Below, one piece after another: positions 1 to 64,000 of a stretch of DNA of 64,000 bases; position 1 is the stretch's first letter, and every line of letters begins with the position of its first letter. Origin of the DNA: Halanaerobium hydrogeniformans. GTDB taxonomy: Bacteria > Bacillota > Halanaerobiia > Halanaerobiales > Halanaerobiaceae. The stretch covers positions 1,612,001 to 1,676,000 of the forward strand of contig NC_014654.1 of NCBI RefSeq assembly GCF_000166415.1, read 5' to 3'. Made by a program: the position numbers and the translations under genes. The notes beneath the pieces are model-generated. The model was not told the DNA's origin. It saw only the letters and a program-made list of their open reading frames with translations, and made no database searches.

Positions 1-143
1 GATTAACTAGAAAAGAAATATGATATTAGCTGTCATTGGATGATATTTCCATGATTAGCTACTGTTTAACAAATATTTCTTTTCTAATAACTTTATTATA
101 CACCTTTTTTTAAAAAAAGCAATAGTATTTAGACTACAATTGT

Positions 144-1355
144 TTAGAAATGTTGGAACATGTCAAACATTGGTGTAACTATGGAAACGGCAACAAAACC
201 AACCATTACAGCTAAAGCTACAATCATTAACGGTTCTATTAAAGAAATAGCTGCTTCTACATTGGCTTCTACCTGTCTGTCATAAAATCTTGATACCTTA
301 TTTAACATGGTTCCTATTGCTCCTGTTTCTTCACCAACTCTTAACATATGGACTACCATCGGTGGATATTCTCCACTTTTTTCTAAAGGAACCGATAAAC
401 TACTACCTTCTCTGACTTCAATTCTCGCATCTGTTATAATATCACTGTAAACCTTGTTTCCCACTACACCTTCAACAATGTTTAAAGAAGTTAAAAGATC
501 TACACCACTATCTATTAAAATAGCAAGAGTACTGGAAAAACGAGAGATATATACCTTACGCATCATCGGTCCGATTACCGGCACCTTTAAGATCCAGCTG
601 TCTGTTACCGCCTTACCCTGAGGTGTTTTCCTGTACCTGCTGAATAAAAAGATTAGGGCCAGCACTCCCAGTAATACAGCCCACCAGTAACTTTGAGCAA
701 ATGAACTAATTGCCAGCAGCATTCTGGTTGGCAGAGGTAGAGCTGTACCGAAATCCTGGAACATCCCCACAAACTGGGGCACAACCTGGGTTACCAAAAA
801 GATAACAACTATTAGACCAACCGATAAAATAACTGCCGGATAATAAAGGGCTGACTTTACCATGGAGTTGAGCTCATGCTGTCTGTCATAGTGATTGGCC
901 AGTTTGTTTAAAATAGTATCCAGGACACCACCGGATTCTCCAGCTCTGATCAGCTGAGAATAAAGTTCTGGAAATGAATCAGGGTGCTTAGAAACCGCAT
1001 CTGCTAGAGATACTCCTGTTTCCACATCATCTCTGACCTGCATCAAAACCTTTTTGAGATGTTTGTGATCACTCTGATCTGCTAAAATATTTAAAGCATC
1101 TACCAGAGAGATACCGGCATCGATCATAGCAGCAAACTGCTGACTGAACAGAGAAAGATCTTTAAGCTTAACCTTTTTGTGCAGTTTGAGCACTTCAGCT
1201 ATATCCATCGATTCTCTAACCTGGTTAATCTCTGTAATATAATAGCCCTTATCTCTCAGCTGTCTTGCAATCACAGATTTGTTTTCCGCTTCTATCGTAC
1301 CTTTAACTACATCTCCACTGCTGTTTTTCGCCTTATATTTAAATTGATTAGCCAT
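144..1355 (-). CDS. pilC: Type IV pilus inner-membrane platform protein PilC (GspF family)
   Basis: This 403-residue protein is the polytopic inner-membrane platform of a type IV pilus or type II secretion-like machine, on which the PilB and PilT motors act. It shows the duplicated T2SSF architecture: a cytoplasmic N-terminal segment (about 1-65), a first helical domain (about 70-190), and a second (about 270-390) with the repeated pattern of a Gly-rich 'GE.TG' turn. Hydrophobic spans lie near residues 170-190, 220-240 and 372-395. Length is typical for the family. It is the last of three genes in the pilB-pilT-pilC order, 20 bases after pilT, so it is probably co-transcribed. Pilin genes would be expected beyond the window start. 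Family assignment is firm; whether it makes a pilus or a competence pseudopilus cannot be told. Confidence 0.93.
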   Translation of the reverse strand: MANQFKYKAKNSSGDVVKGTIEAENKSVIARQLRDKGYYITEINQVRESMDIAEVLKLHKKVKLKDLSLFSQQFAAMIDAGISLVDALNILADQSDHKHLKKVLMQVRDDVETGVSLADAVSKHPDSFPELYSQLIRAGESGGVLDTILNKLANHYDRQHELNSMVKSALYYPAVILSVGLIVVIFLVTQVVPQFVGMFQDFGTALPLPTRMLLAISSFAQSYWWAVLLGVLALIFLFSRYRKTPQGKAVTDSWILKVPVIGPMMRKVYISRFSSTLAILIDSGVDLLTSLNIVEGVVGNKVYSDIITDARIEVREGSSLSVPLEKSGEYPPMVVHMLRVGEETGAIGTMLNKVSRFYDRQVEANVEAAISLIEPLMIVALAVMVGFVAVSIVTPMFDMFQHF

Positions 1356-1375
1356 TTTTACCTCCCTTCCGGGAT

Positions 1376-2446
1376 TTATCTTTCACCACTAATTTTTTTC
1401 TTAACATATTCTGGATCATCTGATCTTCTTACAGCTTCTTCATAGGCAATTTTACCCTGTTTATAGAGATCAACTAAATAATTATTCATCATTATCATTC
1501 CGTATTTACCACCGGTCTGCATAGCAGAAACTAATTGATGGGTTTTACCCTCTCTGATTATATTTCTGACAGCCGAGGTCGCAATCAAGATTTCTAGAGC
1601 AGCAACCCTCGACTTATTATCTGCACTTGGTAATAGCTGCTGAGAAATTATCCCGCTGATCGAAGAAGCAAGCTGGATTCTAACCTGCTGCTGTTGATGA
1701 GCAGGAAAAACATCGATAATTCTTTCCACTGTACTGGGAGCATCATTGGTGTGTAAAGTTGCCAGCACCAAGTGACCTGTTTCAGATGCTTCTAAAGCAA
1801 TACTGATGGTCTCTAAATCTCTCATCTCACCAACAAGGATTACATCTGGATCCTGCCTTAAAGCAGCTCTTAAACCATTGGCAAAACTTGTTGTATCAAA
1901 ACCGACCTCTCTCTGATGAATAATAGATTTATTATGACTGTGTAAATATTCGATCGGATCTTCTAAGGTAATAATATGAGATGGTTTGTTCTGATTTATG
2001 ACATTCAGCATAGAAGCTAAAGTTGTTGATTTACCACTCCCTGTAGGACCCGTACATAAAATAAGGCCTTTACGCTGCATGGATAATTTTTTTAAGATCT
2101 GGGGTAAACCCAGCTCATCAATAGTTGGAATCTCCTGGGGAATAATCCTTAAAGCCAGGGAAACCGAACCCCGCTGCTTATAGGCATTAACCCTGTAGCG
2201 GCAGTAGCCGGGAACACTATAGGAAAAATCAACCTCACCCTTATCTAAAAAGATCTCCCACTCTCTTTGATTCATAAAATCTTTTGCTATCTCTTTTACT
2301 TCATTAACTCCTAATTTTTCTGGATAGTCTTCATAATATTCTAGTTTACCATTATTACGGATAATTGGTTTGGTTTTACCGGTTAAATGGAGGTCAGAAA
2401 TAGCTGGTTCTTTAGATATCTCTTTCATCACATCTATAATTTCCAT
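1376..2446 (-). CDS. pilT: Twitching motility / pilus retraction ATPase PilT
   Basis: PilT is the hexameric ATPase that depolymerises type IV pili. The 356-residue protein has the PAS-like N-terminal domain followed by the RecA-like core. The Walker A motif GPTGSGKST lies at residues 133-141, the Asp box LEDPIEY near 161, Walker B DVILVGEMRD at 201-210, and the His box TLHTND follows. The GEMRD and 'HQREVG' motifs favour PilT over PilB. A strong ribosome site (GGAGG) lies 8-9 bases before the start. It sits between pilB and pilC with short gaps, so it is likely part of one transcript. Presence of PilT argues for retractile pili rather than a plain secretion system. Confidence 0.94.
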   Translation of the reverse strand: MEIIDVMKEISKEPAISDLHLTGKTKPIIRNNGKLEYYEDYPEKLGVNEVKEIAKDFMNQREWEIFLDKGEVDFSYSVPGYCRYRVNAYKQRGSVSLALRIIPQEIPTIDELGLPQILKKLSMQRKGLILCTGPTGSGKSTTLASMLNVINQNKPSHIITLEDPIEYLHSHNKSIIHQREVGFDTTSFANGLRAALRQDPDVILVGEMRDLETISIALEASETGHLVLATLHTNDAPSTVERIIDVFPAHQQQQVRIQLASSISGIISQQLLPSADNKSRVAALEILIATSAVRNIIREGKTHQLVSAMQTGGKYGMIMMNNYLVDLYKQGKIAYEEAVRRSDDPEYVKKKISGER

Positions 2447-2468
2447 AAAAAACGCCTCCTCCTGTACT

Positions 2469-4145
2469 TTAATGAATTACACTAACCAGTTCCTTATAAC
2501 TTGTCAGACCCTGTTTTAATTTGGCCTTACCATCATCTAACAAACCTGTCATACCCTGATCTCTAACATATCTTTTCATCTGAGGCTCATTCGCCCCTTC
2601 GGCAATCAGCTCCTCTAACTCTGGAGTAATTTCTACAACCTCCTGAATAGCAATCCTTCCTTTATAGCCATCTACACATTTTTCGCATTTACCGCTAGAA
2701 GGTCGCCAGAGGGTTTGGGTATCATTATCGAGGAACTTTCTTTCTTCTGCCCCGATTTCATATTCTTCTTTACAGCTGGGACAGAGTGTTCTTACCAGCC
2801 GCTGGGCAATAACACCGATAACGGTTGAGCCAACTAAATAACCGGGGATACCCATATCTGTTAATCTTGTAATTGCACTTACTGCATCATTTGTATGCAG
2901 GGTACTTAAAACAAGGTGACCGGTTAAAGCTGCTCTAATAGCAATTTCTGCTGTTTCTTCATCTCTAATCTCACCGACCATTACGATATCGGGATCCTGT
3001 CTTAAGATCGACCTTAAAGTTTTAGCAAAGGTCAAACCTGCTTTTACATTTGCCTGCACCTGATTTATACCTTCTATCTGGTATTCAACTGGATCCTCAA
3101 TTGTAACGATGTTTTTAGTTGGAGTATTGATCCTATTTAAAGCTGCAAAAAGGGTAGTTGATTTACCACTACCGGTAGGACCAGTTGCCAGTAATATTCC
3201 ATATGGTCTTTTAATTAACCTTTCAAAACGCTGCTGATTTTCTTCTCTAAACCCGAGCTTATTAATATTTAAAAGAGTATTATCCCTCATTAAAAGCCTG
3301 ATAACAACCTTTTCTCCGTGGATTGTCGGCAGGGTAGAAACACGCATATCGATCTGCATATTTCTAAAGGTCATCTGAACCCTACCATCCTGAGGTATTC
3401 TCCTTTTGGTAATATCAAGGTCAGCTAAGATCTTTAAACGGGAGATAAGTGCTGCCTGAGAATGCTTTGGGATCGACATCTCCTCATGTAAAACACCATC
3501 TACCCTGTAGCGAACCCTGACAATATTATTTAAAGGTTCAATATGAATATCACTTGCCTGATTTTGAATGGCCTGGGTGATGATCAGGTTTGTCAATCTA
3601 ACGATTGGTGCATCTTCTACCATCTGCCTTAACTGATCTATTTCGGGCTCTGTGTTCATCTCATCATATTTATTTAAACTGTCAAAAATCTCAGAAGTAT
3701 CTCCATCAACCAGGGTATAGATCTGGTTAAAAGAATCCATGATCTCAGAGTGAGGAGCAATCGAGATATGGACCTTCATCCCGGAATTAACCTCAATATT
3801 TTCTATTGCTACCAGATCGGTTGGGTCTTCAAGGGCAACCTTTAAAACACCATCCTCTACAGCATAAGGAACTGCATTATGCCGTGAAGCAATATTTTCT
3901 GATAGATATTGAGATAACTGAGTATTTAAAATATAATTTGAAAGATCTACTCTGGGGATTCCCAGCTGTATTTCCAGTACATCAACCAGTTCGTCTTCTT
4001 TAATATAACCTAACTCTGTCAGCACCTGGCCTAATTTCATCCCCATTTCATCCTGGAGAGAAAGTGCATCTTCCAGCTGTTCTCTTGTTATATATCCCCA
4101 TTCTAAAAGAAGATCTCCAATTCTCTGTTTGTGTTTTGGATTCAT
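2469..4145 (-). CDS. pilB: Type IV pilus assembly ATPase PilB (GspE family)
   Basis: PilB powers pilus extension from the cytoplasmic face of the inner membrane. The 558-residue protein starts with a MshEN/GspE N-terminal domain (about 1-150). The catalytic domain follows, with Walker A GPTGSGKST at 322-330, Asp box IEDPVEY near 349, Walker B DIVMVGEIRDE at 386-396 and His box TLHTND near 416. Four cysteines (455, 458, 487, 490) form the usual zinc site. It is the first gene of the pilB-pilT-pilC set. The 228-base upstream gap carries a sequence matching a sigma-H promoter, which suggests stationary-phase or competence-linked control. A GGAG ribosome site precedes the ATG. Confidence 0.94.
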   Translation of the reverse strand: MNPKHKQRIGDLLLEWGYITREQLEDALSLQDEMGMKLGQVLTELGYIKEDELVDVLEIQLGIPRVDLSNYILNTQLSQYLSENIASRHNAVPYAVEDGVLKVALEDPTDLVAIENIEVNSGMKVHISIAPHSEIMDSFNQIYTLVDGDTSEIFDSLNKYDEMNTEPEIDQLRQMVEDAPIVRLTNLIITQAIQNQASDIHIEPLNNIVRVRYRVDGVLHEEMSIPKHSQAALISRLKILADLDITKRRIPQDGRVQMTFRNMQIDMRVSTLPTIHGEKVVIRLLMRDNTLLNINKLGFREENQQRFERLIKRPYGILLATGPTGSGKSTTLFAALNRINTPTKNIVTIEDPVEYQIEGINQVQANVKAGLTFAKTLRSILRQDPDIVMVGEIRDEETAEIAIRAALTGHLVLSTLHTNDAVSAITRLTDMGIPGYLVGSTVIGVIAQRLVRTLCPSCKEEYEIGAEERKFLDNDTQTLWRPSSGKCEKCVDGYKGRIAIQEVVEITPELEELIAEGANEPQMKRYVRDQGMTGLLDDGKAKLKQGLTSYKELVSVIH

Positions 4146-4224
4146 AAAAATATCTCCTTAAAAAAATTTAATATTTTGTCGATTTTATTTTAAAAATGTA
4201 AATAATTGCTGATATGTTATATAT

Positions 4225-4249
4225 ATTCTCCAATTAAATAAATATTCCT
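4225..4249 (-). promoter_or_regulatory. Putative sigma-H promoter of pilBTC
   Basis: Reading the minus strand, AGGAATA (4243-4249) is followed after exactly 14 bases by GAAT (4225-4228), with purine-rich GGA just before it. This is the layout of the Bacillus spoVG sigma-H promoter (AGGAWWT, 14 bases, GAAT). No convincing sigma-A promoter was seen in the same gap. The match is direct; use by sigma-H is inference. Confidence 0.5.
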
Positions 4250-4373
4250 GCATAAATTTGACTGAAGTTCAAATTTATTTAAATTATTGCAAGTATCTAT
4301 ATATCAGTAATTATACAGCTTTTTTTAAAAAATTGCTATACTACTTTAGTGTAATCTTTTCTAATTGTCGAAT

Positions 4374-5267
4374 TTACTCGATTTCTATCATATCATTTAC
4401 TGCTGCTTCTGCAATCTTTTTCCACTTCTTTTTTTTGGGCATTTCTTTTGTCCAGAGTTTAAAGGCAGCTTCTGCCTGATAGATCAAGGTTGGTAGACCA
4501 TTCCCAATCTGAGCTCCTTTTTTTTCTGCTTCTTTTAGCAGTTCTGTTTTTAAAGGATTATAGATTAAATCCAGGACAAATTGATTTTCATTAATATATT
4601 CGGGATTGATAACTAATTTTTTTTCCATTTTATTGCTGTACATCCCGATTGGGGTTGTATTAATAATTAGATCTGCGTTTTTAATATCTTCTTTATACTC
4701 GCTTTCTTTTAAAGCAGCATAAGAAAATTCTGTTTTACTTTCTTTTTCTTTAAAAAGTTCAACCAGTTCAGCCGCATTTTCTAAGGTCCGGTTAATAATA
4801 GTAACCTCTGCCAGGTTAAGCTGAATCAGGGCAGCAATTACCGCTCTGGCAGCACCACCTGCACCGATAACTACAGCTTTTTTGTCTTTAACCACAAAAC
4901 CGGCCTCTTCTATCTGTCTTTGAAAACCGATCACATCTGTATTATAGCCGGTTAATCTTCCCCTTCTGTTTAAAACGGTGTTAACAGCACCCGCATCTCT
5001 GGCTAAAGAAGAAAACCCATTTAAATAGGGGATAATATCCTCTTTATAGGGGATGGTCACATTCCAGCCACCGAAGTTTAAATTTTTTAATGATTGAATA
5101 TAGTCTTCTAAAAGTTCTTTTTCTTTACATTCAAGCATCAAATAAATTGCATTGATATCTAAATCTCTAAAACCCGTGTTATGCAGTGATGGTGAAATAG
5201 AGTGACTTAATGTTTTACCTAAAAGTCCATATAATTTGGTTTCATTGTTTGGTATAAAAATGCTCAT
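4374..5267 (-). CDS. aroE: Shikimate dehydrogenase AroE
   Basis: AroE reduces 3-dehydroshikimate to shikimate with NADPH in the chorismate pathway. The 297-residue protein has the substrate-binding N-terminus with 'GKTLSHSISPSLHN', the catalytic Lys in 'NVTIPYKED', and the Rossmann motif GAGGAARAV near residue 138. 'NRT' follows the second beta strand and marks NADP preference, and 'NTTPIGM' is also present. Length is slightly above average for the family. It is not adjacent to other aro genes. A terminator-like hairpin lies only 30 bases upstream of its start, so its own promoter may overlap the end of the upstream gene. Confidence 0.93.
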   Translation of the reverse strand: MSIFIPNNETKLYGLLGKTLSHSISPSLHNTGFRDLDINAIYLMLECKEKELLEDYIQSLKNLNFGGWNVTIPYKEDIIPYLNGFSSLARDAGAVNTVLNRRGRLTGYNTDVIGFQRQIEEAGFVVKDKKAVVIGAGGAARAVIAALIQLNLAEVTIINRTLENAAELVELFKEKESKTEFSYAALKESEYKEDIKNADLIINTTPIGMYSNKMEKKLVINPEYINENQFVLDLIYNPLKTELLKEAEKKGAQIGNGLPTLIYQAEAAFKLWTKEMPKKKKWKKIAEAAVNDMIEIE

Positions 5268-5297
5268 TTCTATTCCTCCTATTTTTCATTTTAATTG

Positions 5298-5330
5298 CAA
5301 AAAACGCTGGTAGATAATCCAGCGCTTTTT
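5298..5330 (-). terminator. Intrinsic terminator after the Crp/Fnr gene
   Basis: On the minus strand CGCTGG and CCAGCG pair around an 8-base loop and are followed by a run of T. A run of A on the other side means it could act in both directions. It separates the Crp/Fnr gene from aroE. Confidence 0.75.
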
Positions 5331-5383
5331 AGATATGTATATTTTTTCTAAATCACCGGGCTTAATATTTAACTACTAAATTA

Positions 5384-6079
5384 TTAAAAAATAGTCTGCA
5401 GCTTTTCCCCCAATGATTCAAAATCTTTGATTATGATTTTTCTCTTTTTAATTGTGATCATACCATCATCTATAAAGCGGTTGATTAATTTTGTTACCGT
5501 GACCCTTGATGAGCCGATCAAGTTAGCAATTTCTTGATGGGTCAAAACAAGGTCAATTACTGTGCCTTCTCCTATCTCCCTGCCGAAATCTTCTGCCAGG
5601 CGTGATAAAAGACTGGCCAGTCTGCCGGCAGCATCCTGAAAGACCAGTTCGCGAACCTGACTTGTTAAAAGCCTTGTTTTTTTAGAAAGGGCTTCGATAA
5701 TTTTGATCGCCATACTCGGCCTTTTCATAATTATCTGCTCCATATCCTTCCAGGGAATTATTAAAAGCCTGGCTTCCTGGATGACCTCTGCTGTCAGAGG
5801 ATGAGGATCTTCATCAAAAAGAGAAAGTTCCCCGAAAATATCACCTTCCTGGAGAATTGTTAAAACCTTTTCTTTACCTTCAGCAGAAAGCATCGATAAT
5901 TTAACCTTACCATTTATCAAAAGGTATAATTTTTTTACACTGTCATTTTCAAAAAAAATAACCTCACCCTTTTGATAGTGTTTGGCATAGGATTTTTGGC
6001 ATATCATCTCTAATTCTTCTGATTCGAGATTTTGAAAAACTATTAGATCTTTTAAACACTGTTTAGTGGGTTCTTCCAT
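5384..6079 (-). CDS. Crp/Fnr family transcriptional regulator
   Basis: This 231-residue protein has an N-terminal cyclic-nucleotide-binding-type beta barrel (about 10-125, with 'GEVIFFENDSVKKLYLLINGKVKLS' and 'GDIFGELSLFDEDPHPLTAEV'). A dimerisation helix and a C-terminal winged helix-turn-helix follow (about 160-225, 'LTHQEIANLIGSSRVTVTKLINRF'). Residues of the PHLTA-like loop resemble the ligand pocket, but no cysteine cluster for an iron-sulphur centre is present, so it is unlike an oxygen-sensing Fnr. Ligand and targets are unknown. It is followed by its own terminator and preceded by a fur-like gene. Confidence 0.85.
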   Translation of the reverse strand: MEEPTKQCLKDLIVFQNLESEELEMICQKSYAKHYQKGEVIFFENDSVKKLYLLINGKVKLSMLSAEGKEKVLTILQEGDIFGELSLFDEDPHPLTAEVIQEARLLIIPWKDMEQIIMKRPSMAIKIIEALSKKTRLLTSQVRELVFQDAAGRLASLLSRLAEDFGREIGEGTVIDLVLTHQEIANLIGSSRVTVTKLINRFIDDGMITIKKRKIIIKDFESLGEKLQTIF

Positions 6080-6163
6080 AATTTAGACCTACCTCTCTGC
6101 ATAGATTCTTATTTGCTCTATATAGTATATTCTCTAAAGATAAAAAAACTCCTTGTTAATTAA

Positions 6164-6604
6164 TTATTTATCCCTGCAATCCCCACAGTAACCATAGAAC
6201 CTGAGCTTGTGTTCATCAATAGAAAAATCATATTTATCTTCCAGTTCTTTTTCAAAGTAGTCTATACCCTGATCACTAAATTCTACTAATTTTCCACAGC
6301 CTTTGCAGATTAAATGGTGATGGTGGTGATCTTTCAGATATAGTTCATATACTCTTGAATCATCATTAAAGTCAAGAATATGGATCAAATCCAGTTTTTC
6401 TAAAAGTTCTAGAGTTCTATAGATGGTTGCCATCCCGATTTCTGAGTCTTTTTCTTTAACAGCAGCAAAAAGATCTTCAGCATTAAAATGCCAGTTTTCA
6501 TTTTCAAGTATGGTCTCAACTATTATTTCCCTCTGTCTGGTAAATTTATAATTATTTTCTGCTAATTTAAGTTTAAATTTTTCTTTGAAATTTTTCATTC
6601 TCAC
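6164..6604 (-). CDS. Fur/PerR family metal- or peroxide-responsive repressor
   Basis: A 146-residue Fur-family protein with an N-terminal winged helix ('FTRQREIIVETILENENWHFNAEDLFAAVKEK...GMATIYRTLELLEKLDLI') and a C-terminal dimerisation and metal domain. The regulatory site shows five consecutive histidines in 'KDHHHHHLIC', and two CxxC pairs (CKGC and CGDC) form a structural zinc site. Whether it senses Fe, Zn, Mn or peroxide cannot be settled from sequence. It is transcribed divergently from the AbrB-like gene across a 194-base AT-rich gap. Confidence 0.87.
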   Translation of the reverse strand: MRMKNFKEKFKLKLAENNYKFTRQREIIVETILENENWHFNAEDLFAAVKEKDSEIGMATIYRTLELLEKLDLIHILDFNDDSRVYELYLKDHHHHHLICKGCGKLVEFSDQGIDYFEKELEDKYDFSIDEHKLRFYGYCGDCRDK

Positions 6605-6720
6605 ACCTCACTTTTTTGTCATTACTTATATTTTAACATAAAAAAAGCAAAAAATTAATAAGAAATTAAAATATGCGGTATAATTATCCAAAATTTACTT
6701 AAAAAAATAATCATTTACTA

Positions 6721-6749
6721 TTGACTATTCCAAATATTGATAGTATAAT
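6721..6749 (+). promoter_or_regulatory. Sigma-A promoter of the AbrB-like gene
   Basis: TTGACT (6721-6726), a 17-base spacer, and TATAAT (6744-6749). Transcription would start about 40 bases before the gene's ribosome site. Confidence 0.8.
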
Positions 6750-6798
6750 GAAATAAACAGAATAATTTGTCGAAATTTGTTAAGAAAGGAGTGGTAAT

Positions 6799-7050
6799 AT
6801 GAAATCTACTGGTATTGTCCGCAAAATTGATGATCTGGGTAGAATGGTAATTCCTATCGAGCTTAGAAAAACGATGAATATTAATAAAAAAGATCCAATG
6901 GAAATCTTTGTTGACGAAGAAAAAATAGTCTTGAAAAAATATGAACCAGCCTGCATATTCTGTGGAAGTGCAGATGACACTATAGAATATAAAGGTAGAA
7001 CCATCTGTGGAGTATGTATGGATAACATGAACGAATTAACTCAAGACTAA
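6799..7050 (+). CDS. AbrB/SpoVT-type transition-state regulator with C-terminal zinc motif
   Basis: An 83-residue DNA-binding protein with the swapped-hairpin AbrB fold at residues 1-50 ('MKSTGIVRKIDDLGRMVIPIE'...). The C-terminal tail carries two CxxC pairs (CIFC near 53 and CGVC near 74), likely binding zinc. Members of this family repress stationary-phase genes in Firmicutes. A sigma-A promoter and an AAGGAG ribosome site lie upstream, and a strong hairpin terminator lies downstream, so it is a single-gene transcript. The target genes are not known; the pilus operon with its sigma-H-like promoter is one possibility, by analogy with Bacillus. Confidence 0.88.
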   Translation: MKSTGIVRKIDDLGRMVIPIELRKTMNINKKDPMEIFVDEEKIVLKKYEPACIFCGSADDTIEYKGRTICGVCMDNMNELTQD

Positions 7051-7098
7051 AAATAAAAAAAACCATCTTTTACAAAAATTAAATCTTTTGTTAAAAAA

Positions 7099-7127
7099 AA
7101 TAGCACCATATGGTGCTATTTTTTTGC
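7099..7127. terminator. Bidirectional intrinsic terminator
   Basis: A perfect 22-base palindrome (AATAGCACCA/TGGTGCTATT around a central TA) is flanked by A-runs on one side and T-runs on the other. It lies between the convergent AbrB-like and SleB-like genes and can serve both. Confidence 0.9.
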
Positions 7128-7146
7128 TTTTAAACTTTAAAAATTA

Positions 7147-7836
7147 TTAACGAAGAAAAACATGTTCTCCGATTCTGGTTACAAAATCTCTTCTGGAAAT
7201 CCAGGCTGTATTTGTTGCTACATCCGGATTATAGAAAAAGATAGAACCTCTGGTCGGATCATAACCTAAAAGTGCAGCTCTTGCAGCGGCAATTTCGCTT
7301 TCTGTTGGATGATAATTTGCCTGTCCATCCATCAGACTGCTGAACTGACCTCTCTGAGTAACAACCCCTCTGATAGTATCGGGGAATTGATTACTCTCAA
7401 CCCTATTGATTATAACTGAGCCTACCGCAATCTTACCTTTAAAGCTTTCACCTCTAGCTTCTCCATATATAACTCTCGCAAGTAATATTATCTCATCTCT
7501 TGATATATTGTAATCATCATATATATCAAATTCTGGTATTATTTCGAATTCAGCTTCAGCAAAAACACCATCAGCCTTTAAATCATTATCACGCTGAAAG
7601 CCTTTTACTGCCTCAACTGTTGCATCTCCATATAATCCATCTAAACTGCTATTATAATAATTTAATTGTTTTAATTTCTGTTGTAATACTGCTACATCTA
7701 AACCTTCGTTTCCTCTACTCAGAGCTCTGCTGCCAAATTCATTTAAGTAATCAGCTTCTGCCTGATCTACATTTACGAAAGTAACCATTATGAGGAGAAT
7801 TAGAAGTGAGAATAAAATAGTTCTTTTTCTCAACAT
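7147..7836 (-). CDS. sleB: Secreted cell wall hydrolase, SleB family with peptidoglycan-binding domain
   Basis: The protein starts with a signal peptide (positively charged RKR, then a hydrophobic run ending near AEA). A PG_binding_1 domain follows (about 35-95, 'GNEGLDVAVLQQKLKQLNYY...GDATVEAVKGFQRDNDL'), then a Hydrolase_2 (SleB/CwlJ) catalytic domain ('ILLARVIYGEARGESFKGKIAVGSVIINRV') with the catalytic Glu in YGEARGE. SleB is a lytic transglycosylase that opens spore cortex, but similar proteins occur in non-sporulating Firmicutes. Two in-frame ATGs exist. The second (7836) is chosen because the GGGAGG ribosome site sits 9 bases before it but only 3 before the first (7842). Confidence 0.85.
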   Translation of the reverse strand: MLRKRTILFSLLILLIMVTFVNVDQAEADYLNEFGSRALSRGNEGLDVAVLQQKLKQLNYYNSSLDGLYGDATVEAVKGFQRDNDLKADGVFAEAEFEIIPEFDIYDDYNISRDEIILLARVIYGEARGESFKGKIAVGSVIINRVESNQFPDTIRGVVTQRGQFSSLMDGQANYHPTESEIAAARAALLGYDPTRGSIFFYNPDVATNTAWISRRDFVTRIGEHVFLR

Positions 7837-7950
7837 CAGCATATCCCTCCCTGTTGTTTCCTTATAATTATTTCTAAAATATATTTCCTCCTTAAATTTC
7901 TATGTGTTCACTTATTTCCTTATCAATAGTTATAATCAAATCTCACCCTT

Positions 7951-7979
7951 ATAATAAACAATAAATGAACTAAAGTCAA
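7951..7979 (-). promoter_or_regulatory. Sigma-A promoter of the SleB-family gene
   Basis: On the minus strand TTGACT (7974-7979), 17 bases, then TATTAT (7951-7956). The leader to the gene would be about 110 bases long. Confidence 0.65.
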
Positions 7980-8023
7980 ATGTTCTTTTTCAACAATTTA
8001 ACTGATTGTAATTAATTTAACAA

Positions 8024-8242
8024 TCATTCTTCTATTAATTCTACATAAAACTGATCTCCTAAATCTGCCATTACTTCTTTTACTTCTGCTTCGGTTCCTT
8101 CTGTAACATCTATCCAGATCTGACCTGGATTATCATGGTCAACATTGACGGTTCCTATACCTTCATAAGCCTTAATTATCATATCGATAAAGTTTATTTC
8201 TTTAGGATCAACCTTATACCTGATTTTTTTTGTATCTTTCAT
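8024..8242 (-). CDS. DUF4911-type small conserved protein
   Basis: A 72-residue acidic protein with an alternating alpha/beta pattern and no membrane span or catalytic motif. It resembles the short DUF4911 proteins found in Firmicutes next to U32 peptidase genes. It starts 6 bases after the U32 gene ends and is the last gene of that operon. Its N-terminus ('IRYKVDPKEINFIDMIIKAYEGIG') suggests a ferredoxin-like fold. Function is unknown. Co-transcription with the tRNA-modification pair makes an accessory role in that step a possibility, but that is inference. Confidence 0.6.
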   Translation of the reverse strand: MKDTKKIRYKVDPKEINFIDMIIKAYEGIGTVNVDHDNPGQIWIDVTEGTEAEVKEVMADLGDQFYVELIEE

Positions 8243-8248
8243 TATATT

Positions 8249-9493
8249 TTAGCTCCCATTATCTGCTTTGTTTTTTTCTCTTCTCAATAAAGAACCTGTT
8301 TTAACCGCTTTTTCTGTGCCGATAATTATCAATTCTTTGGGATGAGGAGCAGCCTCAACCTGATTGCCATCGGAATCAATAATATAATCTACCTCAATTG
8401 TATAAGATTTTTCTCCGGGAGAGAGAACTTCTAAACTATTACCTTTAAATATCTTATTTCTAACTTCAACAAGGATTTCATTTTTATCTTTTAAGTTCTT
8501 TTTTACCACTCCCATAAAATCATAGCTTCTTAAATAAGAAGAACTCTGATAGCGCTGTCCTTCAGCACCAGGTTTGCCGTAATAAAAGCCCTTAGTATAA
8601 TCCCGGTGGCTGATCTTTCTCAATTCTGCCAAAAGATCCTGATCAGGCTGGTAGTTTTCCGGGTCCTGATAATAATTGTCTATTATCTGGCGGTAGGTAT
8701 TAACGACTGTTGCAGCATAATGAACACTTTTCATCCTGCCTTCAATTTTTAAACTGCTTAAGCCAAGCTCTATTAATTCTGGGATCTCTTCTGCCAGATT
8801 TAAATCCCTGGAGTTAAAGATAAAAGTTCCCTGTTCATTTTCCTCGATCGGGTAGTATTCACCGGGTCTCTGCTCTTCGACCAGATGATACTGCCAGCGG
8901 CATGATTGAGCACAGTCTCCCCGGTTGGCATCTCGATCAACTAAATAATTGCTCAAAAGACAGCGACCAGAATAGGAAATACACATTGCACCATGGATAA
9001 ATACTTCCAGCTCTATTTTATCCCGGCATTTTGCTGCCATTTCCTTGATCTCCTCAAAGCTAAGCTCCCTGGCCAGTATAACCCGCTCTGCTCCCTGTTC
9101 AGCCCAGAAAAGAGCTGAAGCCCAGTTAACATTATTGGCCTGGGTACTGATATGGATATCAATATCCGGCATTTTTTCTCTGACCAGGGCAAAAACACCC
9201 GGATCAGAGATGATAAGTCCATCTAGAGCAAGCTCTTTAAGTTTATCTATATATTCTGGAAGTTCGGCAAGTTCCTGATTATGGGGAATCATATTTAAGG
9301 TCAAATAAACCTTTTTATCCCGCTGATGGGCATAATCTAAACCCTCTTTTAGCTCTTCTAAACTGAAGTTGGCAGCTCCAGCTCTGAGTCCAAAGTCCAA
9401 ACCACCACAATATACAGCATCAGCTCCAAAAACAAAGGCTGTTTTTAATTTTTCTAAATTACCGGCCGGGGCCAGCAGTTCTACTTTTTCCAT
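8249..9493 (-). CDS. trhP: U32 family protein, probable tRNA uridine-34 hydroxylation protein TrhP
   Basis: A 414-residue 'peptidase U32' protein. It has the signature 'ELEVFIHGAMCISYSGRCLLSNYLVDRDANRGDCAQSCRWQY', whose cysteines (CISYSGRC, CAQSC) are typical of U32 proteins that bind an iron-sulphur cluster. The N-terminal TIM barrel begins 'ELLAPAGNLEKLKTA'. In Bacillus subtilis the homologues YrrN/YrrO (TrhP) use prephenate to make 5-hydroxyuridine at tRNA position 34, and the neighbouring YrrM (TrmR) methylates it. The same neighbour is present here, overlapping by 35 bases, which supports that role over proteolysis. A GGAGG ribosome site lies upstream. Only one U32 gene is present here instead of the Bacillus pair. 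Confidence 0.82.
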   Translation of the reverse strand: MEKVELLAPAGNLEKLKTAFVFGADAVYCGGLDFGLRAGAANFSLEELKEGLDYAHQRDKKVYLTLNMIPHNQELAELPEYIDKLKELALDGLIISDPGVFALVREKMPDIDIHISTQANNVNWASALFWAEQGAERVILARELSFEEIKEMAAKCRDKIELEVFIHGAMCISYSGRCLLSNYLVDRDANRGDCAQSCRWQYHLVEEQRPGEYYPIEENEQGTFIFNSRDLNLAEEIPELIELGLSSLKIEGRMKSVHYAATVVNTYRQIIDNYYQDPENYQPDQDLLAELRKISHRDYTKGFYYGKPGAEGQRYQSSSYLRSYDFMGVVKKNLKDKNEILVEVRNKIFKGNSLEVLSPGEKSYTIEVDYIIDSDGNQVEAAPHPKELIIIGTEKAVKTGSLLRREKNKADNGS

Positions 9494-10130
9494 TATTATC
9501 TTTCCTCCTGCTTATTGCAATCCCATCTCCGGCCGTAATTATGGTCGAATCAAGCTCAGGATGGTTCATTACAATAGTTAAATACTTTTTTAAATTATTT
9601 ACTATGGTTCTGATTTTTGCTCTTGCTTTTTTGTCTTTTAAAACCTTTCCTTTGTAGAGAACATTATCTGCCAGCAAAATTCCTGCTGGAGCAAGTATTT
9701 CCATGATGTACTCAAAAAGATAAAGATACTGCCCTTTAGCAGCATCTAAAAATATAAAATCAAAATTTTGCTTTAAATACATTAAAATATCAAGTGCATC
9801 ACCCGTTTTGATATTTATCTTGGCAGCATAAGCTGTCTTTTCAATTTCTTTTTTTGCACATTCTGCCCGAAAAGTATCGATCTCCAGACTGGTAATCCTA
9901 CAGTTTTGAGGGGTATTTTTAGCTATCAAAAGGGTAGAGAAACCATAGGCTGTACCTATTTCTAAAACCCTTTTGGGTTGTTTTATCTTTAACTGCAGCT
10001 TTAAAAAGTCGGCTGCATCCCGATCTATAATCGGGATCTGATCTTTTAAGCATAGTTCTTCTAAAGCTTTAAATTCCGGATCAATATATTTTTGCTGAGA
10101 AAATTTTTGGTTAATTTCTGTTTTCTGCAT
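9459..10130 (-). CDS. trmR: tRNA 5-hydroxyuridine methyltransferase TrmR (O-methyltransferase)
   Basis: A 223-residue SAM-dependent O-methyltransferase with motif I 'VLEIGTAYGFSTLLIAKN', the acidic residue in 'SLEID' after the second strand, and the metal-binding 'DFIFLDAAKGQY' segment of the catechol-OMT-like family. Homologue YrrM/TrmR converts 5-hydroxyuridine to 5-methoxyuridine at position 34 of tRNAs. Its gene lies between mltG and the U32 gene as in Bacillus. The coding end overlaps the U32 start by 35 bases, indicating translational coupling. The C-terminal ten or so residues, lying in the overlap, are poorly conserved-looking and basic. Confidence 0.85.
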   Translation of the reverse strand: MQKTEINQKFSQQKYIDPEFKALEELCLKDQIPIIDRDAADFLKLQLKIKQPKRVLEIGTAYGFSTLLIAKNTPQNCRITSLEIDTFRAECAKKEIEKTAYAAKINIKTGDALDILMYLKQNFDFIFLDAAKGQYLYLFEYIMEILAPAGILLADNVLYKGKVLKDKKARAKIRTIVNNLKKYLTIVMNHPELDSTIITAGDGIAISRRKDNNGKSRTAGPGR

Positions 10131-10142
10131 TTTAAGCTCCCA

Positions 10143-11150
10143 CTAATCTAACTGCCTCTGTTTTTCTAGATGTTGTTGATAACTTTCTGTAAAAACATGA
10201 CTGCCATCATCTCTGGCAAAATAAAATAGATAATCACTTTCAGCCGGTTCTATTGCAGCTAAAAGTGCTCTTGTTCCTGGATTTGCGATCGGTGCAGGAG
10301 GTAATTGGTCGATTTGATAGGTATTATAGGGAGACTCTACCTCCAGGTCAACATAAAAGAGCCTTGATTTGCGTTCGGGTAATACATACTGTACTGTTGC
10401 ATCAAGTTGAAGGGGCATTCCCCTATCTAAACGATTATAGATTACAGAAGCGATGATTTCATTTTCTGAATCTAATTTACCCTCTGTTTCGATTAAAGAG
10501 GCTATAATAAGCAGTTGATAGGCATCATATTCACTTTCTGCTGCCGCTTCTCTCAATTGAGGTAATCTCTGTCTATTAAAATTATTGATTAAATCCCTGA
10601 CCAGCTGTTCTTCACTGTAACTTAAAGGAAATCTATAAGTATCTGGGATCACAAGTCCTTCAGCAGCTTCTATAATTTCTTCCCTCTGCAGTTGGGCTTC
10701 CTCAAAATTTAATAGCTGGGCCTGATCGTTAAAAGCTTCAGCCAGTTTATGTCTTTGATAATCAGGTCTTTCTAACCCGGCCAGCCGCTCGATAATCTCC
10801 CTGATCGTAAAGCCCTCGGGAACTGTAAGCTGAAACTGCAGCTCATCTCCTTTTTCCAGGCTTTCTAAAATACTAAAAGCATCATCAGCCGGAGAAAAGC
10901 CATAATGACCTGAGCGTAAATTACTATTTTTTACCCTTATTAAAAGATAAAAAACATCTGCGGATTTAATTAGACCTTCTTCTGCCAGGAGATTGGAAAT
11001 ATCCCGGCCTGACATTCCAGATCTTATCTCCACAATCTGTTGACTTTGATCTTTTTCATTAACTGCTTCTAAAAGAGAGTATGTCCTGATAAAAACAGCA
11101 AGCACTAAAATAGCTAATAAAAATATTAAAGCTCTTTTTTTCAAGTTCAT
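10143..11150 (-). CDS. mltG: Endolytic peptidoglycan transglycosylase MltG (YceG-like)
   Basis: MltG cleaves nascent glycan strands at the membrane and sets their length. The protein has one N-terminal membrane segment ('RALIFLLAILVLAVFIRTY'), a LysM-like region, and the YceG catalytic domain. That domain shows 'ASLIETEGKLDSENEIIASVIYNRL', with catalytic Glu in IETEG, and 'LQLDATVQYVL', 'SPYNTYQIDQLPPAPIANPG'. The start at 11150 is preferred because the GAGGGAGG site immediately precedes it; an ATG 21 bases upstream has no ribosome site. Position between the DUF1292 gene and trmR matches the Bacillus yrrL locus. Confidence 0.92.
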   Translation of the reverse strand: MNLKKRALIFLLAILVLAVFIRTYSLLEAVNEKDQSQQIVEIRSGMSGRDISNLLAEEGLIKSADVFYLLIRVKNSNLRSGHYGFSPADDAFSILESLEKGDELQFQLTVPEGFTIREIIERLAGLERPDYQRHKLAEAFNDQAQLLNFEEAQLQREEIIEAAEGLVIPDTYRFPLSYSEEQLVRDLINNFNRQRLPQLREAAAESEYDAYQLLIIASLIETEGKLDSENEIIASVIYNRLDRGMPLQLDATVQYVLPERKSRLFYVDLEVESPYNTYQIDQLPPAPIANPGTRALLAAIEPAESDYLFYFARDDGSHVFTESYQQHLEKQRQLD

Positions 11151-11179
11151 ACCCTCCCTCTTTAAAATCATTTTAAAGC

Positions 11180-11443
11180 TTAACCTTTAGTTGTATATTC
11201 ATGTTTTACCTTTTTAAATTCTTCTTCATCTTCAACCGGAGCTATTAACTCTTCTCCACCTTCATTAATTATTTTTATAACGGTGGCTGCAGTGTCTTCA
11301 TCTCCTTCAGAATCAACGATGATCAGATATTTAGTTCCTTCGATAATAAGATCATCTTCTATATAAAATCTACTTTCACTTTCCCCATCAGATAAAACTA
11401 GCTGTTTTTTTTCTTCATCGATCCAAAATTGTCCATCACTCAT
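11180..11443 (-). CDS. yrzB: DUF1292 protein (YrzB-like)
   Basis: An 87-residue, strongly acidic protein of the DUF1292 family, with a pattern of short beta strands ('QFWIDEEKKQLVLSDGESESRFYIEDDLIIEGTKYLIIV'). The family has no assigned function. It lies between ruvX and mltG exactly as yrzB does in Bacillus, with short gaps, so it belongs to the same transcript. No catalytic or DNA-binding motif is visible. Confidence 0.85.
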   Translation of the reverse strand: MSDGQFWIDEEKKQLVLSDGESESRFYIEDDLIIEGTKYLIIVDSEGDEDTAATVIKIINEGGEELIAPVEDEEEFKKVKHEYTTKG

Positions 11444-11465
11444 TATTATTACCCCTTTCTAGTGA

Positions 11466-11891
11466 TTAATTGTTCAAATCAAGATAAGATTGTAATATCA
11501 AAGCTGCTGCTAATTTATCGATAACATCTTTACGCCTGCTTCTGCTGAGATCTGCTTCCAGGAGAATGTTTTCTGCCTGAGAAGTTGTTAACCTCTCATC
11601 CTGAATTTCAACGGGAATTTCTAAATTGTTTTTTAAAAAATTAATAAAAGCCTGGGTAATTTCTGCCCTTTTTCCTCTACTGCCATCCATATTATAGGGC
11701 ATCCCAACAATAATTTTTTCCACATCATATTTTTCTATATATTGTCTTAGTTCTACTAAAAGTTCCTGATGTCCGTGCTGTTTAAGTGTTGTCAGGGGTT
11801 GAGCCGTCCAACCCAGGGCATCACTAACAGCGATCCCAACTCTTTTGTTTCCATAATCTATTCCCAGAATTCGCAATCTCTCAGCCTCCAA
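11466..11891 (-). CDS. yqgF: Putative pre-16S rRNA nuclease / Holliday junction resolvase YqgF (RuvX)
   Basis: A 141-residue RNase H-fold protein. The first acidic motif is 'ILGIDYGNKRVGIAVSDALG', the second is 'EKIIVGMPYNMDGSRGKRA', and the C-terminal acidic site is 'DERLTT' and 'DKLAAALIL'. The YqgF family trims the 5' end of 16S rRNA in E. coli and was earlier proposed as a Holliday junction resolvase (RuvX). Its neighbours ireB and the DUF1292 gene match the Bacillus yrrK locus. Length and motifs are complete. Confidence 0.92.
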   Translation of the reverse strand: MEAERLRILGIDYGNKRVGIAVSDALGWTAQPLTTLKQHGHQELLVELRQYIEKYDVEKIIVGMPYNMDGSRGKRAEITQAFINFLKNNLEIPVEIQDERLTTSQAENILLEADLSRSRRKDVIDKLAAALILQSYLDLNN

Positions 11892-11951
11892 TTATATTTC
11901 TTTCAATAAATTATTATATAATTATTCTCTTAAATAAGCAAATTAATGCAG

Positions 11952-11994
11952 AAAAAAATCGCCTCCAGCTCAACTTAGAGCAAGAAGCGATTTA
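11952..11994 (-). terminator. Terminator-like hairpin between ireB and yqgF
   Basis: On the minus strand AAATCGC pairs with GCGATTT (outer stem), with an inner GCTC/GAGC stem, followed by a T-run. It lies inside the operon, so it may act as a partial terminator that lowers downstream expression. Confidence 0.55.
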
Positions 11995-12015
11995 GAATGC
12001 CAGTATCTGCTGAGA

Positions 12016-12276
12016 TTAATCTTCCAGATAACTGCTGAGCAGCTCTTCAATAATCTCATCTCTATCAATAGTTCTGATCATTGTTCTAGCATCTTTATAA
12101 CTTGTTATATAGGCAGGATCACCAGAAAGTAAATATCCGACAATTTGACTGATTGGATTATAACCCTTCTCTTCTAAGGCTTTAGATACTTTTTTAAGTA
12201 CAAATCCAGCCTCACTAATATCTTCTTTTTGGATTTTAAATCGCATCGTTTTGTCATTAATGTCATCAGCGGCCAT
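12016..12276 (-). CDS. ireB: IreB family regulatory phosphoprotein
   Basis: An 86-residue DUF965/IreB protein, '[40 protein letters not shown]', a very conserved pattern. In Enterococcus faecalis IreB is phosphorylated by the PASTA kinase IreK on N-terminal threonines and controls cephalosporin tolerance. Here the N-terminus contains one candidate threonine in 'NDKTMRF'. It sits 68 bases downstream of alaS, as in most Firmicutes. A kinase/phosphatase pair is not in this window. Confidence 0.92.
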
Positions 12277-12344
12277 GTTATCACATCCTGTCTTTTTATT
12301 TTCCTTATTTATTAATTTCTTCAGTCAGCAGTTAATTCCTTTTT

Positions 12345-14978
12345 TTAAGCCTGCTTTTTTATAATTTCTTCTACTTTAGCCAGTGCGGCAGCGGTTTTAT
12401 CTACTTTACTTCCACCTGCCTGGGCCATATCAGGTCTGCCACCTCCACCACCACCGGCAACTTGAGCGACCTCTGAAATTATCTTGCCAGCATGAAAACC
12501 CTGCTCTATTAAATCTGCAGTAACTGAGGCAACAAAAACAACCTTGTTCTGCCCCTTACTTGCCAGCACTATTACAGCAGAATCAAGTTTATCTTTGAGT
12601 TGATCGATTAAATTCCGCAGACCCTGATTATCAAGTTCAGATAGCTCTGCTGTAAGAACATTAATTCCCGCCACATTTTTAAGCTTATCTAAAAGTTCAT
12701 CCTTTTTAGAACCGGCCAGCTTCTGTTTAAGTGACTGAAGTTCTTTCTGCAGTTCTTTTTTCTCTTTCTGCAGGTCTTTAATTCTATCTGCAACCTGATC
12801 AGGCTCGGTTTTTAATTCTGCAGCAGCCTGATTTAAAATATCAACTTTTTCGTTAAAATAATCAAGGGCAAACTCTCCTACAACTGCTTCGATCCTTCTG
12901 ACCCCGGCTGCTATACCACTTTCTGAGATTATCTTAAAAGGTCCGATATCACCGGTTGCATCTACATGGGTACCTCCACAGAGTTCTAAACTGTAATCTC
13001 CCATCTTTACAACTCTAACCTCTTCATCATATTTTTCACCAAAAAGGGCTTCTGCTCCCATAGCTTTTGCCTCTTCTAAGGCTTTTTCTTCTGTTTCGAC
13101 CGGATAGTTTTCCATTACCGCTTTATTAATCCGCTTTTCGATTTCATTTAATTCCTGATCACTTAAGGCGGAAAAATGGGTAAAATCAAAACGAAGTTTT
13201 TCTGGGGCAACTAATGAACCTGACTGGTTGACATGTTCTCCCAGAACTTCTTTTAAGGTTTTATGAAGCAGATGGGTTGCAGAATGATGACGGGCAGTTG
13301 CTTTTCTGCGGTCATCATAAACAACAGCCTTAACACTGTCTCCTCTTTTAAGTTCACCTTTTTCTACCTTAACCTTATGCACGGGTAATTTAGCTCTGGC
13401 AAAGGTATTTAAAACTTTGGCTTCAAAATTTTCATTTTTAATAATACCTTTATCACCAAGCTGACCTCCACTTTCAGCATAAAAAGGTGTTTTATGGAGG
13501 ACAAGGTTGGCTTCTTCTCCTTTTTTGATCGATTGAAGCTTTTGATTTTCTCTAACTATTCCAACCACTTCGCTTTCTTCGGTTAGAGAATGGTAACCGG
13601 TAAACTCTACTGCCTCAACTTCTGCTTTAAAAGAGGCATAAAGTTTATCAATTTCGCCACTGCTAAAAGAAGTTTCCTCTCTTGCTTCTCTAGCTCTTTT
13701 TCGCTGGGCTGCCATTTCTGCTTCAAAACCCTCTTCATCAACCATGATTCCCGCTTCAGAAGCAATATCTTTGGTTAAATCAAGGGGAAAACCATAGGTA
13801 TCATATAATATGAAAGCATTTTTACCACTTAAAACTTCTTTGTTTTCAGCTTTGAGATCAACTAAAAAATCTTCTAAGATATTTAAACCCTGTTCTAAGG
13901 TCTTTAAAAAACTTTCTTCTTCAGATTTGATCACATTTTCTACATGGGCCAGCTGCTGCTTTAAATCAGGTGCTACACCCTTTACAACTTCAGCAGTGGT
14001 TTTTACCAGCTCATACAAAAATGGCTCTGTAAAGCCAATTTTACGGCCATAACGAGCAGCACGGCGGATTAAACGCCTGATTACATAACCCCTACCCTCA
14101 TTTGAAGGTAAAGCTCCATCAGAAATTGCAACAGCAACTGAGCGGATATGGTCAGCGATCACCCTGTAGGCAGTCTGACTTTCATCATCTTTTTGATAAG
14201 CGATCCCAGTTTTTGCTACAACTTCATCTATAATAGGCTTGATCAAATCAGTTTCAAAATTTGTTTTGGTATTCTGTAATATAGAGGCTACCCTTTCTAA
14301 ACCCATTCCGGTATCAATATTTTTATTTGGCAGCTCTTTATATTCTCCAGCTTCAGTATAATTATACTGGGTAAATACGAGGTTCCAGATTTCTAAAAAT
14401 CTATCTCCTTCTCCACCCAGAACATCTTCACTGCTGTCCCCGAATTCTATCCCCCGATCATAGTGGATTTCAGAACAGGGACCACAGGGTCCGGTACCTA
14501 TCTGCCAGAAATTTTCTTTTTTACCCATTCTGACGATTCTCTCTTCGGGTAGGCCAACCTTTTTTTGCCAGATATCATGGGCTTCATCATCATCTTTATA
14601 GATTGTAATCCAGAGTCTATCTTCTTCAAACTCTAAAACCTCTGTCACAAATTCCCAGGCCCAGATTATGGCTTTTTCTTTAAAATAATCACCAAAAGAA
14701 AAATTACCCAGCATCTCAAAATAGGTGTGATGACGGGCTGTTTTCCCGACATTCTCTATATCATTGGTTCTAATACATTTTTGACTGGTAGCTATTCTGG
14801 GGTGAGGTGGTTCTAAGCTGCCGTCAAAATAGGCTTTAAAGGGAGCCATCCCTGCATTTATCCAGAGCAGGCTTGGATCATTTTTCGGTACCAAAGGAGC
14901 ACTATCAAGTACCAGGTGATCTTTTGACTCAAAAAAATCTAAATAAGCCTGCCGTATTTCATCTCCAGTTTTTATCAT
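12345..14978 (-). CDS. alaS: Alanyl-tRNA synthetase
   Basis: AlaS charges tRNA-Ala. The 877-residue protein has the class II catalytic core at the N-terminus ('FFESKDHLVLDSAPLVPKNDPSLLWINAGMAPFK'). The editing domain has the zinc-binding HxxxH ('HHSATHLLH') and the 'CGGTHV' motif. A coiled segment (about 715-760) is followed by the C-terminal DHHA1/C-Ala domain with the glycine run 'GGGGGGRPDMAQAGG'. Full length. It heads the block alaS-ireB-yqgF-DUF1292-mltG-trmR-U32-DUF4911. No T-box leader was seen in the 274-base gap upstream; instead a long hairpin is present there. Confidence 0.96.
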   Translation of the reverse strand: MIKTGDEIRQAYLDFFESKDHLVLDSAPLVPKNDPSLLWINAGMAPFKAYFDGSLEPPHPRIATSQKCIRTNDIENVGKTARHHTYFEMLGNFSFGDYFKEKAIIWAWEFVTEVLEFEEDRLWITIYKDDDEAHDIWQKKVGLPEERIVRMGKKENFWQIGTGPCGPCSEIHYDRGIEFGDSSEDVLGGEGDRFLEIWNLVFTQYNYTEAGEYKELPNKNIDTGMGLERVASILQNTKTNFETDLIKPIIDEVVAKTGIAYQKDDESQTAYRVIADHIRSVAVAISDGALPSNEGRGYVIRRLIRRAARYGRKIGFTEPFLYELVKTTAEVVKGVAPDLKQQLAHVENVIKSEEESFLKTLEQGLNILEDFLVDLKAENKEVLSGKNAFILYDTYGFPLDLTKDIASEAGIMVDEEGFEAEMAAQRKRAREAREETSFSSGEIDKLYASFKAEVEAVEFTGYHSLTEESEVVGIVRENQKLQSIKKGEEANLVLHKTPFYAESGGQLGDKGIIKNENFEAKVLNTFARAKLPVHKVKVEKGELKRGDSVKAVVYDDRRKATARHHSATHLLHKTLKEVLGEHVNQSGSLVAPEKLRFDFTHFSALSDQELNEIEKRINKAVMENYPVETEEKALEEAKAMGAEALFGEKYDEEVRVVKMGDYSLELCGGTHVDATGDIGPFKIISESGIAAGVRRIEAVVGEFALDYFNEKVDILNQAAAELKTEPDQVADRIKDLQKEKKELQKELQSLKQKLAGSKKDELLDKLKNVAGINVLTAELSELDNQGLRNLIDQLKDKLDSAVIVLASKGQNKVVFVASVTADLIEQGFHAGKIISEVAQVAGGGGGGRPDMAQAGGSKVDKTAAALAKVEEIIKKQA

Positions 14979-15046
14979 TAATCAGACCTTCCTTTCTACT
15001 CATAGTTATTCAATAAAGTAAGTTTGGTTTTTAGTAAGTATATTAT

Positions 15047-15229
15047 GTTGATTTTGAATTACTTTCAGATAATTTGATCGAAACAGCTTTGAATAAAATT
15101 AATTGTGATTAAGATTGTTCCCTGTCTGACCGAAGGGAGTTAGAACAATCCATAATTAATTTTAAATGAAAAGCGTTGTGAAGATCATGTCTGAAAGTAA
15201 TTTAAAACAATTTTAATTATTAAATCAAC
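15047..15229. ncRNA. Long rod-like hairpin between tyrS and alaS, possible structured RNA (6S-like?)
   Basis: An 18-bp outer stem (15052-15069 with 15190-15207, one G-T pair) encloses further complementary segments. These are TGATC/GATCA, a bulged AACGCTTT/AAAGCTGTT helix, a 10-bp AAAATTAATT/AATTAATTTT helix, GATTGTTC/GAACAATC, and CCCT/AGGG closing a terminal loop. GTTGATTT/AAATCAAC can extend the rod to about 183 bases. This rod with interior loops and this length recall 6S RNA, but no promoter, terminator or known consensus was recognised and the strand is unknown. It could also be a processed spacer or a MITE. Confidence 0.3.
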
Positions 15230-15252
15230 AAAAAGTATGATAGCAAATCAAA

Positions 15253-16473
15253 CTAGCTCAGTTTAATTTGAGCAAAGCGCCTTTTCCCGATCTGAACTAT
15301 CATCCCATCTTTTACTTCAAGATCTAAATTTATTTTATCATATTTTTCACCATCAATAGTTACTGCACCCTGTTTGATCATCCTTCTGGCTTCACTGTTA
15401 GAATCAACCAGACCTGTAGCAGCAACAATTTTAACTATCCAGAGTTCTCCCTCATCAAGCTCGGATTTCTCTATTTTTACCTCTGGTATATCATCAGGTA
15501 AATTACCCTGTGAAAATACATTTTCAAATTCCTGAGCTGCATATTGAGCAGCTTCTTCATCATGATATTCTCTAACCAGTTCTGCAGCCAGTTCTTTTTT
15601 AAGCTGCATTGGATTAAAATCATCCCGATTAAGTTTAGCTTTAATCTCATTTAATTGTTCAATTGAAATATCTGTTAAAAGCTCATAATAGCGGGCAATT
15701 AGTTCATCAGGCATCGACATTACCTTACCATACATATCTGCCGGTTTATCATAAACTCCTATATAATTATCAAGACTTTTACTCATCTTGTTAACTCCAT
15801 CTAAACCTTCTAATAAAGGCATGGTTATTATTACCTGAGAATCCTGACCATATTCTTTCTGCAGGTTTCTACCAACCAGAAGGTTAAAACGCTGATCAGT
15901 ACCACCAAGTTCTACATCTGCTTCGATCGCAACCGAATCATAACCCTGCATTAAAGGATAGAAAAATTCGTGGATCCCGATCGGTTTTCCAGCTTTATAA
16001 CGTTTGGAAAAATCATCTCTTTCCAGCATCCTGGCCACAGTATACTGGGCAGAAAGTTCTAAAACATCGCTAAATTTCATTTCACTCAACCAGTCACTAT
16101 TATAGACAAGTTTTGTTTTATCTCTATCTAAAACCTTCGAAAATTGTTCCTGATATGTAAGTGCATTTTCTCTGACCTCTTCTTTTGTCAGCTGTTTTCT
16201 CGTTTCAGATTTTCCGGTTGGATCTCCTATCATACCTGTAAAATCACCGATTATTAAATAAACCTGATGACCTAAATCCTGAAACTGCTTTAATTTACGC
16301 AGAACTACAGTATGACCCAGATGGATGTCAGGTGCAGTTGGATCAAGTCCCAGTTTAACTTTTAGAGGACGTCCCTCTTTTTCGGCTTCAATCAATTTTT
16401 CTTTTAACTCTTCTTCTGAGATCAGGTCACTGACCCCTCTTTTCAATATTTTTAACTGTTCATTAATTTCCAT
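15253..16473 (-). CDS. tyrS: Tyrosyl-tRNA synthetase
   Basis: TyrS charges tRNA-Tyr. The protein has the class I signature '[21 protein letters not shown]' (HIGH-like HLGH), the KMSKS-type motif '[11 protein letters not shown]', and a C-terminal S4 RNA-binding domain (about 340-406). An upstream in-frame extension to 16533 is possible, but a promoter -10 box ends 3 bases before that ATG, so the transcript would start on it. The start at 16473 fits the family length (406 residues). Its ribosome site is odd: a consensus AGGAGGTG is separated from the ATG by a hairpin (see the leader entry). Confidence 0.92.
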
Positions 16474-16474
16474 A

Positions 16475-16519
16475 AAAAACGCCTGTCTTATATTCAATTC
16501 AACAGGCTGTTCACCTCCT
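16475..16519 (-). promoter_or_regulatory. tyrS leader: Shine-Dalgarno, terminator-like hairpin, U-run, start codon
   Basis: Minus strand order: AGGAGGTG (16512-16519), AACA, stem GCCTGT...ACAGGC with a 15-base loop (16481-16507), G, then six T, then ATG. The hairpin plus T-run has the form of an intrinsic terminator, and it also brings the ribosome site to about 11 bases from the ATG if folded. Either attenuation or a hairpin-bridged ribosome site is possible. A TTG in frame inside the loop is an alternative start. Confidence 0.5.
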
Positions 16520-16536
16520 GTATCCTTTGTCATTTT

Positions 16537-16565
16537 ATTATAACAGATAGATTAATTACTAACAA
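16537..16565 (-). promoter_or_regulatory. Sigma-A promoter of tyrS
   Basis: Minus strand TTGTTA (16560-16565), 17 bases, TATAAT (16537-16542). Predicted start of transcription near 16530 gives a leader of about 57 bases. Confidence 0.7.
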
Positions 16566-16621
16566 GGGGTACCATAAACAGCTGTTTTATGTTATAATAT
16601 TTTCTGACAGGAGGTAAGTTA

Positions 16622-18985
16622 ATGAAGAAGAAATACAAAAAAATAATATTAGTCACTATTATAGTAATATTTGCCCTTGGCACAGGTGCTATCTTAGGTG
16701 CTGTAACCTGGATAATCCGGGACACTCCTGATATTTCTGAGTATAAAGGTTCAAGTGAAGCTACGATGATCTATGACTCAGATGGTGAGTTATTATCCAA
16801 ACTTTTTAAAGAAAACCGGGTCTATGTACCCCTGGAAAGAATTCCTGATGATTTAAAAAATGCAATTATAGCAATAGAAGATACTAATTTTTATGTTCAC
16901 CATGGAATAGATTACTGGGGTATTGTTAGGGCTATGGTCGCCAATATTCAGCAGAGAAGACTTGCTCAGGGTGCGAGCACCATCACCCAGCAGCTGGCCA
17001 GAAATTCTTTTTTAACCTTAGAAAAATCTTTTTATAGGAAGTTACAGGAAGCTTATCTGGCTATTCAATTTGAAAGAATGTATACCAAATCCGAAATTTT
17101 AGAGATGTATTTAAATGAGATCTTTTTAGGCCACAGTGCTTATGGAGTAGAAACTGCTTCTATTCAGTACTTCGGCAAAAGTGTTGATGAACTAGACCTG
17201 GCAGAAGCAGCTTTGATCGCCGGTTTACCTCAATCACCAAATAATTATTCTCCTTTAAACAATCCGGAACGGGCTATCTCAAGAAGAAATGTTGTTTTAG
17301 ATAGAATGGCTGATCTAGATTATATATCTGAAGCAGAAGCAGAGGCAGCTAAGAATGAAGAACTCGAACTGGATATAAGTGGTGATGAAAGTCCAACTCA
17401 GAGTGCTTATTACTTTTTACTCTATATTAGAGATCAGCTGATCAATCAATTTGGAGCTTCTATGGTTTACAGTGGTGGTTTAAAAGTACATACCACTATC
17501 GATACTGATATGCAGAAAGTTGCTGAAGAAAGAATTCAGGCAAAAATTGATAATAATTATATACCTTCTTTTTCCAGCGGCCAGAGTGAACACCTCCAGC
17601 CTCAGATGGCTTTAGTTAGTTTAGATGTTAACTCAGGTGCTATTAGAGCGATGGTAGGTGGAAGAGGAACCGATCAATTTAATAGAGCTCATCAGGCGGT
17701 AAGACAGCCCGGCTCTGCCTTTAAACCATTTGTTTATGCAGCCGCTCTGGCAGAAGATGATTATACAACAGGCAGTGTAGTTAATGATTTACCGATGCTG
17801 GCATCTGAAACCGGTAGAGATCACTTAAGTATCTGGCCTCGCAATTATGGAGATCAATACAGAGGTTTGATCAACCTTAATACTGCCTTAACCCATTCTG
17901 TAAATGTTGCAGCAGTTAAACTAATCCAGGATATTGGAGTTCAAAACACCATAGATTTAACAGAAAATCTTGGGGTAACTACCTTTACCAATAGTGATGG
18001 CCTTGATGACCATTATTCACTTGCTTTAGGTGGTTTAAATAGAGGTGTTTCTCCTCTAGAAATGACAGCAGCTTACAGTGTTTTTGCCAACCAGGGAGTT
18101 TATAATAGGCCTTATTCTATAGAAAAGGTTTATGACCGTCATGATAATTTAATTTATGAAGCTCAACCTCATAAAAGACTTGTTATGTCTGAAGCTGACA
18201 GCTATTTGATGACTTCGATGTTAGAGAGTGTTATCAAAGATGGTACAGGTCGGAGAGCCCAGATGGATAGAGATGTAGCAGGTAAAACAGGAACCACTAA
18301 CGAATATACTGATGCCTGGTTTGTAGGTTATACTCCTCAAATAGCAACAGCTGTCTGGATAGGAGAAGATACAAGGCGCTCGATGGAATATGATACCAAA
18401 ACTGTTTCCAGTGGAGAGGCCGCTCAAATCTGGGGAGAATATATGCGTGAAATTTCTGAAGATATGCCTGTAATTGACTTCCAGGTTCCAGAAAATATCG
18501 TGGAAGTTGCGGTTGACCCTTATACCGGTTTAAAAGCAAATGAATATGCACCAAGAATAGATGTTTTACCATATAAAAAAGGAACTGAACCAGAAGAAAC
18601 TTCTGATTTACATGGTCCTGTAGAAACTCTGAAAATAGATACTGAAAGTGGTTTGATTGCCACCAGTAATTGTCCTGAAGATCAGGTTGAGGAAAGACAT
18701 TATATAGAAGGTTCTGGGATTAGAATAGGGCCCACCCAGAAAACATTTGTTGAGGTTAATCCCAACAAAGACTATGAAGATCTAGTAAGAGGTACTTATA
18801 GGATTGAAACCGGAGAGCCTATACAGCAGATAGATGAAGAATATGGCATTCCAAAATTAAACAGGAACGGAACTCCTCGTTTTGAAACAAGGCCTTCCCG
18901 CTCCTGTGATATCCATGAAGATGATTCTAGATCAGGGACTTTAAGAAGAATATTCGATATTTTCAGAGGTGATGATGAAGAATAA
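16622..18985 (+). CDS. Class A penicillin-binding protein (PBP1A family)
   Basis: A 787-residue bifunctional peptidoglycan synthase. It has a short cytoplasmic tail, one membrane span (about 8-30), and a GT51 glycosyltransferase domain (about 55-225) with 'IEDTNFYVHHGID', 'QGASTITQQLARN' and 'SEILEMYLNEIFLG'. The transpeptidase domain has SxxK in 'RQPGSAFKPFVYA', SxN in 'THSVNVAA' and KTG in 'AGKTGTT'. The C-terminal tail after about 600 is acidic. A TATAAT box at 16593-16598 and a GGAGG ribosome site precede it. Its stop codon lies 3 bases from the convergent mutS2 stop, leaving no room for a terminator between the two genes. Confidence 0.94.
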   Translation: MKKKYKKIILVTIIVIFALGTGAILGAVTWIIRDTPDISEYKGSSEATMIYDSDGELLSKLFKENRVYVPLERIPDDLKNAIIAIEDTNFYVHHGIDYWGIVRAMVANIQQRRLAQGASTITQQLARNSFLTLEKSFYRKLQEAYLAIQFERMYTKSEILEMYLNEIFLGHSAYGVETASIQYFGKSVDELDLAEAALIAGLPQSPNNYSPLNNPERAISRRNVVLDRMADLDYISEAEAEAAKNEELELDISGDESPTQSAYYFLLYIRDQLINQFGASMVYSGGLKVHTTIDTDMQKVAEERIQAKIDNNYIPSFSSGQSEHLQPQMALVSLDVNSGAIRAMVGGRGTDQFNRAHQAVRQPGSAFKPFVYAAALAEDDYTTGSVVNDLPMLASETGRDHLSIWPRNYGDQYRGLINLNTALTHSVNVAAVKLIQDIGVQNTIDLTENLGVTTFTNSDGLDDHYSLALGGLNRGVSPLEMTAAYSVFANQGVYNRPYSIEKVYDRHDNLIYEAQPHKRLVMSEADSYLMTSMLESVIKDGTGRRAQMDRDVAGKTGTTNEYTDAWFVGYTPQIATAVWIGEDTRRSMEYDTKTVSSGEAAQIWGEYMREISEDMPVIDFQVPENIVEVAVDPYTGLKANEYAPRIDVLPYKKGTEPEETSDLHGPVETLKIDTESGLIATSNCPEDQVEERHYIEGSGIRIGPTQKTFVEVNPNKDYEDLVRGTYRIETGEPIQQIDEEYGIPKLNRNGTPRFETRPSRSCDIHEDDSRSGTLRRIFDIFRGDDEE

Positions 18986-18988
18986 AGA

Positions 18989-21361
18989 TTAATTTAGTTT
19001 AGCAATAGTAACCCCTGTGCCTCCCTCTCTCTGCCTTCCCAGGCGGAAATCGGAGACATGGGGGTTTTTTTCTAGGATTTCTTCTACTGCTTCTCTTAGA
19101 GCACCGGTTCCTTTACCGTGGACTATTTCTACCTCATTAAGCCCTGCTAAAAAAGCATCATCAAGATATTTATCAAGCTGACTCTGGGCTGCACCATATC
19201 TTTCTCCCCTTAAATCGATCTTAGGAGAAACATGTTGTGATTTTTGAACCCGGTATTTTTTAAGCAGCTCTTCTTCTTCGCTTTCCGGGATATCTACCTT
19301 AACTAAATCGCTTAAAGAAGCGGTCACTTTCATAATCCCAGCCTGAATTTTAGCCTCAGCTTTTTCTTCATCAATAGAGATTATCTCTCCTTTTCTACCG
19401 ATACTGTTAACCCTGACCTGATCACCAACAACAAGGTCTTTCTCGGTTCCGTCATCAATTGCTTTGTTTTTCTTTTCTAAGATATTTTCCAAATCTTTTA
19501 AGTCTTTATTGGCTTCAGTTTGAGCTCTATCTACCTCTGAACGTTTGCTATAATCTTTCTCTTTTAAAGAACTTATGATCCGCCTGGTTTCTTTTTTTGT
19601 TTTAACAACCAGTTCTTCTGCTTTTTGCCGGGCTTTTTCCATTTCTTCCTCATGTTTTTGCTGCTGTTCTGCGATCATTTTTTCGTATTTTTCTTTTAGT
19701 TCTTTTTCCCGTCTTCTGTATTCTTCCATCTCTTCTCTTAACCTTTTATAGCGTTTTCTTTCCTGATTTAATTCATTGATTATATCTTCTACCTTGATTT
19801 CTTCCTCTGTTAAAAGACTTCTAGCCCGTTTAATAATCCCTTCCGGAATACCAAGCCTTAAGGCTATTTCAAAGGCATTAGAACCACCTGGAACTCCCAT
19901 AATCAAATTATAGGTTGGTCTAAGTGATTCGATATCAAATTCAACCGAGGCATTTTCTACATTGTCTGCCCCATAAGCATAACTTTTAAGCTGACTGTAA
20001 TGGGTAGTAGCAATTGTTACAGCTCCTTTTTGCTGCAGCTCTTCTAAAATTGAAATACCTAAGGCTGCCCCTTCTTCTGGATCAGTACCTACTCCAAGTT
20101 CATCCATTAAAACGAGGGTATTAGAGTCTGACTCAGCCAGAAATTCTTTGATCTTTGTCATGTGGGAAGAAAAAGTACTTAAGCTTTGCTCAATACTCTG
20201 TTCATCACCTATGTCAGCAAAGACCTTTTTAAATACCGCGATGGTTGAATTGGCTTTAGCCGGAATATGCATTCCCGTCTGGGCCATTAAGGTTAAAAGA
20301 CCAACCGTTTTTAAAGAAACGGTTTTACCACCGGTGTTTGGACCCGTAATAACCAGGGTGGAAATCTGATCTCCAAGCTGGACATCAATTGGAACCGGCT
20401 CTTCTTTTAAAAGGGGATGTCTGGCCTCTTTTAAGTCGATTAAACCTTCCTGATTAATATCAGGAGCATTACAGTCATGATCAAGACTAAAACGAGCTGA
20501 AGCAGATATTACATCAAGGTGAGATATAATCTTTAAATCTTTTTTTATTATTTCTGCCTGCTCAGCTATTTTTGAACTTAAAACCTGGAGTATCCGCTGG
20601 ATTTCTGCACTTTCCTGGGCCCTAACTTCCCTCAGCTGATTATTTAAGCGAACAACGGCCATCGGTTCCATAAAGAGGGTTAAACCACTAGCAGATTGGC
20701 CATGGATAATTCCATCAAATTTATTACGGTGCTCCTGTTTAACCGGAACTACATAGCGATTTTCTCTTTTGGTAACGATACTTTCCTGCAGCATATCCTG
20801 ATATTTGCTGCTTTTAATAATCGAGTCAAGTTTGTCCCTGATCCCGTTTTCTATAGAATCGATCTTAGCCCGCAGTGATTTTAGTTTTGAACTTGCATCA
20901 TCTGCTATTTCTCCATAATCATTAATACAGCGGTCTATCTCCCGGGCCAGCTTTTCTCTCGGCAGCAGCTCTGCTGTTATCTCATAAAGAAGCTGATATT
21001 CTCTTTCTATAATTCTGGGATCAAGCTCATCTTTGATCTTCACAAAATATTTATCTATCTCTTTGATTCCCCGCAGTGTATTGCGGATATCATTGATTTT
21101 ATCAGTAGAAAGCACCGAGCCTTTTTCTGCTTTTTTTAAGGATTCTCTAATATCTCTTATTCCACCAAAGGGGAGTTTCCCAAACTCAGTAATCATCGTT
21201 TTTAAAGCAGTTACTTCAGCCAACTTTTCTTTAATATAGGCTTCATTATTAACCGGTTTTAAATTCTCCACAATTTCTTTACCAACTCTGGTAGCTGCCC
21301 GTTCGGCAGTCATATTTATTATTTTATAGTATTCTAAAACTTCCAGACTATGTTCTTTCAA
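18989..21361 (-). CDS. mutS2: MutS2 (RqcU) ribosome-collision / recombination ATPase with Smr domain
   Basis: A 790-residue MutS-family protein without the mismatch-recognition domain. It has the lever and core region, the ATPase with Walker A 'GPNTGGKTVSLKT' and Walker B 'LVLMDELGVGTDPEEGAAL', and a long charged coiled region (about 515-630). The C-terminal Smr endonuclease-like domain contains 'IDLRGERYGAAQSQLDKYLDDA' and 'EIVHGKGTGALREAV'. In Bacillus it splits collided ribosomes; in other bacteria it suppresses recombination. It is 21 bases after polX and probably in one transcript with polX, cvpA and zapA. Confidence 0.95.
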   Translation of the reverse strand: MKEHSLEVLEYYKIINMTAERAATRVGKEIVENLKPVNNEAYIKEKLAEVTALKTMITEFGKLPFGGIRDIRESLKKAEKGSVLSTDKINDIRNTLRGIKEIDKYFVKIKDELDPRIIEREYQLLYEITAELLPREKLAREIDRCINDYGEIADDASSKLKSLRAKIDSIENGIRDKLDSIIKSSKYQDMLQESIVTKRENRYVVPVKQEHRNKFDGIIHGQSASGLTLFMEPMAVVRLNNQLREVRAQESAEIQRILQVLSSKIAEQAEIIKKDLKIISHLDVISASARFSLDHDCNAPDINQEGLIDLKEARHPLLKEEPVPIDVQLGDQISTLVITGPNTGGKTVSLKTVGLLTLMAQTGMHIPAKANSTIAVFKKVFADIGDEQSIEQSLSTFSSHMTKIKEFLAESDSNTLVLMDELGVGTDPEEGAALGISILEELQQKGAVTIATTHYSQLKSYAYGADNVENASVEFDIESLRPTYNLIMGVPGGSNAFEIALRLGIPEGIIKRARSLLTEEEIKVEDIINELNQERKRYKRLREEMEEYRRREKELKEKYEKMIAEQQQKHEEEMEKARQKAEELVVKTKKETRRIISSLKEKDYSKRSEVDRAQTEANKDLKDLENILEKKNKAIDDGTEKDLVVGDQVRVNSIGRKGEIISIDEEKAEAKIQAGIMKVTASLSDLVKVDIPESEEEELLKKYRVQKSQHVSPKIDLRGERYGAAQSQLDKYLDDAFLAGLNEVEIVHGKGTGALREAVEEILEKNPHVSDFRLGRQREGGTGVTIAKLN

Positions 21362-21382
21362 AATTTATTACCTCCGGAGTTT

Positions 21383-23110
21383 TTATTTTAAAAATTCCAT
21401 TAACCTCTGATAGGAAAAACAGTTTATAACATCATCTTTTTCTAACCAGCCTCTTCTGGCAGTTTTCACACCGAGCTCAATATCAGCATATTGATTATAG
21501 TGGTGGGCATCAGTATTGATAGAAATTAAAGCACCTGCTTTTTTGGCTTTTCTGGCCCATTCCGCATTTAAATCGAGCCTCTGTGGGGAAGCATTGATCT
21601 CTAAAGCTGTCTTAGCCTCAACAGCTGCAGCAATTACTTTTTCTAAATCAAAATCATAGGGAGCTCTACCACCCAGCATTCTGCCCCGCGGATGGCCTAA
21701 GACATTTACCTGAGGGTTTTTTACAGCTTTAACTATCCGCTCAGTCATCTCCTGATAGGGTAGATTAAAATTACTGTGCACAGAAGCGATTACAAAGTCA
21801 AGTTCTGCCAGTAATTCTTCATCATAATCAAGGCTGCCATCTTTTAATATATCTACTTCAACTCCCTTTAATATATTAAAGTCGCTAAAATCCTGATTAA
21901 GTTCTTCTATTTCTTTGATCTGTTTTCTTAAATCCTGAGGTGATAAACCTCCGGCAATATTTAATGATTGCGAATGATCTGTAACTGCAATATATTCATA
22001 ACCTCTTTCGGCAGCTTTTTGAGCCATTTTTTTAATTGTAAAGGCTCCATCACTGTAGCGAGAGTGAAGGTGTAAATCACCTTTAATATCCTCCAGTCTG
22101 ATACTCTGAGGTAAACTACCATTTTGAGCAGCCTCGATTTCTCCCTGGTCTTCCCGTAGTTCAGGGATAATATAATCTAGACCTAAGATATTAAAGATAT
22201 CAGATTCAGAATTAAGCTCTTCTTTACTACCATCTTCTCTGATTAAGCCATATTCATTTAATTTAAGATTTTTATCTTTTGCCAGCTGTCTCATCCTTAC
22301 ATTGTGGGCCTGAGAACCGGTAAAATAATGGAGGGCAGAAGGAAATTCATCTTCTGCAACAAGCCTAAAGTCGGTCTGTATGCCTTTCCGGGTACGAATA
22401 CTGACTTTGGTATCACCAGCCCCGATAATTTCTGCTGCAAAGTCGAGCTGGGTTAAAAGAGGACTCAGTTCTTCTGGCTTTTCGGTAGCGATCAAAATAT
22501 CGAGATCACCTGTCATTTCTTTACCCCTTCTGGAACTTCCACAGACTTCTATTTGAGAAAAATATTCTGATTCAACTTTTTCTTTGATTTCTGCAATTAT
22601 GATTCCTGCTGTTTTAAGGGCCTCACTTAAGATTATTTTATCAACATATTTTTCATAATTTTTGAGTCCGTGTAATAGCTTTTCTTCTGATTTTTTACCA
22701 AAGCCTTTCAGCTCTCTAACCTTAGCCTCTTTGAGAGCATTTTCTAAGCTAATTAAATCTTCTATGCCCAGCTCATAATAAAAGCGGTGGGCAGTCTTAG
22801 GTCCCAGACCAGGTATATTTGTCATTTCTACCACCCCGTGGGGCAGCTCAGCTTTGATGGTCTCCATTTCTTCTATTATTCCGTTTTCAAGTATTTCCAT
22901 AAGAGTTTCAGCTATCCCACTGCCGATACCCTTTATTTCTTTAAGTTTATCTTCAGCTGCCAGAGAGCTGATATCATCACTTAAAGATTCAATTTTACGG
23001 GCAGCATTAGAATAGGCTCTAATTTTAAAATCGTTTTCTCCTTTAATGGCAAGGAGATCGGCAAACTCGTTAAGAATTTTTGCGATTTCTTTATTTGTTA
23101 ACTCCAGCAA
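21383..23110 (-). CDS. polX: DNA polymerase/3'-5' exonuclease PolX
   Basis: A 575-residue family X polymerase of the bacterial type. Helix-hairpin-helix repeats occupy about 1-150 ('LKEIKGIGSGIAETLMEIL', 'MTNIPGLGPKTAHRFYYEL'). The nucleotidyltransferase motif is 'CGSSRRGKEMTGDLDILIAT' near 190-210, and the C-terminal PHP domain begins 'GDLHLHSRYSDGAFTI' near 340 with metal-binding histidines and 'HPRGRML', 'NTDAHH'. It acts in gap filling and base-excision repair. The operon context mutS2-polX-cvpA-zapA-pheT is the common Firmicutes one. Confidence 0.95.
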   Translation of the reverse strand: MLELTNKEIAKILNEFADLLAIKGENDFKIRAYSNAARKIESLSDDISSLAAEDKLKEIKGIGSGIAETLMEILENGIIEEMETIKAELPHGVVEMTNIPGLGPKTAHRFYYELGIEDLISLENALKEAKVRELKGFGKKSEEKLLHGLKNYEKYVDKIILSEALKTAGIIIAEIKEKVESEYFSQIEVCGSSRRGKEMTGDLDILIATEKPEELSPLLTQLDFAAEIIGAGDTKVSIRTRKGIQTDFRLVAEDEFPSALHYFTGSQAHNVRMRQLAKDKNLKLNEYGLIREDGSKEELNSESDIFNILGLDYIIPELREDQGEIEAAQNGSLPQSIRLEDIKGDLHLHSRYSDGAFTIKKMAQKAAERGYEYIAVTDHSQSLNIAGGLSPQDLRKQIKEIEELNQDFSDFNILKGVEVDILKDGSLDYDEELLAELDFVIASVHSNFNLPYQEMTERIVKAVKNPQVNVLGHPRGRMLGGRAPYDFDLEKVIAAAVEAKTALEINASPQRLDLNAEWARKAKKAGALISINTDAHHYNQYADIELGVKTARRGWLEKDDVINCFSYQRLMEFLK

Positions 23111-23139
23111 TGTTTTCGCCCCTTTATAATATGATTAAA

Positions 23140-23160
23140 GGCCATGAAATTATCATGGCC
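23140..23160. other. Perfect hairpin at the cvpA-polX junction
   Basis: GGCCATGA and TCATGGCC pair around a short AT loop. The cvpA stop codon lies inside the stem. The T-run after it is weak, so termination is doubtful; it may instead be an mRNA processing or stability site. Confidence 0.4.
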
Positions 23161-23644
23161 GAAAAAGTTCTTCTATTTGAGATTGTATATAGGGAGAAGC
23201 TTCTAGAAGTCTGCTCCCTAAAAAAGACTGTTCTACCACATCATTTAAATTTTGATAAGGAATTTCTGCCAGAATTATCACCAGCAGATAAATAATGATA
23301 CCTGCCTTGACAAGTCCAAGGATAAAACCGGCTGCTCTATCTACAGGTTTTAAAAAGATCGCATCTATGATCCGCTTAATTGTGATTCCCACTACATGTA
23401 TAGCAATATTAACTACTATAAAAACTACTACAAAACTAATAAACTGCAGCAGTGAAGTAGAAAGATCAAGATAAGGCTCCAGTAAAACACGGAAATAGTC
23501 ATACTGCCTTACCGCCACGAATAAAGCGGCAATCAAACCCAGAATAGTACTTGTCTGATCGATAAAACCACGCCTGAAACCATTATAGGCAAAAAACAGC
23601 ATCATAACCAGAATAATGATGTCGAAGAAATTAATAATATCCAA
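23153..23644 (-). CDS. cvpA: CvpA family membrane protein
   Basis: A 163-residue integral membrane protein with four hydrophobic helices (about 5-25, 28-48, 65-95, 105-130) and the conserved 'YNGFRRGFIDQTSTILGLIAAL' near the N-terminus. CvpA proteins are linked to colicin V production in E. coli and to envelope homeostasis elsewhere; the molecular role is not settled. It is immediately adjacent to zapA (1 base) and upstream of polX, as in many Firmicutes. Confidence 0.85.
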   Translation of the reverse strand: MDIINFFDIIILVMMLFFAYNGFRRGFIDQTSTILGLIAALFVAVRQYDYFRVLLEPYLDLSTSLLQFISFVVVFIVVNIAIHVVGITIKRIIDAIFLKPVDRAAGFILGLVKAGIIIYLLVIILAEIPYQNLNDVVEQSFLGSRLLEASPYIQSQIEELFRP

Positions 23645-23995
23645 TTATTCTACCTCCTCGAGCAGAGAATTTAACTCCTCGTTCTCCTGCCTCAGTTTTT
23701 TTAGTTCCTGATGCAGACTTTGATTCGCTTCTTTGAGCCTTTCTTTTTCTCTACTCAGTTCCACACACCGACTTCTCAGCTTAAAATACTCATCAGCTAA
23801 GTTTATCATTGTTAAATGGGTCAATCTTCTAAAGGGAAGTTTTGGATAAGCATTTTTAATTTCCTTACCGGTTTTTTCTACATAATTAGCAAGTTTATTA
23901 ATATATTCTTCATCAAAATCTCCAGTGACTGTAAAACTATCTCCTAAGACATTTAATTTAAATTTGTTTTTGTTTTCTTCATTTTCTGCTCTCAT
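23645..23995 (-). CDS. zapA: Cell division protein ZapA
   Basis: A small Z-ring associated protein: an N-terminal beta-alpha domain ('KFKLNVLGDSFTVTGDFDEEYINKLANYVEKTGKEI') followed by a C-terminal coiled coil (about 75-116, 'LREKERLKEANQSLHQELKKLRQENEEL'-like heptads). ZapA bundles FtsZ filaments. The second ATG (23995) is chosen because the upstream ATG overlaps the GGAG ribosome site. It lies between pheT and cvpA, the usual Firmicutes position. Confidence 0.87.
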   Translation of the reverse strand: MRAENEENKNKFKLNVLGDSFTVTGDFDEEYINKLANYVEKTGKEIKNAYPKLPFRRLTHLTMINLADEYFKLRSRCVELSREKERLKEANQSLHQELKKLRQENEELNSLLEEVE

Positions 23996-24067
23996 TGGCA
24001 ACATCTCCAGCTTTAGTAGTCTACTATACTATATTCATTACAAAAAGCTAAATTCCTGCCTAAAATA

Positions 24068-26497
24068 TTAATTTCCTCTAATTTCTGCTGAATATTGCTC
24101 TGATAAATGGTCTACAATTTTATTAAAACGCTCATTTACCTCTTCATCACGGAGAGTTCTATCTTCTGCCTGGAATTTTAATTCAAAAGCAGCACTCTTA
24201 TAACCTGATTTGATCTGGTCTCCCTGATAGATATCAAATAGATTCAATTCTTTAAGCATAGCTCCTGCTTCAGATTTAATTGCCTGATAGATTTCTCCTA
24301 TTGCAATATCTTCTTTAATTACTACCGCCAGGTCACGATCAAGTACCGGGTATTTGGTAATTTGTTTATAATGATAACTCTTATCCTTACTCAATTCAAA
24401 GAGTTTATCCAGGTCCATTTCGAAAATGGTTGTGCCCTGAGGCAGATCATTTTTTTCTGCTAATTCAGGATGAATCTCTCCGATAAAACCGAGTTTATGT
24501 CCTTCAACAATAATATTGGCTTTTCTACCGGGATGGAGATAGGGTCTTTGTTCAGCAAATTCTAAGTGATAATCTTCAAGCAAAATATGTTCAAACAGCA
24601 TCTCTAAAACACCTTTAAGCTGATAAAAATTGGGAGCATCCTGCTGCCAGAGATTATCTTCAGCTCCAAAGAGTCCTCCCCCAAGCTTATTTAATTCTAA
24701 AGGCCTTTTATTATCTCCCTCTTTTCTAAAGACTGTCCCTGTTTCAAATACAGCCATCTCAGCTCCCTGGCGGCGGGCATTAGAAGCCAGCACATCGATT
24801 AAACCAGGAATTAAAGTTGTTCTTAAGATCCCAAAAGCTGCACTTAAAGGGTTTTTAATTTCAACAAAATTATTGAATCTCTCTACCTGGGTTAAATTTA
24901 AATCCTGATAACCTTTTTTAGCCTGAAGACTGTAAGTTATTACCTCATCAAGCCCACCAGAATTAAGCAATTCTTTAAGATCTTTTTCGAAATTTTGTTT
25001 GGCCGTTCTTTTTCCCCGCTGTTTAGATACTGGACGACTTGATTCTATCTCATTATAGCCGTAAACTCTAGCGATCTCTTCAACTAAATCAGCACCACGG
25101 CTGACATCTGTTCTAAATGATGGTACAGTAACCAAAACCTTATCCTCTTTTTTTTCTAAGGAGAACTGTAGCCTTTTTAAGATTTCAATAATCTTGCTTT
25201 CTTCTAACTCAACTCCTAATAGTTCATTAACCCGATCACAGTCAAGTTCAATTACTGCCGGCTCATATTTGCCTGGATATTCATCAATTACCCCTGGAAC
25301 GACCGTTCCACCTGCACATTTTTCTAAAAGCTGACAGGCCCTATTATTTGCTTCAACCGCCTTTTCAATATCAACCCCTCTTTCAAAGCGATGAGAGGCA
25401 TCTGAATGCATACCCAGTTTTTTAGCCGTTTTACGCACACTTACCGGATTAAAATAGGCTGATTCTATCAAGACATCGGTTGTTTGAGCAGTAACTTCGC
25501 TTTCAAAACCACCCATTACACCTGCCACAGCAACCGCCTCATCTGGATCTGCAATGACCAGCATCTCATCATCTAAAAGCCTTTGTTCTTCATCAAGGGT
25601 TGTAATCGTTTCTCCTTTTTCAGCCCTGCGGACAATTATTTTACCATCTTTTATTTTATTATAGTCAAAAGAGTGTAAGGGCTGATTATATTCCATTAAA
25701 ACAAAGTTTGTTATATCAACCACATTGTTAATCGGTCTAATCCCAGCTGCTTTAAGCCGTCTTTGTATCCAGTCTGGTGATTCTTTGATCTCTACATCTT
25801 TAATTAAACGAGCACTATAGCGGGGACAGAGATCAGGATCTTTAATTTCTATTTCTACCTGCTCAGAAATATGAGTTTCATTTTTATCTTCATTAAATTG
25901 AATCGTTGGCTTGATCAGTTCTTTATCTTGAGCATAGAGTGATTTAATCTCTCTTGCTACACCAAGCATGCCAAGACAGCGGGCATAGTTTGGAGTTAAA
26001 TCTAATTTATAAATATAGTCATCAAGTTTCATGTATTTTATAAAGCTGAGACCGAGTGGAGCATCAGAATCAAGCACCATAATTCCTGCTGCTCGTTCTT
26101 CCTGTAAGCCGAGCTCATCAGCAGAACAGATCATACCTTTTGAGATCTCACCTCTTAACTTTACTTCTTCAATTTCCATCCCTCCGGGCAGGCTGCTGCC
26201 GACTCCAGCAAAGGGAACCTTCTGTCCTTCCTCTACATTTGGAGCACCGGTTACTACAGGAATTTCTTCATCTCCTGCTTCGGTTCTAATATAACAGATC
26301 TGCAGTTTATCTGCATTTGGATGTTCTTTTATTTTAGTGATCTCTGCGATTATTATATCTTCTAAACCCTGACCAAGATATTCTAAAGCTTCAACTTCCA
26401 GACCAGCCATTGTCAGCTTTTCGGAAAGATCTTCAGCACTAAAATTAATATTTATGTATTTTTTTAGCCAGTTATATGAAATCTGCAAATTTATCAT
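24068..26497 (-). CDS. pheT: Phenylalanyl-tRNA synthetase beta subunit
   Basis: The 809-residue beta subunit carries the tRNA-binding OB domain (about 40-155, 'ITKIKEHPNADKLQICYI'), the B3/B4 editing domain, and B5 ('YEPAVIELDCDRVNELLG'). These are followed by the inactive catalytic-like core and the C-terminal anticodon-binding FDX-ACB domain (about 715-809, 'YKQITKYPVLDRDLAVVI'). With PheS it forms the alpha2-beta2 enzyme. It follows pheS by 59 bases under the same Phe T-box leader. Confidence 0.96.
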   Translation of the reverse strand: MINLQISYNWLKKYININFSAEDLSEKLTMAGLEVEALEYLGQGLEDIIIAEITKIKEHPNADKLQICYIRTEAGDEEIPVVTGAPNVEEGQKVPFAGVGSSLPGGMEIEEVKLRGEISKGMICSADELGLQEERAAGIMVLDSDAPLGLSFIKYMKLDDYIYKLDLTPNYARCLGMLGVAREIKSLYAQDKELIKPTIQFNEDKNETHISEQVEIEIKDPDLCPRYSARLIKDVEIKESPDWIQRRLKAAGIRPINNVVDITNFVLMEYNQPLHSFDYNKIKDGKIIVRRAEKGETITTLDEEQRLLDDEMLVIADPDEAVAVAGVMGGFESEVTAQTTDVLIESAYFNPVSVRKTAKKLGMHSDASHRFERGVDIEKAVEANNRACQLLEKCAGGTVVPGVIDEYPGKYEPAVIELDCDRVNELLGVELEESKIIEILKRLQFSLEKKEDKVLVTVPSFRTDVSRGADLVEEIARVYGYNEIESSRPVSKQRGKRTAKQNFEKDLKELLNSGGLDEVITYSLQAKKGYQDLNLTQVERFNNFVEIKNPLSAAFGILRTTLIPGLIDVLASNARRQGAEMAVFETGTVFRKEGDNKRPLELNKLGGGLFGAEDNLWQQDAPNFYQLKGVLEMLFEHILLEDYHLEFAEQRPYLHPGRKANIIVEGHKLGFIGEIHPELAEKNDLPQGTTIFEMDLDKLFELSKDKSYHYKQITKYPVLDRDLAVVIKEDIAIGEIYQAIKSEAGAMLKELNLFDIYQGDQIKSGYKSAAFELKFQAEDRTLRDEEVNERFNKIVDHLSEQYSAEIRGN

Positions 26498-26556
26498 CCT
26501 TTCTTTTTCTGATTAAAGTATTAGCTAACCATAAGTTATATCTTTAATAAAAATGT

Positions 26557-27597
26557 TTAAAATTGATGTAAAAATCTCTTATCATTTTCATAGAGAACTC
26601 TGATGTCATCAATTCCATATTTTAATAAAACAAGTCTATCTAAACCTACCCCAAAAGCATAACCACTGTAATACTCGCTGTCATAACCTGACATTTCCAG
26701 CACATTAGGGTGGACCATTCCAGCACCCATGATCTCAAGCCAGCCTGTTCTAGAACAGAGTGGACATCCCTCTCCACCACAGACAATACAGGAAACATCA
26801 ACCTCTGCACTGGGTTCAGTAAAAGGGAAATAGCTGGGTCTAAATCTTACATCTCTATCCTCACCAAATAGGGCTTCGATTATCAATTCTATGGTACCTT
26901 TAAGATCACTAAAAGAAATACCCTTATCAATTACTAAACCTTCTGCCTGATGAAAGATCGGTGAATGGGAAGCATCAAGCTCATCAGAGCGATAAACTCT
27001 ACCAGGTGCGATGATCCGAACCGGTGGTTCCTGTGCTTCCATAGTTCTTATCTGTACTGGAGAAGTATGAGTTCTCAGCAAATAATTGTCATCGATATAT
27101 AGGGTGTCCTGCAGATCACGTGCAGGATGATGTTCGGGAATATTTAAGGCTTCAAAATTATAGTATTCACTTTCTACTTCTGGACCTTCGGCGATTGTGT
27201 AACCAAGTCCGATAAAAACATCTTCTAATTCTCTGGTAATTAAAGAAAGAGGATGCTGTCTACCTGCTTTAACCTTTGCTCCAGGTAGGGTGACATCTAT
27301 TTTTTCTTTTTTAAAACGCTCTTTTGCTGCTTTAGACTCTAATACTTCTTTTTGTTCATTAAGCCAGTTTTCAATTTTAGATTTAAGCTGATTGGCTTCT
27401 TTGCCAACTACCGGCCTCTTATCAGAAGCAATTTTCCCCATTTGACTAAATATGGACTGGATCGCTCCTTTTTTTCCTAAATATTTAATCCTTAATTCTT
27501 CTAATTGATCAAGATCAGCCAGTTCTTTTAGTTCTTTTTCTGCTTCTTTTTCTATTTTTTTAAGCTCTTTAAGTAAATCCAAATTTAACACCTCCAA
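26557..27597 (-). CDS. pheS: Phenylalanyl-tRNA synthetase alpha subunit
   Basis: The 346-residue catalytic subunit has an N-terminal coiled coil (about 1-90) that contacts tRNA. The class II motifs follow: motif 2 'RVYRSDELDASHSPIFHQAEGLVID', the substrate loop 'FPFTEPSAEVDVSCIVC', and motif 3 'GYAFGVGLDRLVLLKYG'. A zinc-knuckle-like 'CIVCGGEGCPLCSRTG' is present. It is preceded by a complete Phe-specific T-box riboswitch and promoter. Confidence 0.96.
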   Translation of the reverse strand: MEVLNLDLLKELKKIEKEAEKELKELADLDQLEELRIKYLGKKGAIQSIFSQMGKIASDKRPVVGKEANQLKSKIENWLNEQKEVLESKAAKERFKKEKIDVTLPGAKVKAGRQHPLSLITRELEDVFIGLGYTIAEGPEVESEYYNFEALNIPEHHPARDLQDTLYIDDNYLLRTHTSPVQIRTMEAQEPPVRIIAPGRVYRSDELDASHSPIFHQAEGLVIDKGISFSDLKGTIELIIEALFGEDRDVRFRPSYFPFTEPSAEVDVSCIVCGGEGCPLCSRTGWLEIMGAGMVHPNVLEMSGYDSEYYSGYAFGVGLDRLVLLKYGIDDIRVLYENDKRFLHQF

Positions 27598-27630
27598 AAT
27601 ATATTAAAAAGAAAAGTTTTTTTAAAACAA

Positions 27631-27885
27631 AAAAATCCCGCCCAAAAGGGACGAGATAACCGTGTTACCACCCTGTTTACTCCATTTTAAACTAATGGAA
27701 TCACTTTGTTTTGTTAACGGAAGTTTTAATAACTTCCGGAAAAACCTACTCAATTCAGTTTTCAGCTCCAGAGTGAACTTCACCCAGCTTTGCTATTAAA
27801 CCGCTCTCAGTTAAGACGGTTATTTCCTGTAATAGAAAGTCTAAGCTACTCTCTCTTTCTCAGCTTTTAAGTATTATAATTTTCA
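27631..27885 (-). promoter_or_regulatory. T-box riboswitch, phenylalanine specific
   Basis: The minus strand carries the T-box core AGGGTGGTAACACGG (about 27661-27676) followed by the terminator CGTCCC-loop-GGGCGGG and seven T (27631-27654). In stem I, near 27780, GTGAAGTTCACTC places a TTC (Phe) specifier codon in the expected bulge, followed by A. Uncharged tRNA-Phe should stabilise the antiterminator and allow pheST transcription. Confidence 0.93.
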
Positions 27886-27891
27886 ACTTTG

Positions 27892-27920
27892 ATTATACCA
27901 TAAGTAATTTAAGTTAACAA
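27892..27920 (-). promoter_or_regulatory. Sigma-A promoter of the pheST T-box transcript
   Basis: Minus strand TTGTTA (27915-27920), 17 bases, TATAAT (27892-27897). Confidence 0.75.
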
Positions 27921-27930
27921 GAACTTTAAA

Positions 27931-28734
27931 TCACTTTAACTGCTGGGCCAAAATCTCAAAAGAAATAACGGCTGCTGCGATGGCAGCATTTAAAGATTCC
28001 ATTTCTCCTTTAAGCGGTATTTTAACCTTCATATCTGCTATATTAAGCAGATCTTCTGCCAGACCATTGGCCTCATTACCGATCATTAAAATTAATTTTT
28101 GCTGGTATTGATGCTCAAAATGATATTTTTCAGCCTTAATATCAGCTGCAAGCAGTTCAAAATCAGCTGCCCTGTCTTTTAAATCTTTTTTAAATTCATT
28201 TTTAGAAACTTTCTGCCAGATTGGGATGGCAAAAATACCACCCATACTTGCCCTGATAACCTTCTGGTTATAGATGTCCACCGAACCTTTTAGGGCAATT
28301 ACTGCCTCAAATCCAGCTGCTGCTGCAGTTCTAATCATGGTTCCCATATTACCTGGATCCTGAATCCTGTCTAATAGTAAAATTTTATCTGCAGTTTTAA
28401 AAAACTTTTCACTGCTGTAGTTAGGTTCTTTAACAATAGCGATAATCCCCTGAGGATTAACTGTAGCTGCAGTTTCTTTTAATAATTCTTCACTGACCAG
28501 GTCCAGGCTGACCCTGTTTTGCAGCTTATCGATTAAATCTTTGTTTTTATCAGCTTTAAAAAAAGCAGGAGAGAGAAAGACCCGTTCAAAATCTGCTCCT
28601 CCTGCTGATGCAGCCTCAATAAGCCTTTTTCCTTCCAGAACAAAGACACCTTCTTTTCGTCTTGTTCTGCTCCGATAGAGCTTATTTAAATATTTAATTT
28701 TATCATTTTGAGAACTGCTTATAATTTCATTCAT
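27931..28734 (-). CDS. SpoU/TrmH family RNA 2'-O-ribose methyltransferase
   Basis: A 267-residue RNA methyltransferase with an N-terminal L30e-like substrate-binding domain ('YRSRTRRKEGVFVLEGKRLIEAA') and a C-terminal knotted SPOUT domain. The three SpoU motifs are visible: 'LLLDRIQDPGNMGTMIRTAAA', 'LILMIGNEANGLAEDLL', and 'IPLKGEMESLNAAIAAAVISFE'. Substrate is probably a 23S rRNA ribose, as for Bacillus YsgA, which is likewise adjacent to rplT and pheS. The precise site is not deducible. It starts 3 bases after rplT ends. Confidence 0.9.
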   Translation of the reverse strand: MNEIISSSQNDKIKYLNKLYRSRTRRKEGVFVLEGKRLIEAASAGGADFERVFLSPAFFKADKNKDLIDKLQNRVSLDLVSEELLKETAATVNPQGIIAIVKEPNYSSEKFFKTADKILLLDRIQDPGNMGTMIRTAAAAGFEAVIALKGSVDIYNQKVIRASMGGIFAIPIWQKVSKNEFKKDLKDRAADFELLAADIKAEKYHFEHQYQQKLILMIGNEANGLAEDLLNIADMKVKIPLKGEMESLNAAIAAAVISFEILAQQLK

Positions 28735-28737
28735 TTA

Positions 28738-29097
28738 TTAATTTCCTAGCTGTTCTTTTGCTAAACCAACCAGATCTGAAAATGCATCTGAGTCATTTAC
28801 AGCCAGATCGGCTAACATTTTACGATCTATTTCAACTTCAGCCTGTCTTAAACCATTGATAAAACGGCTGTAAGATAAGCCTTCCTGTCTTGCAGCAGCA
28901 TTGATTCTGGTGATCCAGAGTCTTCTAAAATTACGCTTTTTCTTTTTTCTATCTACATAAGCATAATGAAGAGATTTCATTACTGCCTGATTAGCAGGAC
29001 GAAATAATTTGCTGCGGGAGCCAAAATATCCCTTAGCCATTTTTAAAACCTTTTTTCTGCGCTTACGCGCCTTATTACCTCTTTTTACACGTGGCAT
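28738..29097 (-). CDS. rplT: 50S ribosomal protein L20
   Basis: A 119-residue, very basic ribosomal protein with the conserved '[31 protein letters not shown]' start and the '[24 protein letters not shown]' body. It is required for early 50S assembly and, in Firmicutes and gamma-proteobacteria, can repress its own operon by binding the leader. It is third in infC-rpmI-rplT. Confidence 0.97.
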
Positions 29098-29150
29098 CTT
29101 TGTGACACTCCTTCCAATTTAACAAATTCTTATTTAAGTTATAGTTTTTC

Positions 29151-29348
29151 TTACTTATATGGTAGTAATTTTTTATATCTTTTTTGATAAGTTTTATCAA
29201 GCATTGTTGCTTTACGAAGCTTTCTTTTTCTTTTACCAGATTTTTTAGTTAAAATATGACTGTGAAATCCTTTATGACGCTTAATTTTTCCACTGGCAGT
29301 AGTTTTAACTCTTTTTGCTATACCTTTATGTGTTTTAATCTTTGGCAT
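29151..29348 (-). CDS. rpmI: 50S ribosomal protein L35
   Basis: A 65-residue basic protein, '[27 protein letters not shown]', matching L35 over its full length. It lies between infC and rplT with a GGAGG ribosome site. No irregularity seen. Confidence 0.97.
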
Positions 29349-29392
29349 GAATTTCCCTCCTTCTCTAAATTAAAGGATCAATGCACTTTAAT

Positions 29393-29908
29393 TTAATCAT
29401 CAAGATCTGGAGTTAGAAACATCATCATATTTCTACCTTCCATCTTAGGCTTACTTTCTACCTTACCGATATCATCTGTTTGTTCGATCAGACGATCCAT
29501 AAGGTTATAGCCTAATTCTTTATGCATCATTTCTCTACCTCTAAAACGGATTCTTACCTTTACTTTATCCTTGTTGTTTAAAAATCTGCGAGCTTGCTTT
29601 AATTTTACATTAAAGTCGTGATCCTCTATTTTAACACCCATCTGAACTTCTTTGACATTCATTACATTCTGGTTTTTCTTGGCTTCTTTCTCTTTTTTAG
29701 CCTGTTCATATTTATATTTTCCATAATCCATTATTCTACAAACAGGTGGATTAGCCTGGGGAGCAACCTCAACTAAGTCCAAACCCTGTTCTGCAGCACT
29801 GTCTAGTGCTTCATCCCGTGACTTGATACCAATCTGATTACCCTCGGGATCGATTAGCCTAACCTTTTTTGCTCTAATACGATCATTGACTCTTAAATCA
29901 TTAACGAT
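29393..29908 (-). CDS. infC: Translation initiation factor IF-3 (probable non-AUG start)
   Basis: IF-3 keeps ribosomal subunits apart and checks start codons. The N-domain ('DLRVNDRIRAKKVRLIDPEGNQIG') and C-domain ('QMGVKIEDHDFNVKLKQARRFL...VRIRFRGREMMH') are complete. The first in-frame ATG lies upstream of the AGGAGGTG ribosome site, inside the terminator hairpin of the leader, and is therefore unlikely. ATC at 29908, 9 bases after the site, gives the family's N-terminus; ATA at 29914 is the other option. IF-3 genes in E. coli and Bacillus use AUU, which IF-3 itself discriminates against. Confidence 0.93.
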   Translation of the reverse strand: MVNDLRVNDRIRAKKVRLIDPEGNQIGIKSRDEALDSAAEQGLDLVEVAPQANPPVCRIMDYGKYKYEQAKKEKEAKKNQNVMNVKEVQMGVKIEDHDFNVKLKQARRFLNNKDKVKVRIRFRGREMMHKELGYNLMDRLIEQTDDIGKVESKPKMEGRNMMMFLTPDLDD

Positions 29909-29938
29909 ATTTATGCACCTCCTGAGTGATATAGAAAA

Positions 29939-30105
29939 CAAAAAACGGATGGTAGAAACCACCCGTTAAATACAAAATCAGTAGAACAAATATACTTTAA
30001 AAGCATATTTCTACAGCAAAATAGCTATAACTCTGCTGCAATTAAATTACTGATATTAACCAGCTCTGCTGGTGAGAAACAGGTGTCTCTACTTTCTTTT
30101 CCTTA
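29939..30105 (-). promoter_or_regulatory. Structured infC-rpmI-rplT leader with terminator (L20-leader type)
   Basis: The 5' leader of about 165 bases contains several hairpins and ends in a strong intrinsic terminator: ACGGGTGG pairs with CCATCCGT followed by six T (29939-29967), just before the ribosome site. Firmicutes infC operons are controlled by premature termination in such leaders. Identity as the L20 leader family is by position and layout; I cannot score the consensus. Confidence 0.65.
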
Positions 30106-30108
30106 ATG

Positions 30109-30137
30109 AGTATATCACAGCCAAAAACACCTGTCAA
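30109..30137 (-). promoter_or_regulatory. Sigma-A promoter of infC-rpmI-rplT
   Basis: Minus strand TTGACA (30132-30137, consensus), 17 bases, TATACT (30109-30114). A strong promoter, as expected for ribosomal genes. Confidence 0.88.
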
Positions 30138-30172
30138 GAATATCAGCTTAACTTTGTGCTATTTTAGTTCAT

Positions 30173-30811
30173 TTATTTAAGCCAGCTCGTTACTTCTTCA
30201 AGAGCTTTTCTTTTCGGTGAACTAACCTCGCCAGCAGGCACACCAAGTGGAGTAATTAAGGCCAGATCAAAAATGCTTTTATCAAAATCTGCCTCTAGAC
30301 TGGCCTTTATCTCTAAAGCAGCATAATTCTGACTTGTCATCCAGCAGGTTCCATAGCCAAGCTCAGCAGCTTTTAGCATAAAGTTTTCTGCAGCAGCTGC
30401 AATATTTTGGATACCGGGTTCAGCTTTCATAAGTGCCTCAATTTCTTCCTTAGGTGAACCAGCAGCTTCCATAATATTTCTACCTGTTACTGGATAGGGA
30501 GCAGCAAAAAACAATACTAAAACCGGAGCATCTTTAAAAAAGGTGCCGAATTTTAAATATTTCTTGAAATTATCTTTTAAATCTCCATCATCAACAGCAT
30601 CTCTTAGCTTTTTATTTTTTTTAGCTATGATATCTGCAAGCTCATTTATTTTATCTTTATTTTTTACTATTACAAAGTGCCAGTTCTGCATATTTTTTCC
30701 CGAAGGAGCCAGAGTTGCTGCCTTAAGCATTTTCTTAATATCAGCATCAGATACCGGATCATCACTAAATTTTCTTACACTACTGCGCAGTTCAAAAATA
30801 TCTTTTCCCAT
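30173..30811 (-). CDS. Nitroreductase family protein
   Basis: A 212-residue FMN-dependent oxidoreductase of the nitroreductase fold. It starts 'DIFELRSSVRKFSDDPVSDADIKKMLKAATLAPSGKNMQNWHFVIVK', with the FMN-binding RSSVRKF and APSGKNMQ motifs, and later has 'AAENFMLKAAELGYGTCWM'. The physiological substrate is unknown. The start at 30811 is preferred over an upstream ATG because the GGAGG site sits 8 bases before it. It stands alone between the infC promoter and the racemase gene. Confidence 0.87.
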   Translation of the reverse strand: MGKDIFELRSSVRKFSDDPVSDADIKKMLKAATLAPSGKNMQNWHFVIVKNKDKINELADIIAKKNKKLRDAVDDGDLKDNFKKYLKFGTFFKDAPVLVLFFAAPYPVTGRNIMEAAGSPKEEIEALMKAEPGIQNIAAAAENFMLKAAELGYGTCWMTSQNYAALEIKASLEADFDKSIFDLALITPLGVPAGEVSSPKRKALEEVTSWLK

Positions 30812-30855
30812 AAAAAATCCCTCCAATTTGCTATTTGTTGATAATTAGCTACTTC

Positions 30856-31518
30856 TTATTTGTGAGCTAAAAGCTTTTCTGCCATAACTTTAATTTTGTC
30901 TGCAGGATCAATAATGTTTTCATAAAAGCCCTTTATCTCCTCTTTAAGATAGGGCAGATGAGTACATCCTAAAAGTAATGTATCGGCTCCCATGGTTCTA
31001 AAAGCTACTAAAAGTTCTTGAAGTCCGGCTTCAGCTAATATTTCTGTTGGATCTTTTTGAGCTTCAATCGCATTAATAATTGGCATAATTCCAGCACTAA
31101 CAAATTCTAGATGAGGATTCTTTTCTGCAATGATATTTTCAATTTTAGCCGCACTTTGAGAATTAGCAGCCAGTATAGCAAGCTTATCTAAAGAACTTAG
31201 ATCAAGATTTTTATAAACAGCTAATGGGGTTAAGATAGGGATATCAGTCAGAGCACTTATTTTATCTACCTCAAGCACAGCACTTAAAGAATTACAGTAA
31301 ATAATTATTATATTTGCCCCGGCCTTTTTCAAATGCCTAATTGTATTTATTGTTTTAATCTCCAATTTTTTAGGTGAAATATACTGCAACCTGTTCTGCT
31401 CATCAGCAGTTTCTGAAATATAGGCAGAAACAACTTCCAGTCCTTTTTTACTAAAAAATATTTCTCCCAGTTTAGTATCAAAAGGAGTACCTGCAGTAAT
31501 CCCATATTTTATTCCCAT
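30856..31518 (-). CDS. Aspartate/glutamate racemase family protein
   Basis: A protein of about 220 residues with the two catalytic cysteines of the cofactor-independent Asp/Glu racemase family: 'IIYCNSLSAVLE' near 80-85 and 'LLLGCTHLPYL' near 185. The order of motifs fits broad amino acid or hydantoin racemases as well as aspartate racemase, so the substrate is left open. The ATG at 31518 follows a GGAGG site; an ATG 12 bases upstream overlaps that site. It is separated from thrS by a palindromic repeat block. Confidence 0.8.
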   Translation of the reverse strand: MGIKYGITAGTPFDTKLGEIFFSKKGLEVVSAYISETADEQNRLQYISPKKLEIKTINTIRHLKKAGANIIIIYCNSLSAVLEVDKISALTDIPILTPLAVYKNLDLSSLDKLAILAANSQSAAKIENIIAEKNPHLEFVSAGIMPIINAIEAQKDPTEILAEAGLQELLVAFRTMGADTLLLGCTHLPYLKEEIKGFYENIIDPADKIKVMAEKLLAHK

Positions 31519-31535
31519 ATTACCCTCCATTCTGT

Positions 31536-31621
31536 TATATGTACCAGGTACCTATGGTAAGACCATAGGTACCACAAGGCTTTTCTTCTTTTTTTAATTT
31601 ATAGGTACCAGGTACCTATAT
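31536..31621. repeat. GGTACC palindromic repeat block
   Basis: Two copies of a TACCAGGTACCTAT unit lie here. GGTACCTATGGT (31547-31558) and ACCATAGGTACC (31562-31573) form a perfect 12-bp hairpin with a 3-base loop. TATAGGTACC-A-GGTACCTATA (31600-31620) is a second palindrome directly after the thrS stop codon. Neither is followed by a clear T-run, so this looks like a repetitive extragenic palindrome rather than an ordinary terminator. Confidence 0.7.
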
Positions 31622-33580
31622 CTATATTGCATCTTCTTTGTTAATAACTTTGTTTTCTATCTCAGCAAGAATTCTCTCTTTAAATTCTGCAAGTGGACTT
31701 GTACCGAGGTCTCCTTCTCTTCTTTCACGTACAGAAACACTGCCGTTTTCTTCTTCACGGCTGCCAACAATCAGCATATATGGAACCTGTTCAACCTGAG
31801 CTTCTCTAATCTTATAGCCTACCTTTTCGGTTCGAGCATCAACCTCTACCCTGATATCATCTGCTTCAAGTTCTTTTTTAATCTGATAAGCATAATCCAG
31901 CTGATCATCAGAAACAGGAATTATTTTTGCCTGTACAGGAGCCAGCCAGGTTGGAAAAGCACCTGCATATTTTTCAATCAACATTGCTAAAGTACGTTCA
32001 TAACAACCGATTGAAGTTCTGTGAATAACAATCGGATGCTGTTTTTCATTGTTCTCATCAATATATGTCATATCAAATCTCTCAGGCAGGGCAAAGTCTA
32101 TCTGTACTGTAATTATTGTATCTTCTTTACCATGGACATTTTTGAACTGAATATCTAATTTAGGACCATAAAAAGCAGCTTCTCCATCTGCCTCTTCATA
32201 TTCCATATCAAGGTTATCCAGGATGGTTTTCATCTTTGCCTGTGAATCTTTCCAGGCTTCTGGATTGTCGATATATTTATCTTTATTTTCTGGATCCCAT
32301 TTAGAAAATCTGTACCAGATATCATCTTCTATACCTATTGACTCCATCATGTAGTTTATCAGATCAATTACTCCTCTGAACTCCTCTTCTAACTGCTCAG
32401 GAGTAACAATTAAGTGTCCCTCAGAAATCGTAAACTGACGCAGTCTAATTAAACCATGCATCTCACCAGAGGCTTCATTTCTGAAAAGGCTGGAGGTTTC
32501 TGAATATCTGATCGGAAGATCACGGTAACTTCTTAGTTTTGAATTATAGATCTGAAACTGAAATGGACATGTCATCGGCCTTAATGCCATTAAATTATCA
32601 TCTTTTTCTTCATCACCTAAAATAAACATACCATCTTTGTAATGTTCCCAGTGACCAGAAATTTCATATAAATCACTTTTGGCCATAAAGGGAGTTTTTG
32701 TTATTTGGTAGCCTCTTTTTTCTTCTTCATCTTCTACAAAACGCTGTAATATTTGAACTACCTTTGCTCCTTTAGGCTTTAATAGGGGTAATCCCTGACC
32801 GATCTCATCTACTGTCATGAAAAGGTCTAATTCCCTACCCAGTTTATTATGATCTCTCTTTTTGGCTTCTTCTCTACGTTCTAGATATTTTTCCAGTTCT
32901 TTTTGGGAAGCAAAAGCTGTACCATATATTCGCTGCAGCATGGCATTGTTTTCATCACCACGCCAGTATGCTCCAGCAGTATTTAATAATTTAAAAGCTT
33001 TCACATAACCTGTTGAAGGAAGATGAGGACCTCTACAGAGATCAACAAAATCACCCTGGAAATATAGGCTGATCATTTCGTCATCTAATCCATTGATTAA
33101 TTCTATTTTATAATCCTCATTTCTCTCCTCCATTAAAGCAATTGCTTCTTCTCTGGGCAATTCTTTTCTTCTTACCTCTATATCCTCATCAATAATCTTT
33201 TGCATCTCTGCCTCGATCTCTTCTAATGACTCCTGATTAAAACTCTCTTCTAAATCAAAATCATAATAAAATCCATCCTCAATATCCGGACCAATAGCAA
33301 CCTGTACATTATCATAAAGTCTTTTTACGGCCTGGGCCATCACATGTGAAGCTGTATGTCTAATAACCTCTAAACCTTCTTCACTATCAATTGTAATGAT
33401 AGAGAGTTCTACATCATCTGTGATTTCATAATATGCATCGACTTTTCTGCCATCAACTACACCAGCTATAGCATCTCTCCCCAGACCACTACCTATTGAA
33501 TAAGCTATTTCCTCTACTGTAACTCCAGCATCATATTCTTTTTGCGAGCCATCTGGTAATGTAATTTTAACCTCTGACAT
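31622..33580 (-). CDS. thrS: Threonyl-tRNA synthetase
   Basis: A 652-residue class II synthetase with the N-terminal TGS domain (about 1-62) and the editing domain with 'HTASHVMAQAV' (HxxxH). The catalytic core has motif 2 'YSETSSLFRNEASGEMHGLIRLRQFTISEGH', zinc ligands (Cys in 'MTCPFQ' and His residues), and 'VIHRTSIGCYERTLAMLIE' as motif 3. A C-terminal anticodon-binding domain follows. It is preceded by a threonine T-box riboswitch, so expression responds to uncharged tRNA-Thr. Confidence 0.96.
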   Translation of the reverse strand: MSEVKITLPDGSQKEYDAGVTVEEIAYSIGSGLGRDAIAGVVDGRKVDAYYEITDDVELSIITIDSEEGLEVIRHTASHVMAQAVKRLYDNVQVAIGPDIEDGFYYDFDLEESFNQESLEEIEAEMQKIIDEDIEVRRKELPREEAIALMEERNEDYKIELINGLDDEMISLYFQGDFVDLCRGPHLPSTGYVKAFKLLNTAGAYWRGDENNAMLQRIYGTAFASQKELEKYLERREEAKKRDHNKLGRELDLFMTVDEIGQGLPLLKPKGAKVVQILQRFVEDEEEKRGYQITKTPFMAKSDLYEISGHWEHYKDGMFILGDEEKDDNLMALRPMTCPFQFQIYNSKLRSYRDLPIRYSETSSLFRNEASGEMHGLIRLRQFTISEGHLIVTPEQLEEEFRGVIDLINYMMESIGIEDDIWYRFSKWDPENKDKYIDNPEAWKDSQAKMKTILDNLDMEYEEADGEAAFYGPKLDIQFKNVHGKEDTIITVQIDFALPERFDMTYIDENNEKQHPIVIHRTSIGCYERTLAMLIEKYAGAFPTWLAPVQAKIIPVSDDQLDYAYQIKKELEADDIRVEVDARTEKVGYKIREAQVEQVPYMLIVGSREEENGSVSVRERREGDLGTSPLAEFKERILAEIENKVINKEDAI

Positions 33581-33640
33581 TTATTTCTCCCCCTTTTATT
33601 TTCTAAAATCTATTTATAAGCTATTAAAGGTCTTTAAAAT

Positions 33641-33895
33641 ACAAAAAATCCCTCATCTCAATAATAGAGACGACGGATCGCGGTTCCACTCTAGTTAATA
33701 TTCATCTCTAATTATAGATGAACATTCACTTAATAAAATAACGGTTTATATCCGGACAGAAATACTATTTTCCTTCTGCCTGCTCATGGGTGGTTTTCAA
33801 TCTGCAGAAATGTTATGTGTTTTCAGCCTCTGACACAATTCTCTTTTAACATTCAGCAAAAATACTCTTCCCAATCTCTGCATTTAATATTTATT
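33641..33895 (-). promoter_or_regulatory. T-box riboswitch, threonine specific
   Basis: The minus strand shows the T-box core GAGTGGAACCGCG (about 33677-33691) and a following terminator hairpin (CGTCTC/GAGATG plus GGG and six T, 33643-33675). Stem I starts with the GGGAAGAGTA element near 33870. The likely specifier is ACC (Thr) within GAAAACCACC near 33800, just before the stem I closing strand. It controls thrS. Confidence 0.9.
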
Positions 33896-33911
33896 AATTT
33901 TATTAATATTA

Positions 33912-33940
33912 ATTATAAAACTTCTTAAATAAAAAGTCAA
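33912..33940 (-). promoter_or_regulatory. Sigma-A promoter of the thrS T-box transcript
   Basis: Minus strand TTGACT (33935-33940), 17 bases, TATAAT (33912-33917). It lies directly after the terminator of the first tRNA cluster. Confidence 0.85.
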
Positions 33941-33947
33941 GTAAGAC

Positions 33948-33993
33948 AAAAAAATCCACCTATTGCTTTGACTTTTCAGAAAAAGCTAGTGGA
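33948..33993 (-). terminator. Terminator of tRNA cluster Leu-Val-Leu
   Basis: TCCAC pairs with GTGGA around an inner GCTTT/AAAGC stem, followed by seven T on the minus strand. Confidence 0.65.
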
Positions 33994-34001
33994 ATAAAAA
34001 G

Positions 34002-34091
34002 TGGTGCCGGGGGTCGGGCTCGAACCGACACGGGGAATAAATTCCCACCGGATTTTAAGTCCGATGCGTCTGCCAATTCCGCCACCCCGGC
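34002..34091 (-). tRNA. tRNA-Leu (UAA)
   Basis: Acceptor GCCGGGG/CCCCGGC with encoded CCA, anticodon loop containing TTAAAAT (anticodon TAA), long class II variable arm, and T-loop GGTTCGAGCCC. It is 90 bases long. A second copy at 34197-34285 differs by one missing G in the variable arm. Confidence 0.95.
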
Positions 34092-34111
34092 AAATTATAT
34101 CTGATTTAAAA

Positions 34112-34188
34112 TGGTGTTGGTAAGTGGATTCGAACCACTGGCCTCTACGATGTCAACGTAGCGCTCTGACCAACTGAGCTATACCAAC
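34112..34188 (-). tRNA. tRNA-Val (GAC)
   Basis: Acceptor GTTGGTA with encoded CCA, anticodon stem CTACG/CGTAG around TTGACAT (anticodon GAC). 77 bases. It lies between the two tRNA-Leu copies. Confidence 0.94.
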
Positions 34189-34196
34189 TTAAAAAG

Positions 34197-34285
34197 TGGT
34201 GCCGGGGGTCGGGCTCGAACCGACACGGGAATAAATTCCCACCGGATTTTAAGTCCGATGCGTCTGCCAATTCCGCCACCCCGGC
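34197..34285 (-). tRNA. tRNA-Leu (UAA), second copy
   Basis: Identical to the copy at 34002 except for one base fewer in the variable arm (89 versus 90 bases). Anticodon TAA, CCA encoded. First gene of its transcript, behind the promoter at 34338. Confidence 0.95.
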
Positions 34286-34337
34286 ACAAAACTTTAATAA
34301 GTATTTTTAAGCTTATTTTTATCTTGCGACATTTTGT

Positions 34338-34366
34338 ATTATATCAACGGGTTCTATTATTGTCAA
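34338..34366 (-). promoter_or_regulatory. Sigma-A promoter of tRNA cluster Leu-Val-Leu
   Basis: Minus strand TTGACA (34361-34366), 17 bases, TATAAT (34338-34343): a full-consensus stable-RNA promoter. Confidence 0.9.
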
Positions 34367-34482
34367 GACAAAAGGCCAAATTTTTTTGCTTTCTCTGATA
34401 ATTTTTGGGCTTGTTTTAAAAACTGCTCTCTGTATCTTTTAATTAAATTAGCTGCTCAATTTTTTAGCAAAAAAATACAAAT

Positions 34483-34535
34483 AAAAAACCCAAATCATAG
34501 GATTAGCTAAATAGCTAAATAACCCTTTGATTTGG
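34483..34535 (-). terminator. Terminator of tRNA cluster Val-Asp-Phe-Gly-Cys
   Basis: CCAAATCA pairs with TGATTTGG on the minus strand, with an inner TTAGCT/AGCTAA stem, followed by GTTTTTT. Confidence 0.85.
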
Positions 34536-34568
34536 ATTCTTAAATAAGATATATTTTAAAACTATATT

Positions 34569-34643
34569 TGGAGGCGGCACTCGGATTTGAACCGAGGAAT
34601 AAAGGATTTGCAGTCCTCTGCCTTACCACTTGGCTATGCCGCC
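34569..34643 (-). tRNA. tRNA-Cys (GCA)
   Basis: Acceptor GGCGGCA with encoded CCA, anticodon loop CTGCAAA (anticodon GCA), 75 bases. Last of the five-tRNA cluster. Confidence 0.94.
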
Positions 34644-34658
34644 TGGCTGCAAATTGAA

Positions 34659-34733
34659 TGGAGCGGGAAACGAGATTTGAACTCGCGACCCTCACGTTGG
34701 CAACGTGATGCTCTACCACTGAGCTACTCCCGC
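34659..34733 (-). tRNA. tRNA-Gly (GCC)
   Basis: Acceptor GCGGGAG/TTCCCGC with encoded CCA, anticodon stem CACG/CGTG around TTGCCAA (anticodon GCC), 75 bases. Confidence 0.94.
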
Positions 34734-34740
34734 TCAAAAA

Positions 34741-34816
34741 TGGTGGTGAGAGACAGAATCGAACTGTCGACACGTGGATTTTCAATCCACTGCTCTACCG
34801 ACTGAGCTATCTCACC
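34741..34816 (-). tRNA. tRNA-Phe (GAA)
   Basis: Acceptor GGTGAGA with encoded CCA, anticodon loop TTGAAAA (anticodon GAA), 76 bases. It is the ligand expected for the pheST T-box. Confidence 0.94.
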
Positions 34817-34820
34817 AAAA

Positions 34821-34897
34821 TGGCGGAGGAGACGGGATTTGAACCCGCGATCTCCGGCTTGACAGGCCGGCGCGTTAAACCGCTACGCTACACCTCC
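34821..34897 (-). tRNA. tRNA-Asp (GUC)
   Basis: Acceptor GGAGGTG with encoded CCA, anticodon stem CCGGC/GCCGG around CTGTCAA (anticodon GTC), 77 bases. Acceptor pair 6-67 is a T-T mismatch. Confidence 0.9.
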
Positions 34898-34910
34898 GTA
34901 TAATATAAAA

Positions 34911-34986
34911 TGGTGGGCGAAACAGGGCTCGAACCTGTGACCCCCTGCTTGTAAGGCAGGTGCTCTCCCAACTGAGCTATTCGCCC
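34911..34986 (-). tRNA. tRNA-Val (UAC)
   Basis: Acceptor GGGCGAA with encoded CCA, anticodon loop CTTACAA (anticodon TAC), 76 bases. First of the five-tRNA cluster. U34 tRNAs of this kind are substrates of the TrhP/TrmR pathway in Bacillus. Confidence 0.94.
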
Positions 34987-35029
34987 ATCTGCAGTAGATT
35001 AAAAAACAATTACTGCGTCAGCAATAACT

Positions 35030-35058
35030 AGTATATATAAAAAGCAGACTCAAGTCAA
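35030..35058 (-). promoter_or_regulatory. Sigma-A promoter of the five-tRNA cluster
   Basis: Minus strand TTGACT (35053-35058), 17 bases, TATACT (35030-35035), about 40 bases before tRNA-Val (UAC). Confidence 0.85.
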
Positions 35059-35150
35059 AAACATTAATAGTTTATTAGACGCATTTAAAAGCTTTTAAGA
35101 ATAATATACTCCTTTATACTCGATTAATCTAGTGCATACAAATTTTTCTT

Positions 35151-36014
35151 TTAATCTACAAACTCTAATTCAATACTGTCATTTTCTCTTAAATAATTCA
35201 GTATCTCTGTTGCTAAGACAGGGCTAATATCTGTTTCGACTGAATTATATGTATTAACAACCGTATTATATAAATCCCTTACATTAAAGAGAAAATTATT
35301 ACCTCTAATTCTTTCTACTACTGCATTTATAACCTGTCTCTGTCTCTGCAGGCGAGTATCATTATCTAAGTCCTTCCAGCGTACAAAGTTTAAGGCTTCT
35401 TTACCAGATAAAAGATTATTACCGGCCCTTAAATTTAAACCCAGGCCTGGGACTCTCAGCTGCTCATCCAAAGTTATCTGTACTCCTCCGAGCTCATCAA
35501 TTACTTTTTCAAAACCGGGAAAATTTAAATAAAGATAATAATCAAAGTCCCTGGACTTTGCCTGAGCTACTTTAGTGTTTAATTCTCTAAAATCAAAATC
35601 TTTTAAAGCTCTATTTTGATATTCCATAGTCTCATCAACTGTCTCGATAATAATTACTTCCTGTTCAGGTCTAATTTTAACTATCATAATTGAGTTAGCT
35701 TCAACCTCATCAAGTTCTTTATCATCTGTATCATCTAAACCAACAAATAATATATCTAATTCCTGTTCAAAAGTAGTATCATTTAAATTCATCAAACCCA
35801 ACAGTCTGTCAATTAAACCTGGATCTTCTTGAAGTTGATCTCCCCCAACAATTAAATCATCATCTACAGGTTCTATTCCTCTTTCGAGATAATAACCTGT
35901 ATAAGCAATAAATAAAATAAGCAGAGCTATTAAAGCAATCCCCAACCATTTGTATTTATTATTTTCTTTTTGATTTTCTTCTTTTTGATTATTTTCTGGA
36001 TTTTTTTCTGCCAA
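35151..36014 (-). CDS. LytR-CpsA-Psr (LCP) family protein
   Basis: LCP enzymes attach anionic glycopolymers from lipid carriers to peptidoglycan. This 287-residue protein has a charged cytoplasmic tail, one membrane span ('WLGIALIALLILFIAYTGYYL'), and an extracytoplasmic LCP domain with 'LDILFVGLDD', 'ANSIMIVKI', and the arginine-rich 'LSGKEALNFVRWKDLDNDTRLQRQRQVI' that binds the lipid pyrophosphate. TTG at 36014 is taken as start because GGGAGG lies 9 bases upstream; the ATG 84 bases further out has no ribosome site. No cell wall polymer genes are nearby. Confidence 0.85.
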   Translation of the reverse strand: MAEKNPENNQKEENQKENNKYKWLGIALIALLILFIAYTGYYLERGIEPVDDDLIVGGDQLQEDPGLIDRLLGLMNLNDTTFEQELDILFVGLDDTDDKELDEVEANSIMIVKIRPEQEVIIIETVDETMEYQNRALKDFDFRELNTKVAQAKSRDFDYYLYLNFPGFEKVIDELGGVQITLDEQLRVPGLGLNLRAGNNLLSGKEALNFVRWKDLDNDTRLQRQRQVINAVVERIRGNNFLFNVRDLYNTVVNTYNSVETDISPVLATEILNYLRENDSIELEFVD

Positions 36015-36174
36015 TGTAATTGACCTCCCTATTAATGAACTCTTGTCTCTATAAATTATATTCGTGATTATTAGCTTAATTCCTGCATATTTGGGCATTC
36101 TTAATGATTTTATCTACTTTCGATATCTTTAGACAAATTTTTAAAATTAATCAACAGGAAATTTCCAATTTCTA

Positions 36175-36202
36175 TTGACAAAGAAATAATTTATGGTATA
36201 AT
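36175..36202 (+). promoter_or_regulatory. Sigma-A promoter of tRNA-Leu (GAG)
   Basis: TTGACA (36175-36180), 16 bases, TATAAT (36197-36202), immediately upstream of the tRNA. Confidence 0.88.
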
Positions 36203-36217
36203 TTATAATTGTGATGA

Positions 36218-36305
36218 GCCGAGGTGGCGGAACTGGCAGACGCGCAGCGTTGAGGGCGCTGTGGGCATTTTGTTCGTGTGGGTTCGAGTCCCACCCTCGG
36301 CACCA
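36218..36305 (+). tRNA. tRNA-Leu (GAG)
   Basis: Acceptor GCCGAGG/CCTCGGC with encoded CCA, anticodon stem CAGCG around TTGAGGG (anticodon GAG), class II variable arm, 88 bases. Single-gene transcript with its own promoter and terminator. Confidence 0.95.
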
Positions 36306-36327
36306 TTTTAATTTAATAAGTTAATTT

Positions 36328-36371
36328 CCCCCAAGTTTACCCTGGTAGTGCAGGTTTCTTGGGGGTTTTTT
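36328..36371 (+). terminator. Intrinsic terminator of tRNA-Leu, copy 1 of a repeated terminator
   Basis: CCCCCAAG pairs with CTTGGGGG, enclosing a CCTG/CAGG inner hairpin, followed by six T. The same element with one base change recurs at 54461-54503. Confidence 0.92.
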
Positions 36372-36408
36372 GTTTCTAATGTAATTGATCTTTTAAAATA
36401 AATCACTA

Positions 36409-36530
36409 TTCAAAACTATCCTGTAATTCTTCTTCAAGTTCATCGACTCCTTCTTCAACTTCTTCTCGCATTTCTTCCTCGGTGGTTGGATCATCATAGC
36501 CTTCTTCTGATCCTCCACATCCTGCTAAAG
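36409..36530 (-). pseudogene. 5'-truncated small lipoprotein gene
   Basis: The minus strand encodes 'SLAGCGGSEEGYDDPTTEEE' and a further acidic helix ending 'EELQDSFE' and a stop. The Leu-Ala-Gly-Cys lipobox is intact. However, the preceding frame, though open, lacks an ATG, a ribosome site and a hydrophobic signal peptide, reading instead 'KIYRKDKICISFKNI'. The beginning of the gene seems to have been replaced. Confidence 0.55.
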
Positions 36531-36717
36531 AACCAATATTTTTAAAGCTTATACAAATTTTGTCTTTTCTATATATTTTGAATTGAGCTATCTCCCCTAT
36601 TCTTAACCGAATTTGATTGTAATTTTAGTGCTGCAAGCTTAGAATTAATATGATAAGATTATATTAACTAGCAAAGTATGATTTTATATTTTAATCTATT
36701 TTTAGGAGGAGATTAAA

Positions 36718-37317
36718 ATTTATAAGAAACTTTTAATTATTTTGTTGATATCATTAATTATCGGTGGATGTGTCCCTGATGAAAGAGAAACTGTTAATTT
36801 AAAAGCTTATTTACCATTACAAGAAGGAATGACATATAATTTTACTGGTGAAGGACCAATTCATCCTGGTTTGGAAAGAGAAATTATGTTCACAGAAAAC
36901 TCGTATGGACAGATTTTAGATAAAGGTACTGGTACAAATATAGTTTTAGTTTATAAAGTTGAAGAAAATCGAATAGTAAAAATATTTGCAGAAGCCGAAT
37001 TTTATGACGAAAATAATTTAATTAAAAAATTAGAAGAGGAAGCTGAAGTTCAAGAGGTGATTTTACAACTACCGCTTGAAGAAGGTGCTACCTGGGAAAC
37101 AAATGATAAAAAACGACGAATTGTTTCTACCGATAAAGTTATAACTGTACCTGCTGGAACATTTTATGATGTGATACAAATAAAGATTACTTCTCTTAAT
37201 CAAGAAAATAACAATAAAAGCTATCATTATTATGCTAAGAACATCGGTTTAATCAAACAAAAGACTATTGGAGAAAATTTCGAAATTACACTTGAATTAG
37301 AGTTTTATGGGCTTTAA
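36718..37317 (+). CDS. Predicted lipoprotein of unknown function (possible ATT start)
   Basis: About 199 residues. The N-terminus reads (I/M)YKKLLIILLISLIIGGC, a lipoprotein signal with lipobox IIGGC. The mature part is beta-rich with 'LPLQEGMTYNFTGEG', 'LPLEEGATWETND' and 'TVPAGTFYDVIQIKI'. This pattern occurs in secreted proteins in which a well-behaved 'PAG.F.dv..I' strand recurs, but no family with a known function was recognised. The consensus AGGAGG (36704-36709) is 8 bases before an ATT codon where ATG would be expected; the next candidate, TTG at 36742, would cut away the charged start of the signal peptide. Confidence 0.65.
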   Translation: MYKKLLIILLISLIIGGCVPDERETVNLKAYLPLQEGMTYNFTGEGPIHPGLEREIMFTENSYGQILDKGTGTNIVLVYKVEENRIVKIFAEAEFYDENNLIKKLEEEAEVQEVILQLPLEEGATWETNDKKRRIVSTDKVITVPAGTFYDVIQIKITSLNQENNNKSYHYYAKNIGLIKQKTIGENFEITLELEFYGL

Positions 37318-37411
37318 GTCTTCTCCCTGTTTTACTGCATAATTTAAAGCTTGCATTAATTGCTCATCTAAAATTATGATCTTTAGTTTCTTTTTAATTT
37401 AAATATTACAT

Positions 37412-38134
37412 TTAGCTACTTTCTTCTCTAGCATTATTCGCTTTAAAATCAGTGCTAAACTCATCTATTTCTAATTCTATATTATCTATCTTTTTATGCT
37501 TAGAGTACTTAGCTATCAAATCATATAACATTTTAACATCTATCCCTTTGATTTGTAGATAAGCAGTGATTTTTAAAACATCATCTTGAATAAAATTACT
37601 GGATATATGCTTTATATTTCCACCACTCTCTTTAGCTATTTTTTCTAAACAAGACGTCCCTTCTCTTAAATCAGAATCATTAAATATAATAGTAATTTTA
37701 CATTCAGAATCTCTAAAATTATTATGTTTACCAACAAATTTTTCCTGGAAATAACGCAAGCCAAGATGAGAAATGAGTACAACAAGAGCACCTATAATAG
37801 CTTCTTTCAAATATCCAGCTCCCGCTAATACTCCTGTAGCTGCACTGCACCATAATGTAGCAGCGGTATTTAAGCCACTAATGCTAAATCCTTTTTTTAT
37901 TATAACACCTCCACCAAGAAAACCAATCCCAGAAACTATTGAAGCCCCAACTCTAGTCGGACTACTTTCTTCTGGAAACATCATTGAAAATAGAACATAT
38001 AGTGCTGCTCCCAAAGCAACTAAAGTATTTGTTCTAATTCCAGCCATTCTTTTGCGCCATTCTCTTTCGACACCAATAATAACTCCAGCCATCAAAGCTA
38101 CCAAAAGCCTTATAACAAATTCCCAAATTTCCAT
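37412..38134 (-). CDS. mgtC: MgtC/SapB family magnesium-related membrane protein
   Basis: A 240-residue protein with an N-terminal membrane domain of about five helices carrying the MgtC signature: 'GVIIGVEREWRKRMAGIRTNTLVALGAALY' and 'VGASIVSGIGFLGGGVIIK', then 'GLNTAATLWCSAATGVLAGAG'. A C-terminal ACT-like cytoplasmic domain follows (about 145-230). MgtC proteins support growth in low magnesium and modulate ATP synthase or ion transport in pathogens. The M-box riboswitch and terminator directly upstream show magnesium control. A GGAGG ribosome site precedes the ATG. Confidence 0.92.
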   Translation of the reverse strand: MEIWEFVIRLLVALMAGVIIGVEREWRKRMAGIRTNTLVALGAALYVLFSMMFPEESSPTRVGASIVSGIGFLGGGVIIKKGFSISGLNTAATLWCSAATGVLAGAGYLKEAIIGALVVLISHLGLRYFQEKFVGKHNNFRDSECKITIIFNDSDLREGTSCLEKIAKESGGNIKHISSNFIQDDVLKITAYLQIKGIDVKMLYDLIAKYSKHKKIDNIELEIDEFSTDFKANNAREESS

Positions 38135-38220
38135 ATTACTTCCTCCCTACTATTACCAAAGGTATATCTCAAAAACTTATTTTTATCTATGATACATTGA
38201 GATACTTCTCTTTCACCTAC

Positions 38221-38254
38221 CAAAAAAAAATAAAGAACTCACAAGGAGTTCTTT
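38221..38254 (-). terminator. Riboswitch-controlled terminator before mgtC
   Basis: AAAGAACTC and GAGTTCTTT pair (38232-38240 with 38246-38254), followed by A and nine T on the minus strand. It forms the expression platform of the M-box. Confidence 0.9.
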
Positions 38255-38275
38255 ACTAACAATGATTAACTATCA

Positions 38276-38440
38276 GCACCCAACTCCTCGTCTAAGCTTT
38301 AGCACTGTATGACATAGACTATATTAGTCAGCTATCTTAGATAGGCCTTAATTCGGTCTGCTATCTGTTCTACCCATTGGTGTCTCTGGACATTTCTGGG
38401 CAATAGCTTATCTCCATACAGGAGCCTCACTCAACAATTG
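38276..38440 (-). promoter_or_regulatory. M-box (ykoK) magnesium riboswitch
   Basis: The minus strand carries the conserved blocks in order: GTGAGGCTCCT, CTATTGCCCAGAAATGTCCA, GAGACACCAATGGGT, GTGCTAAAGCTTAG and GAGTTGGGTGC. These match the M-box aptamer consensus closely. With high magnesium the downstream terminator should form and mgtC be off. Confidence 0.94.
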
Positions 38441-38463
38441 GATATATAAATTTTCTATTCTAT

Positions 38464-38492
38464 ATTATATATATATTAGAAGAATATGTCAA
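38464..38492 (-). promoter_or_regulatory. Sigma-A promoter of the M-box/mgtC transcript
   Basis: Minus strand TTGACA (38487-38492), 17 bases, TATAAT (38464-38469), about 20 bases before the aptamer. Confidence 0.88.
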
Positions 38493-38550
38493 GAAAATTT
38501 AATTTTTTTGTTTTACATAGATTTTTACAAATATATAACTCAATTGTTAA

Positions 38551-39381
38551 TCAATACATCCTTCTATACAGTAACTGGATATTTCGATCCAGCAGAATAT
38601 TAATATTTTCCATATCTTCTGATCCTTCACTATAGTCAAGATGGTTTCCCTCAAAATTAATAAAATCACCCTGACCTAATCCTTCATTTTCAACTAAAGG
38701 TGAGATATCAGAAACATTATTATAGCCAAAAGATAAAATTTCTAAAGCAGCAATTTCTGCTAAAGGTGAAATATCTTCTACCTGATTATGAACAAAAAAT
38801 AATTCTTTTAAATTATCTAATTTAATTAAAGGTGAAATATCTTTAATTTGATTCCGATCTAAAATTAGTCTTTCTAAATCTTTTAACTTAGCAATTTCAC
38901 TAATGTTGGTTAACTGGTTATTACTTAAATTTATGCTCTTTAAATTACTTAATTCTTTCAATGGAGAAATATCATTAATTCTATTATCTCCTAAAGTTAA
39001 GACTTCTAATTTATCTAATTCAGCAAGTGGGGTTATATCTGCTATATTATTGCTTTGTATATTTAATTCTTTTAAATCTTCTAATTCAACTAAAGGTGAT
39101 AAATCTTCTATCTGGTTTTGACTTAAAATTAGCGTTTCTAATGCTACCAAATTGTCTATTCCTTCTAATGATTCTATTCCTTTGCTTACAGCATGCAGTT
39201 CTTTAATATCTTTAATTTCATCTTGATAAATTGCACCTGATGATTTATCTATGTTTTCTCTAACTGCCGCTTCTAAATTAGGATCTTCAAATTCAGCTTC
39301 TTCTCCCCTCATAATTCCACATCCTGAAACTAATAAAACTATTGATAAGCAAGCAATTAAAAACAATAATTTTTTCCTCAT
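38551..39381 (-). CDS. Leucine-rich-repeat lipoprotein, copy 1
   Basis: A 276-residue lipoprotein: signal peptide ending in lipobox VSGC (Cys 21), an N-terminal cap with 'FEDPNLEAAVRENI' as in internalin-like proteins, then about eight 21-22 residue LRRs of the form 'L..L..L.L..N.I.DISPL.' (about 70-240), and a C-terminal cap ending 'LLYRRMY'. It should sit on the outer face of the membrane and bind a protein or polymer. It is 20 bases downstream of a YibE/F gene. The near-copy at 47678 is identical in the first 130 residues but for one change, and has about 30 changes in the central repeats. Confidence 0.85.
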   Translation of the reverse strand: MRKKLLFLIACLSIVLLVSGCGIMRGEEAEFEDPNLEAAVRENIDKSSGAIYQDEIKDIKELHAVSKGIESLEGIDNLVALETLILSQNQIEDLSPLVELEDLKELNIQSNNIADITPLAELDKLEVLTLGDNRINDISPLKELSNLKSINLSNNQLTNISEIAKLKDLERLILDRNQIKDISPLIKLDNLKELFFVHNQVEDISPLAEIAALEILSFGYNNVSDISPLVENEGLGQGDFINFEGNHLDYSEGSEDMENINILLDRNIQLLYRRMY

Positions 39382-39401
39382 TTTCTCACCTTCTTTTGAG
39401 T

Positions 39402-40583
39402 TTAATCTTCTTTTTTAGAAAAAAAGTAATCTTTAATGCCAAATAAAGAGAAATCTGTCTCTATACTATAAATCCAGGCTGCAAAAATGGTAGTAATTGG
39501 TGCTACTAAAACTATGCCTATACTGCCAGTTAATATTCTTAATATCTCTGATACAATCAATCTCAAATTCATTATTCTGACAAAACTTGCTTCTCTAGTC
39601 ATAAAGGCCATAAATAAAGTCATATAACTACCGATATATGCTAATAGTAAAGTGGTTGTCATTGTCCCGATTACCGCACTTCCAACATTAAAGCCCGATT
39701 TTGCTAATTCGAAAAAGCTAATATCCGGTTTTCTTAACTTGATTTCTTTTATAGTTGCAGCCATATCCATCGCTATATCCATTGCTGCCCCAGAAGCACC
39801 TATAACTACAGTAGCAAAAAATATATCTCTTATATTTAAATGCATATAACCAGCAAATAATACCTCTCCTACATAAGGAACAGAAAGACCATCTAAGGCT
39901 AAACGATTACCAAAAAAAACTACTACTCCAATGGTAATAAACAAACTGCTGACTGTCCCAACAAAAGCTGAAATACCTTTTTTGGTAAAACCGGCAATTG
40001 AAAAAACAATTAAGGCAGATAAAATTACCAAAACGAAACCAGAAAAATATAAAGGGTTTAAGCCATCTAACAAACCTGGAATTAGTAAATTCCAGATTAT
40101 ATATACACTTCCTGCAAAAGAAATTAAGGCTCTTAAGCCAGTATAACCAGCATATAATAATAACAATAACATAAAAAAAGCCATTAATATAAACGTCCAA
40201 TTTTGCCTATAAACATCTAGAGCTATTGCTCCTGCTATTTGACCCTCAGCAGTTTCAAAAAGGCCTACTATAATTTCTTCACCTTCGCTGAAACTATAAT
40301 CCCAGGCTAAACTACCTACTAACTGATTAGTGGCTCTAATTTGTTGACCTTGAAATTTTCCATCTTTTAATTCTACTTCAACAAATTGATTACCAAATCT
40401 AGTGATTCCGCTTCCCTGTACATCTCTATCATCTGTTTCTAAAACGACCCCTCTAGCTTCTCGACTAAATTCTTCATCACCAGGTCGATGGAAATAAAAA
40501 CCGGCTAATATAGCAATTAAGATTAACCCAATAATTAATGATATCATTCTCTCTTTATTTAAAAGCAGCTTTTTGCTCATCAA
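39402..40583 (-). CDS. YibE/F family membrane protein, copy 1
   Basis: A 393-residue integral membrane protein. One N-terminal span (about 13-30) is followed by an extracytoplasmic beta-rich region (about 35-125, 'RFGNQFVEVELKDGKFQGQQI') and then about seven spans typical of YibE/F proteins. Conserved features include 'YAGYTGLRALISFAGSVYIIWNLLIPGLLDGLNP', 'GASGAAMDIAMDMAATIKEI' and 'FNVGSAVIGTMTTTLLLAYIGSYMTL'. Function is unknown; some members sit near transport or signalling genes. It lies between an alkaline phosphatase gene and an LRR lipoprotein gene in both copies of a duplicated block. A GGAGG-type site precedes the ATG. Confidence 0.85.
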   Translation of the reverse strand: MMSKKLLLNKERMISLIIGLILIAILAGFYFHRPGDEEFSREARGVVLETDDRDVQGSGITRFGNQFVEVELKDGKFQGQQIRATNQLVGSLAWDYSFSEGEEIIVGLFETAEGQIAGAIALDVYRQNWTFILMAFFMLLLLLYAGYTGLRALISFAGSVYIIWNLLIPGLLDGLNPLYFSGFVLVILSALIVFSIAGFTKKGISAFVGTVSSLFITIGVVVFFGNRLALDGLSVPYVGEVLFAGYMHLNIRDIFFATVVIGASGAAMDIAMDMAATIKEIKLRKPDISFFELAKSGFNVGSAVIGTMTTTLLLAYIGSYMTLFMAFMTREASFVRIMNLRLIVSEILRILTGSIGIVLVAPITTIFAAWIYSIETDFSLFGIKDYFFSKKED

Positions 40584-40745
40584 ACCCCTCCAATATTAGC
40601 AGTTATATGTATTGTGAACCTCTCCACCTAAATCAAAACCAAGATTTAGAGGGAGCTTCTAACTGCTTCATATAGATTAAAGTTCAACCTATATTACTAG
40701 GTCAGTTTACAAGATGTTTGGCTTTTAAGTTTTGCTCCTAATAGC

Positions 40746-42063
40746 TTAGGATACCCTTAATCTTGAAGGATTGTCCACAAATCCATTATCTCTCGCCTCT
40801 TTGATAGGTCTGAGAATACATTTATCGTTATGGTATTTACGAAGTATATTAAAACTACCATTCTGATCAGCATTAATTAATAGGCCCTCGTTAGTTTTAA
40901 AGAGACCTCTAGTAATTCTTCTGGATTTATCATAGTTACTTTTATTTATTTTTTCCAGATCTACTGAACTACATCCAGAAGTATAGCTTTCATCAATTCC
41001 AACAACTTTGATACCTTTTAGTTTAGCTTTGTATTCAATTAATTTTTTTAATCTCTGGATCGGTATTTGGACAAAAGATTTAAGTTTGCTGCATTGTTTA
41101 ATATTTTTTATATCTCCAATTACAATAGTTTCTACTTGATTTTCAATTGCTAAATCAACTATTTTGCAGCTAGCTTTATGGAGATAATCTCTAATATAAT
41201 TTCTTCTCTTTAATCTCAGATATTTTATTCGTTTAGTATCTCTAATTTTACTGGTAGCTAACTGCCTCATTCTAATGCTTTGTAGTCTGGCAATTTCTTT
41301 ATTAAAATAAGAATTTTTGGATTTAATAGTTTTACCATTGATAATATAACAATCAGAATTGTTTTTAAATGTTAAAGTAGCCAAATTATCAAGACCTAGA
41401 TCTACTGCCATTATGTTAGATTTCTTATTTTCTTTTGCCTCTTTAACTTTGTAGATGATTAGTAGATACCATCTTTTAGAAATACGGTCCTGCTTAATCT
41501 TTATCTGCTGGACAGCATCTAAATCTATAATGCTTTGAACTGCTTCAGGCAGCTCAAAATTAAGAAGGCCAAATCGAATACGGTCATACTAAAGCTTTCC
41601 TTGCGTATTATAAATTAAAAGCTTTAGTGACCTTCACATTATATTTAGATTGTATCTTTTTAGATAAGGATAAGAGTAATTTATTATCTTTAATTCTAAC
41701 AGCCAGATTGGTAAAAATTATTTCACAGGGATTACTGTTCATATGTTTAAAATTCGGTGACCCTGGCTGACCTTTATATTTTTGAGGATTCTTTTTATAA
41801 TCTTTGAGAGAATTAAAAAAACTTTTCCAGTCCTTAGCTAACTGCTTTAATGCCTGCTGTCTGTTATGGGAGTGAAGGTAGTCATTATGCCAGTTATTTT
41901 TATATCTAGTTTCTAATTCAGTATAGACAGCTTTTACATCTTTATTATTTTTAATCTGATAATTGACTGTATTATATAATTTAGAGCAATGCCAGGCTAA
42001 TTCATTAATTATTACTAATTGCTTATGGCTTAATTTAGGCTTGAATTTAAATGATAATCGCAT
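40746..42063 (-). pseudogene. tnpB: tnpB (IS605 OrfB), frameshifted
   Basis: The N-terminal part (41608-42063, 'RLSFKFKPKLSHKQLVIINE') ends at a TAA. The C-terminal part, open from about 41588 in another frame, holds the RuvC-like pieces 'MAVDLGLDNLATLTF', 'ETIVIGDIKNIKQ' and 'INADQNGSFNIL'. A frameshift and stops separate the two, so full-length TnpB is not made. The zinc ribbon is replaced by the 'CSSVDLEKINKSNYDKSRRI' variant seen in one branch of the family, so RNA-guided cleavage activity is doubtful even before the break. Confidence 0.88.
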
Positions 42064-42142
42064 TGATTTTTCACCTCCATCCTACTATAATTATATCATA
42101 CATATGTTTGCTTGTAAAAGAAAAAATGGAGGTTTGATCTTT

Positions 42143-42263
42143 ATGAATAGAGACTTAAATAACAATTATCATTCTGTTTATAGTCTACAATATCATTATT
42201 GTATCTTCTGGTGGTGCTACTATTGAGACAATTAAAAAGTATATTGAAAATCAGAATAAATAG
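42143..42263 (+). pseudogene. tnpA: tnpA (IS200-type Y1 transposase) remnant
   Basis: The frame begins 'MNRDLNNNYHSVYSLQYHYC', the start of a TnpA, and after an internal deletion the region ends 'SSGGATIETIKKYIENQNK', its usual C-terminus. The catalytic HUH and Tyr motifs are gone. Divergent from tnpB, as in IS605. Confidence 0.75.
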
Positions 42264-42325
42264 CCAATTTATCTCCACCCAATGCATAGCTTGGATGGAG
42301 TTTTCTTAGCAGTTTTAGATAAAAT

Positions 42326-42369
42326 AAAGTTAGCAGGCAGCCCAATTATTAGTCTACCTGCCAACTTTG
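42326..42369 (-). terminator. Terminator after alkaline phosphatase, copy 1
   Basis: AAAGTTGGCAGG pairs imperfectly with CCTGCTAACTTT around a long loop. In this copy the natural T-run is joined to the IS605 end. Confidence 0.6.
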
Positions 42370-42400
42370 AAATTTAGCATTTAATATTCACTATATTATT

Positions 42401-43993
42401 TTATCTGCCAAATATTCTTCTTAATAAGTTACGACTTTCAGCTACTTCAATTTCAGCTACTCCTACTTCTGGATCTAATTCGAAGTCCAATAAAGCTGCT
42501 GTGATTTTAGCTACATCTGTATTATCCATTCTACCTTCATAATTACTAGCTCCTGCACCATGAGCAGTAAGTTGGATAGCAGAACCGGTGTGAGATGAAG
42601 TATTCCAACCAATCTTAGCTCTTCTGGAAACAATATGAGCTAATGTAGACTGAGCTGGTGAAATCCAGGGAGCCTGTGGCCAATGAGCATACATTACATC
42701 GCGCATTGCTTCTTCATCATAAGGAACATCATAATCCTGACCGCCATCATAAACGCCACCTATTCTTCCAGGGCGGCCAACATCTGCTTCGCGACCATAT
42801 TCTTTCTCAATCGCTACACCATGTTCCATCCAGGCCTGTTCTCTTGGTGTTAATTCATCTAAACCGAACTTATCAGCTATATCTTGATACCATTGTTCTT
42901 CATTTTCAAAAGCAATTCCTTCTTCTATAGACGCATTTTGAGCAAATATAGGCTCAAAATTTAAATAATAACCATATTCCATACCTTCACAACTGTTTAA
43001 ACCTAAACCACCAGTTTCGTGGTCACCTGCAACTATAATTAAAGTATTGTCAGGATTTTCTTCATAAAATTCTAACGCAACTCCAATTGCTTCATCAAAA
43101 GCAATAGTGTCATAGATCATTCCACCTGGATCATTGTTGTGAGCTGCATGGTCAATACGTCCACCCTCAATAACCATCATGAATTTCCCATAATTTTCTA
43201 AAGTATTAAGGGCTACTTTTGTCATTTCAGCTAGACTGGGTTCTTCTGCAGGATCTCTATCAATTTCATAACTCATATGAGTTGGATGAAATCCGGCTAA
43301 TAGTCTCTCTCTGCCTTCAGGTGCAAAGTTTCTGAATTTCTCTACGTCTGCTGGACCCTCAAAAATATTATAGCCAGCTGCTGTAAATTCTGCATACATA
43401 TTTCTATCATCTGTTCGACTTGAAGCAGGATGATCTTGAGGGTATAAGTGTCTATATCCACCACCAGCTATAACATCAACTTCTTTTTCTAAATAATGTT
43501 CAATAATCTCATTTTCCATCCCTCTATCAGGTACATGGGAAGCAAAGGCTGCTGGAGTAGCATGTGTAATTCTTGTAGTGGTAACTAAACCAGTACCCCA
43601 GTCATTTTCCCTGGCCCTATCCATTATGGTAGTTGTAGGTTTATGATCAGTTGTCATTCCTACATAACCAAAGTTGGTCTTATGTCCTGAAGCTAAAGCA
43701 GTTGCAGTCTGAGCAGAACCAGGTACTACTTTATCTGCACCATAAGTAGTAGTAATAGCCATCTCATCTAATTTGTTCATGTTTAATCTAAAATCAGGAT
43801 CATCATATTTAGCCTGTAAATAATATTCAGTCAAAGTCGACTGTGCATTACCTAAACCATCACCGATGAAAAAGAATACATGTTCTACTTCTTGCGCCTC
43901 AGTTTGAACAGGTGCAAAAGCTAAAGCTGCAAAAACACTAACAAACATTACTAGGGTTGCTAAACTTAATTTCAAAATTCTTTTTGCTGACAT
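42401..43993 (-). CDS. Secreted alkaline phosphatase, copy 1
   Basis: A 530-residue PhoA-superfamily enzyme that hydrolyses phosphomonoesters outside the cell. It has a signal peptide ending 'VQTEAQE' (about residue 34), first metal motif 'FFIGDGLGNAQ', the nucleophile region 'VVPGSAQTATALASGHKT' (Ser in GSA), 'HVPDRGMENE', and metal ligands in 'VIEGGRIDHAAHNND', 'IIVAGDHETGGLGL' and 'TAHGAGA'. The protein is rich in Asp and Glu, which fits a halophile. It is about 90 percent identical by eye to the copy at 49838. The 567 bases upstream are AT-rich and then interrupted by IS30. Confidence 0.9.
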   Translation of the reverse strand: MSAKRILKLSLATLVMFVSVFAALAFAPVQTEAQEVEHVFFFIGDGLGNAQSTLTEYYLQAKYDDPDFRLNMNKLDEMAITTTYGADKVVPGSAQTATALASGHKTNFGYVGMTTDHKPTTTIMDRARENDWGTGLVTTTRITHATPAAFASHVPDRGMENEIIEHYLEKEVDVIAGGGYRHLYPQDHPASSRTDDRNMYAEFTAAGYNIFEGPADVEKFRNFAPEGRERLLAGFHPTHMSYEIDRDPAEEPSLAEMTKVALNTLENYGKFMMVIEGGRIDHAAHNNDPGGMIYDTIAFDEAIGVALEFYEENPDNTLIIVAGDHETGGLGLNSCEGMEYGYYLNFEPIFAQNASIEEGIAFENEEQWYQDIADKFGLDELTPREQAWMEHGVAIEKEYGREADVGRPGRIGGVYDGGQDYDVPYDEEAMRDVMYAHWPQAPWISPAQSTLAHIVSRRAKIGWNTSSHTGSAIQLTAHGAGASNYEGRMDNTDVAKITAALLDFELDPEVGVAEIEVAESRNLLRRIFGR

Positions 43994-44539
43994 TTAAATT
44001 TCCCCCTGATTTTTAATGAAATTTTAGTAATACTTGCTTTTTTATTAAGCCTTTAAAAAGACTTAACTCTAAAAACTAATTCTTCTCCCCCCTTTTTAAG
44101 TTTTTAAATTTTATTCAATTCCGAGCGCCCCAACTCGCCAAACAAAATTTAAAAAATTATCATCTTAATAATGCAATATCTTAGCTAAATTTAATGCAAA
44201 TATCCTGTCAATTTGCCTAATAATAAATACAAATTACATAAAGATAGCTGCAAAAAACTTAATAATTAGTGAACGTTCTGAATTTTATTAATATACAAAA
44301 AATAGCACTTATTGATTTATAGTAAAAATCAATCATTAATTCTCTAAAAACTTCAGGATTAAATAATTTAATTTCTATATATATATAAATCAAATAGTAC
44401 TATAATAAGTTTTATCAACTCGCCTCCAAAAAACCAAATTTCAATTTTTTTTTTGGCAAAAATACAAAGTTTATATTAAAAATATTTAAAATTTTAATGA
44501 TACCATTATCATAACAGATTTTTCGACTTTTTTCAATGA
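43994..44539. other. AT-rich spacer upstream of alkaline phosphatase copy 1
   Basis: No gene, RNA or repeat could be supported. It partly resembles the region upstream of the second phosphatase (51422-51780), including a TATATATAT-rich patch followed by ATCAAATAGT (about 44380-44400 and 51750-51770), so it belongs to the duplicated block and probably contains the phosphatase promoter. Confidence 0.5.
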
Positions 44540-45821
44540 AATTCAAAATCAATTTTTAAAAGGTGAATTGCAACATGCAATGCACGCTTTTTTAATCTTT
44601 CTTAAAATCACCTGTACCTTCATTACTTCTAGACACTAAAGCTTAATTTCTCTTTAAATAATTTATCTGAGTTTTCATAGTTAAACATTTTTCTAGGATA
44701 AGTATTTATAAAATCCTGAATCTTTTTTATCAGTTTTCTCTTAATACCTTTAAAACTTGTGCCTTTAGGTAAAAATCTTCTGATAAACTTATTAGCTACT
44801 TCATTTGATCCCCTTTGCCAGCTACAGTATGCATCACAATAATACAAACTAGTTCTAGGTATACTGCTACCTGTATATGATTGTTCTATACCTTCATAAT
44901 CTGCAAATTCTGAACCGTTGTCTGTAGTAATCGATTTAAATGTTTCCCTAAAATTAACAACCCCAAATCGTCTTTCTATACGATCAAGTCCTTTTACCAC
45001 TGACTTTGCTTTTTTGTTTGGTATTTTTTCTATGATTTCCTGCCTAGTTTGTCTTTCTGTCAGCACTAGTAAGGCAGGTTCATCTTTTTGTTTTAACCCT
45101 TCTACTAAGTCCATCTCCCAATGCCCAAATTCCTCCCTGGTATCAGCTCCTTCAGGCCTATCTCTAATTGTACGACCTTCCTTACGCCTCGTAGTGCTTT
45201 CACTTTCTTTTGGTCTGTCTTTCCCAGTTTTATAATTACCATGTGGGAGATCGCTTCTGTCTATATTCAAAACACCTTTATCTATGTAATTATAGATTGT
45301 TTTCCAGTGTAATTGAATTTCAAATTTATCTGATTCTTCAATGTCTTTTGCCACTGCTGCAGGAGATCTTAATTCCTTGATTTTTTCTTCTATAAATTCT
45401 GCTAACTCTTTATTTTTATCGATTTTTAAATCAGGGCCTTTATTCGAATTATTAAATTCATATACTTTCTGTGCTATCTCTGGTACATATTCTTTTCTGG
45501 TTGTTCCATCACCATTATCAAGTTCTACCTCACCTTTTTTTATTTCTCGACTGATTGTTGTTCTATGGCAGTTTAATTCTTCGCCTATTTCAGTATAATT
45601 TTTTTCTTGGACATTATATAAATGTTTAATTAATTTGCGATCATCAAAATTCAGGTGTTTTCCTTTGCTTCGTTTTGTGTTACAATTACTTTGACACATA
45701 TTCTGTACCTCCTAATGTTTTTGTCGCTATTAACATTATACAAAAGGTACAGGTATGTGTCTATTTTTTTATCTAATCACCGCGTGCATTTAATTATACA
45801 ATTCAAAATCAATTTTTAAAA
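44540..45821. mobile_element. IS30-family insertion sequence with 22-bp direct repeats
   Basis: One transposase gene is bounded by an exact 22-bp direct repeat (AATTCAAAAT...TTTTTAAAA at 44540-44561 and 45800-45821). Inside each copy the ends share AATGCACGC in opposite orientation. The repeat looks like a target duplication. IS30 elements usually duplicate 2-3 bp, but IS1630 of Mycoplasma makes duplications of about this length. Confidence 0.8.
44629..45699 (-). CDS. IS30 family transposase
   Basis: A 356-residue DDE transposase. The N-terminal HTH is 'LNFDDRKLIKHLYNVQEKNYTEIGEELNCHRTTISREIKKG', and the catalytic core has the first Asp in 'FGHWEMDLVEG', the second in 'SITTDNGSEFADYEG', and Glu in 'WQRGSNEVANKFIRRF'. 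The family's HWE.D and K-GS-NEN-N-like patterns are conserved and the frame is intact, so it is likely active. It is transcribed on the minus strand from its own ribosome site. Confidence 0.92.
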   Translation of the reverse strand: MCQSNCNTKRSKGKHLNFDDRKLIKHLYNVQEKNYTEIGEELNCHRTTISREIKKGEVELDNGDGTTRKEYVPEIAQKVYEFNNSNKGPDLKIDKNKELAEFIEEKIKELRSPAAVAKDIEESDKFEIQLHWKTIYNYIDKGVLNIDRSDLPHGNYKTGKDRPKESESTTRRKEGRTIRDRPEGADTREEFGHWEMDLVEGLKQKDEPALLVLTERQTRQEIIEKIPNKKAKSVVKGLDRIERRFGVVNFRETFKSITTDNGSEFADYEGIEQSYTGSSIPRTSLYYCDAYCSWQRGSNEVANKFIRRFLPKGTSFKGIKRKLIKKIQDFINTYPRKMFNYENSDKLFKEKLSFSV

Positions 45822-45839
45822 ATATATTTAAGGTTTTTA

Positions 45840-46073
45840 TAATCGATTAGGAGGAAAATAATTAATTAATTTTCTGTCCTCTCCCACCACCACAGCATAC
45901 CGTTCGGTACTGGGCGGTTCATTAAGTATTAGTTACATGTGCATATCTTTCCGTAAAGCTAAAGTATCCCAGTTTCTTTAATAAAATGTTTCATTCTTCA
46001 GATTCCACCTCACGGTGGATACCCTTGTCTTCAGCTAGCGGGTGGCACTATTAACCTCCACATCACTATATAG
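45840..46073 (-). other. Group II intron remnant, 3' part (domain I piece plus domains V-VI)
   Basis: On the minus strand the segment GCTAGCTGAAGACAAGGGTA and the following TCCACCGTGAGGTGGAATCT (45998-46040) match domain I of bacterial group II introns of the class C type. GAACCGCCCAGTACC...GGTGGTGGGAGAGGAC (about 45880-45920) matches domain V, and an AT-rich hairpin ending CTCCTAATCGATT is domain VI. The reverse transcriptase ORF is missing. The 5' end of the same intron lies at 47469-47525, on the other side of an IS3 element. Confidence 0.65.
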
Positions 46074-46138
46074 CCCCCTAACAGAATTGGAGAAAAAGTT
46101 TGAAAGTGATATACTCTAATTACAAGGGGGAAACACCA

Positions 46139-46450
46139 ATGGCAAACAGAAAATATTCCGATGAAACTAAAGAACAAATTGTAAAAGAATGTCGCGAAAT
46201 AGGTAACACAGCTCTTGTAGCAAGACGACATAATATTTCTAAGCATACTGTTTACAGCTGGGTCAAAAAAGCTAAAGAAACAGGATCAGTTAGATCTCTT
46301 CCTAAAGATGAAAAAAAGCAAATGAAAGAGATAGAAAATAGATTAAGTAAAATGAGCGATGAAAATGATAAGCTCAAAAAAATTGTAGCAGAAAAAGAAT
46401 TAGAATTAGCGATTTTAAGGGAGTTGAGAGATAAAGTAAACCCCCGATAG
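46139..46450 (+). CDS. IS3 family transposase OrfA
   Basis: OrfA of the IS3 element, DNA-binding subunit: HTH 'NTALVARRHNISKHTVYSWVKKAKE' followed by a leucine-zipper-like coiled coil ('EIENRLSKMSDENDKLKKIVAEKELELAI'). An ATG at 46139 follows AAGGGGG, so it is taken as start; the frame is open further upstream. Near its end the heptamer A-AAC-CCC (46438-46444) fits a -1 slippery site leading into orfB. Confidence 0.85.
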   Translation: MANRKYSDETKEQIVKECREIGNTALVARRHNISKHTVYSWVKKAKETGSVRSLPKDEKKQMKEIENRLSKMSDENDKLKKIVAEKELELAILRELRDKVNPR

Positions 46451-47406
46451 CCCTCAAAGTTCAGATTGCATCAAAGTGGATAAATAAAGGGTATAAAATC
46501 TCTATTGTTTTAGACTTTGTTGGGCTTAATTCTTCCACTTACTACAGTAATATAAATAGAAAAACTGAGAGTGAAAGTACTAATAGCAGCAATTCCAATA
46601 ATCCTCAAGGAAGACCTGTCCCTGGGTATTCTCTAACTGAATCAGGTGAAAAAATATCTGATGAACAGATTAAAGAATGGCTCTTAGAACTGGTTGCAGG
46701 AGATGGCTTCCCTTATGGTTACAGGAAACTTACAGTCTGTTTAAAAGAAGACTATAACTTGAAAATAAATAAGAAAAAAGTATACAGGTTATGCAAAGAA
46801 CTGGATATATTAAGATCGCAAAGAAAAATCAAAAAATTTAGACCTAAAAAGATTGCAAAACAGGAAGAAATTACAGAACCAAATCAACTCTGGCAGATGG
46901 ATTTAAAATACGGCTACATAAATGGAACAGATCAGTTCTTTTTCCAGATGTCAGTAATTGATGTCTTTTATAAGACTGTTATAGATTATCACCTGGGACT
47001 AAGCTGTAAAGCTAAAGATACCTGCAGGGTATTAAAGGCTGCTTTAAATAAAAGAAAGCTGTATAAAGGCATGAATTTGCCTAAAATTAGAACAGATAAT
47101 GGACCACAATTTGTCTCTAAATTATTTGGAGACACCTGTGAAAAACTGGGGGTAGAGCATCAGAGAATTCCAGTTAGAACACCTAATATGAATGCTCATA
47201 TAGAATCATTTCATTCGGTTTTAGAAAAAGATTGTTATTCAATTAATGAATTCAGTAGTTTTATTGACGCCTATAAAAAAGTCAGTGAGTATATGAATTA
47301 TTATAACAACAGATACCGTCATGGCAGTCTTAATGATATGCCTCCAGCAAAATTTTATAAACTGGCTAAAGCAGAAAAAATAGTTGCTGAACCAGTACTC
47401 GCCTAA
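46435..47406 (+). CDS. IS3 family transposase OrfB (expressed by -1 frameshift)
   Basis: The catalytic half of the IS3 transposase, open from 46435 in the -1 frame relative to OrfA and without its own good start. It contains 'WLLELVAGDGFPYGYRKLTV', the HTH_21-like region, and the DDE core: first Asp in 'LWQMDLKYGY', second in 'KIRTDNGPQF', and Glu in 'NAHIESFHSVLEKD'. The tail 'YMNYYNNRYRHGSLNDMPPAKFY' is typical of OrfB. The reading frame is intact, so an OrfAB fusion made by frameshifting is likely functional. Confidence 0.88.
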   Translation, partial: SKPPIALKVQIASKWINKGYKISIVLDFVGLNSSTYYSNINRKTESESTNSSNSNNPQGRPVPGYSLTESGEKISDEQIKEWLLELVAGDGFPYGYRKLTVCLKEDYNLKINKKKVYRLCKELDILRSQRKIKKFRPKKIAKQEEITEPNQLWQMDLKYGYINGTDQFFFQMSVIDVFYKTVIDYHLGLSCKAKDTCRVLKAALNKRKLYKGMNLPKIRTDNGPQFVSKLFGDTCEKLGVEHQRIPVRTPNMNAHIESFHSVLEKDCYSINEFSSFIDAYKKVSEYMNYYNNRYRHGSLNDMPPAKFYKLAKAEKIVAEPVLA

Positions 47407-47468
47407 ATCAAAAAATGAGAAACTAAGAATGAGCGAGCTTAACAAACATATTTTCCATATTTAGGGGG

Positions 47469-47525
47469 TTGAACCGATCAGACTTACACTAACTAGCAAA
47501 TATTCATGCCAGGCAAACCAAAAAA
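47469..47525 (-). other. Group II intron remnant, 5' end
   Basis: On the minus strand GTTTGCCTGGCATGAATATT and the following GTGTAAGTCTGATCGGTT resemble the 5' end of bacterial class C group II introns (GTGYG-CCTGGCATGA...GTGAAAGTCT). It begins directly after the T-run of an intrinsic terminator, the target preferred by this class. The rest of the intron is beyond the IS3 insertion. Confidence 0.55.
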
Positions 47526-47556
47526 AAAAGTACCTCAAAGAAAGGAGGTACTTCGA
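47522..47556 (-). terminator. Intrinsic terminator downstream of LRR copy 2
   Basis: AAGTACCTC pairs with GAGGTACTT around an 8-base loop, followed by ten T on the minus strand. The group II intron remnant starts at its T-run. Confidence 0.88.
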
Positions 47557-47646
47557 GTGAACCTCTCCACCTAAATCAAAGATTTGCATCAAAAGAGATG
47601 CTAGCTTCTCGTCGGATGGAGTTTTCTTGGCAGTTTTAGATAAAAT
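47557..47646. mobile_element. Miniature IS605-derived element
   Basis: A 90-bp sequence has the same left end (GTGAACCTCTCCACCTAAAT) and right end (GGATGGAGTTTTCTTGGCAG, then TTTTAGATAAAAT) as the IS605 element at 40614, but no genes. A GCATC/GATGC hairpin lies inside. It is probably an internally deleted derivative that was mobilised by TnpA in trans. Confidence 0.75.
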
Positions 47647-47677
47647 CTTTATAATAATGAAGTAGTAAAAACATTGA

Positions 47678-48508
47678 TCAATACATTCTTCTATAAATTA
47701 ACTGGATATTTCGATCCAGCAGAATATTAATATTTTCCATATCTTCTGATCCTTCACTATAGTCAAGTTTGTTTTCCTCAAAATTAATAAAATCACCCTG
47801 GCCTAATCCTTCATTTTCAACTAAAGGTGAGATATCAGAAACATTATTATAGCCAAATGTTAAAGATTCTAAATTAGTAATTTCTGCTAAAGGTGAAATG
47901 TCTTCTACCTGATTATGAACAAAGTATAGTTCTGTTAAATTATTTAGCTGTGCTAAGGACGATATATCTTCAATTTCATTCCTGTCTAAAACAAGTCTTT
48001 CCAGATCATTCAGTTCAGCAATTTCAGTTATATCACTTAAGTGATTATTACTTAAATTTAAACTCTTTAAATTACTTACTTCTCCCAATGGATTGATATC
48101 AGTAAGATTATTATTTTCTAAATTTAGAACTTCTAATTTATCTAATTCAGCAAGTGGAGTTATGTCTGCTATATTATTTCTTTGTATATTTAATTCTTTT
48201 AAATCTTCTAATTCAACTAAAGGTGATAAATCTTCTATCTGGTTTTGACTTAAAATTAGCGTTTCTAATGCTACCAAATTGTCTATTCCTTCTAATGATT
48301 CTATTCCTTTGCTTACAGCATGCAGTTCTTTAATATCTTTAATTTCATCTTGATAAATTGCACCTGATGATTTATCTATGTTTTCTCTAACTGCTGCTTC
48401 TAAATTAGGATCTTCAAATTCAGCTTCTTCTCCCCTCATAATTCCACATCCTGAAACTAATAAAACTATTGATAAGCAAGCAATTAAAAACAACAATTTT
48501 TTCCTCAT
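47678..48508 (-). CDS. Leucine-rich-repeat lipoprotein, copy 2
   Basis: Same length (276 residues), signal peptide, lipobox and architecture as the copy at 38551. Residues 1-131 differ at one position (SNN to RNN) and the last 60 at three. The four or so central repeats (about 132-225) differ at about 30 positions, mostly at exposed non-Leu sites, while the LRR framework residues are kept. The two proteins therefore probably bind different ligands through the same scaffold. It is 20 bases downstream of YibE/F copy 2, and a strong terminator follows. Confidence 0.85.
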   Translation of the reverse strand: MRKKLLFLIACLSIVLLVSGCGIMRGEEAEFEDPNLEAAVRENIDKSSGAIYQDEIKDIKELHAVSKGIESLEGIDNLVALETLILSQNQIEDLSPLVELEDLKELNIQRNNIADITPLAELDKLEVLNLENNNLTDINPLGEVSNLKSLNLSNNHLSDITEIAELNDLERLVLDRNEIEDISSLAQLNNLTELYFVHNQVEDISPLAEITNLESLTFGYNNVSDISPLVENEGLGQGDFINFEENKLDYSEGSEDMENINILLDRNIQLIYRRMY

Positions 48509-48528
48509 TTTCTCACCTTCTTTTGAGT

Positions 48529-49707
48529 TTAATCTTCTTTTTTAGAAAAAAAGTAATCTTTAATGCCAAATAAAGAGAAATCTGTCTCTATACTATAAAT
48601 CCAGGCTGCAAAAATGGTAGTAATTGGTGCTACTAAAACTATGCCTATACTGCCAGTTAAAGTTCTTAATATCTCTGATACAATCAATCTCAAATTCATT
48701 ATTCTGACAAAACTTGCTTCTCTAGTCATAAAGGCCATAAATAAAGTCATATAACTACCGATATATGCTAATAGTAAAGTGGTTGTCATTGTCCCGATTA
48801 CCGCACTTCCAACATTAAAGCCCGATTTTGCTAATTCGAAAAAGCTAATATCCGGTTTTCTTAACTTGATTTCTTCTATAGTTGCAGCCATATCCATCGC
48901 TATATCCATTGCTGCTCCAGAAGCACCTATAACTACAGTAGCAAAAAATATATCTCTTATATTTAAATGCATATAACCAGCAAATAATACTTCTCCTACA
49001 TAAGGAACAGACATACCATCTAAAGCTAATCGATTACCAAAAAAAACTACTATTCCAATGGTTATAATGAGACTACTGACTGTTCCAACAAAAGCTGAAA
49101 TGCCTTTTTTGGTAAACCCGGCAATTGAAAAAACAATTAAAGCAGATAAAATTACTAAAACGAAACCAGAAAAATATAAAGGGTTTAAGCCATCTAGCAA
49201 ACCCGGGATTAGTAAATTCCAAATTATATATACACTTCCTGCAAAAGAAATTAAAGCTCTTAAACCAGTATAACCGGCATATAATAATAAAAGTAATACA
49301 AAAAAAGCAACTAATATAAAAGTCCAATTTTGTCTATAAACATCTAGAGCAATCGCTCCTTCAAGTTCACCCTCAGGAGTTTCAAAAAGGCCCACAACAA
49401 TTTCTTCACCTTCGCTGAAACTATAATCCCAGGCTAAACTACCTACTAACTGATTAGTGGCTCTTATTTGTTGACCTTGAAATTTACCTTCTTTTAATTC
49501 TACTTCAACAAATTGATTACCAAATCTAGTGATTCCGCTTCCTTGAACATCTCTATCATCTGTTTCTAAAACCACCCCTCTAGCTTCTCGACTAAATTCT
49601 TCATCACCAGGCTGATGGAAATAAAAGCCGGCAAATATAGCAATTAAGATTAACCCAATAATTAATGATATCATTCTCTCTTTATTTAGAAGTAACTTTT
49701 TGCTCAT
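48529..49707 (-). CDS. YibE/F family membrane protein, copy 2
   Basis: A 392-residue near-copy of the protein encoded at 39402, with the same N-terminal span, beta-rich extracytoplasmic region and multi-span YibE/F core. Differences are few and concentrated in the extracytoplasmic segment (for example 'ETPEGELEGAIAL' instead of 'ETAEGQIAGAIAL'). In this copy the gap to the phosphatase gene is intact and contains a terminator but no insertion. Function is unknown. Confidence 0.85.
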   Translation of the reverse strand: MSKKLLLNKERMISLIIGLILIAIFAGFYFHQPGDEEFSREARGVVLETDDRDVQGSGITRFGNQFVEVELKEGKFQGQQIRATNQLVGSLAWDYSFSEGEEIVVGLFETPEGELEGAIALDVYRQNWTFILVAFFVLLLLLYAGYTGLRALISFAGSVYIIWNLLIPGLLDGLNPLYFSGFVLVILSALIVFSIAGFTKKGISAFVGTVSSLIITIGIVVFFGNRLALDGMSVPYVGEVLFAGYMHLNIRDIFFATVVIGASGAAMDIAMDMAATIEEIKLRKPDISFFELAKSGFNVGSAVIGTMTTTLLLAYIGSYMTLFMAFMTREASFVRIMNLRLIVSEILRTLTGSIGIVLVAPITTIFAAWIYSIETDFSLFGIKDYFFSKKED

Positions 49708-49762
49708 CTAACCCCTCCAATATTACCAATTATATATAAGATCTATTAAATTGTTTAAAAAT

Positions 49763-49806
49763 AAAGTTAGCAGGCAGCCCAATTATTAGTCTACCTGCCA
49801 ACTTTG
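49763..49806 (-). terminator. Terminator after alkaline phosphatase, copy 2
   Basis: AAAGTTGGCAGG pairs with CCTGCTAACTTT across a 20-base loop, followed by ATTTTT on the minus strand. It separates the phosphatase from the YibE/F-LRR pair, so the latter may rely on read-through or its own weak promoter. Confidence 0.75.
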
Positions 49807-49837
49807 AAATTTAGCATTTAATATTAACTATATTATT

Positions 49838-51421
49838 TTATCTGCCAAAAATCCTTCTTAGTAAGTTACGGCTCTCTTCTTCTTCAATTTCAGCTACTCC
49901 TACTTCTGGATCTAATTCAAAATCCAATAATCCAGCTGTAATTGTGGCTACATCTGTATTGTCAAGTCTACCTTCATAATTACTAGCTCCTGCACCATGA
50001 GCAGTAAGTTGGATAGCAGAACCGGTGTGAGATGAAGTATTCCAACCAATCTTAGCTCTTCTGGAAACAATATGAGCTAATGTAGACTGAGCTGGTGAAA
50101 TCCAGGGAGCCTGTGGCCAATGAGCAGCCATCTCTTCAGTCAGTGCATCATCATCATAAGGAACATCATAATCCTGACCGCCATCATAAACGCCACCTAC
50201 TCTTCCAGGACGACCAACATCTGCTTCATGACCATATTCTTCCTCAATAGCAACACCATGTTCCATCCAGTCCTGTTCTCTTGGTGTTAATTCATCTAAA
50301 CCGAACTTATCAGCTATATCTTGATACCATTGTTCTTCATCTTCAAAAGCAATTCCTTCTTCAATAGAAGCCTCTTGAGCGAATACAGGTTCAAAATCTA
50401 AATAATAACCATATTCCATACCTTCACAACTGTTTAAACCTAAACCTCCAGTTTCGTGATCTCCTGCAACTATAATTAAAGTATTGTCAGGATTTTCTTC
50501 ATAAAATTCTAATGCAACTCCAATCGCCTCATCAAAAGCAATTGTATCATAGATCATTCCACCTGGATCATTGTTGTGAGCTGCATGGTCAATACGTCCA
50601 CCCTCAATTACCATCATGAATTCTCCATATTCTTCTAAAGTATTAAGACTAATATCTGTCATTTCAGCTAGACTGGGTTCTTCTGCCGAGTCTCTATCAA
50701 TTTCATAACTCATATGAGTTGGATGAAATCCGGCTAATATTCTCTCTCTGCCTTCAGGGTCAAAATCTCTAAATTCATCTACATCTGCTGGACCCTCAAA
50801 AGTATTATAGCCAGCTTCTGCAAATTCTGCATACATATTTCTATCATCTGTTCGAGTTGAATCAGGATGATCTTCTGGATATAGATGTCTATATCCACCA
50901 CCAGCTATAACATCAACTTCTTTTTCTAAATAATGTTCAATAATCTCATTTTCCATCCCTCTATCAGGTACATGAGAAGCAAATGCTGCTGGAGTAGCGT
51001 GTGTAACTCTTGTAGTAGTAACTAAACCAGTACCCCAGTCATTTTCCCTGGCCTTATCCATTATGGTAGTTGTAGGTTCATGATCAGTAGTTACACCTAC
51101 ATAACCAAAGTTGGTCTTATGTCCTGAAGCTAAGGCAGTTGCAGTCTGAGCAGAACCAGGTACTACTTTATCTGCACCATAAGTAGTAGTAACTGCCATT
51201 TCATCTAATCGATGCATATTCAATTCATAATCAGGATCATCATATTTATCCTGTAAATAATATTCTGTCAAAGTCGCCTGAGCATTACCTAAACCATCAC
51301 CGATGAAAAAGAATACATGCTCTACTTCTTGCGCCTCAGTTTGAACAGGCATGAAAACCAAAGCTGCAATAAGAATAACCAATGTTGCTAAGCCTATTTT
51401 TAAAGTTCTTTTTAAAGACAT
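49838..51421 (-). CDS. Secreted alkaline phosphatase, copy 2
   Basis: A 527-residue PhoA-superfamily protein with a signal peptide ending 'VQTEAQE' and all metal and nucleophile motifs of copy 1 (GDGLGNAQ, VVPGSAQTAT, EGGRIDHAAHNND, AGDHETGGLGL, TAHGAGA). Substitutions relative to copy 1 are scattered and often increase acidity (for example 'VDEFRDFDPEGRERI' for 'VEKFRNFAPEGRERL'). Both copies look functional. A ribosome site with CCCC-rich complement (GGGGG) precedes the ATG. The gene is the first of the duplicated block. Confidence 0.9.
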   Translation of the reverse strand: MSLKRTLKIGLATLVILIAALVFMPVQTEAQEVEHVFFFIGDGLGNAQATLTEYYLQDKYDDPDYELNMHRLDEMAVTTTYGADKVVPGSAQTATALASGHKTNFGYVGVTTDHEPTTTIMDKARENDWGTGLVTTTRVTHATPAAFASHVPDRGMENEIIEHYLEKEVDVIAGGGYRHLYPEDHPDSTRTDDRNMYAEFAEAGYNTFEGPADVDEFRDFDPEGRERILAGFHPTHMSYEIDRDSAEEPSLAEMTDISLNTLEEYGEFMMVIEGGRIDHAAHNNDPGGMIYDTIAFDEAIGVALEFYEENPDNTLIIVAGDHETGGLGLNSCEGMEYGYYLDFEPVFAQEASIEEGIAFEDEEQWYQDIADKFGLDELTPREQDWMEHGVAIEEEYGHEADVGRPGRVGGVYDGGQDYDVPYDDDALTEEMAAHWPQAPWISPAQSTLAHIVSRRAKIGWNTSSHTGSAIQLTAHGAGASNYEGRLDNTDVATITAGLLDFELDPEVGVAEIEEEESRNLLRRIFGR

Positions 51422-51990
51422 CTAAATTTACCCCCTGTGTTTTATAAAATTTTAGTAAATCTTAATTCTTCATTAAATCTTTAAATGTCTTAAATTTAAA
51501 ACTTTTTTCCTTTTACCACCCCTCATTAAAAATATTTTTGTTTCTCAATTAATTCTGATTCTATTTTTAAATAAAAAGAATCAGAAAGATTTAACTCTTA
51601 ATACTACAAATATATTGCTAAACTAAACAATAAACTTTAAGTTATTTCTTAAAGTTATTTAAAAATACAAAAAAATAACACCACTTAAAATATATAAAAC
51701 CAGAATTATTCTTTCTTTTTATAATTTAAAAGATTAAATAATTATTAGTTTATATATATATCAAATAGTGTTAAAAAAATAAACTTATATTCCCTACAAT
51801 CCAAGAAACTAAAACCAATAGTATTTTGGCAACAATTATAGACAAAATATTTAATTTATTCACAATATTCTTGTTTATTATTATACTAACAAATCTTTCA
51901 CTCCTTTTCAAGGAAAAATCACGAATTTTTGAAATTAATTATCTGAAGTTTAAAGGTGCAATATCACCTCATATTTTTGAATTAAATCCC
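51422..51990. other. AT-rich spacer upstream of alkaline phosphatase copy 2
   Basis: No supported gene. The part to about 51780 resembles the upstream region of copy 1. A short plus-strand frame at 51826-52011 with a hydrophobic stretch exists but lacks a ribosome site and overlaps a gene fragment on the other strand, so it is not called. Confidence 0.45.
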
Positions 51991-52193
51991 TTAAACCATG
52001 CTCTGATATAATCTATCTGTATCTTCTTTACGACACAGCTCTGTACCAGGTGTCATCACAGCAGCAGAGCCTGCAGCTATACCATAAGCAAAAGCCATTT
52101 CACAGGAAAATTTTCTATATTGCTGTTGAGAGGCCCGCTCAAATATTATGAAGTTCTCACGGATAGAATCTTCAATCCCTATTTGATCAGCCC
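51991..52193 (-). pseudogene. Unidentified gene fragment
   Basis: The minus-strand frame reads '...IEDSIRENFIIFERASQQQY', 'RKFSCEMAFAYGIAAGSAAV' and ends shortly after 'TPGTELC'. It has protein-like composition and higher GC than its surroundings but no start codon, being closed by a stop upstream. It is probably the remaining C-terminal end of a gene cut by the IS256 insertion or by deletion. The family is not recognised. Confidence 0.35.
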
Positions 52194-52298
52194 TCCATTA
52201 ATTTGTGAATATCTCCAAAAATAAAATACAATTAAATATAACTTTCTTATTTTATAATTCTTTAATATCTTTAATTGTCCTGTATTTTTCTAACAGTA

Positions 52299-53199
52299 GT
52301 GTACAAATAAATTGTTTAAATAGATTTTAAATAAAAAAGAGGAATCCTTCTTTGAATGGTTGAAATATTTATTAGCGAAATAAAACCAAACCATAAGGAG
52401 GACTCCTCATGAATACTTAGGTAGAAAATCTGGCAATAGTCGTAATGGATCTTATCTTCGTGATTTCTTAACTCAACTTGGTAGTATTAAAGGCTTAAAT
52501 GTTCCTAGAGATAGAAATAGTGAATTTCAAACTGAACTATTTCAACCCTATAAACGCTATGATAACTGGCTTGAAGAAGCCATAATAAACATGTATGCTA
52601 ATGGCCTTTCCACCCGCTATGTGGCAGACTGGATAGAGCAAATGTACGGACAAAAGTACATTTGTACTTCTATCAGTAATCTAAGCAATGTTGTTCTTAA
52701 AGAGCTTAAACAGTGGAAAGAAAGACCGCTTGAAAAACGTTACAGTGTTATTTTCATTGATGGCATGAGCATAAAAGTCAGACGAGATACTGTTGCAAAT
52801 GAATCTGTGTATATTATCATTGGTATCAATGAAGACGGTTATCGAGAAATACTTGATTTCTATATCGGTGCTACTGAATCAGCAGCTTTACGGGAGGAAA
52901 TACTAAGTATTTTGAAGTTGGTATAAGGATAAAAATGAACTATTAGTATTTTATAAATATCCAGAAAGCATACATAAAGTTATATATACAACAAACTGGA
53001 TTGAAAGAGCCAATAAAGAAATCAGAAAAAGATTAAAGCCTATGAATAGTTTGCCTAATGTACAAGCAGCTGAAAAAATTCTATATTTAAAGATTATTGA
53101 GTATAACTCAAAATTGTCTGGTAGAAAAATGAGAGGATTCTTAGCTGCAAAAGATCAACATCATCAACTATTTAAAGAAAGATACTGATTTATTTACAC
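52299..53199 (+). mobile_element. IS256-family element, internally deleted
   Basis: Outer ends GTGTACAAATAAATTG (left) and GTGTAAATAAATCAG (read inward from the right) form imperfect inverted repeats. The single transposase gene inside lacks its N-terminal part and a central stretch, so the element cannot move by itself. Confidence 0.78.
52409..53188 (+). pseudogene. IS256 (Mutator-type) transposase, deleted
   Basis: After ATG the frame meets a stop within four codons. The true coding frame resumes at 52411 with 'EYLGRKSGNSRNGSYLRDFL', runs through 'VIFIDGMSIKVRRDTVANES' (first catalytic Asp in FIDGM), and ends at 52924. A second piece in another frame reads 'WYKDKNELLVFYKYPESIHK' to the C-terminus '...HHQLFKERY'. 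The segment with the second Asp and the Glu region is missing. Confidence 0.88.
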
Positions 53200-53305
53200 A
53201 AGATTCTTGACTTTATCTAAATTTCATCTCAAAATTAGATATGATAATATATATATGAAGTTTTAATCCTAAATCATCTTCTAAAAAATGAAGGAGTGAA
53301 AAATT

Positions 53306-54439
53306 ATGAATTCCCAATTAAAAAACGCTATAATTAATCATCAACAAGAAAAAGTTAAACAAATTCTCAAAGAATTAAAAAATGATCCAAGATTTTCTCT
53401 GGTATCACTAATTGACGATTTATTGCCTTTAATGTTGATGGAATCCAATCTGAGCTATGGATCTTTCCATTTTGTAAAAATGAGCCTTTTTTTAAAAGAA
53501 CTTTTGCAGAAGAAATATTTATCAAGAGAAGCTGAACTAGAAATTTCTAAGGTTGTAATTCTGGGATTATCTGAAAGACATTTTATTAATATAAAGGCAG
53601 ACAGCAGCGGCTACAAAGAAAAAGAGGTAAAGCAAAAAAGTTATGATAAACTAACAGAAGAAATAAATAATGGGAACAGTCATAATGCCTTCTATTATGC
53701 ACTAGGACTTTTAGAAAAACAACCCAAAGGCCTAAAAAAACACCTTCTTAATCTTGGTATGGAAAGAATTCCTGACAGTCTCGGGCACAGTGTAAGCTGT
53801 TTCTTCCCGGTTATGAGAGATATTGTTAACCATCATGATGATCTTGCAGCTACTGCTGTTTTAAGCTATATTATGTATCTCGCGCGCTACAACTATCAGG
53901 AGAAATATATTTCTAAGCAAGAGAAAACAGAAAAACCTTCCCTTGATGACCTGGAAGATTTAGGTTTAAAAGCAGTTTCAGGCAGTGGAATAGTTAACCT
54001 GCACCATATGATAACCTATTATACCTTTTTCATGCTGGAAGATAGCTCCTTTTATCAGCCGCTTCCTCCTTACAGTATCTTAAAAAATTACTTTGGCAAT
54101 AAAAACATTGATCAAAAACGCCTAAAACTTATTGAAATAAATAAAAAAGAAACTCAAATTGCAGAAAGTTACCAGGAATTTAAAAATAATTTCACTCTAT
54201 CAAATTATCAAGATGGCCTGTCTTTTCTCTTTTATAATTTAAATAATAATTTTAAAAATACTAATAGCTACCTTTATCAACTTTTTGCTGAATACTATAA
54301 CCCAAATTGGAATCCCCACTATTATACAGGCCTCTATTGTGCTTTAGGACTTTATAGATCCGCTAAAATAAATGACAAAAAAATTAAGAAAATGGCTGTT
54401 ATTCAAGCAATTGAATATTTTGTTAGTAATGTTCTTTAA
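53306..54439 (+). CDS. Hypothetical all-helical protein next to the CRISPR array
   Basis: A 377-residue protein not recognised. It is predicted by eye to be almost all alpha-helical and soluble, without signal peptide or membrane span. Notable patterns are two His-rich helices, 'RDIVNHHDDLAATAVLSYIMY' (near 172) and 'GSGIVNLHHMITYYTFFMLED' (near 232), plus 'DSLGHSV' and a C-terminal 'NPNWNPHYYTGLYCALGLYR'. Their arrangement is reminiscent of metal- or cofactor-binding helical oxygenase-like folds such as the questin oxidase family, but this is weak. A GGAG ribosome site precedes the ATG and a strong terminator follows. No sign ties it to Cas proteins other than position at the leader-distal end of the array. 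Confidence 0.75.
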   Translation: MNSQLKNAIINHQQEKVKQILKELKNDPRFSLVSLIDDLLPLMLMESNLSYGSFHFVKMSLFLKELLQKKYLSREAELEISKVVILGLSERHFINIKADSSGYKEKEVKQKSYDKLTEEINNGNSHNAFYYALGLLEKQPKGLKKHLLNLGMERIPDSLGHSVSCFFPVMRDIVNHHDDLAATAVLSYIMYLARYNYQEKYISKQEKTEKPSLDDLEDLGLKAVSGSGIVNLHHMITYYTFFMLEDSSFYQPLPPYSILKNYFGNKNIDQKRLKLIEINKKETQIAESYQEFKNNFTLSNYQDGLSFLFYNLNNNFKNTNSYLYQLFAEYYNPNWNPHYYTGLYCALGLYRSAKINDKKIKKMAVIQAIEYFVSNVL

Positions 54440-54460
54440 CTGCATAAGCTATATGAATTT

Positions 54461-54503
54461 CCCCCAAGTTTAGCCTGGTAGTGCAGGTTTCTTGGGGGTT
54501 TTT
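54461..54503 (+). terminator. Intrinsic terminator, copy 2 of the repeated terminator
   Basis: CCCCCAAG/CTTGGGGG stem with the inner CCTG-GTAGTG-CAGG hairpin and five T. It matches the terminator at 36328 with one substitution over about 45 bases, although the preceding genes are unrelated. Confidence 0.92.
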
Positions 54504-54591
54504 GTTGTTTTATATTCTGTATAAATTGCAGCTTGCTGCATTAAATTGCAAAATCATACTTTCACTGAATGAATAGTTTGATTTTCACGTG

Positions 54592-57500
54592 GTTTCAATC
54601 CTTATTTTAATGGATTAGTCATTGGAGCTTTCAATCTGTAAAGTATAATGTAACTAGGACTTAAGTTTCAATCCTTATTTTAATGGATTAGTCATTGGAG
54701 CCCTGGCCCGGCTCTACTATTTGCTCTAGTTTACGAAAGTTTCAATCCTTATTTTAATGGATTAGTCATTGGAGCCTAAAGATTTTAGCAGCTATGCAAA
54801 TACAGATTACAGTTTCAATCCTTATTTTAATGGATTAGTCATTGGAGCCCAAAATATCTTTTTGCGTTCTCGGCGTTTTTTTCGTTTCAATCCTTATTTT
54901 AATGGATTAGTCATTGGAGCCCTTGAGAGTTTTCGAATTGACTTATCTGGTCTTTAAGTTTCAATCCTTATTTTAATGGATTAGTCATTGGAGCTCATCA
55001 TCTTGATCCTGATCGTCCATCTCATCCAGATGTTTCAATCCTTATTTTAATGGATTAGTCATTGGAGCGAATAACGATGAAGAGCAGACTGATCTCGATC
55101 CGATGTTTCAATCCTTATTTTAATGGATTAGTCATTGGAGCAAGTTCTCCATTTACATCTGGGAAATATCCATTTTGTTTCAATCCTTATTTTAATGGAT
55201 TAGTCATTGGAGCTTTTTGTAGGATTTTATAATGCAATTGGGAAATTTCGGTTTCAATCCTTATTTTAATGGATTAGTCATTGGAGCCTATAACTTCTCG
55301 CTGGATAGTTCTACCTAATTCCTGTTTCAATCCTTATTTTAATGGATTAGTCATTGGAGCTGTTTTATAACACTTGTCAAAATATTTAAGTTATTTGTTT
55401 CAATCCTTATTTTAATGGATTAGTCATTGGAGCATGATGGACAATTAAAAAAAACTTTTGAATCCTTGTTTCAATCCTTATTTTAATGGATTAGTCATTG
55501 GAGCCCATTCGTAGTTGTTTTCTATGATAGGAGTATCACACGTTTCAATCCTTATTTTAATGGATTAGTCATTGGAGCTTATCCATAGACACATAGCCCT
55601 CATATGCACCAAGTTTCAATCCTTATTTTAATGGATTAGTCATTGGAGCAGGGTTTATATCGTGGCGAGAGCTACTCAGATATGTCGTTTCAATCCTTAT
55701 TTTAATGGATTAGTCATTGGAGCTAATATACAGACACCTTTTGCTATGTTAACAAAATAGTTTCAATCCTTATTTTAATGGATTAGTCATTGGAGCAAGC
55801 TAGATGTAGGCAGGGTTTTATACTTTAATGCATGTTTCAATCCTTATTTTAATGGATTAGTCATTGGAGCAATTAAGCAGTAAAGCATGGAATTCACTTT
55901 ATATGTGGTTTCAATCCTTATTTTAATGGATTAGTCATTGGAGCATTGCCATCTGTTATTCCTCCTATATATTCAATATTTGTTTCAATCCTTATTTTAA
56001 TGGATTAGTCATTGGAGCTTAGTTGAAAATTCTTATGCAGCTTCACCTATATGTTTCAATCCTTATTTTAATGGATTAGTCATTGGAGCAAGATGTTTTA
56101 ATTGAGAAAGGACAAATGCTAGAAAGTTTCAATCCTTATTTTAATGGATTAGTCATTGGAGCCTACTTGACCTTTTTTCATAACTTAACCACCTCCTGTT
56201 TCAATCCTTATTTTAATGGATTAGTCATTGGAGCTAACAAACATAAGAGGGATAAGGATAATTATGCTCCGTTTCAATCCTTATTTTAATGGATTAGTCA
56301 TTGGAGCAAGATAGCTGAAAGCCGAAAGCGTCTACGAGAACAGTTTCAATCCTTATTTTAATGGATTAGTCATTGGAGCTCGCAACAAAGTCAGCCCAAA
56401 CCACCAACAACCAAGTTTCAATCCTTATTTTAATGGATTAGTCATTGGAGCTACTAACCACTCATCGCCGCCATTAACCTGATTGAGTTTCAATCCTTAT
56501 TTTAATGGATTAGTCATTGGAGCTCATCAAGTGGTTTGGCTTGTTGTGTAGCAGCGAAGTTTCAATCCTTATTTTAATGGATTAGTCATTGGAGCTTTCT
56601 TTCATCTGGCATCATTTAATCTCCCTTCATGTTTCAATCCTTATTTTAATGGATTAGTCATTGGAGCAAGCCATGTGCTTATCCAGGATGCCCTAAATTA
56701 ATGTTTCAATCCTTATTTTAATGGATTAGTCATTGGAGCCTAAGATTGGATATTGATGACGAAGAAATGCTAATGTTTCAATCCTTATTTTAATGGATTA
56801 GTCATTGGAGCTACCTCCCAGTCTTCTGGAAGGCTCATTATATAAGCGTTTCAATCCTTATTTTAATGGATTAGTCATTGGAGCCAATGCAACAACTTCT
56901 CATCCATCTTATGTTGTGCGTTTCAATCCTTATTTTAATGGATTAGTCATTGGAGCATATTCCAAGAAATTAAGAGGATAACAGGAAAGGGGGTTTCAAT
57001 CCTTATTTTAATGGATTAGTCATTGGAGCTACTTTACCTACTTTGTTGTACTTTTTAAGCTCCTGGTTTCAATCCTTATTTTAATGGATTAGTCATTGGA
57101 GCAGTGAGCCTCTCCGTCTTCCCCGACCTTGATAGCTTGTTTCAATCCTTATTTTAATGGATTAGTCATTGGAGCAATGGTAGCTGCTTTTATTGATGAT
57201 AACAAGCCTGAGTTTCAATCCTTATTTTAATGGATTAGTCATTGGAGCCCTATCAGGTTCGCCTTGTTGATACCCTGGTTGCCAGTTTCAATCCTTATTT
57301 TAATGGATTAGTCATTGGAGCTCAGTTTCCCAAACTAACCTCGTTACTCCTCCAGCCAGTTTCAATCCTTATTTTAATGGATTAGTCATTGGAGCAATTA
57401 ATTATGAAAAAGAATGGTGTTATTTATTTAAGTTTCAATCCTTATTTTAATGGATTAGTCATTGGAGCTGATTCAGCATCGCCACGAAGCAATCCTTCAA

Positions 57501-58122
57501 CAAGTTTCAATCCTTATTTTAATGGATTAGTCATTGGAGCTAAGGTGGTGAAGGATTGATGAGATTTAAGTCTTTAAGTTTCAATCCTTATTTTAATGGA
57601 TTAGTCATTGGAGCTTTAATAATTCATTTTCAATTTTTCTTTTTAACTTGTTTCAATCCTTATTTTAATGGATTAGTCATTGGAGCAGAGTGCTAATAAC
57701 GGAGGAACTGTTGAGCTTACATGTTTCAATCCTTATTTTAATGGATTAGTCATTGGAGCCAAGCTCGTCCCTATTATCATCAAAACCACCTCTGAGTTTC
57801 AATCCTTATTTTAATGGATTAGTCATTGGAGCTAATAGGGAGTCTTGTGTAGTCAAATACTTTTGAAAGTTTCAATCCTTATTTTAATGGATTAGTCATT
57901 GGAGCAGCGAGCCGGCTAACTCATCTATTACTACAGGCAAGTTTCAATCCTTATTTTAATGGATTAGTCATTGGAGCCAGATATGATGGCCTGGGCTATA
58001 CTACACAGGATATGTTTCAATCCTTATTTTAATGGATTAGTCATTGGAGCCACGATTATAACTGCAGAGATCGCAATGGCAATCTGTTTCAATCCTTATT
58101 TTAATGGATTAGTCATTGGAGC
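54592..58122 (-). CRISPR. CRISPR array, 49 repeats of 37 bp, type I-B
   Basis: The repeat on the plus strand starts GTTTCAATCCTTATTTTAAT and ends GGATTAGTCATTGGAGC (37 bp). I counted 49 repeat starts from 54592 to 58086, giving 48 spacers of about 34-38 bp. All repeats look identical, including the outermost ones. Read on the minus strand each repeat ends in ATTGAAAC, the usual 8-base crRNA 5' handle of type I-B. The array is therefore transcribed leftward, away from cas6, and the newest spacers are next to 58122. Confidence 0.98.
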
Positions 58123-58380
58123 CCGTTACGACTTTAATTTATTGTTATGATAGGCATTAGAGCAATTACTTTAGAATTTTTAAAGCATATTTTTTCTGAA
58201 AAATATTAATAAAATGATTAAAATTTATGCAAATGCCGCAGTTTTGACCATCTTGACCAAAGTTTTATATATGAAATTATAAAGGTTCAAATTTTTTATG
58301 CTAAATAATTTTGGATCAGAATTAATTAAATTATAACTTTCTTAGCTTAATTTTATATAGTTTTTTCCTAAAAATCAAGT
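58123..58380 (-). promoter_or_regulatory. CRISPR leader
   Basis: A 258-base AT-rich region between cas6 and the array on the side expected for the leader. It contains a GGTCAAGATGGTCAA direct repeat (about 58246-58262) and TATAAT-like boxes (for example within TTTATAATTTC near 58275). No gene. Leader assignment rests on repeat orientation and cas gene direction. Confidence 0.75.
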
Positions 58381-59073
58381 TTAATCAAAAAGATTTTTTC
58401 GTCTGATTGTTCCAAATCCTCTACTTGTTGATTTTCCAAGACCAATTAATTCTGGTAAATAAATATTGCTATAAAAATGGCCTTTAAAACCAACCATTTC
58501 TTCATTTTTAAACTGAACAGAAATATCTTCTAATTTAGCTTCTAAAATTATTTTTTCTTCTATCCACCAATTTATTCCTTTGGCAAAGCTAAGAATATTA
58601 CCAATTATTAACCTCTTTAAAAACTTCATTTTTTTATCTGTTTTAGCATCAATATAATTTTGAATGTATTTTTTATAGTTCTTTTGACTTAAACCCAACC
58701 AGGGAGTTAAAAAAGTATATTTATAAGAAGGCATATCATAGTCAGTATTAACAAATAATTCTTCATTATCTACTTTTAACCTGCTAGCAGGCGAATGATA
58801 TATTTTATTATCAAGTCTCAATTTTTCTACTTCTAAAAAATTATTTATTATTTTTTCTGCACCATCCCCTAAACCAATTATTAAAGGCTTGTTATCAATT
58901 ATTTTATATTGAATTAATGGATATTGATATCTCAAACTGCCATCTTTTTTATGTTGATGAAATAAAATATCATCAAATTCATTGGCAAAAAATCCTCTTA
59001 ATTTATGTCCATATCTTACCGGCAGCTTATCTTCTAATTCATAATTTAATTTAGTTGTTTTAATTTCCAACAT
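58381..59073 (-). CDS. cas6: CRISPR pre-crRNA endonuclease Cas6 (Cas6b-like)
   Basis: Cas6 cuts the array transcript within each repeat to leave the 8-base handle. The 230-residue protein has the N-terminal pattern 'VRYGHKLRGFFANEFDDILFHQHKKDG', 'YRYPLIQYKII' of Cas6b-type ferredoxin folds, and the C-terminal glycine-rich loop 'GLGKSTSRGFGTI'. Candidate catalytic histidines are in YGHKLRG and LFHQHK. The ATG at 59073 follows GAGAGGGG; an upstream ATG at 59097 overlapping cas4 is less likely. It is the last cas gene, next to the leader, and not at the usual head of the operon. Confidence 0.85.
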   Translation of the reverse strand: MLEIKTTKLNYELEDKLPVRYGHKLRGFFANEFDDILFHQHKKDGSLRYQYPLIQYKIIDNKPLIIGLGDGAEKIINNFLEVEKLRLDNKIYHSPASRLKVDNEELFVNTDYDMPSYKYTFLTPWLGLSQKNYKKYIQNYIDAKTDKKMKFLKRLIIGNILSFAKGINWWIEEKIILEAKLEDISVQFKNEEMVGFKGHFYSNIYLPELIGLGKSTSRGFGTIRRKNLFD

Positions 59074-59084
59074 TATCCCCTCTC

Positions 59085-59675
59085 TTATTTTATACATATA
59101 TTTCTATATGTACAATCCCTACATCTGCTTTTATAATTGGTTCTTTTTGGGAAATAACCTTTTTTAATGATATCAATAATTTCATTGAAAATAGTCTGTA
59201 ATTCGGAATAAACATCTTCTCCTATATCAATTTCAATTAATTTGTTTTTGCTTCTGATATAAATAATAAACGCTTTATTAACTTGAATATTATAATTATC
59301 TCTGATCAGAAGAGAATACATTGCGGCCTGATACTTATGAGTTAAAAAAGTTCTTTTTTTGTATTTGGCAAATTTATAATCTAGAGAAGCTGCAGTTCCG
59401 TCATTTAAAAATAAAATTTCATCAACTATCCCATGAATATTATATTTTTCAGAATATAACTTTTCATTAATAATTTTCTTTTCTACACCAATCTTCTTTC
59501 TTAAATAGGATTTATTGATTTTACTTTTTTTCTGATGAGAACTTTTTCCTCGCTGAACTTTATATCTTCTACCTTCATGCTGAGATATTTTTAAATAAAG
59601 CATGTAATAGATAAAACGAGGGCAGTAAAGGTATTCCATTACTACTGATGGGGTTAAACTAATTTCTTTGCTCAT
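59085..59675 (-). CDS. cas4: CRISPR adaptation exonuclease Cas4
   Basis: Cas4 helps choose and trim new spacers. The 196-residue RecB-like nuclease has the N-terminal Cys of the iron-sulphur cluster in 'EYLYCPRFIYY', the nuclease motifs 'IHGIVDEILFL' and 'AASLDYKFAKYKK' (Asp and Lys), the 'YQAAMYSLLI' QhxxY-like motif, and the C-terminal cysteines in 'RCRDCTYRNICIK'. An AGGGGG site precedes the ATG. It follows cas2 by 16 bases; in most type I-B operons cas4 precedes cas1. Confidence 0.93.
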   Translation of the reverse strand: MSKEISLTPSVVMEYLYCPRFIYYMLYLKISQHEGRRYKVQRGKSSHQKKSKINKSYLRKKIGVEKKIINEKLYSEKYNIHGIVDEILFLNDGTAASLDYKFAKYKKRTFLTHKYQAAMYSLLIRDNYNIQVNKAFIIYIRSKNKLIEIDIGEDVYSELQTIFNEIIDIIKKGYFPKRTNYKSRCRDCTYRNICIK

Positions 59676-59691
59676 GATTAGCCCCCTTTAA

Positions 59692-59982
59692 TTAACCAAA
59701 TAAACTTTTTAATTCATCGTTTACCATTGCTTTGTTAAATGCCTGTCCGATTAATTCGATCTTTTTAAAATCCTCCTGACACATTGGAAAAATATAAACT
59801 GAATCTTCATCAAGATTAATCAAATCCTCAGAATAAACAATTAATTCATCTAATAAATTACTATCAATATTACCAGCAAAAACAGATTTTTGTACCCTAT
59901 ATAAACCCTGTTCTATTGCTTTGTCAGCAATTTTCTTGCGAGGTTTATCTTCAACGATATCATAAATACACCAGACAAGCAT
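59692..59982 (-). CDS. cas2: CRISPR adaptation protein Cas2
   Basis: A 96-residue ferredoxin-fold protein with the start 'MLVWCIYDIVEDKPRKKIAD', in which the usual catalytic Asp (YDI) is present, 'GLYRVQKSVFAGNID' and 'DSVYIFPMC'. Cas2 bridges two Cas1 dimers in the integrase. Its ATG overlaps the cas1 stop (TAATG), indicating coupled translation. Confidence 0.95.
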   Translation of the reverse strand: MLVWCIYDIVEDKPRKKIADKAIEQGLYRVQKSVFAGNIDSNLLDELIVYSEDLINLDEDSVYIFPMCQEDFKKIELIGQAFNKAMVNDELKSLFG

Positions 59983-60971
59983 TAATCTCCCTCCTCAATA
60001 ATTCTATTGGCCAGATTATGACTATCGTATTGAATTGTATTATTCACTTTAATCTGTCTTCCTTTATAATAAATACTTTCATCAAAATATTTATTTAAAG
60101 CAGTTAAAAATATTTCCTTACCTTTTTTGTTTAAAGTCACTCCACCTTTTATTTGATCAAAATATGATTTTCTTACTTTTTTACGACTAAATAATTTCAT
60201 TACTATCCTATCAATATGGTGCCTGTAAATTTCAATAAAATCAAAAACAAAAGATTTTTTATTATAACCATCTGTATGTAGTATTCCGACATATGGATCC
60301 AGACCAGCAATTATTAAAGCTTTTTCTACCTTGCCATATAAAACTCCATAACCATAATTTAATAAACAATTGAATTCATCTTCAGCAGGTCTAAAGGTTC
60401 TTTTCCCAAACTTATACCGGTCTGGCAATAGATAATTTAAAGCATTAAAATACCTTTTAGAGATATTCCCTTCATAACCCATGATTGAATTACGCATAAT
60501 TTCTACTGGACCTGTTAATTTAGGGATTTTATCTTTTATTTTTTCCATTTCTTCTATAGTTTCAAATAAATAATTTTGCTTTTCTTCTCCTCTTTTAATG
60601 CCAAGATCATAAAGATGTTTAATCATATTTTCAGCCTTTTCTATCATAATTTCCTTAATTATTTCAGTCCCCTCTTCACTGTCTGCCAATTCCAACTGAC
60701 GGCGTCTAATATAAGTAGTACTGCCAAGTTTAGAATGCCAGACTTTACCCATAGACCTCCCGAAATGATCTAGAAACTGTATTTCTATGTTATTTTCCAG
60801 GGCCAGCTTAACTGCGTCGCTACTGATAGCTGCTCCTGTAGTAATTAATATAGAGTCAACTTTTTTAGCAGAAACTCTTTTCTTTTTATCATCAGCTTTT
60901 ATTTCAAAAGAACTCTGTTCAACATGGAGATAGCTGCCGTAGGTATTAATGATCAGCTGCATGATTTTCAC
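59982..60971 (-). CDS. cas1: CRISPR integrase Cas1 (type I-B)
   Basis: A 329-residue Cas1 with an N-terminal beta domain ('LIINTYGSYLHVEQSSFEIK') and a C-terminal helical metal-dependent domain. The active site residues are Glu in 'DEFNCLLNYGYGVLYGKVEKAL', His in 'PYVGILHTDGYNKKSFVFD', and Asp in 'FDFIEIYR'. Length and motifs are complete. It lies between cas3 and cas2. Confidence 0.96.
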   Translation of the reverse strand: MKIMQLIINTYGSYLHVEQSSFEIKADDKKKRVSAKKVDSILITTGAAISSDAVKLALENNIEIQFLDHFGRSMGKVWHSKLGSTTYIRRRQLELADSEEGTEIIKEIMIEKAENMIKHLYDLGIKRGEEKQNYLFETIEEMEKIKDKIPKLTGPVEIMRNSIMGYEGNISKRYFNALNYLLPDRYKFGKRTFRPAEDEFNCLLNYGYGVLYGKVEKALIIAGLDPYVGILHTDGYNKKSFVFDFIEIYRHHIDRIVMKLFSRKKVRKSYFDQIKGGVTLNKKGKEIFLTALNKYFDESIYYKGRQIKVNNTIQYDSHNLANRIIEEGD

Positions 60972-60986
60972 ATCCTCAAAAATTAA

Positions 60987-63446
60987 TTAAAAGAAAGTTT
61001 CAGTTTCAATTTCCCGTCTTTTAAACCCTGTGTTTAAGTTATATACATCTTCAATCTGAAATGGGCTTATATAATTAAAGTTATTTTTTAACTGCTCATC
61101 GCCAAGATGCTTTTCAGCAGTGAATTTGGGAATAGTAATTACATAAGATAAAAATTCTTTCTTAATATTTTCAAATTTAGCTTTTTTAAGCATAAATTCT
61201 TCAATATTATAACTTTCTAGACCACTGATTTCTTTATACTCTTCCCAGAGCTCTTCAGCGTCTTCATCTACTGCCATAAACAAATTAACTGTATTATAAT
61301 CATCAGTAATCAACCTAAATATTTCTTCTTTTTCGTCTTTAAAGAAAGATTTTTCATATTTCAAATTTTTAATTTTACTAATCAATGTTTCTGAATTATC
61401 ATTACTTTTTAGTTCGTTTATTTTGTTAAAGTATTTTTGATTCATTTCAAAAAAATCATTTTCTCTAACTATCTCAGGCAGTTCAGTAATAATATCAGAA
61501 GTGATTTTTAATAAAAAATTATCATAAATATAAGATGCATAATCTTTATTATTATGATTTTCATTTACTAATCTAAACAATTTGACTGTACCCCTATTTT
61601 CAGGGTCAAAGTTTCTATTACACCTACCACAGGACTGATTTATAGAATCTAAAGGAGCAAAATCTCTATAAACTCTATCTAAATCAATATCTACCCCTGC
61701 CTCTACCATCTGGGTTGAAACTATAATTTGTCTTTTCTTCTTACCGATTTTTTTTATTCTTTTCTGCCTTTCTTTAGGTATAATATTGCTTGATAAATAA
61801 ATCAATTCTCCATTAATAATTTCCTCGTTGATTAATTTTTCAATATAATTAAATATATGGATTGAACTCTTAATTGTATTAAGAATAATTAAGAAGCTTC
61901 GATCATAAAATTCTATGAATTCCTCTTCTATAAAATCTTTAAACTGCTCTAATGTAAGCGGCTGCTTAAACATAGTGGTGTCTAAATTTATCCGATCAAA
62001 AAATTTAAAATAATCTCTTTTACTTGTAGCTAATTCTTTAATTTCTTGCTCTTTTTCATTATAAATCAAAGGCATTGTAGCAGTTAGAAATATAAAATAA
62101 CAATTTAATTTTTTAGCCATATCTGATAAAAACTCTTTAATAAGTTTCCAGTATTTATGAGGAATATTCTGTACCTCATCTAAAATAATAATAGAATTGC
62201 AAATATTATTAAATTTAATCAAACTACGATTGCGGTTGGAAAAAATTGAATGCAGGAGCTGAACAAAGGTGGTAACAACTATTTCGGACTGCCAGCTTTC
62301 TATTAAATGCTTTGAAATATCGTAATCTAATTTCTGACTTTCCTTGTCTTCCTCATTTAAATAATAATTTTTAGCATTTAAATAATGATGTTTAATTATT
62401 TTTGTACTATCAACTTTCATATCGGAATGATTTAAAACATCTAAAAAGACATCATAATTTTGATCAATTATTGAAGTGAAAGGCAGTGCATAAATTATTC
62501 TAAAATCTTGAGAAATTTTATTTCTTAATTTTAAAGCAGCAGAAAAAACAGAAAGAGTTTTTCCAGCTCCTGTTGGAACATTTATAGATAAAATACGTTC
62601 ATTTTCAATATTTATGTTTTCAATTTGATTGACAACTTCATCATAAATTTGATTTCTCTTTATATTGATTTTACTATCTGGTTGATTCCACCCTTTTAAA
62701 TTTCTATAATTATTTACTAAATCATCAGGTAAATCACTTCTGTTTAAAGCAACTTCTTTTAAATCTTTAAAGCTGTAACCTTTGCTATAAAATATAGCCT
62801 CTGCTTTATCGGCAAAAATTAAAATGGAAAATAATAAATTGGAAATCAAATAGTAGTTAAAATCTTTATTAGGTTTGTTTTTAAAAGTTCTCAAATTTTT
62901 TCTGAATCTCCAATTTGTAAACTTATTTTTCAGATCATCAAAATCAATCGATGATGGTTTAAAATCAAAATCACTAATTTCAACACTTATACTATCTAAC
63001 TCATTAAAATCTAAAGCTTCAAATTGTTTTCTTAACTTTGGCCAATCACTCTCATCAAATTTAAGCATATTATCTAAGTCTTTGAAATTACTGTGATGAC
63101 GATAAACAGTTATAAAAACAATCCAGACCAAAATGTCATCTTCTAAAATCTGATCTGCAAATTGGTAGGCTAATAAAGAAGAAATATGGCTATGTTTACT
63201 CAGTTCTTGATTAAATTCACCTTCTTTATTCGACAATTTATTCCCAAATGAACTCTTCTCTAATTTAATCTGAAAATAATCTGTAGCTTTTCCAAAGTCA
63301 TGTGTCAATAAAATAATTGACAAAGCTTTTTCAATTTCAGCCAAGTTAGCGAAATTTAATTTTTTTCTTGCAAAAATTTCTTTACCAAGCATATATACAT
63401 TATTCAAATGATCAATTAAAAATTTTTCTGGATGAGAATATAACAT
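60987..63446 (-). CDS. cas3: CRISPR nuclease-helicase Cas3
   Basis: An 819-residue Cas3 that unwinds and degrades target DNA after Cascade binding. The N-terminal HD nuclease domain (about 1-230) shows 'YSHPEKFLIDHLNNV' and 'LLTHDFGKATDYFQ', with later 'HSHISSLLAYQFA'. The SF2 helicase has Walker A 'NVPTGAGKTLSV', motif II 'IILDEVQNIP' (DEVQ), motif III 'LTATMP', and motifs V-VI 'VSTQMVEAGVDIDLD' and 'QSCGRCNRN'. HD and helicase are fused. It lies 18 bases after cas5. Confidence 0.96.
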   Translation of the reverse strand: MLYSHPEKFLIDHLNNVYMLGKEIFARKKLNFANLAEIEKALSIILLTHDFGKATDYFQIKLEKSSFGNKLSNKEGEFNQELSKHSHISSLLAYQFADQILEDDILVWIVFITVYRHHSNFKDLDNMLKFDESDWPKLRKQFEALDFNELDSISVEISDFDFKPSSIDFDDLKNKFTNWRFRKNLRTFKNKPNKDFNYYLISNLLFSILIFADKAEAIFYSKGYSFKDLKEVALNRSDLPDDLVNNYRNLKGWNQPDSKINIKRNQIYDEVVNQIENINIENERILSINVPTGAGKTLSVFSAALKLRNKISQDFRIIYALPFTSIIDQNYDVFLDVLNHSDMKVDSTKIIKHHYLNAKNYYLNEEDKESQKLDYDISKHLIESWQSEIVVTTFVQLLHSIFSNRNRSLIKFNNICNSIIILDEVQNIPHKYWKLIKEFLSDMAKKLNCYFIFLTATMPLIYNEKEQEIKELATSKRDYFKFFDRINLDTTMFKQPLTLEQFKDFIEEEFIEFYDRSFLIILNTIKSSIHIFNYIEKLINEEIINGELIYLSSNIIPKERQKRIKKIGKKKRQIIVSTQMVEAGVDIDLDRVYRDFAPLDSINQSCGRCNRNFDPENRGTVKLFRLVNENHNNKDYASYIYDNFLLKITSDIITELPEIVRENDFFEMNQKYFNKINELKSNDNSETLISKIKNLKYEKSFFKDEKEEIFRLITDDYNTVNLFMAVDEDAEELWEEYKEISGLESYNIEEFMLKKAKFENIKKEFLSYVITIPKFTAEKHLGDEQLKNNFNYISPFQIEDVYNLNTGFKRREIETETFF

Positions 63447-63464
63447 ATAATCATCCTTTCTAAG

Positions 63465-64000
63465 TTATAAAAACAAAAGCCTGTTATTATTAGAATCCTT
63501 ATAATATTTATTAACATTTACTTTAATACTTTTACCATTTTTTTCAAATAAAACCTGTGCATAATCAGTTACAGTCCTATCACTTTTCATTTCCACAGCA
63601 ATTTTATCACTAAAATATTCTCGACCATTCTGACTAAAATCAATATCACCTTTGCTGATATTTTCTGTATCAATTCTCATTACAGTATTAATTTCTTGCC
63701 AGCTGTTTTCGTTAATTTTTTCTACTTCTATTTCCTCAATATACTTAAAGTTAGCAAGATTTTCGCTTAATCCCAGGGATATTGAATATACAGTTTTATG
63801 ATTTTTCAATTTTTCTTTAAGATTATTATATAAATCTTCATCCTGATGCATAAAATATATTCTATATTTAGCATCTTTTAAAAATTCAGTTTTAATCTGG
63901 GTTCTGGTTTCAATTTGAGACATTAAAGCAGCTTTTTTAGTATCAATTAAATTTAAATTTATCCTTGTTTTATTAACAGGATTTTTAATTTGTATCGCTA
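63465..64000 (-). CDS. cas5: CRISPR Cascade subunit Cas5 (type I-B), 5' end outside the window
   Basis: The visible part encodes the C-terminal three quarters of a Cas5: 'IETRTQIKTEFLKDAKYRIYFMHQDEDLY', 'VYSISLGLSENLANFKYIEEI' and a beta-rich end. An internal ATG exists at 63923, but the frame continues without a stop to the edge, encoding 'IQIKNPVNKTRINLNLIDTK', which is the expected N-terminal Cas5 sequence. The real start therefore lies beyond 64000, and cas7 and cas8b probably precede it. Confidence 0.88.
   Translation of the reverse strand, partial: AIQIKNPVNKTRINLNLIDTKKAALMSQIETRTQIKTEFLKDAKYRIYFMHQDEDLYNNLKEKLKNHKTVYSISLGLSENLANFKYIEEIEVEKINENSWQEINTVMRIDTENISKGDIDFSQNGREYFSDKIAVEMKSDRTVTDYAQVLFEKNGKSIKVNVNKYYKDSNNNRLLFL

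What the first reader, a model, noticed from the sequence alone, without database searches (positions are those of the whole stretch)
47678..48508. Mosaic divergence of the two LRR lipoproteins: identical ends, diversified centre
Residues 1-131 differ once and the last 60 differ three times, but about 30 of the 95 central LRR residues differ, chiefly at exposed positions, with framework Leu/Asn/Ile kept. A uniform mutation rate would not give this. It looks like repeat-cassette exchange, or diversifying selection combined with gene conversion of the flanks, reminiscent of variable LRR receptors.
Basis: seen in the sequence. Interest (0 to 1): 0.62.

Follow-up and report, generated by a model that had tools for sequence, protein, structure and literature searches.

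The report
Patchy gene conversion between duplicated operons
Two neighbouring copies of a three-gene operon in the salt-loving bacterium Halanaerobium hydrogeniformans have copied stretches onto each other unevenly, so the two leucine-rich-repeat lipoproteins have near-identical ends and an old, diverged middle: an ordinary recombination mosaic, with no sign of a variable-receptor system.

Summary
The two minus-strand LRR lipoproteins (A 38551-39381, B 47678-48508) are identical over residues 1-109, differ at 29 of 89 residues over 129-217, and differ at 3 of the last 59. Synonymous changes follow the same pattern: A-B dS is 0.03, then 0.63, then 0.08. dN/dS in the centre is 0.25, so selection there is purifying and I see no sign of diversification. 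The genes sit in a duplicated operon, alkaline phosphatase - YibE/F - LRR lipoprotein. The near-identical tract ignores gene borders: it runs from codon 242 of the upstream yibE/F gene through LRR codon 109 (about 0.8 kb). The rest of the block is intermediate (dS 0.27), and the LRR centre is as deep as the divergence from the single-copy orthologue of Halanaerobium polyolivorans. No donor cassette was found in the genome, and B's repeats match the same-numbered repeats of A and the orthologue, so cassette shuffling is not supported. Best explanation: an older duplication patchily homogenised by non-allelic gene conversion, leaving the LRR centre as an unconverted island. Import of B's centre from a diverged relative remains a live rival. 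Interest is low.

The parts
47678..48508 (-). LRR lipoprotein, copy B (276 aa)
   Evidence: Pfam LRR_4/LRR_8
47858..48181 (-). diverged centre of copy B (codons 110-217): A-B dS 0.63, dN 0.154
38551..39381 (-). LRR lipoprotein, copy A (276 aa)
38731..39054 (-). diverged centre of copy A (codons 110-217)
48182..48984 (-). near-identical (converted) tract in copy B: yibE/F codon 242 to LRR codon 109, dS 0.025
   Evidence: HMM segmentation; coordinates
39055..39857 (-). the same near-identical tract in copy A
48529..49707 (-). YibE/F-like membrane protein, copy B
   Evidence: PF07907
39402..40583 (-). YibE/F-like membrane protein, copy A
   Evidence: PF07907
49838..51421 (-). alkaline phosphatase, copy B
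   Evidence: PF00245
42401..43993 (-). alkaline phosphatase, copy A
   Evidence: PF00245
40614..42325 (-). IS200/IS605-type element with tnpB split into two ORFs, between the phosphatase and yibE/F of copy A
47557..47646 (.). ends-only IS605 remnant, 31 bp beyond the stop codon of LRR copy B; copies A and B lose homology 4 bp beyond the stop codon

Best explanation
A three-gene operon (alkaline phosphatase, YibE/F membrane protein, LRR surface lipoprotein) was duplicated in tandem. RecA-type homologous recombination between the two copies, about 9 kb apart in the same orientation, has since copied tracts from one to the other. The last tract covers the 3' part of yibE/F and the 5' 40% of the LRR gene. 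Other parts were homogenised earlier or less often, and the LRR centre (codons about 110-217) escaped and keeps an older divergence. Both proteins stay under purifying selection as internalin-like LRR solenoids anchored as lipoproteins. Shown: duplication, mosaic synonymous divergence, tract crossing the gene boundary, purifying selection. Inferred: the conversion mechanism, its direction and timing, and the protein's envelope role.
For: The block is collinear over PhoA-YibE/F-LRR, and a single syntenic copy exists in H. polyolivorans. A-B dS is 0.025 (yibE/F 242 to LRR 109), 0.270 (rest of phoA and yibE/F) and 0.735 (LRR 127-217); the pairwise Fisher P values are 2.7e-4 (centre vs mid), 2.5e-14 (centre vs converted) and 4e-11 (mid vs converted). 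Divergence from the orthologue is normal in the converted tract (0.61), so the low A-B value there reflects homogenisation and not a slow mutation rate. Identical runs of 215, 213 and 166 bp were found against a mean longest run of 80 under uniform differences, 0 of 5000 simulations. PhoA plus YibE/F without the LRR gene also depart from uniform (P 0.015 for variance). dN/dS in the centre is 0.25.
Against: B's centre is the longer branch: 36 differing sites match the orthologue in A against 18 in B (P 0.02), and A-B dS there (0.735) is nominally above A-G (0.473), though the intervals overlap. That leans towards import into B. An HMM with two states is barely better than one by BIC (856.2 vs 856.9), and three states are worse. 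No second strain of the species was available to catch a conversion event.
Confidence: 0.68

Rival explanations
1. Import: the duplication is fairly recent (dS about 0.27), and the centre of the LRR gene in copy B was replaced by homologous recombination with DNA of a diverged relative.
For: B's centre is the long branch (36 vs 18 sites, P 0.02); A-B dS in the centre significantly exceeds that of the rest of the block (P 2.7e-4).
Against: No donor was found in 12 genomes of the genus, 41 relatives, GTDB r220 genomes or viral contigs. The ends of phoA are also nominally deep (dS 0.62 and 0.54 in 40-codon windows), which would need several imports. The conversion tract is still required.
Confidence: 0.24
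2. Diversifying (positive) selection on the exposed central repeats, with conversion of the flanks, as in variable LRR receptors.
For: Non-framework positions carry most replacements (27 of 30 in the repeats).
Against: Synonymous changes are concentrated in the same stretch; dN/dS is 0.25, upper bound 0.53; concave-face positions are not enriched (9/35 vs 18/63, P 0.82); framework sparing is equal against the orthologue. Residues 181-217 are conserved between A and the orthologue (32/37).
Confidence: 0.04
3. Repeat-cassette exchange within the gene or from silent cassettes elsewhere in the genome.
For: The gene is made of 66-bp repeats, which could recombine.
Against: B repeats 3-5 are nearest to A and orthologue repeats of the same number. 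The genome holds only two LRR genes of this family by protein search, and the DNA search of B's centre gives A and then only short matches. No length change.
Confidence: 0.03

Closest known systems
Concerted evolution of bacterial paralogues by non-allelic gene conversion (from general knowledge)
   Same: Duplicated block in one replicon, tracts of near-zero synonymous divergence next to diverged tracts, boundaries that ignore gene borders
   Different: Only two copies, no population data, direction and number of events not resolved
Listeria class 1 internalins (InlA, InlB, InlH)
   Same: 22-residue LRR of the LxxLxLxxNxIxDIxPL type; InlA is among the best solved relatives, and NCBIfam internalin models match below their cut-offs
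   Different: Lipoprotein anchor instead of LPXTG or GW anchors (no such domains found), short, in a halophile not known to me as a pathogen, encoded in a phosphatase-YibE/F operon
Variable lymphocyte receptors of jawless vertebrates
   Same: LRR solenoid only
   Different: No donor cassettes, no assembly system seen, no excess replacement change

Membership tests
Gene-converted paralogue pair | Collinear duplicated block | tested here: met
   93% over 2062 bp and 91% over 1758 bp in the same order and strand
Gene-converted paralogue pair | Synonymous divergence significantly uneven, with tracts near zero | tested here: met
   dS 0.025 / 0.27 / 0.735 by segment
Gene-converted paralogue pair | Low A-B divergence not explained by local low mutation rate | tested here: met
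   A-G and B-G dS 0.61 in the converted tract
Gene-converted paralogue pair | Phylogeny of converted tract groups paralogues, unconverted tract does not | tested here: inconclusive
   Only one close outgroup; A-B dS in the centre equals or exceeds A-G, intervals overlap
Variable LRR receptor / cassette diversification system | Silent donor cassettes or further paralogues | tested here: not met
   Two copies only, no donor
Variable LRR receptor / cassette diversification system | Excess replacement change at the binding face | tested here: not met
   omega 0.25; concave face not enriched
Internalin family (class 1) | Scores above the curated NCBIfam cut-offs | tested here: not met
   118 bits against 1600 for InlA, 114 against 1050 for InlH
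Bacterial LRR lipoprotein | Lipobox followed by LRR solenoid | tested here: met
   LVSGC at residues 17-21; LRR_4 and LRR_8 above gathering scores

The most novel reading that the evidence does not exclude
The cell keeps two versions of a surface LRR protein because each is useful: selection rejects conversion of the central repeats (different ligands) while the anchor and C-terminal parts are homogenised, so the operon pair is a two-allele surface receptor system renewed by imported centres.
Probability: 0.08. Interest if true: 0.45.

Novelty: new member of a known kind. Interest (0 to 1): 0.2.

Why it matters
It is a clean example of how a peak of amino-acid difference between paralogues can come from recombination and not from selection: the synonymous sites and the neighbouring gene show it. 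For the organism, it documents a tandem PhoA-YibE/F-LRR duplication in an IS-rich genome with recent homogenisation. If the retained centre proved functional, it would be a small case of selection against gene conversion.

Tried and rejected
Diversifying selection: rejected by dN/dS and position classes. Internal repeat shuffling: rejected by unit-by-unit comparison. Donor elsewhere in the genome: none found. Donor in relatives, GTDB genomes or viral contigs: only the H. polyolivorans orthologue at 72% and distant LRR proteins. Uniform divergence across the block: rejected. Metagenome scan: cap of zero, not attempted. No structure was predicted; exposure was judged from the LRR register only. 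The literature searches found no paper on this duplication.

Full report
Where it is. The window lies in a 2,613,117-bp single-contig genome. Both genes are on the minus strand.

The observation. Copy A (38551-39381) and copy B (47678-48508) both encode 276-residue LRR lipoproteins. At nucleotide level 73 of 831 positions differ. Residues 1-109 are identical, 129-217 carry 29 replacements, and 218-276 carry three.

The key test. It is not. A-B dS is 0.031 over codons 1-109, 0.625 over 110-217 and 0.077 over 218-276. The permutation test on synonymous changes within the LRR gene gives 0 of 5000. Replacement and synonymous changes rise together: dN/dS in 127-217 is 0.25, bootstrap 0.09-0.53. The protein-level pattern is therefore a pattern of DNA divergence, with purifying selection throughout.

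The wider block. The LRR gene is the last of three duplicated genes: alkaline phosphatase, YibE/F and LRR. Copy A is split by an IS605-type element at 40614-42325, and transposase genes of IS30 type (44629-45699) and with HTH_Tnp_1 and rve integrase-core domains (46100-47406) lie between the copies. An ends-only IS605 remnant lies just beyond LRR-B. H. polyolivorans has the block once. The phosphatase-YibE/F pair is found together at seven further loci in the genus, including a third pair in this genome, but no LRR match appears in those loci.

Segments. An HMM on synonymous changes places a near-identical tract from yibE/F codon 242 to LRR codon 109, a short one in phoA (436-485), and a low state at LRR 225-276. 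Support by BIC is marginal, but direct comparisons are not: A-B dS is 0.025 in the long tract, 0.270 in the rest of phoA and yibE/F, and 0.735 in LRR 127-217, with Fisher P values of 2.7e-4 or lower between classes. The segments for these comparisons were chosen after seeing the data. In the long tract both copies are 0.61 from the orthologue, so the tract is not simply slow-evolving. That it crosses a gene boundary and follows no protein domain is what conversion predicts.

Which centre is odd. In LRR 127-217, 36 of the differing sites match the orthologue in A and 18 in B (P 0.02). dS values are A-G 0.47, A-B 0.74 and B-G 0.86, with overlapping bootstrap intervals. B's centre is the longer branch. 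This is compatible with an older duplication in which the centre was never converted, or with an import into B. With a single close outgroup I cannot separate the two; I prefer retained divergence because the ends of phoA are also nominally deep and no donor was found, but give import about one chance in four.

Selection and cassettes. In the seven repeats, framework positions changed 3/56, concave-face positions 9/35 and other positions 18/63; concave vs other P 0.82. The comparison with the orthologue has the same profile. B repeats 3, 4 and 5 are nearest to repeats 3, 4 and 5 of A and the orthologue. No further paralogue was found by protein search of the genome, and the DNA search of B's centre returned A and then only matches under 40 bp.

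Relatives. The best solved relatives are a chain labelled Rab family protein and internalin A; NCBIfam internalin models match far below their cut-offs. The protein is thus an internalin-like LRR lipoprotein by sequence resemblance, not an internalin by curated membership. Its role is inferred to be at the cell envelope, with the phosphatase and YibE/F.

Verdict. Ordinary biology, interest 0.2.

Noticed in passing
54592-58122: CRISPR array of about 49 repeats of 37 bp (Rfam CRISPR-DR7).
   Followed up: no
38276-38445: M-box (magnesium) riboswitch, minus strand, between LRR copy A and an MgtC-family gene (37412-38134).
   Followed up: no
33995-34286: Two 99% identical tRNA copies (97-98 bp) about 195 bp apart in a tRNA cluster.
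   Followed up: no
47557-47646: Ends-only IS605 remnant; a similar 93-bp one lies at genome 1,893,785-1,893,877. PMC7290912 describes only one ends-only element, at 843,418.
   Followed up: partly
36323-36374 and 54456-54506: A 52-bp repeat (96%) on both sides of the duplicated region; 54456-54525 also matches H. polyolivorans (L033 2437-2505). The LytR-family gene (35151-36098) lies on the other side of the operon there.
   Followed up: no
L041, L042, L043, L044, L045, L048, L050: Alkaline phosphatase and YibE/F are neighbours at seven further loci in the genus, a conserved pairing of unknown meaning; the LRR gene is added only in H. hydrogeniformans and H. polyolivorans among the genomes searched.
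   Followed up: partly
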